DNA from: Rhexocercosporidium sp. MPI-PUGE-AT-0058
Taxonomy: Eukaryota; Ascomycota; Leotiomycetes; Helotiales
Reading direction: 5' to 3'
Assembly (NCBI GenBank): GCA_020746875.1
Contig: JAGTJL010000004.1
Span: 2,294,001-2,358,000 of the forward strand
Length of the DNA: 64,000 nucleotides
How positions within the stretch are numbered: position 1 is the first letter of the stretch; each line of letters opens with the position of its first letter. Positions 1 to 64,000 of the stretch are shown in pieces. The translations under genes and the position numbers were made by a program. Under the pieces are notes generated by a model. The model saw only the letters and a list, made by a program, of their open reading frames with translations. It made no database searches and was not told the origin of the DNA.

Positions 1-3000
1 AATCAAGTCTAATAATAATACGTCGGTAATCAGCATAAGATACTGGATAAAGTACGATTAATAAGTATTAAATAATAGTATAAAGCTGAAGCTTACTCCG
101 GTTTATACGTATAAGTCGAATAAGGGTGCAGAGAGAGCTAGCGGAGAGTTTATTACTAAAGCCTTAAAGATAATAATAAGTATTAATTTGCTATTTAAGT
201 TATAGCCGGAAGCTATTCTAATAGCTGCGTATTTTTATAATATATTACTATTTATTAAAAGAGTTATATAATCGCTAAACGAAGTATTAGAGATATAATT
301 CAGATAATATTTTCGATAGTACGACTTAAAAGTAGTAAAGAAATTACTAGTCGATTTAAGGCCTGATTAAAGTAATATCTTTGCGTATAACGCTAAAGCC
401 TACGCGATAATTAAAGACCGATAAGCTCTCCGTAATAAGAAAGGCTTTAAAGTTAATCTTAAAAAGTATATTAAATACTTAGTTAATTATTGCGCAATTA
501 ATATATATAAGATCTGGATACCTTAGCTAAAGTATATAATACGTACCCGAAACGTTATTTTTAATAAAGTATAGTTTTATAATAAGTAAGCGGTAGTCGG
601 CTAATTATTATTAATACTTAAATAAGTCGTTAATATATTTGTAAAGCCTAAAGCCGCTTGAGACGCCGAGTTAGCTATCGAATACGTAAAAGACGAATAT
701 GTATAAGCTAAAAATAATATTAAATTAAACGAGCTTTTATCTAATCCGATAGAAGTCGACGAAGTTTTTAAAAAAGTAGTTTTATACGTAATTACAGAGC
801 TTATAACTCTGGAGGAGGCGGGATTACTTATTCTACGAGAGCACTAGAATAAGCTAATCTTTTTAGATTTATAAGTTAATACGTTAAAAGATAATATAAA
901 GCTTAATAATAATAATATAAATATTCTAATAATATTAAAAAGCTTAGATATATTAAGACAGACTCGAAGTCAGATACGACGAAACGAATATTTCGAGCTT
1001 AAGAGGAGTATTATAAGTAGGAAACAATTACTTTAGATTAAAGGTGCGTATAACTTAATACTTTAAGTTATAATTTGGAATAGATTATAAGATAGCTAGA
1101 ATCAATTATTGCGCTAAACTAAAGCAACTAATATAAGCTCAGGAAATGCTTTAGAGCACGAAAACACCTTATTAAAAAAGGATTACGGCGAGCTTAAAGG
1201 AAATCAATAACTCTTCTTAGAAAATATACCGTCGAATATATTATTATAATATCTTTTAGAAGATAATATGACTTAAAAGACTCTCGACGAAGTGCTTTAA
1301 GTATTAAACTAAAGTTAATTGCGCCTTGTCACTCGAGCTCAGCGGAGACGTTAAGCAAGAGAAGTAATACAGTTAAATAGACGGTTTAAGAGAAGGCTAA
1401 GAATATACTCTTTTACGATAAAAGAGCTCTTGAACGCCGAATTTATAAATTAAATAAATAAGAATTATACGTATATCGTATCTTTTATTACGATATTCTG
1501 AAATAATAAAATAACGCGTAAAAATAAAAAAGATTACAAAACTATATATGCTATATTTACAGCTGTAGTTAGTAGCGAATCGATTAGAGTATAAATAATT
1601 ATAAACTCTGAATTAATATAATTATATTAAGTAAAGCTTTTACGAGCACTAAAATATTAAAAGGATTTAAAATAGTACTTATAAAGAGAATACTTTAAGA
1701 AAGACGCGCGTAAAGAAATAAAGAATCTCTAGGCTAAGAAATACTAATATATCGTATTAAAAGCAGATATAAAGATAACGCTTATATTATTAAAATAAAT
1801 ATTTACTTATAAAATCAATTCAGCGGAATAGCTTATGCGTATTAAATCGCGAGTTGTTACTAAGAGTAATTTATAAGAAAATGCTATAATATTCTTTATA
1901 TACGCTTTTACGCTAGTAGCAAAGTCTTTCCGCGTCGTGATAATTATAGTAGTATAATTTAATTTAAAAGTTAAATAATATAATATCGTAAATGCGTTTA
2001 TTAATATAAAACGAGACGAACGAAGTGTATTTGTTTATTATTATTTCTCCGACGGTTTTAAATAGCCCGGTATAATTATGGAGATCGATAGAGTCTTATA
2101 TGGCTTTTGCGACTCTTTAGTTTTATAATATAACGACTTCTTAATTATATTTAAAAGCTTTAGTCTTATATTACTTACAGAAAAGCCTTATATCTTTACG
2201 AACGATAAGCGAATAGTATTTATAGCCTTTTACGTAAACGATATATAAGTATTATATTATAATTTAAACTTCCTTATAATAACTAAAATCATTAATAGCT
2301 TAAATAACGCCTACGAACTCATTATAATAGGAGATATAAAATAGTTTTTAGGGGTACGAATTATACGTGATAAATATATAAAGACAATTACGCTTGTCTA
2401 TAATACGTATATAAAGAAAGTAGCTCAAAAATTTAACTTAATAGATAGCAATTGCCCGAGCACTCTTTTATTATATTACGATTTAGCTAAGAATACTGCT
2501 AAGGCAATTACAGATTAAGTCAAAGAGTATTAAGAAAAGGTCGGTTCCGTATTATACTTAATTATTATACTTAAATTAAATATAGCTTTTGCAGCTTTAT
2601 AATTATCGCATTTCTTAACGAACCCGAGTCAAAAGCATTTACAGGTTATAAATTAGATTATACGCTACCTCTTTAGAATACGCTTCTTAGGTATTATTTA
2701 CAGTTATTAAAAGAGCGAGACGCAGCTTATAATAGCTTTTAATACTTCTTTTGTAAATAATTTAAAAATTAAGCGTTCTTTATAAGAGCTTATTATTATT
2801 TTGTTCGGGGGTGCTATATTGTAAATAGTAATTAAATAAGATATAATTATTATCTTAATAATTAAGGCTGAGCTCTTAAGAGTAGAGCGAATTGTAAAAA
2901 TAATTATAATATTATAAAAGCTCTTTACAGAGATATACTTTAATATAAAATATTTTTAGAATATCTTTTATGATAATTAATAGATAATTAAGCTTATAAT

Positions 3001-3223
3001 TAAAAAGAATTAGCGTATATTAATTAAGCTCAAGCACGTTAATATTTAAAATATATAATTACGCTAAGAGTATTAAAAAGGAAGTTTTGAAATTATATAC
3101 TTGCCTATAAGCGAAATATACGCTAATAGCTTTATTAAAAACTTTCTATAATAGAAGTTTAAGACTTTTGTCGTATTACTTAATCTATAAGATATTAAAG
3201 CGTCGGTAGAAAAGCTTAATTAA
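1..3223 (+). pseudogene. Copia-0 pol remnant (integrase end, RT, RNase H)
   Basis: Conceptual translation with stops read through gives recognisable Copia pol. The end of the integrase core lies around 90-240, and a stretch typical of the integrase/RT linker (AYAIIKDR, then a WxP-like segment) around 390-560. RT spans roughly 1780-2480: VNAFIN near 1990, LYGF near 2097-2110 and the catalytic box read as YVNDI at about 2229-2245, where the family usually has YVDDI, so one Asp is now Asn. The RNase H and C-terminal part runs from about 2680 to a terminal stop near 3223. It would be cytoplasmic replication machinery if intact but is plainly dead here. Confidence 0.85.
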
Positions 3224-3479
3224 AGCTTATACTTTATTATAAATATATTCTTTTATTTTCTTTTATATTTTAAAGTACTTTTTAAGTTAATATAATTACG
3301 TAAAGTATATTTCTTTTTAAGTTATTAAAAGGTAAGAATTTTATTCCGGCCGAAATTATAACTAAACTAATGCAAGTAAGTATAAAAGGGCCTGTTCTTA
3401 AGTTATTTATAAAATAGCAAATTATAATTCTAAAAGGACACGTTCTTAAGCTGCTATTAAGTCGCGAATTAAACTATTA

Positions 3480-4170
3480 ATAAATTTACTAGCTCTATTA
3501 GTAACTCTTTAATGCGGCGGCGGCGGGCGGCTATATTACTAGTAATAATACTAGCACTAATAGCATTAGTATTAGCACTAATATTAACTCGAACAGGTAA
3601 GAGGATTAGGCGGGGGGCGGGGGTAAGGACGACGGGGGCGGGGGCGGGGGCGGGGGCCGCAGTAGTAATAGTTAAATAACTAAAGTCAGATTCTTTGAAG
3701 CTATTTATAAGGATAAGATAAATATATTAAGCGCAGTAAGAGTATTACGGACCGAAGCTCAAAGGTTTCTTAATTATTACTTAGAGTTAATTAACTTTAA
3801 AACATAAGAATTAAAGCCAAATTTACGCGGGTGCGAGAGGCATTACGCTTTTCCTCTATAAAAGCGGCAAAAGCCACCGCGATAGTAGGCCTGATAGGAC
3901 TAGTATAACTATAATTCTGGCTATAATACCGAAGGTACTAAGCCGAACCAGCAGTATCTTAATAAATGCTAATAGGAAGGTCACCTTTTAAGACAGCTTT
4001 AACGTATGCCGAGCAGGGGACTTCCTTATCAGCACTTGCCTTAGCACGCCGGCGGGCGAGAGTAGCAGGGGCGGCAGGGGCGGCAGGGGAAGGCACAGGA
4101 GAGGGGGTGCGAGGGCGAGGGCGACGGCGAGGGAGAGGGAGAGCGGCGGCAGGCTATTATAATTGGTCAG
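3480..4170 (-). pseudogene. Antisense cysteine-cluster gene of Copia-0 (aORF-0)
   Basis: Antisense to pol, between the pol stop and the 3' LTR, lies a decayed reading frame. It begins with a Pro/Arg-rich segment (about 4050-4165), followed by a six-position cysteine cluster at about 3895-4020. Written with RIP-type Tyr codons (TAC/TAT) counted as former Cys, the spacing is C-x2-C-x13-C-x8-C-x2-C-x6-C. An Ala-rich helical stretch (IAVAFAAFIEEKR) follows, then Pro-rich and Arg-rich (RRRRRIKELL, near 3520) pieces. The spacing resembles the fungal Zn2Cys6 DNA-binding cluster except for a longer first loop. The exact start is not determinable. Homologous genes in the same position occur in Copia-1 and F. 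Confidence 0.55.
3510..3665. repeat. GC-rich simple repeats (CGG)n and (GGGGGC)n
   Basis: A CGG-type run at about 3512-3530 and a GGGGGC-type run at about 3610-3660 stand out in an AT-rich surrounding. They fall in the antisense gene of Copia-0, where on the minus strand they encode Pro/Arg runs. They probably survive because RIP acts mainly on CpA dinucleotides, which are scarce here (inference). Confidence 0.7.
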
Positions 4171-4541
4171 TATGTTTTAACTTACTTAATTTCTCGATCT
4201 TTTGACTTAAATAACGTCGGAAACTAAACTTAAAGATATAAAAGATAAAAGGAAATATACTTTTTTAGCTACGCGAGCAGCGGCGAGGTTAAAGAGGCGG
4301 GAGGCACGAGCGGCTAACTTAGCGGCAGAGATACGATTTATTTTTGAATTTAGTATGCTTATAAAAGGAAATTACGGGGAAAGGGAGCTATTTATATATT
4401 TTCGCTTATATATTAAGCATATTTACTTTGATTATTAGTTAATACTTTTCCTTATTATTTGTCGTTTTATTATTATTTATTATATTTGTTATGTATTTAT
4501 TTGCTTCGCTAAAGCTACGTATTGTCTTTAGCGAGGGGGTG

Positions 4542-4738
4542 TGTCGTGCAGATTATAATTAGTTGGTTAAGCGAGCTTAATTAAGATTACTAAAACCATA
4601 GCGCCAGTAAGCTCTCTTATTCAGGGAGCTTAAATGCGCTATATATAATAATAAAAACAATAGTTATATACGCAACTGCGCAGCCTTTAATTGACTTAAT
4701 ATTCGCCTTTGTGGAGCCTTAAGGTATGTTGCACGATA
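4542..4738 (+). repeat. Copia-0 3' LTR (197 bp)
   Basis: It begins TGTCGTGCA and ends TGCACGATA, a 9 bp inverted terminal repeat with a single C-to-T change. It is directly preceded by a G-rich purine tract (GCGAGGGGGTG), the expected polypurine primer. No second copy is in the window, so the call rests on termini, primer tract and position downstream of pol. Its target duplication cannot be checked because the 5' end is outside. Confidence 0.75.
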
Positions 4739-5153
4739 ATTATTAAAGGTTTCTTTATTTTCCTTATAAAAAAGCTCGTCCTCGAGCTCAAAGGAAGTAT
4801 CTTTTAAAAAGCATTCGACGGTACTAATTGCAAAGCTTTAATTATAGCTAGTTACTCGTTTTCCGAGTCAGTTTCAGACTTCAAGTAATTTAATTCCGGA
4901 TTTAATAATATTTTATTAGCTCGGCTCTTAAACTTTATAACTTCGATGCTTCTGGCGTACTTTATAAATTTAGCTACTTTAATAATAATAATTAATCGCG
5001 TAATCTTATTTTATAAATTAGCGTAAACTAAACCGCCTTCCGTATTAAATAAATATTTAAATAAAACGCGCGTAATCTAAAAGAATAAAAATCTAAAAAT
5101 AACTTTAATACTTAAAATATTTATAATATAAAACTTAATAAAGATAATATAAT

Positions 5154-5158
5154 CTCTT
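5154..5158. repeat. Target-site duplication CTCTT, left copy
   Basis: Five bases CTCTT directly before the left LTR of Copia-1. The identical five bases follow the right LTR at 12496-12500, so this is a simple integration event with both ends preserved. Confidence 0.95.
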
Positions 5159-5365
5159 TATCGGTATAACTGTACCGGGACATATAACAATAAAGTCACC
5201 TAAATAAATATCGATATTATTAAGTGATTTCAAAGGTGTTATAAAGTGTATTCTTCTAAGATAAGAGTAAAGCTCCTTATATACCGATCCGGAACCCCAC
5301 CGAAACCTTACCGTTTCGGCCTTAAGCTAGAGTTCTATATCGGTAAGAATCCTTACGGACTAATA
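5159..5365 (-). repeat. Copia-1 3' LTR (207 bp)
   Basis: A near-identical copy of 12289-12495, both exactly 207 bp. Here the terminal TG/CA have become TA/TA, as RIP would do. In the minus-strand orientation of the element this is the 3' LTR. Confidence 0.95.
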
Positions 5366-5665
5366 TAGGCAAAACTTCTTTTGAAAAGACGATAAGAGTT
5401 ATAAACGTAAAAAAGAAGAGTATATAAAGAAATAAGGAATAGAATATATTAAGGAAAGAGGCCGTAGCGGTGGAATAAAAGAGTCGAACTCTATTAGCGA
5501 ACAATAGGTGGCTAAGCGAGGAGCTCGACTAGCTACTAAAGTGCTTACTATTATCAATTAATTATAAGTATAAGGAGAAATCTCCTTTAGGAATCGACTT
5601 AATCTCTTAAGCAACTCTATTAACAGAATCTATACCCTTGAATTATTAATTTATATGAGAACGAA

Positions 5666-6462
5666 GTGCTGACAGATTCTATAAACCTAATAACAATAAC
5701 AATAACAATAACAAGTAAGTTATCATTTATTCAAGATCAATTCGGTATCGATCCGGTAGTGATTCGGATGTTAACGAGTGATGTAGTACTAATTCCCGTT
5801 TCTGCCGGTGCCCTCCGGGCTGCCCACCGTGTGTGCTGCCTCCGCTGCGCCCGCCTCATGGCGACGATTCCGTCGCATGATTGCCTCTTCTATAATAAGA
5901 AGGGGAAGAAATACGCTTATTGCGCAAAACAGAAGACTCCTTACGTCCCCGTAAGTTGTAAAATCTTGAAATTGACTCCGGAAACAATTCGTAAAGGCTC
6001 CGTGTCTGATATATGACCTAGCTCCCCTAGTACGTGGGTGAGGAGTTCTCTGCCCTCTCCGCTGCCGTAGCAGCAAAGGATAAGGCTGCTATAGTCGCCG
6101 CCGCGACCGAAATCGATTCCGTTTGCTTGATTGCCTCGGCGGAAGCGTTAAAGACCGAGAAGGAGGCGTTGGTAGCGTTACTAGAGAAGACTCGTGTTCT
6201 CTGTGGAGAAGTGTCTAACTTGTTAGATAACGTTAATATAAGTACTTCCGATTCTAGCCTAATATTCGGTTAATATTAACGCTTAAAAGCCTTATTAGAG
6301 TTCTCCCGTCACGCGGCGATAAGGGCGGCGAAGAAGCGTTATCGGGGAGATTCTAGTGCGGGAGGAAATAAGAACGAGACGAAGGAGGAGGATGATAAGC
6401 CTACGGCCGAGTAAGAAACTACTCGCGCCAAGCGCCGTCGTCTTCGCCGCTCGTCGTTCTAA
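5666..6462 (+). pseudogene. Antisense cysteine-cluster gene of Copia-1 (aORF-1), two exons
   Basis: It lies on the strand opposite to pol, between RNase H and the 3' LTR. Exon 1 (to 5950) encodes a cluster at about 5832-5944 spaced C-x2-C-x11-C-x9-C-x2-C-x6-C followed by VP; the fourth and sixth Cys now read Tyr (TAC), as RIP would make. The exon stops at a GTAAGT donor (5951), and a TAG acceptor ends at 6021. Joining 5950 to 6022 keeps phase 0. Exon 2 encodes an Ala-rich helical region (AAVAAKDKAAIVAAA, then AEALKTEKEALVALLEKTR), an acidic patch and an Arg/Lys-rich C-terminus with a natural stop at 6460-6462. Remaining in-frame stops (6028, 6271, about 6412) are TAG/TAA that would be CAG/CAA before RIP. 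Zn2Cys6-like DNA binding is an inference; the start codon is uncertain. Confidence 0.65.
5951..6021 (+). other. Predicted spliceosomal intron in aORF-1
   Basis: 71 bp with donor GTAAGT, a CTGAT/TGAC-like branch region close to the 3' end, and acceptor CTAG. It ties together two reading frames that otherwise do not connect, without a phase change. An intron in this orientation is antisense to the element's genomic RNA and would not be removed during retrotransposition. Confidence 0.6.
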
Positions 6463-6828
6463 AGGCCCTGTTTCGGATTGGCTTCGTAGTTGGCTCTTCG
6501 TGGCGATGCTTTCTCCATACTCTTGTACGGGAGTAGCCCCTTATAATGAAACCGGCAGCCAGGTCCTTATTAGAGTGTCGTTGTAAGACCGCTCGTTGGT
6601 GCTTTAAATTAGAAGGTAAATAGAGAATTTAATTACCGTTCCTTATCTCGTAAACTAGAAGTAATATAAAATATGATATGAAAAGAGCGTGAGTATATAA
6701 AAGAAATTGAGAGTTAAAGAAAACTATTACTTTCTGAAACGATATCGGAACTAGTCCGAATCGCCTTCGGTTAGCCTTTGGATTCAACCCTCCATTTTAA
6801 TAGTAAGAGAATTTGAATCAATTAATTC

Positions 6829-7317
6829 CTAAAGAGCCTTGTTTGGATTTGCTTTAGTCATCGCATTAACAGGATTGCGAGCTTTATCGATCCATCTTAT
6901 CTCCGTTAACTTTCTGCGTTCGTACGACTGTCGAATGGCTATTATATTAATTATTAAACGTTTTTCCTTCGTCGTGCCGAGTTTAACGATGCATTCGTAC
7001 AGCGAAAGAGAGTCTATATAGACGACGGTAAGGAGGCGTGGAAGGCCGAGCTTGTCAATTATCATAGCGACGGTAATCGACACAAAAACAAGTATATTAA
7101 CACCTGCTATTATAGCGTAAAGCTCGGAAGCAAGAATAGCACGTGTTACTCTCTTACACTTCGTTAAGCTAGCGTGGATAATATTATCACAAAATATAAA
7201 CTTTGAATTCCCTTTCGTTTCGGTACCGATTAATACCAAAAACCCGATTTGTGAGCTCAAGTCTTTATTATTAGCAAAAGAGCCGTTAATAAAGGCGTAT
7301 ACCTTAGCGGACCGCAA
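6829..7317 (-). pseudogene. Copia-1 RNase H domain, open for 162 codons
   Basis: An uninterrupted stretch with typical fungal Copia RNase H sequence: FANNKDLSSQIGFLV near the start, then KRVTRAILASELYAI, IDSLSLYECIVKLGTTKEKR, and RWIDKARNPVNAMTK near the end. In the intact element this is the C-terminal part of pol and degrades the RNA strand during reverse transcription. Frames upstream are broken, so it could not be made as part of a functional polyprotein. Confidence 0.9.
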
Positions 7318-7559
7318 ATTAATAGGTATATACCGTAGGCCTCTCTTCTGGTTGTTTATTTACTATTGAAGACGTAGATTTAAGGCCTTAGCCTCCTCCG
7401 TAGACGGATTTTGGTGTTATGCCGCGACGGAGAGATCAAACGTAGCTTTTGGTTAGTATATCGTCGCGATATATGCTCCGCGAGCGCGTTATTTCCGGTA
7501 AGCCTCCTTATAATCTTCTTACTTAACGTTAACGACTTCTAGTCTTATTCCTTATCTCT

Positions 7560-8360
7560 TCTGAGATATATAGAGATCGTTTCCCTTTATAATAATAGTA
7601 CAGCTATTGAACGTGACCGATTCGGAGGGGTTAAGGACCTGTATTAGCTTGGTTAAGAAACCGGCTTTTGTGATCTGTTCTTATTCCGTCTTTAAGAACT
7701 CGCTGTTTCTTAGAATGAGAGTATCGTCCGTTTGCATTTTAATCAGTCTAAAATGGGGGTTCTGCTGCGTAAATATTAATAAACAGGGGTTAAACGTGGA
7801 GGTTTCCATTTATAAGTTCTCTTAATAGTGTTTGTGATACGTGTTAAACTAATAGTTCCCTAATTCCGGAATGCTATATAACGGGAGTATTATTATAAAC
7901 ACCGTTCTATAGGGAAACTCGTCCGCAATCTCTACCGGTGGCCACGCAAAGATCTTCCGAAGGAGCTTAATATTAGCTTGTATATATGCCTAGGTGATAT
8001 CACGGATCGCTAGGGTCGATTCGGTATCGTTTCCCGTCCGTTTCAGCATTCTGATAAAGGCCGCTAAGCAAATAAGGAGTCGTTGGCTAATTCGTTAAAT
8101 TATTAGTGACTGTGTTAAGATATCCTTCTTCCCTTTATCGTTAAAGCATATAATTACTAGCCTTAACTTCTCCCGTGGTATAAAAGTCTCCTTATCTTTA
8201 ATCTCGTCTATTATACGTGACTTGAATATTCGGTGGCTTTTAAGTCGTGAGTCGCTTTAATCGATTAATATAAAGACACCTCTTTCCATAAGTGCTTCGT
8301 ATTCTGTCTTTCGGGATTATTAGAATAGTGGACCTAGCGTCTTAATCTTGCCTTCAGCTC
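7560..8360 (-). pseudogene. Copia-1 reverse transcriptase remnant
   Basis: Read on the minus strand with a few stops: EYEALMERGVF, SRIIDEIKDK, FNDKGKKDILTQS, RDIT-AYIQANIKL and LYSIPELGNYWFNTYH-like blocks, in the order of Copia RT. Only a few codons are stops, fewer than in neighbouring elements. Confidence 0.8.
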
Positions 8361-8889
8361 GTAGTTTAATAGCGAGCTCTCGGTCTCTGGTCTCTTTCTC
8401 CGTAAGAAACGCTTTTACATCAGAATCGTCGTTAAATACTTAAATTCCTAGAATTAGTTATACAAAAAGTAATTTAACTGCGATTCGGTGGGTTTCCGGT
8501 GTCGTTCCGGATAAGTTGTTGACTCGTGATCCCGGCTCACGGGACTCTTTTAGTAAATTTTCTTTCTGAGGTTTAACGTTCGGTGTATTTGTCTTAAATA
8601 GACGTATAGAGGTTGATTTAAAGGTTTTGATTCTATTGCCGTTTATCCTAATTTTACACGTCTCTTCTTCTATTCTTAGGAAATTATACGGGCCTTTCCA
8701 CTCCTTCTTTTCCCTCCATATTATAACTTAATCTTTGATTCGGAGGTCATATATATGAGTTGTTATAGGACCGTTGCGCGTCCCTAGCGCGTCATTTACT
8801 TGCCGGCTAGCCTGAATCTTACGAATCTCCTTTATAGCTTTCCTAATAATAGTGGCGCGTTACTTAATAAACGAATTTAATAAGTCTAT

Positions 8890-9570
8890 TTCGGTTAATT
8901 TAAAGTAAGCGCCGAAAATAAATAATATAAGGACAAGGCCTTAAGGACCTACTGTATCGTTAACTGCTTTTACAATTATTTATAATCTGTCCTCGTCACT
9001 TAATTCCGGGTGCTCTTCCGTAACGATTTCGTACGCTCGGCGAAAGGGGCGGTGGAATCGTTTTACTTTTTTAATAGAATAGTGTGCCTCTACAGGCACG
9101 AGTTTCGGCGTCGTCCTCATTAATCTCAGAGAGCTCCTGAACTCCTCTGAGTTGAAATTGGTCCCGTAATCGTAGATTACGTAATTAAGAGGGCCGAGGT
9201 AAGTGTCTATCTATGCCGATTTGAGTGCGTTGAATACAGACCGAGCCGTAGCCGATCCGGTGGCCTTTCGGAGTAGTTTTGCTTAATTAAATCCTGTGCT
9301 TTCGTCGACTATATGAAGGACTTGTCTAGCCCCTAGCTAGACTATATTAACGTAAACTGTGTAGTTGAAGTCAACGTCGTCCTTTAGTTTAAATCTAAAC
9401 TTCTATAAAGCTTCTCTATGCCTCTGGCAGTGCTTACACAGCTCCCTGACCTTCCTTATTACTTCGGAATCGGGATTATAGCCGGCTTAGTCTAGTAAGA
9501 GCTTCAAACGCGCTACCGTAAGGTGGCTAAACCGCTTGTAGAGTCGTCTAATCTCCGTCTCTGTGAGGTA
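8890..9570 (-). pseudogene. Copia-1 GAG-pre-integrase and integrase core remnant
   Basis: The block LYKRFSHLTVARLKLLL with a following C-x2-C (CKHC) marks the integrase zinc-binding region (about 9420-9560). The core follows with VDFNYTVYVNIV and VLHIVDESTGF near 9290-9380. Integrase would insert the cDNA; here it is frameshifted and stopped. Confidence 0.7.
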
Positions 9571-9799
9571 GCACGTGCTAATCGTCCCCGTTGAAGAGTT
9601 AAGAAGTTGACTATAGCGATCTAAAAGAAGCTACGCATAACCTTTCTTTCGAACGATTAAGTGTCTCTTCTTGCCTTAAATTAATACGTTACGGAGGTTG
9701 TCGTATTATATATTGAGCTTATCCAGCTATTGCAAACAAACTAAGAACGGTATGTCCGCGTTCACAATTATGAATTCTATCTTACTAACAGGAGTATTA

Positions 9800-10440
9800 A
9801 TTATTGCAATTCTAAGGGAAGGTCTCGAACCGGCACCGAATGTGATCCGACTCGTTCTTACTTAACTTATATTAAATTCAATATTCTAAATCTATTGCAA
9901 CGCCCGCAACTGGTTAATGCCGCCGGTGTTCTTATTAAACGCTCCCGTGTCAATTAGTAGACCTTAAAAGAATCTATTAGTCTATTGTATTATATATGCC
10001 TCGGAAGTAATAGGTTTTGCAATTATAGCTTCCAAAATGTGAATTGCCCTTCGCTCCTCAAGTTGCTAAAGCACTTCCCGTGCGTTATACTTCTTCTCAC
10101 TTGCTGTGAATACAGTCGTATAAAGTGCTAAGCCGTCGCTTTCTCCACTCACGTCTGAGTCGTCCGAATTAGTAGTGGAATCGACTTCCGACGACGATTC
10201 TAGCTTATGGTAGCTATTATGGTCTCTAGAAGGGGTCCGAATCCTGTCCGAATCGGAACCGTTCCCCTTTATATATGCTAAATATGTTTTGAAAAAGGAA
10301 TCGTTAGCTTTAAGGCCTTCTGCCTTCTTATCTGCGAAGTATTTTGCCTTAGAGGTAGCTCTTTCTTCGTTTATATAGCGGCTACTGTAGTAATCCAATT
10401 TCTTACAGATAATACAGCCGGAATAGCCAGGTTTTGGCTT
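9800..10440 (-). pseudogene. Copia-1 gag C-terminus (zinc knuckle) and protease remnant
   Basis: A CxxC motif (CIIC, about 10,405-10,416) followed by KKLDYYSSRYINEER is a decayed zinc knuckle of the type seen in fungal Copia gag. A 110-codon open stretch follows (10,066-10,398, Ser/Asp-rich). The protease is marked by LLIDTGAFN at about 9935-9960, the DTG active-site triad. Confidence 0.75.
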
Positions 10441-12288
10441 GAATTTGTCTCCGCGTCTGTTTCCGGACGAGTACTTAATCTTTCGGTCCGAGTAATGCGC
10501 GTTGCTTTCTGCGACGTGGTTTCTGTGTCGATTTAGGCCTGTTTCGGAGTGCCTATAGCGTTAATCTGAGCTATGCGTCACCTCCACGCCAACCGCGTTC
10601 CGTAGGCTATTTATAAAAGTGGGAAAAGTTGGAGGCGCGTTAAAAAATGCTATTTTAAAAAGAAGATTACTTAATATTCCTTAAATTATTTTATTACGTA
10701 GCGTTTAATTATTCCGCATATACTTATTCTTAAGACCTAGCTGTATATGCTGCAATTCCTTGGCGAAGTTCTCTAACTGAATTAATACTGACTTGCCGCG
10801 TTAACAATTAACTTTCTGGAAATCTTTAAATTTGAGGTTAAACCATCGGCTAAAGAACCGCTGAGCTCGCTCTTCCGTCTTAAAGTAATTACGCGTAGCT
10901 TATATTAATTAATCAAACGTATACCTCTTATTTTGCAAGTAATAGTAATAGTACGTGCTCGCCTCGTCTCGTATTATAAAAGGAAAAGCTCTCTTTCAAA
11001 TTGCTTTAAAAACTCCGGCGCGTTAGCAGAAGTCAACAAAGATATGCAACTTCTCGTCCAAGTAGTCCTTCGTCTTATTATATTAGAGCTCTTTAGTATA
11101 TATCTTCGACAGCGTCGCTAAAGACCTAGTTTAAGATTCCGAGAAAGGTTCCATAATAAACCAGGAAGGGAGGTCCGAATCCCTACCGTTACCTATTAAT
11201 TCCGAGGTTATCTCAAATAGTAGTACTAACCCGTCTCTTAGGATAAATGGAAGTGCCGGAGTTAAGTTTGGAAGTAGAGTATTATTTAGTCTCTATTAGG
11301 GTAAACCTTCTATAAGGCCAGGGGTAGGAAATAGCGACTCCTTCTTTACCTTTACAGGCGCCGGAGGAGTTACGTTATACAAATCCTCCTCCGTACCGGC
11401 TACTGTAATATACTATAGAGTCGCAACGTCTTAGGTGCTCCGTAGCGTGTACGTCTCTTAGCCTAGAGTTAATATTCTGACTTTTAGCGTTCGTAGAGCT
11501 GGTCGTATTAACTCAAAACTCCTGATTTGCCCGTCTTATAGCCGTAGCTCGTCTCGTATATATTCTGGTATAGATTCAGGGTGTAATTAAGCTTAGTCTC
11601 GAAGCTAGTCTTGCGGCCACCTGTTATATAGTGCCTGGAGTGTTGCGTACAGCGCTCTGACGGTCTCTGTCCTCTTTAACCGTTCGACGTAGACTCTATG
11701 GAATCTGAGAGCGTCATAAAGATAAAGTCTCTTTTATTTGTTAATTATTCTGAGTTAGTCGATTATTCATTCGCTAAAGAACTCATAGAAGTCTTAGAAA
11801 AGGAATTCTCCCTTGACTCGTCTATTACAAAAGTCTTTACGGAAGTCTTCTGAGTACTTCGTTAAGTCCTCGGGGAAGTCGTTTATCGGCTGAGTCTCTA
11901 AGGCTTAAGGTATAATGTTTACCTCGTTCTCTTCTCCGTTATTTATCGGAATTAGTTCTCTTACTTTAGACATGATTTCCGTAACGGTGCCGTTCCGGTA
12001 TAGTTCCGGTAGGTCTGCGGAAATAAAGTCTCGTATTGAGAGGGTTTATATTGACTTAATAGTTGTCGAAGAGTGACTGTCGTATTAAGGTTAGTGTTTA
12101 ATAGTATCGTCGAGACGTTCGGCTTTTTGTAACGTCTAAAAGCTGAGAAGATTCTCCCTTTTAGTTGATTTAAATATAAAGGCGGAGCTAAGGCGTTGAG
12201 ATCTTGACTTCCCGCGCTATCTGCGATTTCAACTCTTCAGTGCTATAACTTTACCGTTCTGTGGTACTTTAAGTAAACTACTAATTAG
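10440..12288 (-). pseudogene. Copia-1 gag region and 5' leader
   Basis: About 1.8 kb between the 5' LTR and the zinc knuckle, in the position of gag. Short minus-strand coding-like pieces are visible but no domain is recognisable by eye. No convincing primer-binding site could be assigned next to the LTR. Confidence 0.5.
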
Positions 12289-12495
12289 TGTCGGTATAAT
12301 TATACCGGGACATATAATAACAAAGTCACCTAAATAAATATCGATATTATTAAGTAATTTCAAAGGTGTTATAAAGTGTATTCTTCTAAGATGGGAGTAA
12401 AGCTCCTTATATACCGATCCGGAACCCCACCGAAACCCCACCGTTTCGGCCTTAAGCTAGAGTTCCATATCGGTAAGAATCCCTACGGACTAACA
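12289..12495 (-). repeat. Copia-1 5' LTR (207 bp)
   Basis: Begins TG and ends CA, with TGTCGGTATAA at the left and GGACTAACA at the right. It matches 5159-5365 over its full length and keeps canonical termini that the other copy has lost. CTCTT follows directly at 12496-12500. Confidence 0.95.
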
Positions 12496-12500
12496 CTCTT

Positions 12501-12720
12501 ATTATAACCGGGATATTATCCGCATATCTCAGAAATCGCGATTTTACGCTTGTAATACTTTTTAAAGCTATAAAATCGCTTTTTATAATAAAGACTTTTA
12601 ATTAAACGGCAATATTATAAGATATATAACTGACTTCTACGTCGAAATCAAGAATAACTCGGATATTACTAAGTCTCGTTCTTTTAAGTATAATAATTAT
12701 ATACTTTAGCGTTAGAAAGT
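12501..12720 (-). pseudogene. Element G aspartic protease, first part
   Basis: Minus-strand translation contains VILDFDVEVSYIS, matching the retropepsin active-site region (D-x-G expected; Gly now Asp). It is followed by LKVFIIKSDFIALKSIT and YADNIPVII. The reading continues on the far side of Copia-1 at 5153, which supports the idea that Copia-1 landed inside this gene. Confidence 0.6.
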
Positions 12721-14449
12721 ATTACTTATAACTCGGTTCTTAAAGCGTATCGATTAAGTAAACTTTAGCGATTAATAATAAGTCGATTTTAAATTCTCTT
12801 TTTAAAATTATTATTTTTTAAAACGTTATTAAAATAGCAATTAAAATTATAAGTACCGAGCTAAAGAAAGGAATCAGGCTTAATAATAATTAAAAAATTA
12901 ATTATTAAATTAATATTTCTTATATTAAAAAAACTTAATACTTTTATTTCTTTTATTAAATTTAAAGCTTATACGTAAGTCTAGCTCGAGATATAATAAA
13001 GTAAATAATAACTCGTTATTCTTATTTAAGGAAAATACGTCTAAGTTATCGCGAAGCTCGCAATTTTCTTAATATAAAATCTAAAGTATTAGCTTAAAAT
13101 AATAAAAAGCGTTAAAATATAATATTATTCCTTTTCTTAATCGTAGTCCTAAAAAGCTTTTATATACTTTATAATCTTAATATTAATAATAATAATTTAG
13201 TCTTAAATTTCTTAATTAATAATCTTCGGTCGACTTATTCTTAATAAATTAATTAAAACAAGGATTTCTCTTAAAATTAAGTTTTTAAAAAGCTCTTTTT
13301 AAATAAAAAGCTTATTTAGCGTATTATTTAGCGTATAATTATTCTGTAATAACGCCTGATATACGCGAAGTCGGCCTGAAATCGCCCTGACAGTAATAGG
13401 TAAATTACTTTCAGCGCGTTTCTAAATAATCCTTATAAAAAATAATTTAGTAATAATCGGTTCTTTTTAATTTATAGCCGGAATAGCTTTTTTTAATTTC
13501 TTAAAAATAATATTATTATTATTATCTCTTGCGATAATTTAAGTAGGTTTTGCTTTAAGTGCTTCAGTTAAAAAGTCTACGTTTATAAGCTTTTGAAATC
13601 TAACGGCATTCTTTATTTCTTCGCGAACTTTTAATTTTCCGTAATTAGCTTAAGCTTTAAGGCGTTCTTAAAATAAGATTCCGGTTATATATAATTCGGC
13701 TCTTACTATTATTTTAAAAGCAGCGGCATTTTATTATTTTATTTTTATAAATGCTATTTTAAAGCTATTATTTATTCTTTTTAAATTAAAAGTTATAAGT
13801 ACGTTTTAAACGTTAACTAATCTTATTATATTAAAGAATCGGATAGCGAGGATGTTTAAATAATCTTAAGGCTCTTAATTTACTTTTAATATTAATTCTT
13901 TTAAAGCTAACTTTAATATAATATTTTATTAAATTAAAAGAGCTTCTTAAGCGTCCCGGAGCTTCTTTTAGATTACTTCTTCTTTTCGCCTCGAATCTAA
14001 ATCTCTTTTTATATTAATTATTCGTAAAATAAAAACTTCTCTTTTTAATTTATTCCGAGGAAATTAAACCGCTTAAGCTTTTATTCTTTTTTTTTAAAGG
14101 CTTATATAAATATAATTATCTTTATTCTTATAAATAATTCCTAAATTAAGTTATTTCTTAAACTCGTGATATTAATTTTAATACTTATAGAATCCTTAAA
14201 ATCTAGCATCCGGAATCAGCTTATTAAAGCAAAAGAAGTATTTAATGCTTATATTATCTTTTATATTAAAACGTTAATTATATTTAAAGCTTATTTTAAA
14301 ATTTTAATAAAATACTTTAGCTTTTTTAAAATATATAATCGACTTGTAAATAAATAAAGCTTTGATTTCGGCTATTAATTCTAGATTCTTTTTTTTCTTT
14401 ATAATAGCGTATAAAATACGCAAGTTATTTAATTCTTTCGCAATTATAT

Positions 14450-15350
14450 TAATATTCCGTTTTATAACCTAATTAATATCGCAAGTCAGCCTCTCGATAA
14501 TAAGAATAACTTCTTCTCGAATATGCTTTTTTTAATTTAGTCTAAGATAAAGCACCGAATTCTTTTTAAAAACGTCGTCGATTTCCCGAGTTAGAGAATT
14601 ATCCTTATACTTTATAAGCTTAAGGCGAGTTATAAAATTAAGCCCCCCGAACTGTGCTACTGAAGAAGGAGTTTTACTATTACTCGACTTTAGTCGAAGA
14701 TAATCGGCCTAAGTAATTTATATAAATAATACTTCTTTTTTAATTAAAGTATTAATTTCCTACTCGACTTAAAATAAGCCTTTTATTTTAGCGTATATTT
14801 TATCGAAAGATCGTATGTTTTCCGTATTAAAGGTATTACCGTCTTTTATAAAAGTTCCGGCCTTCTGCTTTAAGTATTTAAGTAAAGCTATTAGAAATTT
14901 TATAATTATTCATTACTTTATAATAATTTTCTTTCGCATATAAGCTTGATTAATTTCTTTAAAAACTTAAAGAAATTATTAAAATTAAGATTTAAAAGCA
15001 TCTTTTATAATATATTTAAAGTTATTAAATATCTTCTTTAAGTTTTAAAGAATATAATAATATTACTTAAAGTCGAACGTTTAGTACTCTTTTATAACTT
15101 TCTTAATTAACTTTTAATAAGTGCTATTAAGGAAATCGAGGAGCTACTCGATGTTTTGGCCTACTTCGAAAGTGTAATAGTTTACGACGTATTATTTCTT
15201 TTCGGCGTTATCCGTAATACCTCGAGCCGTAAAAAGCTGCTTTAAAGTCTTAAAGAACTTAATAGTATTATTCTCGTTAAAGTATAAGTAATTAAAAGTG
15301 CCTAAGGTTAATATAACTTAAGCTATTATAAAATAAGGAGGTCTTTTAAT
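14450..15350 (-). pseudogene. Element G gag remnant
   Basis: Minus-strand reading shows a capsid-like arrangement: GTFNYLYFNENNTIKFFKTL, LFTARGITDNAEKK, VVNYYTFEVGQNIEWLLDFL (W restored from a stop) and further helical segments. This is typical of Gypsy/Copia gag nucleocapsid precursors in fungi. The frame is interrupted by several RIP-type stops. Confidence 0.6.
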
Positions 15351-16149
15351 AAAGTCCGTAGCAAGTCGTGCGGCCTAAGATATAAGCTATTAAGACGCTA
15401 TATTATTAAAAGTAAGTTTATAATAATAATTATTTAGAGCCTTATTTATTTTATATAATATAAAAGTTTTAGTAAGTTTATATTATCCTAGCGCAAGTTA
15501 TATTAATTAAAAAGCTTAAGCGGAAGTAACTTAAGCCTAAAGCGGTGTTATATAGCTTATATTAGCGAGGTTAAGTCCCCCCTGCTTCGGAGGCGAATAT
15601 AATATAAATTAAAAGTATATAAGTTAAGTAAGTATTATATAAGCCGGTAAAGCTTAAGAGGCGGCCTAAACTCTTATACTAAAGCTTTCTAAATAGCTAT
15701 TATTTTAATTATAATTGAATATATCTTATTATAAGTTATTACCGCCGCTTTTATTTCTCTTCTTTCTCTTATTAATAATTAAAGCATTATCCATAAGTAT
15801 TCCCGGTAATTATAATAAAGTAAAGCTAATAATTCTAGCGATATTAAGCTTTATTAAAAGTTTAATAAGCATAAAAGTAAAAGAGCTTATAAAGCTTATA
15901 AAGCCAGTCTCAGTAATAAAGTAATCTATAGTCGAGGTCGTAGAGCTTCCTCAGGTTATAAAGAAATTATTAGTAAGTCGTTTAAGCTCCTTGCCCTTTG
16001 GGTTGCCGCTAAAAGCGTTGTTTTTAATATTATTTTTTAAATATAATTAATTTTTTTTAATAAAATTAATAATTTATTAAAGAGTAAATACGCTTAATAT
16101 TACTAGTAAAAGAGTAAAAAATATAATATATTATATTAAAAAAAGAAGA

Positions 16150-16920
16150 ATATACGAGCTCGAGAAAATAAAAGAAATATATAAGTAAAATATTAAATTA
16201 AAAAGCTTATAACTTTAAGCTCCTCCCGGGATAATAAAGCCCGAAAGACGCCGAAGTCTAGGCTTTTTATTCTTATAATAAATAAACGTATAAGCTTAAG
16301 CGAAATAAATAAATCTCGCTAAATATAAAAGCTTTATTATTATTAAAATTAATCTCGGCATAAAATAATTTAAAACCGAAACCAATTAAAAAAGCATAAA
16401 GTAAAACCCCGTTTACTTTTTTATTAAGCTCCGTCTCGCTAGCTTAAAATAAGCTTTTAATAGAAAAAGAAAAGGAAAAGAATAATAAATACGCCTATTA
16501 AAAGTGCGATTAGCGTTAAAATTTACCGAATTTATTTTAAATAATCTACTTCTTGTTTCCGAAATATTAAATATACTTTAATATTAATTAAAGCGTTTTT
16601 AATAACGTAATCCGGCTATTTTCGGTCCGACCTTTTTCAGTATTAATACTCTATATACTAAAGCTAGCATTTCTAATAATTTAAGTACTTTTATATTAAA
16701 AGTAAATAGTTTCCTTTTAAACTTCTTATACTTCTCGTTAAACTATAAGAGACTGTCGAAGTGCCGTATCTGGTTCTGCTTTAAAAGCTAAGAGATCTCT
16801 AAGTAAATAAGTCTATACTAGTTCGAGCACTTATTAGTTTCGGTCTTTATAATTAATATAAGGAGCTTTTAGGCTTTTTTACATATCTTACTCTAGCTTT
16901 TTTACTTATTCCTTACGTCG
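16150..16920 (-). pseudogene. Unidentified coding-like remnant
   Basis: On the minus strand one frame holds together for about 250 codons with few stops (SVNFNANRTFNRRIYYSFPFLF, KAYFKLARRSLIKKGTGFYFML and similar blocks). I do not recognise the family. It lies upstream of element G gag and directly left of a family D LTR, so it could belong to the G leader/LTR, to another element or to an old gene. Low confidence that it was ever translated. Confidence 0.3.
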
Positions 16921-16932
16921 GTTATTAAAATA

Positions 16933-17213
16933 TATAAAAAAGAAAATACTAAATATATAATAAAAAAGTAATAAAATAAGTGCCGGAAAGTAATCGTAAG
17001 AAATACTTATTTAACAAGTACTTAAGATATTATATATTTAAAATATATAATTTATTAAAAGAAAAGAAAAGTATAATTTAAATAAGAAAGAAAAGTTATA
17101 ATAATAAAAATCGTTATTATTATTAAAAGATATTACCTTAAAGGCTATCTTAAATACAGCAAGATACAGCTCAATCACGTGACAAATAAGCCTCTGAGGT
17201 CAACCCCACCACA
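16933..17213 (+). repeat. Family D LTR, RIP-decayed copy
   Basis: Aligns over its length with 31342-31623, with differences mostly G-to-A or C-to-T. It ends CCCCACCACA like the other copy. The left end is decayed and could be a few bases off. The target duplication is unclear: GTAC follows the right end, and the left flank is ambiguous. Probably a solo LTR. Confidence 0.75.
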
Positions 17214-17621
17214 GTACTTAAATATTAAGTAAAATAGCTAAGTCATAACCCTAATTCATAATAATATAATGCTTTTGATTTAATAAAGTCGCTTTATAAA
17301 TTAAGAGATTTTTATACGGCGTATTTTAATAAACTAGGACTACCCTAGAACCTGTCCGAATAGCTTAAGGCTTAGAAATAAAAGGAAGACAATTATAATC
17401 ACTTAAAAAATAATAAATTATAATTTCCTTTCGAGACAGTAAAACGACGACGTTAATTAATAGCTATTTACCTTTTAATTTAAAATACTAATAAGGCCTT
17501 ACGACCGTATCCCAATAAGAACTTAGCCACCGATTTTATTATAAACGGCTACTTTTGCATAAGAGTTTAAAGAAAGTAACGGCTATAAAAGACTACTAAA
17601 ACTAATCCGAAATAAAGCCTT

Positions 17622-18365
17622 TTAATTTTTACTAAAAGGGTCCTCTTCCTCTCCCGATAAAGGCTCGGTTAGCTTACTGTTTAACTTTTTATAAAAAGGG
17701 TTAAACTTTTTCTTTTTTTTCCTTTTCTTAATAATAATAATAGCCGCCTTACGCTTAATATTATTACGACGTGTATAGCGACGAGTTATACTTATATTTT
17801 TATTTTTATCTTCCTCTCCCTTTTTATTATTAATATTATTATTACGGCGAGTCATTTTAATTACTGAAGTAGCAAGGACTTATAAGAACTTTAATAAGGC
17901 TTTTAAGTATTAAATATTAATATTATTTATAATAAACTTAACGACTTATAATAACGTTATTTAATTACTTAAATATAATATAATAAAAAGCCCGAGTCTC
18001 TTTTAATACCGTAAACCTTAACTCTTTTATAATCTTAAGCGCTTCCGCGATCGCCATAAGTAATACCTCGTCAATCGATAAGGCGGCAACTTAGACTTCT
18101 GCATTATCGACAGCTGCTAATAATACGTTATACTCCGGGCTTATAAATCATAAAAGTTAAAAAGTCAAAAGTATTAATATTAGACTTGTTTTAGAAGTTT
18201 TTTAGATTTTAACTTATAGAGCGGCAAAATCCTTTTTAAGCTATATAATAAGCATATTTCTTCGAGCTATTCTTGTCGAAGTGATAAAAGTGGCCCGGCT
18301 CCTTCGCCATCCGGCGCATATAGCGCACGCAGTAGTTACAGTAGGCCGCCGCTAAGGCTCTTAAT
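17622..18365 (-). pseudogene. Antisense cysteine-cluster gene of element F (aORF-F)
   Basis: The minus-strand frame at 18,224-18,344 reads C-x2-C-x14-C-x9-C-x2-C-x6-C, with three of the six as Tyr codons that RIP would make from Cys. KKYAYY aligns with KKYAYC of aORF-1. It is followed at 18,217 by ATAAGT, where aORF-1 has its GTAAGT donor. After a gap, exon-2-like sequence at about 18,130-17,980 (LLAAVDNAEV, then IDEVLLMAIAEALKIIKE and LKETRAF) aligns with the AEALK region of aORF-1. The tail (open at 17,622-17,855) is Asn/Lys/Arg-rich with KKRKKKKKF, like the basic end of aORF-1. Function unproven; a DNA-binding zinc cluster is plausible. Confidence 0.55.
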
Positions 18366-18836
18366 AGGGTTAAAAGAGGCACTATTATAGTCAGAATTCG
18401 GATTTTATTATAAAAGTTACGGGATTTTATTTACTTATTATTATTTATTTATTTTAATTGACTAGCTATATATATTAATAATTACATAACGTAAATCGAC
18501 AATTTAAAGTAACTTACGGAGAAGTGTATATTATTAAAAGAAGAAGAATTAACTCTTTAGAAAGTTTAACGTATATATGCGCCAACATAAGCAAATAAAT
18601 CGATGGCGCTAAGGCAGCACAATACGATAAGTAACGGACTAGATTCGGACGCCTATTTTATTAATTAAATAAATAAAAGCTCGCCCTCTTATAATATATT
18701 ATTTACTATTATATAAGACCTTACTTACGCTCGCGTAACCTCGCTTAACCTCGGATAAAAGCCCTTAGCACCGCAATAATATTAAACTACGACTAATTAA
18801 AGATTAAGAATAATCTCTCTTTTAAGAAGAGGGTAA

Positions 18837-19094
18837 TATAACGATAAGTGCATTTAAGAGCTTCTTAACGAGTTAAGGAATCCAGGGGTTTAAAAGTAAC
18901 TAAGTCATGCCGAGTCGGACTAGTATCGAAGGGGTTTCGGAAGAGCTTATATATATAAACTCACACTTCCTCTACTCCCTCTTTCCTTCTTTATCTTCTT
19001 ATTTCCTTTGTATTAAACCTATTAGCTCTCGATAGCCTCAGCTAAAGTACTATTATATACCTCTTACACCGCTCTCTTAGCTAGTATCGTTACA
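18837..19094 (+). repeat. Element F 3' LTR (258 bp)
   Basis: Starts TATAACGATA (TG changed to TA) and ends TATCGTTACA, a 10 bp inverted terminal repeat with one RIP-type change. The purine-rich AAGAAGAGGGTAA lies immediately upstream, very like the tract before the gag-only element's LTR. No second copy is in the window. A TATATATATAA box occurs inside. Confidence 0.7.
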
Positions 19095-19764
19095 ATCGAA
19101 GAGTTTAATTAATCTTTTATAATACGTAAGCGCTTCTTAACTTCTTTAATAAAGCTCGAGGGTCGAGTCGGCGAGACGCTAATTATAAGTCGTATAAAGA
19201 CCTTAGACTTAAAGGAATCGCCGAATACCGTAATCCTAATTTACTTCCGGCGATAATTATTTAAATTTAAGAAAGCGTCCTTTTATTCCGTATTAAATTA
19301 GTAAAATTTAATAATTAACTTATTAAAAGAATTAATATCGACGAAGACTCGCTAATTAAAGTATAGTTATATAAGCATATTTAATAGCTATTCTAACCGA
19401 TTACGGTTCTTTATATACAACTGCTTTAAATCGTAATACTCGAAGAACTTCCGATTAATTAAAACGTCGGTATTTCTTAAGTTAATTATTAAGAAAAAGA
19501 AGTTAATTCGCCGGCAGTCGATAATTAAAGTAAGTAAGACAGCCGTATCGATTAGCTTACTTTTCTTATTATTATAATTAATTAAAATAATTAATTAAAA
19601 GAATATTACGAAAGAAATATTAAATTACTTAACGAATCGGTATACGAAAAAAGTTTTAATTATACTGAAAATATTTGCTCCGCTATTAATATATATAAGT
19701 ATTTTAATAAAAAATCTATTCCTTCTTAATTTAATATTAATTAAGAATTATCGTCCTCCGATAA
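19095..19764 (-). pseudogene. Gypsy-A protease-region remnant
   Basis: Read in reverse complement, this matches 41,580-42,240 of Gypsy-B base for base apart from RIP-type differences. In Gypsy-B this is the stretch between the gag zinc knuckle and RT, where the aspartic protease is expected. Confidence 0.7.
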
Positions 19765-19924
19765 TATAACGACAGGTATGCTTCGGCTAAGTCAGGGGTC
19801 CGGAACAGGTCCGACTCCTCTCCGACTCCTTATATATATTGCTCCTTCTTATACAGTAGCTCTATAGTTTTTGTATTCTAAGTATTAAGTCTATCTTTAT
19901 ATCTAAGGCTCTTACGTCGTTATA
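19765..19924 (+). repeat. Gag-only element 5' LTR (160 bp)
   Basis: Full-length match to 21,775-21,934 (both 160 bp), with TG/CA ends changed to TA/TA. GATAA precedes it at 19,760-19,764. Confidence 0.95.
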
Positions 19925-20295
19925 TTATATAAAAACTCTTCTACGTGCGTTTAGAGTATTTGCTGCTGCCGCTGCTGCTATTATTCCTTTTACTGTTCGA
20001 TTAAATTAAAGTCGTTAATTTTATCCTTAATATTACTTACTTACCTTTACTCTTTATACGCATTTCTACTTATATACGACTCCTCCGTATCTGGCCCGTT
20101 CCTTTTAATATTATATAATACTTTAAAATCAAACCTTCTTCCTTAATTCCTTTCTTTATTATAGACTTTTAATAATAACTACAAGCTCTCCGCCAGTAAT
20201 TTACCGACGAACTTGCTCACAGAGACTCTTAAATTAATGCTCTCTCTTTAATAATTACTTTTTTACAAAGCTCTTTGACCTTAATTCAGGATTAA

Positions 20296-20669
20296 TGTTA
20301 CGGACATATCCAGGAGGGGTATCACGTGTGCCTCAACCCCGAGGCTCGGCAGCCTTGCTGCACGAGGAAGCCACGACGGGGGGAGATCACAAGACGTCGG
20401 GTCACGTGACTGATGGAGCTTATGGAGCTTCAGGATCCAGAGCTCCAGGAGCCGTGGATCCTGGGGATCCAAAGGATCCATAGGGAACGAAGGTTCTATA
20501 TAAGACTGGCACGCCTGCCATTAGATAGGAGCTTCGTGCTCAACTGAAAATAGTATCTGAACCATACTAGTCATTGTCTATTCCACTGTACGTGATACAC
20601 CTACTTCTCGATCATTGAGATCAACACAACCCACCGTATCTACACCGAGTAAATACACGGACCGTGACA
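20296..20669 (+). repeat. Young solo LTR (374 bp) with TSD ATTAA
   Basis: Starts TGTTACGG and ends CCGTGACA, an 8 bp inverted repeat with one mismatch, flanked by perfect ATTAA on both sides (20,291-20,295 and 20,670-20,674). It is visibly GC-rich compared with everything around it and shows no RIP signature. CTATATAAG at about 20,496 could be the TATA element of its former promoter. Overlapping frames here are not credible genes. It interrupts the gag-only element and is the latest event in this three-level nest. Confidence 0.95.
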
Positions 20670-20719
20670 ATTAAGTCCGGAACTAGTCCGAAACGGCCCC
20701 AAAACGTCAAAAGCGCCAG

Positions 20720-21500
20720 CTCCCGGACCCTCTAAAATTTAACGGCATATAATTATATTACAATACTTGGCTAGCGCAGCTTCAGCTCGTGCTTAGTGTC
20801 GACGGTAAAGCAATTAGCGATTCGCAAGCTCAATTTGCGTACGTTTACCTCCGACTTGACTTTAGACCGGCTGCCCTTTACCTAGAGCTCTTAAAACACG
20901 CAAACCTTACTTTTATATACGATTATTATATAATCTTAAATTAGCTTAATAAGCATAATAGAGTCGAAAATAAGGTATAGCGTGCAAAGACGAAGCTTTA
21001 TAAGTTAGCTTAAACCGATAGCTTTTATAAATTCCTGATTTCCTTTAAAGTAACGCTTAGCGAAGTAAGAGGTTAGAATTAAGACGATAAGAAGAAAATC
21101 GATACGTTATAGCTATGCTTTTCTAAATATCTTAAGCAAAAGCTTTAAGAGTATAATATTTTAAGCATTATTCTTTTAAAGTATTTAAAATTCGTTTCCT
21201 TTTGCAAGAGATACGCCTCTCAATCGACTTTTGCGGTACTTACGGCTGCACATACTTCCGGGAATCACTCCGGACCAGGTCCGACTTAATATCGCTTTTT
21301 ATACGACCTTTAAAAAGCCGACAAAATAAACCTTTCCGCTATTAACGCTATTAACGTAGCCTCTCGCTCTTCTTCTCTATTAAGTATTAATCGCTCTCGC
21401 TATTTCCGATACGGCTCGACCAATCATTACGTCTCTATCTACCTAATACTTCTATCGCGGTCCGAATCTCCTTAAGAACCGGTCCGTATATAATTAATTT
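20720..21500 (+). pseudogene. Retrotransposon gag remnant of the gag-only element
   Basis: With a few RIP-type stops read through, one plus-strand frame gives a gag-like protein: NTWLAQLQLVLSVDGKAI, then QAQFAYVYLRLDFRPAAL, DSFYKFLISFKVTLSEVRG, a KYLKQKLQEYN helix and ADKINLSAINA. The order resembles the capsid domain of fungal Gypsy/Ty3-type gag. Its N-terminal part should lie left of the solo LTR (about 20,000-20,290). No zinc knuckle was found. Confidence 0.65.
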
Positions 21501-21774
21501 AGCTTCGTATAACTTCTACAGTCCGATTTCAACTAGCTTAAGTCAATCGTATAGTTTCCGGCATATACTCTCGTTTACTAATCTATAAACAACGTTAGCT
21601 TATAAGTAACGTAGCTTTATAATTAAAAGAATTAAAACGAGAAGTTAATATTATAAGAATCGATACTATACTCGATACTTTATTAAAATATAAATATAAT
21701 AATAAAATTAATTCAGAAGAAGAGTGGGAAAGGTAAAAAACACGAGAACGAGCTTCGGTTTCCTAAGGAGGTAA

Positions 21775-21934
21775 TGTAACGATAAGTATGCTTCGGCTAA
21801 GTCAAGGGTCCGAAACAAGTCCGATTCCCCTCCGACTCCTTATATATATTACTCCCTCTTATATAATAGCTTTATAGTTTTTGTATTCTAAGTATTAAGT
21901 CTATCTTCACGTCCAAGGCTCTTGCATTATTACA
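21775..21934 (+). repeat. Gag-only element 3' LTR (160 bp)
   Basis: Begins TGTAACGATAAG and ends CATTATTACA, and is followed by GATAA. It keeps the canonical TG/CA ends. Confidence 0.95.
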
Positions 21935-21939
21935 GATAA

Positions 21940-23600
21940 GAGCACGGAAATCAAATACGAAGTCTTTTTATAAACTATAGCTTACGCTAAGGTATAAGTC
22001 TTTATTATAGCTTAAGAGTTTTTTGAAAATTTGTCGCTTTTTAATTCTTCGCTTACAATTAACTCGGAAATTAACTTATTAAAGGCTTAGTCTCTTTGGC
22101 GCTTAAAGCAGTCGCTAATCTAATAGCCAGTCTTATTATAATAAAAATAAGTATCGGAAAAGACGTCTTTAAGAATAAAGAGCGGTATAAGAGACTTAGG
22201 GCGGCGGAGGAATAAAGCCGGGAATAGCGAGCGCGAGTAAACCTTTAATAATAATTTATAAATTAAAGTTGGAGGTCTTTATATTATAATAGCCGGCGTA
22301 AGAGAAATTACACGCTAGCTTTCCTTTTTGAGAATATCGCGCGTATCGTAACTATTAAAAGTAACGTTAGCTTAAGCCTTATAAATTATTACGGCTTCTT
22401 TTAATATAATATTACGGGATTTTTAATTCGTAATAATTAAGAATTCATTTAAAGTTATATAATTTCCGTTTATTTTATACTTTTTTATATAAATTATACG
22501 CTTAAAAGTTAAAAAGACCTTTTCGTATACGTCTTTAAATTAGCGGAAGCGAATAATTTTATTAATAATAATATAAGAAATAAATTTAACTCGGAATTCG
22601 TTATAAGTTATATTACTTATTAATAACTAGTTATATATTCTCTTAATAATTTAAACTCGGTTATAATTAAAGAATCGCTAATTTAAAGCTATTAAAACGT
22701 CGGCGGTAGTCTCGAAAATACCGGTAAATTCGGGATTTATATATTAAAAGATAATAATTTTTGCCTCGCCGGCGGTATACTAAAAGTAAGTTTTAATTTA
22801 TAATATTTTATTTTTAAAATTATTTAAATACTCTTTTAAGAGTAACTTTATTTTTATTTTTTTAAATATTATACTCGATATCGCTTTTATAATCGCTAAA
22901 AAAAATACAGAAATACTTAACTTTAAAAGGCTTTATAATTTAAACCGAATTATTTAACCTTAATAAGTAATAATCGGTAATTAGCTAAAGATCCGCCGTA
23001 AGAGCACGTACCGATCGATTATAAGGAAAAGAAGGAATACAAGTCTCTTAGCAGGAGTTATTAAGAGTATATTAATTAAAAGCTTATTTAATAACGGCAG
23101 TAATAGCAGAATTAATAGAGATCTCGATTAATTAATTTACCTTTACTTATTAAGCGAAAGTAAGGCCTTTTATAATAATAATAAGCTCTAGCGAAGCGTC
23201 GAAATAATTTTGAGGTTTATCCTCCGAATCGGAATCGGGTTCTTTAAAGTTATTAAATTCTTTTATAAGAGTTTCGACTAAAAGAATAAAAATATTAATA
23301 AAGCTTAATTATAAAAAAGCGCTTCTTTCTTTAAAGCTTTATTAACGGAAAAGAAAAGTCGGAAATAATAATAATATAAAGTAAAAAAATATTTAAAATT
23401 ATTAATTAATTTATTAATTAAATATAAGTCGAAGTCGAAGTTCGAAATCGAATAGCGCGCGTTAAGTTATATAAAATAAGTTAATAATAAAAGGGTTTTT
23501 AACTTCTTTTAAAGTAATTTATTATTAAAATAAAGAAGTACTTATTTATTAAATAAGCTAAAGTATTAAGGTTTATCGTTAATTTATTTTAAGAATAAAA
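21940..23600 (-). pseudogene. Gypsy-A gag remnant
   Basis: The reverse complement matches Gypsy-B gag at 25,400-26,360 and 40,894-41,540. Near 22,105-22,150 a decayed zinc knuckle can be read as C-x2-C-x4-H-x4-C, with two Cys and the His now Tyr codons. It is uninterrupted at the place where Gypsy-B carries element E, so it serves as an empty-site reference. Confidence 0.75.
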
Positions 23601-23670
23601 AAACGCGACGCGTAAGATTTAATAAAATATAACGCTTTATAATAAAAAAGTTATTAATTTTTTCTTATAT

Positions 23671-23922
23671 TATAATTAATTAAAAGTTAATATAATATAA
23701 AAAAAAGCTTTATATTTAAATTTAAAATTACGTTTAAAATTAAAAAGAAAAGATAAAAAGAAAAGAAAAGCTTTTTATAAAAAGGAGCTTTAATATAAAT
23801 ATATAAAGAGTTTTCTTAGCCTTTCCCGATTAAGCCTAACGCTATAATTATTATATTAAGGCAATATTACGAGCGATGCCGAGCTCGCTCGGTTAGAATA
23901 CGAGGCTCAGGGGATCGTAACA
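23671..23922 (-). repeat. Gypsy-A 5' LTR (252 bp)
   Basis: In reverse complement it begins TGTTACGATCCCCTGAGC and matches the Gypsy-B LTRs (25,053-25,303; 46,054-46,308). This copy keeps the least altered 5' terminus of the family. The flank after 23,922 reads CGGAG; no partner copy of that sequence was found at the other end. Confidence 0.85.
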
Positions 23923-24190
23923 CGGAGCTCAAGCATGCCCCTAATACGGATAAGACTTTAGATGCGTTAATTCGAGGAGCTTAAGAAGCATAATATAATA
24001 TTAATAATAAGATTTTATATAAATTAGCTATTACGATATATTATCGAGTTTAAGATATTATCGATGCCGAAGGGTGGTATATAAAATATTAGATTTTTTT
24101 ATTTACTTTTAAAAGCAGCGATATTAATAATATTAATCGAGTAAGTGGCTCCTTTAGCACCTCTTGGCGCGCGTAGACTTTTTGCATCTT
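23923..24190. other. Unassigned AT-rich spacer
   Basis: Between the Gypsy-A LTR and the transposase tail. No coding frame, LTR or repeat partner was recognised. Confidence 0.5.
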
Positions 24191-24199
24191 ATTATATAA

Positions 24200-25052
24200 T
24201 TAGGGAATTCAAGTATCACAGGAAAGCAAGTATTACAGCCGAGATTCCCTCGCACTACTTAATTTATATAATAATTAGGAATCTACATTGTTAATTGTAT
24301 TTAAAATTAGACAAAATTAGTATTACGAGTTATAAAATCAATTAAGCTTATATTAGACTTAATATTAGAGCTGTTTAGTGCCTCGGGTATATCTTTTAAC
24401 TCTGCTTCCGGCGTAAGTGAAGATTCTATTAAATTCTTATAATTAATAGCCTTTCTTGTTATAAGCTCTATAAAAAACTTGATCTCGTCGCCCTTAATTC
24501 TATCGATAGCTAATTGAGCTTGAATTATAACGTAATAGAACTTAAGGTAATTTTAAGGCGTTAATAAAAGAGCTTCTATCACGTTCGGAGCTTTATTAGG
24601 TTCTCGCGCCGGTATTAAGATATCAGCCGGTGCGAACTCTCCACGCGTTATATAGCTTTTTAAAAGCTCCTTATTTATTCAGTTACTCTTCTTAGCTGCG
24701 ACTCCTGCAACTCTGAGGCTCTCTTTCGACTTATTAATTACTTAAGTGAGGTTCCGTTGAGCTCGACGCAAGGCTTCGGTCTTTTCTGTCTCCTCTCGAA
24801 TACGAATCTTCTCTTGTAAGTCGTTAATATTACCTGCGCTTCTGCTTTATATATACTTTGTCGAGAAGTCTTCTTGCGTTTATTATCTTCTTTAATTTTT
24901 TATTATAAAGCCGTATGCTTAACCGTAATTAAGTGAGCTTTCTATAGCTTAATCGCAGTATTTTATATTATTCGGGAGAATATCTCACGAGAATTATCTG
25001 AAAATTATATAAGATCTTTATTAATAAACGAGTTAATCGCAAATATTATATT
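24200..25052 (-). pseudogene. Pogo-like transposase C-terminal fragment
   Basis: One minus-strand frame reads NSFINKDLIQFSDNSREIF, then LQKAHLITVKHTALQQKIK, EDNKRKKTSRQSIYKAEAQ and LQEKIRIREETEKTEALRR (Q for RIP-type stops). This is a helical, Lys/Arg-rich, coiled-coil-like C-terminus typical of fungal pogo/Fot1 (DDE_1) transposases after the catalytic domain. The N-terminal side is cut off by the Gypsy-B LTR at 25,053. The downstream part (about 24,330-24,700) is less clear. No terminal inverted repeat could be confirmed. Confidence 0.45.
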
Positions 25053-25303
25053 TATTATAATTCCCTGAGCTTCGTATTTTAACCGAGCGAGCTCGGCATC
25101 GCTCGTAGTATTGCCTTAATATAACAATTATAGCGCTGGGCTTAATTAGGAAAAGTTAAGAAGACTTTTTATATATTTATATTAAAGCTCCTTTTTATAA
25201 AAAGCTCTCTTTTTCTTTTTATTTTTTTTTTTAATTTTAAGCGTAACTTTAAGTTTAAATATAAAGTTATTTCTTATATTATATTAACTTTTAATTAGTT
25301 ATA
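25053..25303 (+). repeat. Gypsy-B 5' LTR (251 bp)
   Basis: Matches 46,054-46,308 with RIP-type changes and a small poly-T length difference. The ends are decayed from TGTTACG...CGTAACA to TATTATA...TTATA. Confidence 0.85.
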
Positions 25304-25399
25304 ATATAAAAAAAAATTAATAACTTCTTCGCTATAAAGAGTTGTATTTTATTAAGTCTTGCGCGTCGCGTTTCCTTATTTTTATAATAAACTAACGAC

Positions 25400-26362
25400 A
25401 AACCTTAATACTTTAGCTTATTTAATAAATAAGTACTTCTTTACTTTAATAATAAATTACTTTAAAAAAAGTTAAAAAACCTTTTGCTATTAATTTACTT
25501 TATATAACTTAACGCGCGCTATTCGACTTCGAACGTCGACTTCGACTTATATTTAATTAATAAATTAATTAATAACTTTAAATACTTCTTTACTTTATAT
25601 TATTATTATTTCCGACTTTTCCTTTTTATTAATAAAGCTTTAAAAAAAAAGCGCCTCTTTATAGCTAGACTTTATTAATACTTTTATTCCTTCGGTCGAG
25701 ACTTTTATAAAAGAACCCGACAACTTCGAAAAACCCGATTCCGATTTAAAAAATAAACTTTAAAATTACTTTAACGCCTCGCTAAAGCCTACCGCTATTA
25801 ATATAAAAGGCCTTACCTCCGCTTAATAAGTAAAGGTAAATTAATTAATCGAAATCTCTGTTAGCTTTACTATTACTACCGTTATTAAGTAAGCCCACGA
25901 TTAATATACTTTTAATAACTTCCGTTAAAAGACTTATACTCCTTTTCTTCTTTATAATCGATTAATACGTGTTTTTATAGCGGACTTTTAATTAATTACT
26001 AATTATTACTTATTAAAGCTAAATAATTTAGTTTAAATTATAAAGTCTTTTAAAGTCAAGTACTCTTATATTTCCTTTAACGATTATAAAAGCGATATTA
26101 AATATAATACTTAAAAAATAAAAATAAAACTATTTATAAAAGAGTACTTAAGTAATTTTAAGAATAAAATATTATAAATTAAAGCTTACTTTCGGTATAC
26201 CGCTAGCGAAGTAAAGATTATTATCTTTTAATATATAAACCCCGAATTTATTGATACTTTTAATATTACCGCCGACGTTTTAACGGCCTTAAATTAGCGA
26301 TTCTTTAATTATAACCGAGTTTAAGTTATTAAGAGAATATATAACCAGTTATTAATAAGTAA
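25400..26362 (+). pseudogene. Gypsy-B gag, first part
   Basis: Matches the reverse complement of Gypsy-A gag. The coding frame is heavily RIP-damaged. The junction with element E is exact: the sequence resumes at 40,894 with GTAA repeated. Confidence 0.65.
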
Positions 26363-26579
26363 TGTAAAGTGGCGATTCTAGCCAGGAAATGATGCCTAAG
26401 GCGTTATTTAAGGAATTAAGTATATAACTTTTAAAGGTTCGTATAAAAGGCCTTTCCTTCATATAAAATTAAAAGAATTAAATACTTTTTTACTTTAAAT
26501 CTTAACTTCTTAAAGTTATTAAGCTCTTTACTTAATGTCTTACGCCGTACTACGTTCTTTATTTATTATAGCTTTTATA
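26363..26579 (+). repeat. Element E 5' LTR (217 bp)
   Basis: Same length as the 3' copy (40,677-40,893) and aligned over its full extent. Begins TGTAAAGTGGCG; the end CACA is changed to TATA. The preceding four bases GTAA (26,359-26,362) match the four bases after the 3' copy. Confidence 0.95.
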
Positions 26580-27359
26580 TTAATGACTTACGTAAGGAGA
26601 AAATCGTATAAATTCGTCTTTATACGACTTATATAAAAGCATCTCGATTTGTAATTAAGACTATTTATTAAAACCAGAAATCTATAATTTTCCGCTCCTT
26701 AGATTAAGCGCCCTCTTTTTCCTTTAAAAAGACTCAACAATTAACAATAACACGAGAATTAAACCTAAATTAAGACAACTCATTTCGGTAACTTGTTAAT
26801 AAAGCTTAAACGGCCGAACTTAATTCCTTAAGGAGACGCCGGAAATTATAAACTATAAATAAGAGAATTAAAAGAAATATTATTAGCCTTATATTTTAAA
26901 CTAAGGCGTCTTTTAATAGTTCGGAATATAAAGAGTAGGCCTTAACTTAAACTAAAATCGCTAAGCAATCCGAACTCTTAGTTTTAAGGTTCTTATTAAT
27001 ATTAATTTTAATTTATAATACCCTATTAAAATAAATTAAATATACGTTAATTGAAATTAACTAAAGAATTAGTGAATTTATTAAACTAAGACTAGTAAGC
27101 CAAAATTAAAAGTCAATAAAAAATAAAAACCTATAAATATCGTTAATATTTAATAATAAAAACAATTAATATATATTTTTATTATTTATAGAATTTCTTA
27201 AGTTCTCGAACTCCGATTAAATTAAATTAAATATTAAAATAAAGCCAAAAACCTTTTAAACTTAATTACTTTTATCTTCCTTAAACCCGTTAAATACTTT
27301 AGTTAGTAATTTTATAAAACTCTTAAACTTAAGTCTCGAAAACTCGAAAATTATATTAA

Positions 27360-28900
27360 GAATTAAAGAGAACTTACGAGATATGACTACTAGCGACATT
27401 AATTACTTCTTTTAAGGGATTATACTTCTCTTTAAGTTAATAAGTATATTTTTCTTTTCGGGAGTAAATATCTCGGATTTTCTAAAGCAATATATAAAGA
27501 TTAATATAAATTATAAAGTATTAAAAAGTAATTAAATTATTTATTTGTCTTAATATTACGATAACTTCTGACGGGATATTATTAAAACTTTCTTAGAATA
27601 AAAAAATAAAAAAGAATAAAAAGTATTAGTAAAAGCATTAAAATCGGAATTTAAAGAGTATAATCGATAATAAATCCGAAAATCTATAAACTTCTTTTAA
27701 GAATTCATTATAATTTAACGTATTACTGCAAATCTTAAGGGCTACTGCCGACTTTATTTTTAAGTCTTAAAGGCTTTTATATACCGGAAAATCTTTAATA
27801 AAGTCGATTAAAGTAAACTCTTCCTCTTAAGATTACCGGCTTCCTTTCGAAATAAAATTATTAAATAACTTAAGATCGATAACTTTAAACTAAAACCTTA
27901 TAAAAAAAAGTATCTCGAATTTATAAAACACGTTCTTAAGACGGTTAAAAGTAAGTAAATAATAAAAGCTCTTTAGCGAGAGAAATAGCTAATAACGTTA
28001 TATATAAAGGAAATTCAAGACTTAATAAAAGAATATACTTAACCTTTAATAGTTACTAAAACAGTAAAAAAGGCACTTATTACGCTGCCTTTCTCGGAGA
28101 AGGCTAAGATAAATACTAATAAAATAAAAGCTTTAATTATAAAAATGACTGACTTAAAAATAAATTCTATTTATTTTAAATTAAACCAACTTTTAAATAT
28201 AAAGCCTTATATTTTAGAGTTTAGTCTTAGGAGTCGGATTTTACTTTAATATACTTAGTATAAGTTCACTAGTCCCGGGTACTCTTAATAAGATAGTAAA
28301 AGCGGAATAGTAGATTTAGGCGAAAGCGTTAATATTAATATAATAAAATATAAAAATGAAATATATAACTTTTATAATAATTAATTTAAAAGCTTATTAT
28401 ATAAGTTTAGAGATTAGTATTTTTTCTTTTATTACTTTATTAATAATAACGTCTACTATATTAATAAGTATAAGAAAATTTATATTAGACTACACCGAGA
28501 AAATACCTAATTAATTTAAAAAAAGTCGGGATAATCTTGGGTCGTAGCGATTCAATAAAAAACTAATAATATAAAATATAATAAGAACCTAAAGGCACGC
28601 AAATTTAATTACTTAATTTATATTATTAAAAAACGACCGAAAGAGGTGGATTTAGCCACAGAGAATCGATTAAGTAATTCTCTTAACGTAAATATTATAT
28701 AAAAAGGAAAGTAAGTTAATCTCGAAGGCCCTTTAGTATTAATTAATGCGGCCGGAATTAAAAAGAAATTAATAAATATAAAAAAACTACACTTTATATT
28801 TTCGACAAAAGGACGAGATTATAAAGTATTTTTAAATAAAGTAAATAAGGAATTAAAAAGAATTAGCGAAATTAATAAAGATAATAAAATAAAAAACAAT
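27360..28900 (+). pseudogene. Element E gag remnant
   Basis: Decayed plus-strand coding in the position of gag. Pieces such as LITLPFLEKAKINTNKIKALI and INAAGIKKKLINIKKLHFIF can be read. No clear zinc knuckle was found. The stretch 26,580-27,360 shows only fragmentary coding and no identifiable primer-binding site. Confidence 0.45.
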
Positions 28901-29359
28901 CTTATTAGCCTTAAAATTAAAATTATAATTAAATATTTAATTAAGAAAAAGAAATTAGCTAGAGTTTTAAAAAAGGAAAAATAAGTGAATTAATATACTT
29001 TAGTCGTAGCCTAAGAATAAATAATAAAGAATATTATAAATTAAAACTTAAACCTTAAATTAAGAGACTTATATAAATTATAATCGCGCTAAGATTAAAT
29101 AATAAACCGCTAAATCCCAATCGTCCTTATTAAAAGAGGATACGAGGTCGAGATTATATTTATAAATAGTAAAAAGACGTCTCAATCGAACTCAGGATTA
29201 AATAAGCTTTTTATTAAAATAATTAATTTCGTGGAATTATTTAAAAAGTCTTTTAAAAAAAGAGAAGTTTTAATTAACGTAATTACTAAACGAACTAAAA
29301 TTATTTATAATTGCCTAAAAATAGTTATATAAACACCGAAATTATAAGTCACGGTAATA

Positions 29360-29690
29360 AAACGAATTAAAAGTAAGATTATAATCGACTGTAAAGCGGA
29401 AATTAATATAATAAATTAAGCTATAGTAGAGAAAGTAAGACTCTTAATCTTAAATTATAAAGCTTTAACGTTTATTATTATTACTAAAGACAAATTCACA
29501 TTCACGGGTTACATTTAAAATATAATAATAAATATTAAAGGAATTAAAAACCATACTAATTTTATAATTATTAATAACGTAAGCTACGATATTTTATTAA
29601 GTATGCTATTTATTTTAAAAAGTCGTATAAATTTCGATTACCTTAAGAATAAAATTATATAAGTAACCTTTTTAAATATTAAAAAAATAA
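29360..29690 (+). pseudogene. Element E aspartic protease remnant
   Basis: Reads IIIDCKAEINIIN near 29,375-29,415, the retropepsin active-site region with DxG decayed. It is followed by a glycine-poor beta-rich segment and SYDILLSMLFILKSRINFDY, where the family has its second conserved block. It would cleave the Gag-Pol polyprotein if intact. Confidence 0.65.
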
Positions 29691-30349
29691 CGATTAAGAG
29701 AGTTATAATTATTAAGGACAAAGCGGAGTATAAAGATAAAACGGAAAACGTCTAATTAATATACGTATTAAAGAAGATATTAGTTTTTAAAAGAGCTTAA
29801 ATAATTTAAATTCAAGGGATTTTATTAATAATCCGAGATTATTAATTAAAGGTAGGATTTTAAGAGATTTTATAGGCGTTTTAAATTTTCGGTTATTATT
29901 AAAAGAGGCAAGAATAAAAGGAAAAGAATATAAGACTTTTAATTTTAAATTAAGAGTTAAATATTAATTAAAACTAAAGATTTTCGTATTTTAATTAAAT
30001 AAAAATAAAGAAGACTTCTTCTTTATATTCAATAGTCACTTACTTAAAGCCTTATTATTAAAGTCGGTGAAAATTAATATATTATATAAAAAGAAAGCCG
30101 ACAAAATAAAGCTAATTAATTTAAGAAAGATAAATAAGAATATACTTAAAGGAATTAATAACTGGTTCGAGGAAGACGAAAAAGCAAGGCCACCCCGCTC
30201 GTGAAGCAAATTTAATGACTTTATTATTAAAAGATTCTCTAAGCTAGTAATAAGAAATAAGTTAACGAAAAAACGATTTAAATAATTAATTATTAAAAAA
30301 TAAATCTTAAAATAAAAATAAAAACTCTTTTATAAAACGCTTTTAAATC

Positions 30350-31341
30350 GAGAAGCGGTACTGGCTTTCGACTGGACTTACTTAAGGAGAATTAAAGAAA
30401 AAGTTTTATTATTTTTAAAAATTAAAATAATACTACATAAAGCGTAATAAAAAAAATCTTTTCTTATATTAAAAGCTCTATAAAATAAGGTTATTTTAAT
30501 ATTAAAGGAGAGGCTAAAGTAAGGAATCTTAAAATAATATTATAAATTATATAAAAATAAATAGTTTCTTATAATTAAAAAAGAAAAAGGATTATATTAA
30601 CTTATTACGACTATAATAAAAATAAATAAAATTATAATACGAGATGTAAATATTCTATTAAATATTAATTAGTTCTTAACCGAATTTATTAAATTAATTA
30701 TAGTATTATTAATAAACTTCTTCTTAAGGTATGACTAGTTCTTATTACACGCTCGATTAAGGGATATAATAGCGATTTATACTTTAATTAACTTACTTCG
30801 GATGATAAGACTTTTTTAAGAAGTAACTAACTCGATCGCTTAGTTTCTATAAGTGATTTATAAGATTTTTTTAAATTATATTCCTTATATAACTTTACTT
30901 TATATAAATAATATAAGAGTTAAAGGTTTTACGTTGTTTTATAATAATAAAAAAGTATTATTAAAAATCTAGAGATTTATTATAAAACATATTTAAAACT
31001 TAAATAAAGTATTAGTGCGCTTCGAGAGAGCAAGAGCGACTATTAGACTGAAGTCTTAATACTATTTACCTAAGTTAAAAATTATAAAATACGTTATAAA
31101 TAATAAAAGGCGGCACTTAAAGATATTGAAAATTTCGAAAATTTGCGAATAAAAGCGATATAAAAACGTGATTAAAGTAAGGGCGTTTATTAAAGTTATA
31201 ATATATTATCGCCTTTAAATTAAAAACTTCTTTATTATTGCGGCACTAATTTACGCTATAATAAAAAAGGGAGTTAAATTTACTTAATTAAAACCTTAAA
31301 AAAAAGCTATATAACTCTTAAAAAATACGCTTTTTAATACT
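30350..31341 (+). pseudogene. Element E reverse transcriptase remnant
   Basis: Blocks in Gypsy RT order: LAFDWTYLRRI, ILKERLKWGIL (W from a stop), INKIIIRDVNI, VLLINFFLRYD, the catalytic box near 30,885-30,915 read as LLYINNIRVKG, and VRAFIKVIIYYRLWIKNFF. Both aspartates of the catalytic pair are now Asn, as GAC/GAT to AAC/AAT changes from RIP would produce. The thumb/connection part ends at the family D LTR insertion. Confidence 0.8.
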
Positions 31342-31623
31342 GTGGAGGGGGGAAACACCAAGCACACAACAAGAGGGTAGTAAAGCAAGTGCCGGAGGGT
31401 AAACGTAAGAAATACCTATTTAACGAATACTAGAGATATTACATATCTAAGGAGTATAATCTATTAAGGGAGGGGAGAGGTATAGTTTTAAATAAAAAGG
31501 AAAAGTTATAATAATAAGAATCGTTATTATCGTTAAAAGATGTTGCCTTAGAGGCTATCTTAAATACAGTAAGATGCAGCTCAATTACGTGACAAATGGG
31601 CCTCTGAGGTCAACCCCACCACA
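31342..31623 (+). repeat. Family D solo LTR inside element E
   Basis: Begins TGTGGAGG and ends CCCCACCACA. The four flanking bases are ATAC (left) and GTAC (right), a 4 bp target duplication with one G-to-A change. The interrupted pol reading (LLKNTLFNT before, LALIKINY after) continues cleanly across it. It keeps more G and C than the copy at 16,933-17,213. Confidence 0.85.
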
Positions 31624-31629
31624 GTACAC

Positions 31630-32100
31630 TCGCCTTAATTAAAATTAATTACAGGCCTAAAGGAGGCAAAATCATCTTAATAACGAATGCTAATAAAATA
31701 GGCTAAGGAGCGGTTTTTTAATAACTAAATAAAGACAAAAAGAAGCACCTTGCGCGATTCGAGAGTAGATTATAAATAAAAGCTAAGAGCTAATATAATG
31801 CTATAAAAAGAAAATGCCAAGAAGCTCTTAAAGTAATAAAGAAAATGCAAAGTAAGCTTTACGAGGTATATTTCATCTTTAAAACCGACGCTAAAGTTCT
31901 TATGAAATAACTTAATAATATAGCGAGCGATTTACTTAAGGCGTTATTAATAAACTAGATTACTTAAATATAATTAATAGACTTTAAGGTTAAACACATT
32001 CTTAAGGACAGAAACACGGCGGCAAATAAACTATTTAGACGGAAAAGAAAACATTCTTTAGATATTATAAAATAACGAGAGCAAGACATTAATAAATAGA
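31630..32100 (+). pseudogene. Element E RNase H remnant
   Basis: Reads IILITNANKIGWGAVF, ARFESRLWIKAKSQYNAIK, ECQEALKVIKKMQSKLY-like sequence and VYFIFKTDAKVL. This is the Gypsy RNase H domain, with the first catalytic Asp (expected TDAS) changed to Asn. It continues to KHILKDRNTAANKLFRRK near 31,990-32,045. Confidence 0.8.
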
Positions 32101-32269
32101 TTGTAACCGAATTAAAAGTAATTACAGTATTTAAGATAATAACAAAGCGATTAATAAGCCCGGACTACAATTCCTAGGAGCGAATTCTTAACGACACTTA
32201 CTTTAACGACTTAAAAGAGATCGCCTGCTTTTTAATAAACCTTAAACGCCTAGCTATAATTAAATTAAG

Positions 32270-33480
32270 TGATTTTAAACGCTTTAAAAATAAAGCTTTT
32301 TAATATCTCGTTTATAATTGTAATTTATATAAAAGAGTTAATAATATATACTTAATAAGGCTTATAGTAGACAGTAAGGCCAAGCGGCATTAAGTCATCT
32401 TTAAGTGTTATAAAAAAGGCGGATATTAAGAGAGAAAAACAATATATTATCGCCTTATTAAGTGTTTTTTTAATAGAGTTTATTTAAAGATTATAAGGCC
32501 TTTTGTAAGAGCTACATAAGTTATTAAAAACGAAAAGTAAAAAAAAAAGAAAATCTTTTATATTTTACGTAACTTATAAGAATATTTAAGAAAGTAAGCT
32601 TAAATGTCGCACGAGTTTTAATTATAAATAATAAGAAAAAATGCTTTATTCTTATAAAAGAGGATTTATTAAAATAGATCGAAGAAAAAGCCTTAAGCTT
32701 AATTACGGCAAAAGAAATAGTAAAGTTCCTTTAAGAAGACCTTATTTATTGCTATAAATTATTTAAAAGATTAATTATTAATAAAAAACCAGAAAATAAA
32801 GGAATTACTTATACCTTTATAATTAAATATAATATTAAAAGAATTCAAATCTTAACGTATAACTTTAAAAGTAACGAAATAGTAAAAAGAGTTTATTAAG
32901 ATATTTTAAATAGCTTCTTTAAAGTAATAAAAGAAGGCTTTTATTATTAAATACGAAAATTCTCGTATATTTTATTCGTTTTATAAACGTTTATTTATTA
33001 ATTAATAAAAATAATATTATTTTTTTTATTATATAAACGAAAGCTTATATTACTTTTTAAAAATAAATTCCCGGTTTAAAGAATATTTAATTACGAATAA
33101 ATTAAGACGAGAGGGGATCTCTTAATAATAAGGTATTAATAATTAAAACTACGTAATAAAGATATTTAAAAAATTATTTTACAGAAGAAATAATATAAAA
33201 AAGTAAGTAAAGTACTTTAAAATAAAACGAAAAACATAAAAAACACACCGATTTAAAAAGGAAATTTAATTTTAACGTATAATATAAAGCGTGTAATCAA
33301 TCTCTCGGTAGATAATAAGTTTAATTATTAATAGCTAAGACTGTTTTAAGTATTAAAAGTAAATAATAAAAAAGATTATTATTTTTTTCGCGAACTTAAT
33401 AGAGTTCTTTTATAAGGCACTTTTTTAATAAATTAATTAAAACGATTTTATTAATAAGACTAAACCTTATTTTCACTAAA
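32270..33480 (+). pseudogene. Element E integrase remnant
   Basis: FLVYNCNLYKRVNNIYLIR-like start, VIFKCYKKGGYW (zinc-binding HHCC region, His decayed), the core with KVSLNVARVLI and LIKEDLLK, then LFKRLIINKKPENKGITYT. After about 33,150, SKVLQNKTKNIKNTPI and LILTYNIKR to NWLKRFY give the usual C-terminal segment, ending near 33,470. Confidence 0.75.
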
Positions 33481-34270
33481 TCTAAACCTTTAAACTAGTT
33501 CTAAAGACTCAAACGGAGAATTAAATAACAGCGAATTCGAAGATTTTAAGGCCGAAATCATATTATTAATAATTAAAGAGCGCTAAATTCTATTTCGTAT
33601 TTAAATTATCTTTCCTTTATTAACGCAGGCTCAAAAAGCCGTTTATAAGATTATTTCCTTTTAATTTCTTATATATTTTTATTTCTTTAAAGGTAAAGTC
33701 ACTTCTAATTATAATTAAAGACAAGTGTTTTAGTAGTTTTTTTAGTTTATAATTTTATTTACTTTTTTTATTTATTTTCTTTTAATTATATTATACGTAT
33801 TTTCAAGTATTTTAAACGCCTTATTACGTTTTATCTTTTATTTTTTTTTTATTTTTTTTATTTTTTTTTTTTTTTTTTTAAAAAAAGCTTTTTTTTCTAA
33901 ACCTTAATATAAAAAGCTTAATCTTATGTATTTCTTCTTTTTTTAAGTCATTAATTACTCTCTTTTATTAATAATTATTACTTTTTAAGCGAAGTTAGAA
34001 TGCCTTTCGCTTAAAATTGTTTATTTATTTTATTTAATTTAAAGTCACGTGTATTTATTTAAAAAGTAAATATTATAAAAAATACTAGTTTCTTAATTAA
34101 AAATGAGTTAATAACTTTATTATATATTATAAAAAGAGAAATAGCTTTTTAAAATAAAAGGATTAATAAACTCGCTTAAAGAGTACTTAAACTAGCCTTC
34201 TTTATATCTTACTTTTAATTTCTTATATTAATTATATTAAATTTTAAAAATCCTCGATCTAGGCCACGTC
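33480..34270. other. Spacer with a poly-T/A tract
   Basis: AT-only stretches including a long T-rich run at about 33,835-33,882. No conserved domain was seen. It separates the integrase from the downstream unknown ORF of element E. Confidence 0.5.
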
Positions 34271-37200
34271 CCCGTAAAAAACCTCGAAAGCTACTTTAAG
34301 TCGGGAAATTTAATTAATTTTGACTTATAATCTCAAATTAAAAGTCAAAATTACTTATAAAAATGCCACTTAAACTAAACCGAGTGGAAAGCCGGCTAAA
34401 GGCAATTCATAATCCCGGCTTATTAATTATAAAGCGTGTTGTTATTAACTTAGCGGCTATAATAAGAAATATATTAAATAATAAAGTTTAAGAAGTTACC
34501 GGACTTTTATTAAGGTTTAATTTAATTGAAGGTTTAAGTATTAAAAGCTTTAAGAAACTAATTACGTTAATAAAGTCTAAATCTAAAGTTATTATAAAGT
34601 AAACTTGTAATTTTAAATTAAGACTTATACTTTTTATTCTTTTTAAAAGAAAAACGTTAACCTCGACTACCGAAATTAAAAAAGTCCTTAATACTCTTAA
34701 GCCGGATAAAAAACGACTTTTAATAAGTATAAAAAACAAAAGTATTAAATAGGCCTTAAAAGTAAAGAATAATAATCTCGTTAATTAATATAATATAATT
34801 ACTAAGTACTTAATAAAAGAGAAAGGGTTTAATAAAGAGGAATATAACCGAAATAATGAAAATCTTTACGACCGAGTTTAAAATATAATAAATAAAAAAA
34901 ATAAGCGGTTTAAGAGTAAAAAGAGGCTTAATCGTTTACTTATTTTTAATTAAATAAAGATGTTTTAAAAATATTATATAAAAGTAATAAGTAAAAATAA
35001 AGCCTGAGGGCAATTTATTACGTTAATAAAAAAAGTTAAGCTGTTTCTCTTAATAATTAAAGCTTTAAATAAATTTATTTTTAATAAAGACTAGCTAAAG
35101 CGAATTAAAGGAAGAGGCGCGCTAAGAGGTCGGAAGAGTATTAGGCTTTCGCTTAGCATTATTAATTAATATTAGACAGCGCAAAAGAATAACGCAGACT
35201 TCCTTAAGAAAATCTAGACTCTTTTATTAAATAAAGCTCTTATTAAAATTAAATTCAAAGTTTCCCGTTATAAGTTTCTTATTTTTATAAATAAGAATAA
35301 GACCGTGCTATTAAGAGACTTTTTAAATAAAAACGAGACGTATATTTTTATAATTATTAAATAAAAAGTTGTTTTTAAAAAAGTAAAGTAATTAACCGCA
35401 ACTCTTAATCCCGGATTAAAAGTCGCCGCCTCTTAAGCAATTAGTTTAGCGTCTTTAATCTCGGATCTTAAATTAAAAACTAAAGCTCTTAAAGCAGTCG
35501 AACGATTAACTACGACTCTTAATCCCGGATTAAAAGTCAATAAAGTTATAAACTTAATCCCGCTTTTTATAATTTTTATAATCCTTTTCTTTAAACTCTT
35601 AATTAATCTTTCCGAGCTTTATAAGTCGATCGAAGTCCTTTTAACCGATAATCTTAACCTAGAAGTCAAAGAGCCTGTGATTTTAAATTTTTTAAAAGAT
35701 CTTATATTAAATCTTATATTAAAGTCTAGTTAATAAAAGGAAACTCGGGTTTTTATACTAATTAAATTCTTAAAAGAAGTTATAAAAAAGTTAATTTCAG
35801 TTCCTTTTATAAATTAATTCCCTAACTTAGCTCCGCTTAATATTATTAGCCTTAATTCGCTAATTAAACCTCTTTTAAAATAATTAAATAACTAGCTTAT
35901 TTATACGATTCTTAATTTTCCTAAGAAATTATAAGACTTTATTATTAAATATATAAACGCCAAGCGAGATCGACTTCGGAAAAATGCCTTTAAAGCAGGA
36001 GTTAAGTTAATAAAAGAGGATTTATTAATTACGGCAATAAACCGTATTTAGCGTTATACCTTAAAACTTTATGCGCTTCTTAAAGCCGAATTTAACCTTA
36101 TTTATATTATAAGTATTATAAAACCAATTAAAGGCACTATTAAAAGAACCTATGATTTCGGATTAAAGGTCGCCGTTAAGGTTTTCTTAAAAAAAAGATA
36201 TAATATATTTAATATTAAGTTAAATATTAAAAGTTATTATTACAAAATCTCAGAATTAATTAAGGTCATCTTAAAATTCAGAGACTCGTTCGAGATGAAT
36301 TTACTACTAGCGGTCCGCTTGCGATTCGCAAAGTATTTCATTACAGAACGAATCGACGCATGAAAAGGAGAGGAAGGAAAAATAATATACGTATTCTATA
36401 TTCGACACTTCGTAAATTATTATAATATATTATAAAAGAGATTAAAGGTTATAAAAGTCTAAAAAAACATTTAATAACTTAAAAACTATAAAAGAAACCC
36501 AAAAACCTTTCGCTTTAATCTTAACTTTATTAAAATATTTAAGAAGTCTAAAGACATAGAAAATATAAAATATAAAATATAATTAAGCTATTCGAACTTT
36601 AAACTAACCGTAGAAGCCTTAATATAAGCTTTAAATTTAAAATAAATTAAAGACCTTCGAAAGCGATACTTAATACTAAAGGCTCTTAATATACTCGAGA
36701 AGTCTAATTACTCCGTCTTAGACTTCTCGCTCAGTGTTAAGTATATCTTTTCTCCCGGTTTTAAAAAAGTTAAACTTATTAGCCTTTTTAAATCGGAGTT
36801 CGAAATGTATTAGTTTTACTACCGGAATATAAGTAAAATTAGTTTATTAACTGCTTTTATATATAATATAATTTATAATATTTCCTAGTAATATCTTCGC
36901 TAAGACCACAGATTATATTTTATTACTTTAGCAAATCGAAAGGACGATAATCTTAAACTTATTACCTATTTTAAAGTTCCGATTTATCCCGGAATTAAAG
37001 CTTATAACGTAATTAACTTTATAAAAGCTGACATTAAAAACAATTAAAAAGCTAAATTCACTTATAATCTTAAATTAAGAGTTACGCCGATAGCTTTACG
37101 AATTCTTAATTATTATTTTATTTTAATTAGTTAAGTACTTATTAAATATGTTTTTAATTACTTTACTTTTTATTTATATATTAATATTATTATTAATAAG

Positions 37201-38690
37201 AAGTTAAATAAGCGTTTTTATATTATTAACTTAAAAAAGAAAAGCGCGATTTTAAAATACGCTTAATACACTTAAATTAAGGACTTTTTATTTAAATTGC
37301 TTAAAAATAATACACTTTCATTTTCGCTTTTAATAAAATAAGGGTTTGTTTTGCGCTTAATTACTAAAACAGAATAAAAGAACGTTATAGGCTTTATCGC
37401 ATTTTTTAATAATTATATTACAGTTGTAAACGAATACAGTTTAAAAAATAAGGTCTTAATAAATAAGCTTATATTATTTGTCCTCCGACTACAGCATCCC
37501 CCGGTCCCTTAATAAGAAGTAAAATTAAAGACTTACGCACTATTCTCGGCTATAGTTTCTATAATAAGGCTAAGCCTGTTATTTAATGCCTTTGTGGGAC
37601 GATTACTTTAAATTAATCCTTTTATTATTAAAGAAGCCCGCTACTTCTTTAGTCTTAAAAAAAAGGAATTGTCTATATATCTTCAAAAGTATAAGTCCTT
37701 TTAATATATTATTATATATAAAGCTTAGATTTAGGTTTAAGAGCGGGAAAAGTAATTATATAAAAAAAAGTTTTAAGCACTTTAAACCGGAGAAATTAAA
37801 CTTATTAAAGTTAATAATATTGTCGATTTTATAGTCTTAAAAGAGCTAAGTAGGACAGGCTATAACGTTAAAATAAAGGAACTTTTAAAACAGTCGAAGT
37901 CGGAAGATATTTTAAACTAAGACTTAAAAAGTAAAGTTATAGTTAATTTAACTTTTAATCCCGGACTATAAGTCGCCGTAAGCGAAAGAGCATTTATATT
38001 AACGCTTAACGCAAGTCTTTAGGCAAATCTAAAGTAAACCTTTAGTCTCGTGAATAAGAATAAATAAGAAACCGTAGTTATAACCCTTAATCCCGGCTTA
38101 AGAATTATAAACTTTAAGATTTAATACGCTATTTCTAAAAAACTAATTATAATAAAAGAAATTATAAAATTAAGTTTAAGAGTTATAAACTTTAGCGAAA
38201 TCGACCTAAAAGATAAGGCTTAAAGAGAGGCTCGAAAAGTAAAGAATAATAAGCTTATGAATCGACTAATACTAAAAGGTGCTGCCGCGACTTATAAAGC
38301 ATTAACCGGTAGACCCTTAAGCTTCCTTAATAAGCTAAAAATCAAGCTCAGTCTTAAAGTCAGCAATTCAAGACTTAAAAGACTAACGACATCCTCTTAA
38401 AGACTACTTATTCTTATTATTAAGCCTTAATTATCAAAAGATATCTTTTACGATAATAACAGCAGATTATAAAAAAGTAAATTAAAGAAGATTAATTACG
38501 TTTCACTTACTTTAAAAGAAGACTTAAACGAAAATAAGTTCCTTACTTTTAAGGCGAAAAATAAGCGTAGTACCGGAGTAACTTTAGCCCGAGTTATAAA
38601 GAAGGGCAAAAAGTACTCTTAAGCCTAGATTATAAGTCGGTATATATTATTAATTAATTAAACCTCTTTCTTTTATTTATTTTAATATAA
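34270..38690 (+). pseudogene. Large unidentified ORF remnant downstream of element E integrase
   Basis: One coherent plus-strand coding signal of about 4.4 kb (roughly 1450 codons). Its interruptions are mostly RIP-type stops, with a few frameshifts. No domain was recognised. A short motif recurs: HNPGLL (34,408), LNPGLKVAAS (35,404), LNPGLKVNK (35,518), FNPGL-VAV (37,954) and LNPGLRI (38,086), plus the related DFGLKVAV (36,157). A readable central part includes AKYFITERIDA and FYIRHFVNYYNILLKRLKVI (36,325-36,455). It is cut by the pogo transposon at 38,750 and stops before the 3' LTR. It could be an accessory or envelope-position gene, a second gag-like protein, or a captured host gene. Confidence 0.5.
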
Positions 38691-38934
38691 GCTAAAAAGG
38701 ATATTAAAATAGAAAAGTTTAGCGTTATCTTTTTTTTATTTTAAAAAAATAACGTCTCACCCCTGCTTTTGGCCCACCCTTATATTTGGCCCACCTCGCT
38801 TAGTTCACCGCTTTTCATACTTACTAACTTGAATACTTAATTACTTTTTTATTCTTTAATCGATTCTTTTCAAATTTGGGATTGGGATTCGCATTATTTT
38901 CATTATAAAGCTTGAATATACTGAGTACGACGTT

Positions 38935-40479
38935 ATATGTGCTCTTAAAGAGGTTATAAATGGCAAGTCTTTACGAAAGGCATATCTAGAGTAAAGTATT
39001 TTAAGGTTAATACTCCGCTATCGTAATAAGACGACTCAATTATGTAAAGAGGCCTTTAATCACTTATAAAGGCTACTTACGGTAATAGAAAATTAATTAA
39101 CTAATTGGATTTTGACTTAAGAGTCTCTTAATTATAGAATTACGTATATATAAATTAAGGTATTTAAAAAGAGACTTTTGGCGCTTTAAAGAGACCACTT
39201 ACTACTAGGAAAACACTAAATAATACGGTTTTTAGCACGCAATCCTATTCTAAAGACTAAAAGGCAAATCTACGTTGATTTTATACGTATTAATGCCGCT
39301 TATTCCGAAATTATTAGGCCGTAGTTCTAAAAATTAAAGATTCCGGCTATTAAGGCTATTCCAGCTTATTAATAATAAAATATAAACGAGATTAGTATTA
39401 TAAAAGGCTATAGTCTTAACGGATATATTATAAAAAGCGTTAAGAGCCGCAAAATTCAAGGAAAACAGCCAGGTTCACGTGCTTAAACGATAATCATTAA
39501 GTGTATCTCTATTACGGGGGTCTTTATATAACTTCTTATAATTTATAAGGGAAAATCAATGCAATAGCAGTGGTTTCCGTCTCAATTAAACGTATTTAAC
39601 GACTAGAACTTCGCTACAACCGATAATAAGTAGACGACCGATAATACGGCTCTTAAATAGCTAGTAAAGGTATTTATTCCTTAAACGGATTTACGTAATC
39701 ATTCAGTAAGACTTCTTATTCTAGACGGTCACGGGAGCTATAAGATTACGGAATTCCTTTGGAAATACTTTAAATATAATATATACCTTTTATTCTTACT
39801 TATACATACGTTATACGTCTTATAACTCTTAGATTTAACGGTTTTTTCTATTTTAAAGCGTACTTACCGAAAAGAATTATAAAAGTTAAGTTCTTTAATT
39901 AATTCTATTCTAATTAGCAAACGTAACTTCCTTATCTACTACTAAAAGGCCCGTTAAGAGAGTATTACTTCTTTTAATATTAAAGCGGGGTAAAGAACTA
40001 CGAGATTATAGCCGGTATTTATAGCTAAGCTTTTAATAAGCCTTTTATTATTAGAAAACAATAATAACTCGATAAATGCATCTCTTCTAAAGCCTCAAGA
40101 GCCGCTAGTATTACCTCCGGAGGTATTTAATACTTCAATTAAGGTTCAAACTCCAGATTTATACGTACAGATTCGTACTTTGGCTAGCGGATCATATGAT
40201 CAATTTCTAACGCAACGTTTGCTTTTTAAGAAGGTTATAAAGGGAATTAATAAAAAAGATTATAAATTAAGGAAAGTAAATATAAAGATTAAAGAGTTAA
40301 AAAAGAGATTAAAGCAATTAAGGCTAAAGAAAAGGCAAAAAGTCCGAATTAATCTAAATTCCAAGTTCGCCATAATACGTACTATTAAAGAGGCTCAAAT
40401 CGCAGCTAAAGAACGTCAAATTAAGTCTCTAGAACTAGAATTAAGAAAAAAATCAGACTCTATAATATCTTATATATAA
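38935..40479 (+). pseudogene. Pogo/Fot1 DDE transposase, inactivated
   Basis: The N-terminal helix-turn-helix (about 38,940-39,060, reading LKEVINGKSLRKAYL) and a CENP-B-like domain (LTNWILTQESLNY to IRFLARNPILKTKRQ, about 39,090-39,270) precede the DDE_1 catalytic domain. Its first acidic block is read NINEISI (family NMDE; Asp now Asn), then QPGSRAW, KGKSMQQQWF, LILDGHGSYKITEF with an intact Asp, and LLDLTVF. The C-terminal 99 codons (40,180-40,479) are still open and form a Lys-rich coiled coil. Stops and the Asp-to-Asn change make it inactive. Confidence 0.85.
40180..40479 (+). pseudogene. Open C-terminal piece of the pogo transposase (99 codons)
   Basis: Uninterrupted from an internal ATG to the natural stop. 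It contains VNIKIKELKKRLKQLRLKK and a second helical segment with heptad-like Leu spacing. It is the tail of the transposase, not an independent gene. Confidence 0.7.
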
Positions 40480-40676
40480 GTTAACGGAATATAAAGTTAT
40501 TAAGTGTTAAATATCAAGTATTAAAATTACGCGAGGTGGGCCAAATATAAGGGTAGGCCAAAAGCAGGGGTAAGACGTTATCCTTCTCTTTTTTCTTTCT
40601 TTTCTTCCTTTAATAAGTCGAGCCACAGGCAAGCGGAAGTAGTCGGGGGCGACTACTTATTATAGTTAAAGACGGA

Positions 40677-40893
40677 TATAAAGTGGCGATTTTAATTAAA
40701 AAATAATACTTAAGGCGTTATTTAAGGAATTAAGTATATAACCTTTAAAGGTTCGTATAAAAGGCTTTTCCCTTATATAAAATTAAAAAAATTAAACACT
40801 TTTCCACCTTAAATCTTAACCCCTTAAAGTTATTAGGCTCTTTGCCTGGTGCCTTGCGCCGTGCTACGTTCTTTATTTGTTATAGCCTTCACA
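40677..40893 (+). repeat. Element E 3' LTR (217 bp)
   Basis: Pairs with 26,363-26,579. Ends TTCACA; the start TG is changed to TA. It is followed by GTAA (40,894-40,897), after which Gypsy-B gag resumes. It is less RIP-altered than the 5' copy. Confidence 0.95.
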
Positions 40894-41560
40894 GTAATAT
40901 AACTTATAACGAATTCCGAGTTAAATTCATTTCTTATATTATTATTAATAAAATTATTCGCTTTCGCTAATTTAAAGACGTATACAAAAAGGTCTTTTTA
41001 GCTTTTAAGCGTATAATTTATATAAAAAAGTATAAAATAAACAGATATTATATAGCTTTTAACGAATTCTTAATTAATACGGACCGAGAATCCCGTAATA
41101 TTATATTAAAAGAGATTATAACGACTTATAAGGCTTAAGCTAACGTTATTTTTAATAGTTACGACGCGCGCGGTATTTTTAAAAAAGAAGGCTAGCGTAT
41201 AACCTCCCTTACGCCGGCTATTATAATATAAAGACCTTTAATATTAATTTATAAATTATCGCCAGAGGTTCGCCTGCGCTCGCTATCCCCGGCTCCGTTC
41301 TTCCGTCGCCTTAAGTCCCTTATACCGCTCTTTACTCTTAAAGACGTTTTTTCTAATACTTGCCTTTACTATAATAAAACTGATTATTAAGTTAACGACT
41401 GCCTTAAGCGCCGAAGAAATTAAGTTCTTAATAAGTCGATTTCTCAGCTAATCGTGGGTAAAGACTTAAAGACTGACGAGCTATTAAAAAACTCTTAAGC
41501 CGTAATAAAAACTTATACCTCGGCGTAAGCCATAACTTATAAAAGGACTTAATATTTAAT
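40894..41560 (+). pseudogene. Gypsy-B gag, second part with zinc knuckle
   Basis: FISYIIINKIIRF and FKRIIYIKKYKINR-like capsid sequence is followed by a zinc knuckle at about 41,359-41,403. It is spaced C-x2-C-x4-H-x4-C, with the second Cys and the His now Tyr. The knuckle packages genomic RNA in intact elements. Confidence 0.7.
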
Positions 41561-41589
41561 TCCGTGCTTTTATTAAAGGACGATAATTC

Positions 41590-43330
41590 TTAATTAATAT
41601 TAAATTAAAAAGGAATAAACTTTTTATTAAAACACTTATATATATTAATAATAAAGTAAATATTTTTAATATAATTAAAACCTCTCTTGTATACCGACTC
41701 GTTAAGTAATTTAATATTTCTTTTATAATACTCCTTTAATTAATCGTCTTAATTAATTATAATAATAGAAAAGGCAAGCTAATCGATACGGCTGTCTTAC
41801 TTATCTTAATTATTAACCGCCGGCGAATTAACTTCCTTTTCTTAATAATTAATTTAAAAAATATTAATATCTTAATTAATTAAAAGTTCCTCGAGCATTA
41901 CGACTTAAAGTAATTATATATAAAAAAACCGTAATTAACTAAAATAGCCGTTAAATATACTTATATAACCGTACTTTAACTAATAAGTCTTTGTTAATAT
42001 TAACCGTTTTAATAAGTTAATTATTAAGTCTTATTAGCTTAATACGGAATAAAAGGACGCTTTTATAAATATAAATAATTACCGCCGAAAGCAAGTCAAA
42101 ATTACGGCACTCGACGATTCCTTTAAGTCTAAGGTCTTTATACGACTTATAACTAACGTCTCGCCGACTTAACCCTTAAGCTTTATTAAAAAGGTTAAGG
42201 AACGCTTACGTATTATAAAAGATTAATTAAACCTTTTAATATCTTATAATTCGAGATTATTACTTAAAGATAAAAGAGCTCGTAAAGCCTTCCCGGCGAA
42301 TCACTAGCTTAAGACGCTTATTACGGAGATTTTCTTAATATCGGCAGCGGTAATATTTACGACGTACCTTCGACTTAAAAAGGCTAAAAAGAATAAAGCA
42401 AAAACCTTTATAGCGTCGGTATATAAAATCAACTAAAAGCTAATTTATCGCCGACAAAAGGCCTTAACCTAATTAAATATCGAGCTTATATTAATAAATA
42501 AAGACTTAATTTTAAAAAAAACCTTAAAAGTTAAATATATATAAGATAACGAGTTAATAAATAAGAAACTCTTTATTAAATATTAAGAGTATACTTTTCT
42601 CTTCCTCCGGCGGGCCTTTAAGAAGCTATTAATATATCGTTAAGACGTAAACCACTAAATTAAGCTTATTAAGAAGAACGAATTATCCTTTAAACTTTTT
42701 TAACGTATAATTAAAAAATAATTATTGAAGATTAAGTAGTATATTATCGACAACTTATATAAAAGTTTTATTAAGACTTTTAATATATTATATACGGCTT
42801 TTATCTTCTTTATTAAAAAAGCCGATAGTAGTCTCTAATTATACGTCGATTATCGGAAGCTAAATGTCTTATTTAAAAAAGACTCGTACTTAATCCTTTT
42901 AATTAATAAGATAATAACTTGTATTTATAAAGTAAAGGTTTTTATAAAGCTTGATATTTAATAAGCCTTTTATTATATTCGTATGTCCTTTAAGAGCGAA
43001 GACTATACGACCTTTTATACTTAATATAATACGTATAAGTATAAGGTCCTTTCCTTTAATTTTATAAATAGTCCGGCGACTTTTTAATAATTTATTAATA
43101 ATATTTTAATAAAATACTTAAACGACTTTTGCGCGGCTTATATAAATAATATCCTTATATACTCGTTAACCCTCGAAAAGCATAAGATTTACGTTAAAAA
43201 GATTATAATAATATTATAAATATGCGGACTTTAAGCTAATATTAAAAAGTCTGAGTTTAACGTATAAAAGACGAAGTTCTTAGGTTTTATTATTAGCGTT
43301 AATAATATAAAAGTAAACCCGGAAAAGGTT
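41590..43330 (+). pseudogene. Gypsy-B protease and reverse transcriptase remnant
   Basis: The protease region spans about 41,600-41,990. RT follows: IIDNLYKSFIKTFNILYTAFIFFIKK-like finger sequence, LYVDYRKLNVLFKKDSYLI (42,840-42,900), VFIKLDI-AFYYIRM, SFNFINSPATF, the catalytic box near 43,135-43,160 read as AAYINNILIYS (YxDD changed to YINN) and KTKFLGFIISV. Stops are RIP-type. Confidence 0.85.
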
Positions 43331-43379
43331 AACGTAATTAAAGATTAATAATACGCCGGCAACGTATATAACGTATAAA

Positions 43380-44300
43380 ACTACTTTAATTTTTATAATT
43401 TTTACCGCCGGTTTATTAAAGATTATAATCGTATTACTTAACCCTTTATAATATTTATTAAAAAAGACGTGTCTTTTAATTTTAATAACGCTTATAAAAA
43501 CGCATGAGAAACTCTTTAAAAAGCCCTTTAATTTACATTAGTCCTTTACTATTATAACCTCGTAAAGTAGACGCGGCTAAAGACCGACTCTTTTATTAAA
43601 ATTATTACTAGCGTATTATTTTAATTTAAAAGGACGGCGTTTTTTACTTTATAAGTTACTTTTATAAAACTATAATAAATCCCGAGCTTAATTATTTAAT
43701 TTATAATAAAGAAATATTAATAATCTTTTAGTCGTTTAAATAATATCGCCAGGAATTATTAAGTACTTAAAAAGACGTTTACGTATATATAAATTATTAA
43801 GCCTTAAAATACTTTATAATTATTAAGGATTTTACGGCTAGGTAAGCACGTTAGGCCGAGTTTTTCGCGGAATTCCATTTCACGATTATATATTATATTA
43901 AAATTATTAATACTTTAGCTAATACTTTCTCCCGAAAAGATTAAGACCTTATAATAACAGAGGCTTGTAAGCGAGCCCTTCGTAGTTAGCAGCTTATTAC
44001 GGACGATAAAATCGACTTTTTAATTACCGCTAACTTTTAGCTAATAGCCGTCGACTCCTTTAGGCCGTCGCGACTACTTAATCGAGAAACATATTAAAGC
44101 GTGAATTTTTAAACGAGTAATAAAGCTAGGGAATAAAACACCTTTAAGGAAAAAACGTCTTTTAGTCGAGGCCGCTTAAATAAAGTATTTAAATATACTT
44201 TTTTCTTATAAAATCACTCTTTATTTAATAATAGCGTAAAACGCCTAATTAAAAATCATAAGCCGGTGTGTGCGGAGTAGCCGTATGGCCGCCACATTAG
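43380..44300 (+). pseudogene. Gypsy-B RNase H remnant
   Basis: Starts with the NYFNFYNFYRRFIKDYNRI junction typical of Gypsy after RT, then LKTDSFIKIITSVLF where the first RNase H Asp block sits (43,580-43,625). A decayed RPAxFxS-like block follows and ends near 44,000. Confidence 0.7.
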
Positions 44301-44328
44301 CTACTCCTTTAGCTCTTATAAAGGTAAA

Positions 44329-44378
44329 CCAAGAGGTAGACTAAGAGGTAGACTAAGAGGTAGACTAAGAGGTAGAGT
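44329..44378 (+). repeat. Tandem 12 bp repeat, about four copies
   Basis: The unit AAGAGGTAGACT is repeated head to tail in the RNase H/integrase linker of Gypsy-B. In frame it encodes a repeated Glu-Val-Asp-Gln unit, with the Gln codons now stops. It is an in-frame microexpansion in a flexible linker. Confidence 0.85.
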
Positions 44379-44539
44379 AAACTTTAGAATAAGATTACGT
44401 GCTAATCGACCCGGAGGCACTTACCGCGGAAGAGCTAAACCCGAACTTTATAATTATATATAATATTATTAAATATAACGTAATCGATTAAATACTTACG
44501 GCTAATAAAAAGTCTCTTTTATTAAAGCCTTTTTAATAA

Positions 44540-45330
44540 AGAGCCCGTAAGAATAACTTAAATTATAAGTTGTTTAATAATAAGCTTTTTTTTTAAGGCC
44601 GTCTAAAAATACTTATAAAACCGCCGGAGTTTCGTACGTCGCTATTACGGTATATATACTCGTAACCCTTAATCGCTTATGCCGGAATCGAAAAGATAAA
44701 AGTTATATTAGGCCGTAAATACTATTAAAATAGCCTCTTTATTAACGTAAGCCGCTATATCGCAAATTATAACTACTTTAAATAAAAAGCTAAAAAAAAT
44801 AAAACACTTAGTTTTCTATACCTTTTGTTTATTCCCGCTCGGCCGTATTAATATCTTACGATAGATTTTATAAAATTACTATTAAATAAAAGTAATTATA
44901 ACTTTATTATAATTATTATAAACCGCTTATTTAAAAAACTAGTTTTAATACCTTATTATAATATAATTATAATTAAAAGAATAACTACCTTTTTCTTTAT
45001 TTATTATACTCGTTATTTCGGTATATTAAAGTTTATTATCTTAAATTAAGATCCGTAATTCGTTTCCTTCTTTTAAAAAGAGTATTATTATATACTCGGC
45101 ATTAAAGTAAAGCTAATAACGGCATATAATCCTAACGTTAGCGGCCAAATTAAAGTAATAAATTAATATATTAAATAACGGCTCCGCTTTTTTTATTATT
45201 ATTACTAAAATAATTAAATAACTTCTTACTTATTATAAATATTACGTAATTTACCTTACCTTACGAGTCTTTTAATAATCTCACGCCTTTTTAATTACTT
45301 AACGGCGTAAAGCTAAGGACTTCTTAGGAC
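44540..45330 (+). pseudogene. Gypsy-B integrase remnant
   Basis: The zinc-binding region (about 44,640-44,800) and DDE core (about 44,840-45,240) are recognisable by order and pieces such as VYYLKLRSVIRF and the segment before the decayed NGQ-type block. Heavily RIP-altered. Confidence 0.6.
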
Positions 45331-45479
45331 TTAATAAACCTAAAACTACTAATTACGGCAATAAAAAAGCTTAACCGTAAAGAGGCTTTATAAGTCGCCT
45401 CACGTATAAAGGAGGTTATAAAAGTTATATAATTGTCGTTAAAAGCTTAATGAGAGAAAATAAAACGCTTAACTAATCA

Positions 45480-46020
45480 TAGTCGACGCGCTATTAATTA
45501 AGACGTTAATAACTTAATATTAATCGACATTTAAAATTAAAATGTCGACCGGCTCTTAAAAAAGCTGTCCGACAAGTGATACGGCCTTATCAAAGTAATC
45601 GCTAAGGAAAGAGAAAATTAAAAAGTTAAACTTTTAAAAGACTAATTAATTTACCTCGTCTTTTACTTACACTCGCTCCGTAAGTATATCGACAACCCCT
45701 TATTTAGACAAGCCAGAGCTACGTCGGTACTTATTTAATTATTACTTAAGTAGAATAAGTAAGAAATTAAAGGCATCTTTAACTCTAAGGTTATATAAAA
45801 TAAGTTATTCTACCGTATTAAGTGGCTAGGCGCCGACGAAGATCTAAAATAGTACTTATGCTCAGATGTTATAATAGCGCTATATATAATTAAACGATTT
45901 CACCTTAAGTATTCTAATGCTAAAAACCCGCTAAGAGCTCTTTTAAAATAGCTAAAGGCTTATAACGCCGGTATCGACGATTATAACGACCGAAAGGATA
46001 ATATTATTATAATTAAAACT
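45480..46020 (+). pseudogene. Gypsy-B pol C-terminus with chromodomain-like end
   Basis: YIDNPLFRQARATSVLI is followed by a chromodomain-type segment at about 45,770-45,930. It contains YRIKWLGADEDLKWY (W from a stop), HLKYSNAKNPLRALL and YNAGIDDYNDRKDN. Chromodomains on integrases direct insertion toward heterochromatin marks in chromoviruses, which fits a home in a repeat block. Confidence 0.7.
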
Positions 46021-46053
46021 ATAAAGACGTAGTTTTTCGGGAAGGAAAAGTAA

Positions 46054-46308
46054 TATTACGATTCTCTAAGCCTTGTATTTTAACCGAACGAGCTCGGCAT
46101 CGCTTATAGCATTGCCTTAGCATAGCAACTATAGCGCTAAGCTTAATTAAAAAAAGCTAAAGGGACCTTTTATATATTTATACTAGAGCTCCCTTTTATA
46201 AAAAGCTCTCCTTTTCTCCTTATCTTTTCTTTTTAATTTTAAGCGTAGCTTTAAGTCTAAATACAAAGCTATCTCCTGCACCGTATTAACCTTTAGCCAG
46301 CCGTAACA
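46054..46308 (+). repeat. Gypsy-B 3' LTR (255 bp)
   Basis: Preceded by the purine tract GGGAAGGAAAAGTAA. Ends CCGTAACA, matching the inverted form of the family's TGTTACG start. More G and C are retained than in the 5' LTR. Confidence 0.9.
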
Positions 46309-47600
46309 GTTATATAACCGATTCTTAATATAAGCTATTCCTTATAATAAGTAAGGCCATAAAAACAAGGGTAATCTCTTAGCCTTATAAACGCTAATTA
46401 GCCGTTTTATTAAGTATTTATTTAACCTTTCGGCTATCCTGTTTTAAAAAGGGGAATAAGGGCTAGTATATTTATATATATACTCTTTTTGCTTGCAATA
46501 ATGCGTCCATTTATTAAACTTGAATTCCCCGGCGTTATCGAGCTTAAAAGCTTTAATATTTACTATAAATTTATATTTAACGTTATTTTGACTATTAAAT
46601 TAATTATTAATTATATTATAAAAGTCGATTAAGACGTCATAAGCGTCGGCTTTGAGTTTTAAGGCATATAGCCAAATAGCTCGTGATCCTCTACATATAA
46701 TAATAAGGAAATGGCGCTCTTCTTTAAGTCCTTTAATTTTAAAAAGCCTCGTAATATTAATATTAAATATAGTTAAGGGTGGCGCGTCTAATATAAGCTT
46801 TTTACTGCCGATCACGTGCATTTTGCCGCTATTATAAGCGTCACAGTCGGTTAGCCTGTCTTTTTATTGAATTTTCTATAATTTATAGCTTTTCTCGATT
46901 GTTTTAAGAATCGACTCTTTATTTATATATACTAGCCTTTTATAGCAAAGGTTTAGCGGCGTATTTAAGTCTACCTAATATATTACAGGTTCGAGAGCGT
47001 TATTATTGACTTCCGCTTGAACGTAATAGGCGTTCTAGTCTTATTTAGCTTGTAATTAGCCTTTTTTATACTTTAATAAAGCACCGTTCTCGGTAAAGTT
47101 AATTGACTAGCCTTTTTTAATTATTTCCCTTAAGCTTAAAAGGGTCGTTTTTAGCCCCGGTGTAAGGTTCAAATGATAGGGAATTACTATTCGAGACGTT
47201 CAGGGTATGTCAACTGTAATTCAGACTGATCTCTAGCCTTCTAAATCCTTTCTACTCCCCTCCGAAGTAAATAAATAAAGATATTAACACGTGATCCGTG
47301 CCAAGCCTGCAAACCTTCCGTAGAACCCCCGACCCTCCTTATACTAGATTCCACTCCTGACACCCGGGATATAGTTTATCCGTTGGATAACTATTTCTAT
47401 GTCGTTATTACTCTTTATAGGAATATCTCCTGTGCTTAGTATCGGTAATACGTCGCCGTTAGCGATTGTAACCGATTTGCGAAGAGTAAGTTAATAATTA
47501 AATAACTATCCTTTATTAGGCGCATAATGCTCGTTAGTACCGGAGTCTAGAACTAGTCTGTAATTATAAACGGTTTTAAAAGCTTAATTTATAATATCTC
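46309..47600 (-). pseudogene. Copia-3 protease, GAG-pre-integrase and integrase core
   Basis: The protease start reads LVLDSGTNEHYAP (about 47,530-47,570), the DSG triad being intact. GAG-pre-integrase includes LVYINKESILKTIEKSYKL and DCDAYNSGKMHVIGSKK. The core is open from 46,600 to 46,821. Its first catalytic block reads INITRLFKIKGL (family D-x-T-G; Asp now Asn), followed by LDNAGEFK with an intact Asp and TSPYSPFQNRIAERLN with an intact Glu. The frame ends at the Gypsy-B boundary. Confidence 0.85.
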
Positions 47601-48233
47601 CTTCTAATTAGTCAGAATCGGACTCGTTTAATTCCTTTACTGCAGTATTTACAAAAGTACTCATAAGTAAGGAAGGTTCAAGCTGTACTTTAGGCTTTAT
47701 ATTTAACCTATTCTTTAATAAGTTGTTTATATATGCCTTTATAGGCTTTCTAGCCGTCACGTGCTTATTTGATGGCGTAATAGTCTTAGATACGGCCATA
47801 ATAGCCTTCGTAGACTCTGTTTTTGATTCGCCTTTTAACTCCTTTGCCTTTTTAGCCTTATTAAGCTTTTTATTCGGATTTTCCGAATTATTAGGCTTTA
47901 GCTTAAGGTGTAAGACCCAGCACGTAGACGTTATATGTCCCGTGATTTTACACTTATTGCAGTGTTTTTTATTACCGCCTTTGCTTCCTTTAAACGCTTA
48001 ATTAGCGTTAAGGTCGGCGTTAGCGCCTATGCGAGCTTCTTCTGAAATTAAGTCGTTAATTAGATTATTAATATTAATATTCTTAAGATTACCTGATATT
48101 TTCTTGTATTTACGAGACGAAAAGGCGTCAAAAGAGCTCGGCAAGCCTTTTAATATTAGGCTAGCTATTATAAGCTTTGGAATCTCGCAGTCTAGTTGCT
48201 TTAAGTATATGGCGCTCGATTGGATTACGCTAG
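47600..48233 (-). pseudogene. Copia-3 gag C-terminal part with CCHC zinc knuckle
   Basis: SAIYLKQLDCEIPKLIIASL, ILKGLPSSFDAFSSRKYKK, and EEARIGANADLNAN lead into an intact knuckle CNKCKITGHITSTC at 47,920-47,961 (C-x2-C-x4-H-x4-C). A Lys/Ser-rich tail follows, open at 47,608-47,799. The gag N-terminus is at 56,199-56,507. Confidence 0.85.
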
Positions 48234-48417
48234 TGTAGTGTAGAAATGGATCAAAGTACTATAAGCAGTTATAATTGAATTAAAGTAATTAATTATTATT
48301 CTGAAAGCTTTAAGAATTAGGAGAAGATAATTATTCTCTTGAAAGCGGTCTATAATAGCAGAACTTAATTAAGTCACGTGCAATGCTAAGAGAGCAGCTG
48401 CCCGTGCTTATACGATA
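48234..48417 (-). repeat. Copia-H 3' LTR (184 bp)
   Basis: Begins TGTAGTGTAG and ends ATACGATA (CA decayed). Full-length match to 56,015-56,198. GCTAG precedes it (48,229-48,233). Confidence 0.95.
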
Positions 48418-48640
48418 TACCTCCCAGATAATTAATAATAATAAGCTATTATTATTATAATTAGCTGTATTAAGCGAGAGCAAATAATAAGAAAGAATTA
48501 AGCAAATAAATTCACTTATATACGGTAATTAAGCAAATAACTTGATTATATAAACTAACGATTTTCTTATTAAACCTGAATTTATAAACACTCGATAATA
48601 CACAGATCGATTGCTCTCGATTTATTATTTAATTAATCTA

Positions 48641-48662
48641 TTAATTAATTAATTAATTAACT
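48641..48662. repeat. (TTAA)n microsatellite
   Basis: Five to six tandem TTAA units close to the inner side of the Copia-H 3' LTR. Confidence 0.8.
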
Positions 48663-48879
48663 GCTCCTTCTGATATTATAAGTATCTTTAAGCGCTCCGC
48701 CAGAATCGTTATAGCAGAACGACGATCTGCTCGCTAGAGTAAAGTAAGTAGCTCGATTTTCGATTTATTAATTTCGATCTATTAATCGGAGATCGACTGA
48801 TTAAAGATTAATTAATTAAAGAATAACCGCTGACTTATAATAAGTCAAGGCTATTATTAATAGCAAGAAGAAAGTCGTT

Positions 48880-49880
48880 ATTAAGGCACGATTGTCGGCT
48901 GCTCCTGTCTTCGCCCCCGCTTCTCGCCGTATTACTGCTGCTCCCCGGGCTTTAAAGCAGCTAGCAAGTGCTCGTATAATAATTTATTTAAGTTATATTA
49001 ATAACGCTTTCTAAATAAAAAGTAACAGTTAATATTATAATACCGTTGAAAAAGGTATTTATTACTTCTCTTACTTATCCGGCTATAAGTGCGTAATTGC
49101 TCTTGTTACTGCTTAAGCTCCTTTTCTCGTATATTATAATACGTTAGAGAATAAAGCTAATAAGAAAGTAAGTCGATTCAGCTGCTTTTTTCTTGCTTTT
49201 TGATTTATTACTGATTTTTTTAAGAGCTGAAGCAGTTGAGAATCCCGATTCGTGCCGCCTTTAAGAGTAATAATGTTAGTAGAGCTGCTGCTACTGGCGC
49301 TGCTATTGGTTTTAATAATAAAGTTGCTTTAAGAGCTGCTGGTAGATTCGGAAGTAATAATAGAGATAATAATAATAAGAAGAACGGTAAATTGCTTGCT
49401 TTATTTCCAGAAAATCAAATTAATTTAATTAATCTTTTAAAAGAAGAAAAAAAGCTTCTGGCTGTTTTTATAACTTATGCTCGTATTACTAAAGAGAAGA
49501 TTACTACTGCTGCGAGTGCTCTTTTTATTAAGAAGAGTAATAAAAGAGCAGCTGATTATCTTGTTACTGCTGCTACTGCTGAAGCTGCTCGCGCTGCTGC
49601 TGCTGAAGCTGTTACCGGAGCTGCTCGCGCTTATAGTCTTAACTTTAATATTCTGGCTTTTTAAGCTATATCTGCTCGTAGAGTTATTCTTATTCCTGAG
49701 TAAGAGGCTTAAGCTGCTCGCGTTAAGGAATTAGTTAATATAATAATTAGTGCTTTAAGCGAGCTAATTCGGGAGGTTTTAGGCTTTTCACTTTCTAATA
49801 AATAAGCTGCTCTTTTGTTTTCTGAAGTTTAAGAATTTTTTATTCTTTAAGTATTCTTTTATATTTTAGAAATTAAAGCT
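48880..49880 (+). pseudogene. Antisense coding-like region of Copia-H (aORF-H)
   Basis: On the strand opposite to pol. A front part with Ala/Arg-rich pieces (VVIKARLSAAPVFAPASRRI, 48,875-48,935) and a Cys/Tyr-containing segment near 49,030-49,110 leads to a 142-codon open stretch (49,236-49,664). That stretch is rich in Ala: RAAATGAAIGF, LINLLKEEKKLLAVF, ITTAASALF, then TAEAARAAAAEAV. It continues through RIP-type stops to about 49,880 (VKELVNIIISALSEL). The cysteine spacing seen in aORF-0/1/F could not be confirmed here. Orientation, position and an Ala-rich helical middle agree with them. Confidence 0.4.
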
Positions 49881-49899
49881 TGCGTTTGCTTTTAAATTA

Positions 49900-50860
49900 A
49901 AGAATCGTTAAGAGTAATTAATTTTTGAAAATATAATAATTTATACTCCCGAGCTTAATTGATTTCTAATAAAATAAAATTATAAATAGAAATTTATAAA
50001 AGAGAATTTTATAAAGGAATATATAATAATATAAATAAAGTTTTTTAATTAGAAAGTAAGCTTATTATATAATTATTTTAAGAATAAATGAAAAATAAAG
50101 AATATATATAAAAAACTGCTTTAAAGCGAGTCTTTTAAAGGAGTTGCTTTAATTAAGCACGAATATTTATTAAGTTAATAAGAGTAATAAATGCTTCAAA
50201 TTTCTGCCGAGAAAGGTTTTTAATAAGTCTGTTAATTAATATATAACTTATAAGAAGATATTTTATTATAAAAGTGCCTTTCTGAAACTTTTAACGTAAT
50301 TATATATTCTGAATATTAACGTAACGTAATTTAATAAAAATACGCTGATTTTCTTTAACGATTAACCGAATCGTTTATTAATTATTACAGAAAATTATTT
50401 AAATTACTCTTATATTAAAGCGTAATTCTTGAAAGAATCGCTGAAATGTTATAAGTTCCTTGCCGGTGCGCTTAACTTTAAGAAGCTCTGCTTATATTAT
50501 AAATATAATAATTATATCTTATAAAGCTACTCTTTAAAGAATTAAACTTTTAAAAAGTATAAAGATATATTTATTAAAAGATCGCCTTATTTCGATATTA
50601 TCCGTAAAAGAAGTATCTGATATTATTATAAAATAAGAGTCGCGTAACTTATAGCTATAAGTGATCGCTAAGAAACGAGTGCCGAAAAAGTAACGAATTA
50701 TTTAGTTAATTATAATTAAGTGCTCTCGGGAAGGATTAATTAAGAAGTAAAAAAGCCTTGAAATAATAAAAGCGACGTTTGCGCGTAATATAATTATAAT
50801 ATAAAGCACTGATTTAACTTTCTCTTAAAATTCCTTAATTTAAGTTAAAATAACTTATTC
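49900..50860 (-). pseudogene. Copia-H RNase H and pol C-terminal remnant
   Basis: The minus-strand sequence between the antisense region and RT occupies the RNase H position. Only scattered coding pieces survive, so the domain is inferred from position. Confidence 0.4.
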
Positions 50861-51480
50861 TTAATTCTTTAATAGCTCGACTTAAAGTAATAATATATTT
50901 AAGTAATTTTTATTTATTAATTCAAATCGAAAAGCAACTTTTTGAATATAAGTATTATATATTAGAAAGATAATCTTCGCTAATCGATTTCTAATAATAC
51001 GAACGCCTAAGAATTATTCCGTTTATTTTCTTTTAGTAAGCTTATATGCTGTATTTAAGCTATTAATAATTAATTTGGCGTCTTTAAAAGCCGAAGTATA
51101 ATAAAGTACTTAAATATCGTTAATATAGAATATTATAAATACCGTACGTTACTTATTTATAAATATATAAGGCTTCTTTTTATAAGCGATTAATCCTAAA
51201 ATTATTAAAATATAAGTAAAGTTATCGTATTATAGCGCCGGTAAGTCTTTAAGTTCGTAAAGTGCGCGATTAATTTCTATTATTATTCTGTCTTATTTAA
51301 AACCGTCCGGTAAATAGCAGCGTATGCGAGCACTTGTCTTACTTCGTTTAACGTTAATAAAAGCATTTATTATATTAAATTAAATTATTTCTAAATCAAA
51401 TTAAGCTGTAATAGTTATAATAGTTCTGAAGAAGCGAGCAGCTAAAGTAATTATATATATTAATAAAATTAACGTTTTAA
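50860..51480 (-). pseudogene. Copia-H reverse transcriptase remnant
   Basis: Reads NAFINVKRSKTSARIRCYLPDGFK, with only 20-residue blocks comparable: INRALYELKDLPAL, YDNFTYILIILGLIAYKKK, the catalytic box FYINDIQVLYY (YVDDI expected, first Asp now Asn) and FLGVRIIRNRLAKII. Closely related in sequence to the Copia-0 RT, so the two are likely the same family or sister families. Confidence 0.85.
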
Positions 51481-54400
51481 GCTGTAAGTCTCCTCTTATA
51501 ACAACTCGAAAGCGACAGCGGGTTAAATACTTTAACGAATCGACTTTAGTATGAAATACTTATTTTAAGGGAATTAATTACTCGGTAGTAAAAGTATATT
51601 TAACGATTCTTTAATAATTGCGCGACTTAAAGTTAGTAATCTCTTTAATAATATCGGCTCGGAAGTGCTTTCTTAATAAGTAGTCCTTAAAGTCTTTTTA
51701 ATTTAATGAATCCTTAAGTATTTATGATTAATAAATCCGTAAGAGCTTAACTAATTATCGAATTTCGATATTTTTAAGCATAAACGCTGATATAATAACG
51801 TGAACTGCGCTCAAGTCTTTTCCGTCTTTTCGTACTAGTTCTTGATTAAGCCAGAAAGTCCTTAGAAAATCCTTTAAATACTTGCGGTTACTTAACGGTT
51901 ATAATAATTCTGTAATTAATTCTTTAATAATTGCTATATAAATGCTTCGATTCGGTTTCGTTATTTTATTACTGACTCGAATCTTTCGACTTTTATTAAT
52001 TATTCGGTCTTTTATTCTTTTCTTCTTAAGAAGTTTAAATAAGCCGGAATTTGATTCAGTTAAAGCCGGAAATAATAAGCGTAAATCTGACTTTCCGTCT
52101 TCTTCTGATTCCGATAATTACGAATGCTTTTTATATTTAATTACTTAAAGCAGAGCTTTTAATTACTTAAAGCCGATACTTTCTTTAAATGCTCCCCGAC
52201 GCTTAAAACCGCGCTCTCGGTCGTATAATTCTCCAGAATAAATTATAACTTATAATATCGATTTCCGCTTAGGGCTTATATTACTTTAGAAGTTTAATAT
52301 ATTACGTAAGATATTTTTCTTAATTGCGCTCTTAAACGCTAATTATCTTAAAGTATCGGCTTATTTTAAGACCTGATTAAGATACTTATAAATAAGAAAT
52401 TTAATACTCTTTTTTAGCTAAATCATCCTTAAGTTCTTGCTAACGAGTAATTAAATAAAGTCAAAAGCTATTAAATCAGCTAGAAGTAGCGTATTTACTT
52501 TCATTAATTTAGTTAAAAGAAGAATAAATAATTTTACTTCTGAGCTTAAAAGCTTAATTAAAGGTTTTAATACCTCCGAGCTTATAAGCTCGTCGACTTT
52601 TATAACGCTTATTACTTCGCTTAATTATTTTCTGTTCGGAGTAATAAACGGTATTTTTAATTTTAGTATATTAAATGCGCTTAATCGGTTGATTATAATA
52701 AAATTAGCGTTTTAATCTTCTTTTTTTTCTTTTAGTATTTCTGTAAAATCCTTTAATATTAAGCGCGGCTGGCCGATCGCTTTCTTTATATTTAAAAAGC
52801 TTAAATAAAAAAAGGTTTCGTTAAAAGTAATATTCCGAATTATTATTATATATTATAATTAAAGCACTCAGATCTTATAAATATTAAATAAAACGTATTT
52901 AATTAAATAATTAAAATACGCTCGCGGATTAATTTTAAAAGCTTTTTTTTAATAAAAAGCTTCTCGGTTTTTAATTATAAGATAAGCTCTATAATTATAC
53001 GTATATAAGTTGCTTCAGTTAAGCTATAAATCGGTTATCAGCTTCAGCGTAAGCTTAAGATCGTAATACCGAAAATATTACTTAAATTAGGCTTAGAATA
53101 CTTCGTTCGGACTCTTAAAGCCTTTATAAGTAGATAAACTCATATTATAAAGAACGATTGCCGCTATTATTAATTCCGTTTAAAGCGCCCGAGATAAATT
53201 AGCAGAAAAGCGTATCTTAATTAATTTATCGATTATTTCTTTGCTTACGCGCTTAGCTCCTTTATTAGATTAGTATATATATAAGAAAGTAGATTTAATA
53301 TTAATATTACTTTCCTTATATTACTTTTCATACTTAATTAATCTATTAATCCTTATAATTAAGGTATCGTTATCTTAGCGTATTTTATAAACCGAGAGCC
53401 CGAATTAGCGTCTCGTTTACGCCTTAAATAATTTAAGAGTATTTAAGATAGCGATTAATCTTTTAATTTTCAAAAGCCGCTTATAGAATTTCCTATTATA
53501 TTCGTTTTTAATTAATAGAAGCTAGCTATTCTTATTAAACTTTATTGGAAAATCGAATAAATCCTAAGAAATACGATAAAAAAGACGAGTAATTGCTTTC
53601 TCTGATTAACGACGACTTATTACTTATTATATTATAATTATTATATAATACTCGCATTTTAATTAAATTAAACCTTAAATCTCGATATTACGCGTATTTT
53701 TTATTAAGTTTTCTAAGGCTTTTTTTCTTAAGTGACTTACGCGCAGATATTATAAATGAGCTTCGTCGACTCGTAGTTTCAAATATCGTCTGCTCGACTA
53801 AAAACTTTAATAAATACTCTTCTTTAGCGTTAGAAATATTAAAAAGCTATAATTTAAGTAAATTAAAATACGGCGAGTAATTAAAGAAACCGAAAAGTAA
53901 TTAAAAAGCTTATATTTAAAAAAAGCTAAATTAAATTATTATTATAATTACTTTAAAACCAGATTATCTTTAATTGTTCCCGTGCGCAAAATGTAATTTA
54001 AATTATTATATTAAACTCTTACTTGCAAAAAGCGAGCTTCTGAAATAATATTAATATTAAAGCTTTTAATAATAGCGATATTCGAGAGGATTAAATCGCC
54101 TGTATTCGGTCCGTTAAGGCTGTAAAGAGCACTTTTAAAGACTCGAGTATTGCGGCTTTTAATTATTAAGCTTGATATTCCGGCTTTAACGCTATTATCC
54201 GTAATAGATTTGATAAAGCTTCCGAGAACAAGAAGAGCTTCTGAATTTATTAAATAAGTAATAGTTCCGTTATCGAGTAAAGTATTTTTTACGAACGGAT
54301 AGCGATTTATATTTATAATAGCGTATATCCCCGTAATAATAAAAGCTTTATCGAGAAATTCAAAGCTTATAAAATAAACTTGAACGTTTTTAAAATATTT

Positions 54401-55990
54401 TACTTTTATTAAAGCAATTAACTTTAGAATTATAAGAGCTGCTAATACTTAAATAGAAAAGGAATTACCGGAAAGTAATCCGGAAGCTAATTGCGTTACT
54501 AATAATATATTCCCGCTGAATTTAGTAATTTCTCGGCGGAAGTCAGGGAAATCGCTTTTTAATCGGAGTCGAGTTTTTTTAATTTCTTTTACTGATAATA
54601 GGTTCTTGAGGTTGCTCGCCGTCGAGCCGTCGTAATAATACCGAAGTTTATGATAATTAATAACTTTATAATAATAAAAGCGATATTTATACGAGCAAGT
54701 ATTTACTCGCGTATTTAGCAATTAGTTTCGTTGAACCGACGAAGTTATAAAAGTATTTAATCTTTTTTTAAAAGTAATATATAAGCTTATTATCTTTTAT
54801 TATCTAAAAGCTATAAGTAATTCCTTATTAAAAGCAGATAATTAATTAACGTAATTAAATAAAAAATACTAGTTTACTATCCCGAGAGTATTATCTTTTA
54901 GTAATTCAAAATACCGTTCGCGCGCTTATTCCGGTGCGAACTTCTTTTATACCGCTTTAATAAAATCAAGTATTATTAGCGGTCTTTTAACGTCCGGTAA
55001 ATCGTATAAAAGAATATCTTAATAAACCGCTCTTTATTCTTAGAGCTACTTCTTAAGATTAACTCGCCTTACTTTAATAATAACGAGCTTCTTCTTATAA
55101 GTAAATTATATTAGCGTGCGAACACTTATTTCCGAAAAGGCGTAATTTCTTTTAAGAATCCGGAAAAGTAACTAAAGAGTTTATAACTTTAATTAAAGGT
55201 CTCCGTTTATTATCTCGGTTAATTACTTCTTTTTTATACGAGCTTACTCGTTCTCGTATTTCTTAATTACTCTTTAATAAATAAAAGGATTAATTATCTC
55301 TTGAATCTATTTATAAGCTGCCTTATAAGCTCGAGCCTTTTCTGTTTATTATACGAGCTTCTTTACGTATTCTTTTATAAAAGCAATATATATTAAAATT
55401 ATATTCTTAATTATAGCTTTTGCCGGTAGTATTACGTTCGGCTTAAGGCTTTTTTCTATAAGGTCGCGAGTATCTTCGTCTTACTTCGCCTAAGCCTGGA
55501 AGTTATGCTTAATAGCTTCTTTATTTTATTATATTTTTAAATCGTTTAATAATAAGAATTTCGGTTCGGCGTCGAGAAAGTTAAGAGCAATTAATAACGT
55601 AAAGTTTATTAAATTCTATATCTTATAAAAGATATAAAAAGATTTAAACGCCTAATATTAAGAAGTTTAAGTGCGCTTATCGTAATTAAAAGAAGTTCGA
55701 TTATTTAAAAAAGAAGCTAAAATTAAGTTTATTATAGCGAAAGAGTTGCTTTCGTAAGCTCCGAGTATTCAATAAGGGAGGAAGGACTAAAGAGGTATCG
55801 AGTCCAGTTACTCGGCTTTTATACTCGTCTAAAGTAAAATCGAAGAGTTAGTAGAAAATAGTAATATAAATTATATTTTATAATAAAATAAAAAACTCTA
55901 TAACGTATAACAAATACTCTTTACTTATAAACTTGTTTTATAAGCTTTATCTAAATTAATAGCGCATAAAAGGAAGAATATTAACTTAAT
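51480..55990 (-). pseudogene. Copia-H integrase, protease and gag remnants
   Basis: Integrase and linker lie at about 51,500-53,400 and a gag/protease region at about 53,900-55,800. A 90-codon minus-strand run at 54,449-54,721 (NTRVNTCSYKYRFYYYKVIN) may be a decayed zinc-binding region before the protease. RIP is too heavy for finer mapping. Plus-strand frames here (for example 51,942-52,148) look like chance. Confidence 0.5.
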
Positions 55991-56014
55991 AGCTTTGTTA
56001 ACAAAGCTTATAAT

Positions 56015-56198
56015 TATAATATAAAAGTAAATTAAAGTACTATAAGCAATTATAATTGAATTAAAGTAATTAATTATTATTCTAAAAGCTTTAAAAATCA
56101 AGAGAAAACAGTTATTCTCCTGAAAGCGGTCTACAGTAGCAGAACCTAATTAGGTCACGTGTAGTGCTAAGAGAGCAGCTGCCCGTGCCTATACGACA
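56015..56198 (-). repeat. Copia-H 5' LTR (184 bp)
   Basis: Pairs with 48,234-48,417. Ends TACGACA (canonical CA) and is followed by GCTAG. Confidence 0.95.
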
Positions 56199-56507
56199 GC
56201 TAGTATATTTGTTTATGCTCTTATAAGAGCTATAATTAGAATCGACGATTTGATTTATATAGCGGCCGATTAGCTCAAGCGTTAATTAGCCGAAAGTAAA
56301 TTGAATAGCGTTTTATAGCTTTTTAGCCGTATTTTTGTCTTTAAATCGCTCTTGATTTTCCAGCGATATAATCGACTTTAGCGCCCCTAGCGCTTTTTGG
56401 CTTTGCGTCTTAAAGTAGTTTAGCTTCTCGTGATATTTTACGATTAGCTCATGAGAATAGAAAGCTAATACGGTTCTACCTCCTTCGGTACCCCTAGCGT
56501 AATACAA
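56199..56507 (-). pseudogene. Copia-3 gag N-terminal part
   Basis: Open on the minus strand at 56,313-56,507 (LAFYSHELIVKYHEKLNYF, then KALGALKSIISLENQERFK), continuing to LIGRYINQIVDSNYSSYKS. In frame logic it joins the part at 48,233 after removal of Copia-H. The right boundary is the inverted-repeat structure at 56,511, so the Copia-3 leader and 5' LTR are not visible. Confidence 0.75.
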
Positions 56508-56510
56508 TCT

Positions 56511-57876
56511 CAGTTAACTGATATCCGTCTGCTTAGCGAAAATACTAAAATTAATATATTATACGTAATATAATTTTTAATATAATTATATAATAATACT
56601 AACTATACGTAAAATAAATATATTAAACTAATTATTATAATCTCCTTTTTATAAAACTTTAATTAGTTTCTTTATAAATTACGCATAGATTTTAATATTT
56701 TATATATTACTTATTCGTTATAATGCAAGCTTTAATTTTAACTAATAAACTCGTATTTAAAGTATTAAATAATAATTTATTTAAAGTATCTTACGTAATT
56801 TATAAATAGCTTTTTATACGTTATTTTACGTGCTTTAATTTTAATTTATTAATTATAATATTAAAGAATATTTCGTAAAATCGTTTCTTTAAATATTATT
56901 ATACGTGCTTAATAAGATTAAGATTAAAAGAGAAAGTTAATTAATTAATAAATAAAATAATTCGTTTTCTTTTAAATTAAAATTTAATTTTTTTTATAAT
57001 ATATATTAAAGTATTATTTTATATAAACTCGTACTTAAGATTTAAATCTTTGAAAATCGGTCTAATTTTAACGTTTAAGACTTTTAAATAAAACTTAATT
57101 AAATACTTATATTTCTTCGACTTAAAATCGTAATTTATAATATAAAAATTAATTCTTTTAATATTTTAAAAAGCTTTTTAAATTATAACTTTAATATTCT
57201 TTTTATAATTATACGTTTAAATTATCTCTCGATTTTATTTTTATATTAATATATAAAAGTATTATTTAATACTTTTATTTTACTCCTGCTTTATAAAGTA
57301 CTCGTCGCTTTAATATATTATTTTTTATTTTTTAATACTTTAATTTTTATATATAAAGTATTAAGTAAAATATTAAATTACGTACTCTTCCGTAAATATT
57401 AACTATTTTTTCACTCTTTAATTAAATATTTTATACTTTTTTAAGATTTTTTTAATCGTAATCCTTTTATAATTTAAGTTATATATTATAATAATTTCTT
57501 AATATATATTCTTTAAATATAAATATACGTATTATATAAGTTTCTTTTTTTTAGTATTTATATATAATTTACCTTTTACTTTACGTAATATAAATTTGCC
57601 GTTATTTTATAATTCGTCTTATTAAAGAATATATAATATTATAATAAATTTTTAAATCCTTAATAATCTCGTACAGATTTATATATTTACGAGTTTACTT
57701 AAGGATTTATTCGCGTAAAAATAAAAAGAATTCGTATCTTTTTCTTTAATTCTTAGATATTATATTAAAAGGAATATATTAAGCTAATATTTTTATTATT
57801 ATTATAAAAAAGAAAAAAAACGCGTGTCGCGAAAAGTCGCGGTTTTATACTTTTCGCTTAATATTAATTGGCACTG
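56511..57876 (+). repeat. Left arm of a large inverted repeat (1366 bp)
   Basis: Reverse-complement match to 59,564-60,933 along its whole length. The outer end is CAGTTAACTGATATCC; the inner end reads, inverted, CAGTGCCAACTAATATTAAG. Both termini lead into a GCGAAAA block, so each arm itself looks like a transposon with short imperfect terminal inverted repeats. Extremely AT-rich, with no surviving coding frame. Confidence 0.9.
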
Positions 57877-59563
57877 ATTATACAAGGATTAGTCCGGAGG
57901 CAAAGCTTTGCCGGAAATATAAGGTATATAACCGTTAATTTCCAGGAATAGGCTAACAGGATTTATCTACTTAATATAATTAGATTTCCCTACTAGCTTC
58001 TCTCCTTTAAAGGCAGTAGCAGCCATTTTAAGCTTATCTCGATTGAGTTTAGCTTATATTCCTTTAGGCGATTTTATTATTTATAATGATTTATTAAACT
58101 ATTCTAGTCTTAGATTTTATTTAAGTCTTTATAACCTTATAATAAGGTTACCCTCTTTAATTTAGTATGCCCTGAATCGATATAAAATCGATTAAATAAA
58201 GTAAAAAGTCTTACTAAAGACTTATATATTACCTTACCGAGAGTTTCGCTTAACTAGTATTATAACAGGGTTCTCAGCGGTCTGCTTAGGCTTTTATTAT
58301 AACGCTAGCGCCACTACTAGCTCAGTTTCTCTCACAGGAAGTAAATAAGCTTAATTAGCTATAACCTTCTCCGAGGATAGCTTCTTATACAGTTAATAAA
58401 GCTTAAAAACTATTATAATTTATATTAAACTAGTAACGATCCGGACAGCTACTCCCTAATACAGCCACGCTAGCACGCTACTTATAGCCACTACTAGCGC
58501 CGTTTAAGTATAGGCACTTAAGAATGAGAAGTTTATTATAAGACTTAGAACCGTAATTTAAGTAGCTATGCGCGCTTATAACGTCTAAGGACCGCTAGGT
58601 TATAATTTCCTTAGGGTTTAGTCTTAAGGTTAAAGGCCTCGGGTCCGTAATACGTCCTAATCGGGTTAATAAGGGCTCAAAGGGGTCTAGCTTACTTCAG
58701 TCAAGAGAAGCTAGTATGGCTTTATCGACAAGCGTTTAAACGAAAGCAGCCGAAGCGGTATTAGCCAAGAAAGCTCAGCTTAGTCGTCTCGATCGGGAGT
58801 TGTGTCGGTAACTGATATTATTGGCTGCCTTAGCGAATTGCGAATTGCTACCATGTGAGAATAGACGAGCCAATCAGAATAAGGAAGCGCAGTAAGTAAG
58901 GACACGTGATTAAAGAAAGAGAATTGCTTGCTTACTTAAAGAGCTAGAAGAGCTCTTCGGTAGTTATATACAAAATAATAGCTTCTCTAAAAGCTTTTAC
59001 GACTACGTAATTGAATACGAGCGTAATTTCCCGGAATACAAAAGTAATTTCCGGGCCGCGTAAGCAGTGGAAACTCCTTCGGCTATTCTAGGGTAGAATC
59101 GGCACGAGTTACCGAAGTCAAATCTAACATAATCATAGTTGTTTTCCTAAATACTATAGTAATTTGCCTTGAAATTAAGAATTTAATAGTGATATGCCTG
59201 AAATTTAGTGAGGCTCGCTTAATCTAGGGGCTCTTTACAGGGGTCTTACAGGCTCTGCAGGCTGGCGCGGCGAATCGGTTTTAAGGGGATAGGCGGCACA
59301 TAAGATGCCACAATAGGTTCTATCTTATAGTGGGCAGGCTGACTCAGGGCGTGTTCAGGATGATCAGGCTCTACTCAGGCTCAACTCAGGCATGCCCCCC
59401 AGGGTTTAGGTATACTCACCCTCAGTTCAGGTTAAAGCAGCAGTTACTCACGTCCAGAGACTTAACCGAAACCAACAAAGGTAAAAATTAATCCTGACTC
59501 TATAGGTATCTGGTAGTTTCATGACGGACAGAAAAACCTATTAAAAGAGAGCAGTACTACAGT
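57877..59563. other. Spacer between inverted arms, no gene recognised
   Basis: The left half (57,877-58,780) is AT-rich with a few G/C islands. The right part (about 58,790-59,560) has nearly normal base composition and little RIP, with TCAGGCT-type short repeats near 59,340-59,400. No ORF longer than about 60 codons, no domain and no LTR pair were seen. It could be captured or protected single-copy DNA. Confidence 0.6.
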
Positions 59564-60933
59564 CAGTGCCAACTAATATTAAGCGAAAAGTATAAAACCG
59601 CGACTTTTTGCGATACGCGTTTCTCTTCCTCTTTATAATAATAATAAAAATGCTAGCTTAACGTACTTCTTTTAATATAATATTTAAGAATCGAAGAAAA
59701 GAATACGAACTCTCTTTATTCTTACGCAAATAAATCTTTAAATTAGCTTATAGATATATAAATCCGTACGAAATCACTAATGACTTAAAAGTCTATCGCA
59801 ATACCGTATAATATACTCTTTAATAAGACGAATTATAAAATAATAGCAAATTTATATTACGTAAAGCAAAAAGCAAATCGTATATAAATATTAAAAAAAG
59901 AAAACTTATATAATAAATACGTTTATATTTAAAAGATATATATTAAGAGATTATTATAATATATAACTTAAATTATAAAAGGATTACAATAAAGAAGATT
60001 TTAAAAGAATATAAAATATTTAATTAAAAAGCGAAGAGATAATTAGTACTTACGGAAAAGTACGTAGCTTAATATTTTATTTAATACTTTATATATAGAA
60101 ATTAAAGTATTAAAAAATAAAGAATAATATATTAAAGCGACGAATGCTTTATAAAGCGAGGGCGGAGTAAAAATACTAAATAATACTTTCGTACGTTAAT
60201 ATAAAAATAAAATCGAAAGATAATTTAAACGTACGATTATAAAAAGAATATAAAAGTTATAATTTAAAGAGTTTTTTAAGATATTAAAAAAAGTAACTTT
60301 TATATTATAAATTACGATTTTAAGTCGAAGAAACACAAGTATTTAATTAAGTCTTATTTAAAAGTCTTAAAGGCTAAAGTCGGACCGATTTTCGAAGATT
60401 TAAACTTTAAGTATAAGTTTATATAAAATAATACTTTAATATATATTATAAAAAAAATTAAACTTTAATTTAAAGGAAAACGAATTATTTTACTTATTAA
60501 TTAATTAGCTTTTTCTTTTAATTTTAATCTTATTAAACACGTATAATAATATTTAAAAAAACGATTTTACGAAATATTCTTTAATATTACGGCTAATAAT
60601 TAAAATCAAAACACGTAAGATAACGTATAAAAAGCTGTTTATAAGCTACGTGAGATACTTTAAATAAGTTATTATTTAATATTTTAAGTACGAGTATACT
60701 AATTAAAATTAAAGCTTATATCGTAGTAAATAAGTAATATACGAAATATTAAAGTTTATACGCAACTTATAAAGAAACTAATTAAAGTTTTATAAAAAGG
60801 AGATTATAACGATTAATTTAATATATTTATTTTACGTATAACTAATATCGTTATATAATTATATTAGAAATTATATTACGTATAATATATTAATTTTAAT
60901 GTTTTCGCTAAGCAGACGGATATCAGTTGACTG
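59564..60933 (-). repeat. Right arm of a large inverted repeat (1370 bp)
   Basis: Inverted partner of 56,511-57,876. Differences between the arms are mainly C/T and G/A, as expected if both were mutated independently by RIP. It ends ...TCAGTTGACTG, followed directly by GGGCTGTACC of the host-like region. Confidence 0.9.
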
Positions 60934-61031
60934 GGGCTGTACCAGGCAATACCAGATTAAGTAAATGACCCCCACAAACCCGAAAAAAGGCGCAAACAGA
61001 AATCGGGTAGGTTTTTGGAAAAGCTCAAGTC

Positions 61032-61253
61032 TCATTCCTTTTTCTCCAAACTTGTTCTCATCTGCAGTTCCAGGAGCTCCTTAAACTTAGCTTCCACTCC
61101 AGAGTCCCCTGCTAACTCTCTCGGATCTTCTGAACAAGCCACGAGGTCATTCTCCGCCTGTTTCTCCGCGAGCAAAGGCTCGACCAAGCCAGCTTGTATG
61201 GAATCACTTGCGTCCTTCTTTCTCAAAATTGAAGAGGTATAGCTACTTTTCAT
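61032..61253 (-). pseudogene. Diverged partial duplicate of the neighbouring coiled-coil gene
   Basis: A 73-codon minus-strand stretch containing SIQAGLVEPLLAEKQAENDL, which resembles SVEAGLIGPLAAEEQAETDL in the C-terminus of the adjacent 346-residue protein (61,523-62,724). It ends with a Glu/Leu/Lys-rich helical tail and a stop. The upstream two thirds of the gene are not seen here. It may be a tandem partial copy, an alternative 3' exon, or the end of a separate paralogue. Base composition is normal and there is no RIP signature. 61,254-61,522 holds no further coding signal. Confidence 0.45.
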
Positions 61254-61522
61254 AAGGATGACGGAGTGGAGACATGCTCGTGGATGGCCAGCTCAGGAGT
61301 GACAAGAGTATGGCTGGGTTCATGTTCTTCCTTCGCATTAAACTTGGAAATAAGAGGGAAGCTCATGGTATCTAAGATATGTTAAGATCACGTCCTCTTT
61401 TATGATATTTTCACAGCATCGAAATCTAGTACGGAGAGAAGCAGCGACCCAAAATCCAAGGCACGCCCAAAGCACTGGATGCAAGCTCCACGCTCATTTC
61501 CACCTCCCACTTGACTAAAGCC

Positions 61523-62724
61523 TCAAATTGAACATGCCAGCTCCTGTTCTGCAGCTTCCAGGTCCGTCTCTGCTTGCTCTTCTGCAGCCAAAGGTCCTAT
61601 CAGCCCCGCCTCTACGCTCTCACCTGCCATTCTTCCAAGTTCAGAGAAGTTGTTTGCCAAAGCCCGTGCAGAATCGACGGTCCACTCTTCGTTTTTTTGC
61701 CGCGCATCAACGACAACGCCTTGTAACAGGTTAAGTATACTATTCCAGTCAACGGCCGTTTCGTGAGCTGCTCTCGCTATATTCGCATTGGATTGTGCAT
61801 CTGCCAAAGCTTGTCGCTTTGCAATGACAGAGGCTTCCAATTCTTGGTAAATATCTTGGAGCTGCTCGGCATCCGCATTTTGTGACCCACCTTCATAATT
61901 TGCTGAGTTGGTTAGGATGATCGATGAGGGTGACGGGCGGCTACGTTGTCTCTTCGGAGAAGGCGAGGAGGCGTCGTTGGTTTCTTCTACATCTTCACGA
62001 CCTTCATTTGATCTGTTTGCTATTATGAAAGTCAGATAGAGCCCAGAAACCGGGAAGACAAAAGTCATGCGAAGCGCCTACCGGACGAGATAACTGGCTC
62101 ACTTGCCGGAGGAAGCTTCTGTTCAACCACACGGTATATTTCGTACCTGACACGTTTCATTTCATCGTAATTCCAAGTTGTGAATCCTTCCGAGGATTTT
62201 CGCGCACGCAAAAAATTCCTCAGCCGTGCTGCGTGAGAATCAAACAACCCTTCCCCAACCTTAGCCCCAAGACGCTGTTCCAAGTGGGACAGTCTTCCTT
62301 CTGATGCTAGCCTGACCCACCCAACCACGCAAACCTCCAATTCATCAAGAGCAGAGAGATCAGCTCTACGTCCTTGGCTTCATCTCAGACTCTGGCCATC
62401 AAGGAAATATGTTGAAATCTGACCTGTACTGCGATACATGATGATCTCGGGCCAAACTTTGCTGACCCCGACCCTCGTGACAAGATCATGAAAGCAGTCG
62501 AACTTGGCCAGATCCTTTTTCGTGCATCCCATTGATGTCATTTAGTGACTTGCAGCTCCCACCTGATCCAAAGTTTCAAACTTGCCCACCGTGGCGGCTA
62601 GTCTCGAAAGCATCTTCTTCCTATCCGCGGGAGTTGGAGATGGTTCGGAGTCGTCGCTTAATGCATCATCTGTCATTCCTCTCTCTATCACGGTGATATC
62701 ATTTCTCGGTCGTCTTTTTGCCAT
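61523..62724 (-). CDS. Hypothetical coiled-coil protein, four exons, 346 residues
   Basis: Exons on the minus strand: 62,724-62,563, 62,514-62,424, 62,372-62,082 and 62,019-61,523. Introns are 48, 51 and 62 bp with GT...AG ends. All phases agree and the spliced length is 1041 bp, a multiple of three, which supports the model. The chosen ATG (62,722-62,724) starts MAKRRPRND; upstream in-frame codons lack an ATG. Features: basic start, acidic Ser/Asp segment (about residues 18-35), a conserved-looking middle with WNYDEMKRVRYEIYRVVEQ (about 150-170), a possible nuclear signal KRQRSR (204-209), and an Ala/Glu-rich coiled coil to the end (about 225-345). No known domain was recognised. A related fragment lies immediately downstream at 61,032-61,253. 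Confidence 0.75.
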
Positions 62725-63174
62725 CTTAGTATGTTGTCGATCCTTCAAGCTACTTCGTTCTGGTTCTGGTTGGGTATGCCCTGGAAGGGATCTTGAGGTC
62801 ACAGTGTAAGCCGGGAGAGAGTGAGGTCGTGATCAGGCTCAAAATTCATCGACTCCATTCAGATGAAGAAAACTCCACAGGCATAGTTATGTTGCAAGAC
62901 CAGAAGCCGTTGGGCACTGAATTGCGTCGCTATGATGCGAGACTCAACGGCAGTGAAGAAATTCCAGGAGGCTGGGTTGGGCACAGCACAGTCCGGTCCA
63001 TATTGTAATATGCGAGGCGCTAAGAACCCAAGTGCCAATCGATAAGATCACGTGCTTATTGGCTTTGTTTTGTTTCTTATCCGCGTTCTCAAATCTTCCA
63101 TCGCGTATTTTCAACTCGAACGACTGCAACATTAGATGCATGAACTCTAGTGAAATCTAGATGATTATCTCGTC
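62725..63174. promoter_or_regulatory. Shared divergent promoter region
   Basis: 450 bp between two divergent genes. At 63,035-63,062 it has a compact cluster: CCAAT (63,035-63,039), GATAAG (63,041-63,046), CACGTG (63,049-63,054) and an inverted CCAAT (63,058-63,062). These match consensus sites for the fungal CCAAT-binding complex, GATA factors and bHLH proteins. Binding is inferred from sequence only. Short frames crossing this region are unlikely to be genes. Confidence 0.5.
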
Positions 63175-63992
63175 ATGGCTGTCGCCGTCGCTGCCGCGTC
63201 ATCCAGCCGGAGTCAGCCCGCGCTCACGGCTCCTTGCCTGTGCCACCCTTTAAACGCCGCAGACTGGCCCCTACGAAATGGAACAATTCAGGTAGCTCTA
63301 TGTATGGAACAATGCCCCTATTGTGGTGAGGAGTTTCCATCTTGCTTTGATCTTCAGGAACATCTGGAAGGGAAAACATACCAAGCTCGTAAACTCGTAC
63401 TCACCCCTGCCCTAAAGACTTTCGCCTCGGTATTTAAGAGCGTTCCTCGAGAGTGAGTACGATTTCGTTTGTCGTAGTAGTATATAATTAATAATCTAGA
63501 GACCTTGGCTCTATGACCTCACACGCCGTGCACTCCCGAAGCAACAGCACGGAACTTAGCGGTTGGGATCCACTCTCATCCTCAGGTACACCCCAAAGCC
63601 TAGCGTATGAGCGAGGTCCCAGAAATTATATATCATCAGAGCGTGGGCTCAGCCCTCTGAGCTTCGAATCATCAATCGCCAGAGGCTTTCAGAGATCTCA
63701 AGAAAGTCTCGAAATATCGCCGCAAGGCGACATTGCCCAGCTTCTCCAAAGACTGGATGATTATGGTCCAATCACAAAAGCAATCGTTGAAGGATTATCT
63801 CTCACTACACTAACGAGTATGACTACATTTCAAACGTATCTGTGGTCTGAGTCAACAGCCACCCGGCCGAGGGTCTTTGAAGCGGGGGAATGCTGGAAGA
63901 AGAAACCACCGACCAGCGAGGAATTGATATTCGAGACTCTGGACCTCATTGCAGCAAGAAAACTTGCCGGAAAAACGAAACAAAGTCGATGA
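63175..63992 (+). CDS. Hypothetical C2H2-like zinc-finger protein, two exons, 256 residues
   Basis: Exons 63,175-63,452 and 63,500-63,992. The 47 bp intron has donor GTGAGT, an ATTAAT branch-like sequence and acceptor CTAG. The joined length is 771 bp, a multiple of three. Residues 47-63 (CPYCGEEFPSCFDLQEH) have the C-x2-C-x12-H spacing of a C2H2 finger, but the expected second His is Tyr69, so it may be a degenerate or atypical finger. The N-terminus is Ala/Ser-rich. Exon 2 is Ser-rich, then carries a helical segment (GDIAQLLQRLDDYGPITKAI) and a basic end (KLAGKTKQSR). I do not recognise the rest. An additional upstream exon cannot be excluded. Confidence 0.65.
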
Positions 63993-64000
63993 CTATCAAG

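What the first reader, a model, noticed from the sequence alone, without database searches (positions are those of the whole stretch)
3480..18365. A recurrent antisense Zn2Cys6-like gene inside the 3' end of Copia retrotransposons
In Copia-0 (about 3480-4170), Copia-1 (about 5666-6462) and element F (about 17,622-18,365) the same kind of gene lies between pol and the 3' LTR on the strand opposite to pol. For F, opposition is judged from LTR orientation, since its pol is missing. Seen directly: six Cys positions (some now Tyr by RIP-type changes) spaced C-x2-C-x11/14/13-C-x9/9/8-C-x2-C-x6-C, then an Ala-rich helical part (AEALK motif shared by Copia-1 and F) and a basic tail. Copia-H has an antisense Ala-rich coding region in the same place. 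Established: fungal Zn2Cys6 clusters are C-x2-C-x6-C-x5-12-C-x2-C-x6-8-C. Inference: these elements carry an antisense-encoded DNA-binding protein, perhaps controlling their own expression, silencing or integration.
Basis: partly seen in the sequence, partly recalled or inferred. Interest (0 to 1): 0.88.

Follow-up and report, generated by a model that had tools for sequence, protein, structure and literature searches.

The report
Antisense cysteine-cluster gene in retrotransposons
Several old jumping genes in this fungus carry the same small, apparently spliced gene written backwards near their tail; it probably makes a zinc-binding nuclear protein, and it is shared by two unrelated classes of jumping gene.

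Summary
The antisense gene is real. Copia-1 (window 5159-12495) and element F carry one homologous gene between pol and the 3' LTR, on the strand opposite pol. F is not Copia: complete relatives are Ty3/Gypsy with a chromodomain-like tail, whereas Copia-1 shows fungal GalEa Copia marks. The gene has the same two intron positions in both. Its protein has an N-terminal cluster C-x2-C-x9-H-x-C-x9-C-x2-C-x6-C, an Ala/Leu-rich part and a basic tail. Homologs occur in the fungus Leptodophora and on unnamed public contigs. In the Gypsy family, 32 of 34 listed 3' LTRs have it 0.3-0.7 kb away, always opposite. It is not Zn2Cys6 by spacing or Pfam. Copia-0 carries an antisense gene with a similar six-Cys layout and likely introns, but homology is unproven. 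About 160 bp of noncoding DNA next to the gene's stop differs by 0.04-0.06 transversions per site between Copia-1 and Gypsy, against about 0.24 in exons A and B: the least expected result. Antisense accessory genes (brtn of Botrytis Boty; plant aORFs) are a known kind. One shared by Copia and Gypsy, with introns and a conserved flank, looks new. Function and expression are untested; no structure was obtained.

The parts
5159..12495 (-). Copia-1, a whole GalEa-like Copia element, 7337 bp, flanked by CTCTT on both sides (5154-5158, 12496-12500)
   Evidence: LTR pair; CTAATTAGT directly after the 5' LTR and QTDD in the RT, marks of fungal GalEa in PMC5445492; flanking CTCTT. Pfam did not recognise its pol pieces
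5159..5365 (-). 3' LTR of Copia-1 (207 bp)
   Evidence: direct repeat 5161-5363 / 12291-12493, ends read by eye
6829..7317 (-). RNase H end of Copia-1 pol (sense strand of the element)
   Evidence: open frame ending in MTKANPNKAL; no Pfam RNase H match
5715..5786 (+). likely leader intron of the antisense gene, just before the coding start
   Evidence: donor GT in 15 of 26 rows, AT in 10, other in 1; CAA-rich leader and donor also in the Gypsy family
5789..5950 (+). antisense gene of Copia-1, exon A: Cys cluster
   Evidence: 26 of 54 residues identical to the Gypsy copy without a gap; 68 matches in the genome, 26 of them Copia-1 copies
5951..6021 (+). likely intron 1 (phase 0)
   Evidence: GTAAGT...TAG; same junction as the Gypsy copies and as the annotated Leptodophora proteins P0001 and P0004
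6022..6237 (+). exon B: LP.YVGEEF..., Ala/Leu-rich part
   Evidence: 33 of 69 residues identical to Gypsy
6238..6288 (+). likely intron 2 (phase 0); two clustered in-frame stops lie in it
   Evidence: same place as the Gypsy intron. None of 26 Copia-1 rows shows GT at this donor
6289..6462 (+). exon C: ALLEFSR..., basic tail, stop
   Evidence: 21 of 56 residues identical to Gypsy
6463..6623 (+). conserved noncoding block next to the antisense stop
   Evidence: 72-74% identical to the Gypsy block; 0.044 transversions per site against 0.227-0.292 in exons
18218..18379 (-). element F antisense gene, exon A
   Evidence: tblastn from Copia-1, E 0.0075
17950..18156 (-). element F antisense gene, exon B
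   Evidence: tblastn from Copia-1, E 1.3e-4
17622..17900 (-). element F antisense gene, exon C with stop
17450..17620 (-). conserved noncoding block of element F
   Evidence: E 1.6e-32
18841..19095 (+). 3' LTR of element F (Gypsy)
   Evidence: LTR copies pair about 7.65 kb apart at contigs C13 and C38
3827..4153 (-). Copia-0 antisense gene, Cys-cluster exon (C-x2-C-x13-C-x8-C-x2-C-x6-C)
3728..3773 (-). Copia-0 antisense gene, small exon between two likely introns
3469..3671 (-). Copia-0 antisense gene, last exon: Ala/Pro-rich, then AARRRRIKELL basic tail and stop

Best explanation
Shown by sequence: the elements carry an accessory gene of their own, antisense to gag-pol and just inside the 3' LTR, read in three exons. 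It encodes a protein of about 180-220 residues with an N-terminal Cys cluster, an Ala/Leu-rich middle and a basic tail. Inferred: it is transcribed from near the 3' LTR towards pol and spliced; the protein binds zinc and goes to the nucleus by its basic tail; there it acts on the element's own nucleic acid (transcription, silencing or integration), as proposed for antisense accessory genes of plant elements. Because it lies antisense, its introns cannot be spliced out of the genomic RNA and so survive each round of retrotransposition. The conserved block after its stop probably ends its transcript, or is the site its product acts on.
For: Homologous protein in two unrelated element classes. 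Two shared phase-0 intron positions. Annotated Leptodophora proteins joined at the intron 1 junction, and two proteins from unnamed contigs that read through an insert at exactly that place (their DNA was not seen). From a single Gypsy sequence, external homologs at E 5.3e-32, 1.8e-26 and 4.7e-22; four more by profile. Gene opposite pol at 32 of 34 listed 3' LTRs. Between Copia-1 and Gypsy, transversions at codon positions 1/2/3 are 38/41/68, p=0.004. Lysine/arginine-rich C terminus in the members read to their end: P0001, P0004, P0005, Gypsy, Copia-1.
Against: No transcript, protein or binding data. Most copies here are RIP-damaged; donor 2 is not GT in any of 26 Copia-1 rows. The position-3 excess comes from a protein-guided alignment, which favours it, though exon A aligns without gaps. 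Zinc binding and fold are unverified: nine structure requests met a busy machine. P0007 lacks the third Cys and P0001 the second, so not all copies keep the cluster. No Pfam family supports any function.
Confidence: 0.62

Rival explanations
1. The locus acts mainly as antisense RNA: dsRNA with the genomic RNA dampens the element, and the frame is incidental.
For: Antisense regulatory RNAs of retroelements are discussed in PMC7264820 (passages read).
Against: A protein about 50% identical between Copia and Gypsy and in Leptodophora, shared intron positions, and position-3 bias.
Confidence: 0.15
2. Two independent captures of the same host gene, one by a Copia and one by a Gypsy element, rather than passage between elements.
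For: Shared introns fit capture from a genomic gene; in a six-row tree the Copia-1 protein groups with Leptodophora proteins (support 89/92, below the tool's star level) apart from Gypsy.
Against: Same place and orientation in both, and a shared 160-bp noncoding block. I noticed no host copy outside elements among the listed matches, but did not check the flanks of each.
Confidence: 0.25
3. The Copia-0 gene is unrelated; the similar Cys layout is convergence or coincidence.
For: Profile comparison is not significant: E 0.2, probability 0.3%; no conserved block in the seven Copia-0 loci compared or at Copia-0 in the window; the tblastn lists do not link the two.
Against: The one alignment found puts all six Cys/Tyr positions in register; same position, orientation, Ala-rich part and basic tail.
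Confidence: 0.5
4. The open frames are chance, favoured by GC-rich or repeated codons.
For: Ala/Pro/Arg-rich frames arise easily in GC-rich stretches, and the reverse strand also has open frames.
Against: External homologs, introns, and zero of 30 shuffles reaching the Cys pattern.
Confidence: 0.04

Closest known systems
brtn of Boty-like Ty3/Gypsy elements of Botrytis cinerea (Zhao et al. 2011, Virology 417:248; paper not held, known here only through citing passages)
   Same: [quoted passage not shown]
   Different: No passage that I read describes a Cys cluster, introns or a Copia counterpart
aORF-3R of plant LTR elements (maize Grande gene23, RIRE2, Retand, PvRetro13)
   Same: [quoted passage not shown] some products nuclear (PMC7264820, passages)
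   Different: No homology was tested here; the review says these proteins have no clear similarity to other database proteins
Fungal Zn2Cys6 transcription factors
   Same: Six Cys in two C-x2-C pairs plus two single Cys; last gap x6
   Different: C2-C3 loop x11/x13 instead of x6; invariant His before C3 in the five rows; no Pfam match
HTLV antisense gene HBZ (recalled)
   Same: Spliced antisense gene near the 3' LTR giving a nuclear regulator
   Different: Unrelated protein, basic leucine zipper

Membership tests
Fungal Zn2Cys6 (Zn_clus, PF00172) | Spacing C-x2-C-x6-C-x5-12-C-x2-C-x6-8-C | tested here: not met
   C-x2-C-x11-C-x9-C-x2-C-x6-C in P0004, L035, L036; x13/x8 in Copia-0
Fungal Zn2Cys6 (Zn_clus, PF00172) | Pfam profile match | tested here: not met
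   no Zn_clus at E<=5 or E<=10
Fungal Zn2Cys6 (Zn_clus, PF00172) | Binuclear zinc cluster fold | not tested
   structure machine busy at nine requests
Antisense aORF (aORF-3R) of LTR elements | Between pol and 3' LTR, antisense, in most copies | tested here: met
   32 of 34 Gypsy 3' LTRs listed; Copia-1 anatomy in the window
brtn (Boty-like Gypsy) | Chromodomain Ty3/Gypsy carrier | tested here: met
   F family: RVT_1 1.3e-38; Chromo 2.6e-5, 24.5 bits, just under its cut-off of 25.1
brtn (Boty-like Gypsy) | Sequence homology to BRTN | not testable with these tools
   paper not held; no hit bore that name
Fungal GalEa Copia (for Copia-1) | CTAATTAGT/CTGATCAGT right after the 5' LTR; QTDD; 5-bp TSD; LTR 138-311 bp | tested here: met
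Fungal GalEa Copia (for Copia-1) | Length 5428-7018 bp, the range of the 44 published elements | tested here: not met
   7337 bp, with the extra antisense gene
Fungal GalEa Copia (for Copia-1) | KSRLVI motif in RT | tested here: inconclusive
   window copy reads KLRLVI
Copia (for Copia-0) | RVT_2 reverse transcriptase | tested here: met
   E 2e-8, 34.6 bits, cut-off 31.6

The most novel reading that the evidence does not exclude
A complete antisense expression cassette (CAA-rich leader, introns, Cys-cluster protein, conserved 160-bp noncoding block) has passed between Copia and Gypsy retrotransposons. The protein recognises the block that travels with it, so unrelated elements share one self-recognition module, and the antisense orientation is what lets a gene with introns ride in a retrotransposon.
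Probability: 0.28. Interest if true: 0.86.

Novelty: new variant of a known kind. Interest (0 to 1): 0.66.

Why it matters
Antisense accessory genes of LTR elements have unknown functions and, by the review read here in passages (PMC7264820), mostly no recognisable relatives. A family with external homologs, a natural copy with the Cys cluster intact (P0004) and a conserved partner DNA block makes the function directly testable. Its presence in both Copia and Gypsy would show that accessory genes move between retrotransposon superfamilies.

Tried and rejected
Copia-1 protein (RIP-damaged) against 5.8 billion proteins: no hit; the less mutated Gypsy version gave three. A scan of viral contigs with the alignment found nothing. 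Viral contig L081 matched P0003 over 38 residues; its genes look like an actinobacterial phage, so chance. Pfam, NCBIfam and PDB: nothing credible. Within-family codon statistics: uninformative. There the high transversion counts in the Copia-1 leader, exon C and 3' flank probably come from copies with other boundaries (at least two rows lack the stop region), and Copia-0 exon 1 was taken in an uncertain frame. RNA structure in the block: z -0.12 and +0.62; Rfam: two matches, both below the gathering score and outside the block. Block as coding sequence: mismatches not phased, p 0.27 and 0.19. A first alignment of Copia-1 copies ignored strand and was redone; a codon test with exon A one base out of frame was redone.
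Full report
What was checked. The window lies in a 62.7-Mb genome of 60 contigs. The Copia-1 antisense exon A has 68 matches in it by tblastn, the rest of the protein 85, the Copia-0 exon 49. The first 26 rows are Copia-1 copies; the weaker rows include element F (G000:C34:2312239-2312487, E 0.0075; exon B at 2311896-2312126, E 1.3e-4). So Copia-1 and F encode homologous antisense proteins.

Element identity. Element F lacks pol, but relatives do not. L050 and L036 give RVT_1 (1.3e-38), RNase H, Integrase_H2C2 and a chromodomain match just below its cut-off. LTRs like F's pair about 7.65 kb apart at contigs C13 and C38, with the antisense gene near the 3' LTR. F is therefore Ty3/Gypsy. Copia-1 has LTRs of 207 bp, CTCTT on both outer sides, CTAATTAGT directly behind the 5' LTR and QTDD in the RT. 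These are features that PMC5445492 gives for fungal GalEa Copia elements (section 10 read). Pfam did not recognise its pol pieces. Copia-0 matches RVT_2.

Gene structure. In Gypsy copies L035, L036 and L038 three antisense frames are open. They are parted by GTAAGT...TAG and GTAAGT...AAG introns. Copia-1 has both at the same codon boundaries. In the Gypsy alignment of ten rows (L052 and L075 were dropped, as the anchor motif was not found), GT stands at donor 1 in 6 of 10 and at donor 2 in 3 of 9, the tenth, L078, having the region deleted. In Copia-1, 15 of 26 rows keep GT at the leader donor; at donor 1, 5 of the 21 rows that the capped listing showed do; at donor 2, 0 of 26 do. Annotated Leptodophora proteins P0001 and P0004 are joined at the intron 1 boundary; P0002 and P0003, from unnamed ENA and JGI contigs, read 17 and 16 residues through it. 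A likely leader intron ends at the coding start. Copies vary between TAATG, TAGTG and mutated forms there, so whether the start codon is contiguous or formed by splicing is open.

Protein. The Copia-1/F family has C-x2-C-x9-H-x-C-x9-C-x2-C-x6-C. The His and the first, third and fifth Cys are invariant in the five-row alignment. Exceptions: P0001 has Tyr at the second Cys, Copia-1 has Tyr at the fourth and sixth, and P0007 lacks the third. An Ala/Leu-rich part and a basic tail follow. A single Gypsy sequence found three proteins (E 5.3e-32 to 4.7e-22). A profile search, which scored only the 8000 candidates sharing most words, listed six; two of them, P0001 and P0002, were already in the profile, so their E-values there are not independent, and P0003, also in it, was not listed. 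That makes seven different proteins, three of them from Leptodophora sp. P0006 resembles Copia-1's exon B and lacks stops, so less mutated relatives exist elsewhere. No DNA context of any of the seven was seen, so it is not shown that they lie in retrotransposons.

Is it under selection? Inside families, columns with a transversion are 0 of 660 in Gypsy exons, 4 of 378 in Copia-1 exons A and B, and 13 of 636 in Copia-0 exons. dN/dS there is meaningless. Copia-1 exon C showed 72 such columns of 171, probably because of rows with other boundaries; I did not use it. Between Copia-1 and the Gypsy copy, exon A is 26 of 54 identical without gaps, exon B 33 of 69, exon C 21 of 56; transversions by codon position are 38, 41, 68 (p=0.004). 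This favours coding, with the caution that alignment was guided by protein.

Place. In the Gypsy family, 34 of the 40 scored LTR matches (of 194 candidates) extend into internal DNA, as 3' LTRs do. Of these, 32 have an antisense exon of the lists within 1.5 kb (322-715 bp), all on the opposite strand. C23:1414273 and C19:480112 have none in those lists, although the block lies beside both and a DNA match to the exon B-C region lies beside the second.

The conserved block. Immediately behind the antisense stop, some 160 bp are 72-74% identical between Copia-1 and Gypsy. Transversions per site are 0.044 (7 of 158; 10 of 164 in a second alignment) against 0.241, 0.227 and 0.292 in exons A, B, C, 0.214 and 0.306 in the introns, and 0.253 in the next 160 bp. 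Mismatches show no codon phase, and neither RNA structure beyond shuffles nor an Rfam family was found. In the genome the block has 34 matches; in the window its only long matches are beside Copia-1 and F. Only 5 of 26 Copia-1 rows match it over 105 bp or more, 7 more over shorter stretches, 14 not at all. I ascribe this to RIP decay and altered flanks, but did not prove it. Strong constraint or recent exchange would both explain the low rate.

Copia-0. The DNA search gave 41 matches. In 17 aligned rows (16 copies and the window; four more loci were left out as duplicates), seven of them displayed, I read an antisense gene with likely introns, a C-x2-C-x13-C-x8-C-x2-C-x6-C exon and an AARRRRIKELL tail. 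Profile comparison with the other family is not significant (E 0.2), though its one alignment puts all six Cys positions in register. It is treated as an analogue.

History. In a six-row tree the Copia-1 protein groups with Leptodophora proteins (89/92, below the tool's star level) and the Gypsy protein with P0002 and P0003. The split thus may be older than this genome.

Literature. Searches (open-access library only). brtn is cited as the antisense gene of Boty-like Gypsy elements; I read passages of PMC8365987, PMC7264820, PMC4227169 and PMC5987419. None of the listings or passages that I saw describes a Cys-cluster antisense gene shared by Copia and Gypsy. Zhao 2011 was not held, so its content is unknown to me here.

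Mechanism. Steps shown: antisense position, intron-like breaks at shared places, homology, block. Steps inferred: transcription, splicing, zinc binding, nuclear entry, action on the element. That antisense orientation protects introns from removal in the genomic RNA follows from how retrotransposition works (established knowledge, recalled).

Noticed in passing
window 6463-6623 and 17450-17620: 160-bp noncoding block far more conserved between Copia and Gypsy elements than the neighbouring exons; role unknown.
   Followed up: partly
L078: Gypsy copy in which the antisense gene runs from intron 1 straight into exon C, an internal deletion; two other Gypsy copies (C23:1414273, C19:480112) have the block without an exon A in the lists.
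   Followed up: no
window 12280-12288: Copia-1 has the GalEa palindrome CTAATTAGT directly after its 5' LTR, where other elements have a tRNA primer site.
   Followed up: yes
window 19762-19922 and 21772-21932: A 161-bp direct repeat 2010 bp apart, 87% identical: perhaps the ends of a short LTR-like element.
   Followed up: no
P0006: Protein named 'phage I-like protein' by its source is a Copia-1 exon B frame; the name looks wrong.
   Followed up: no
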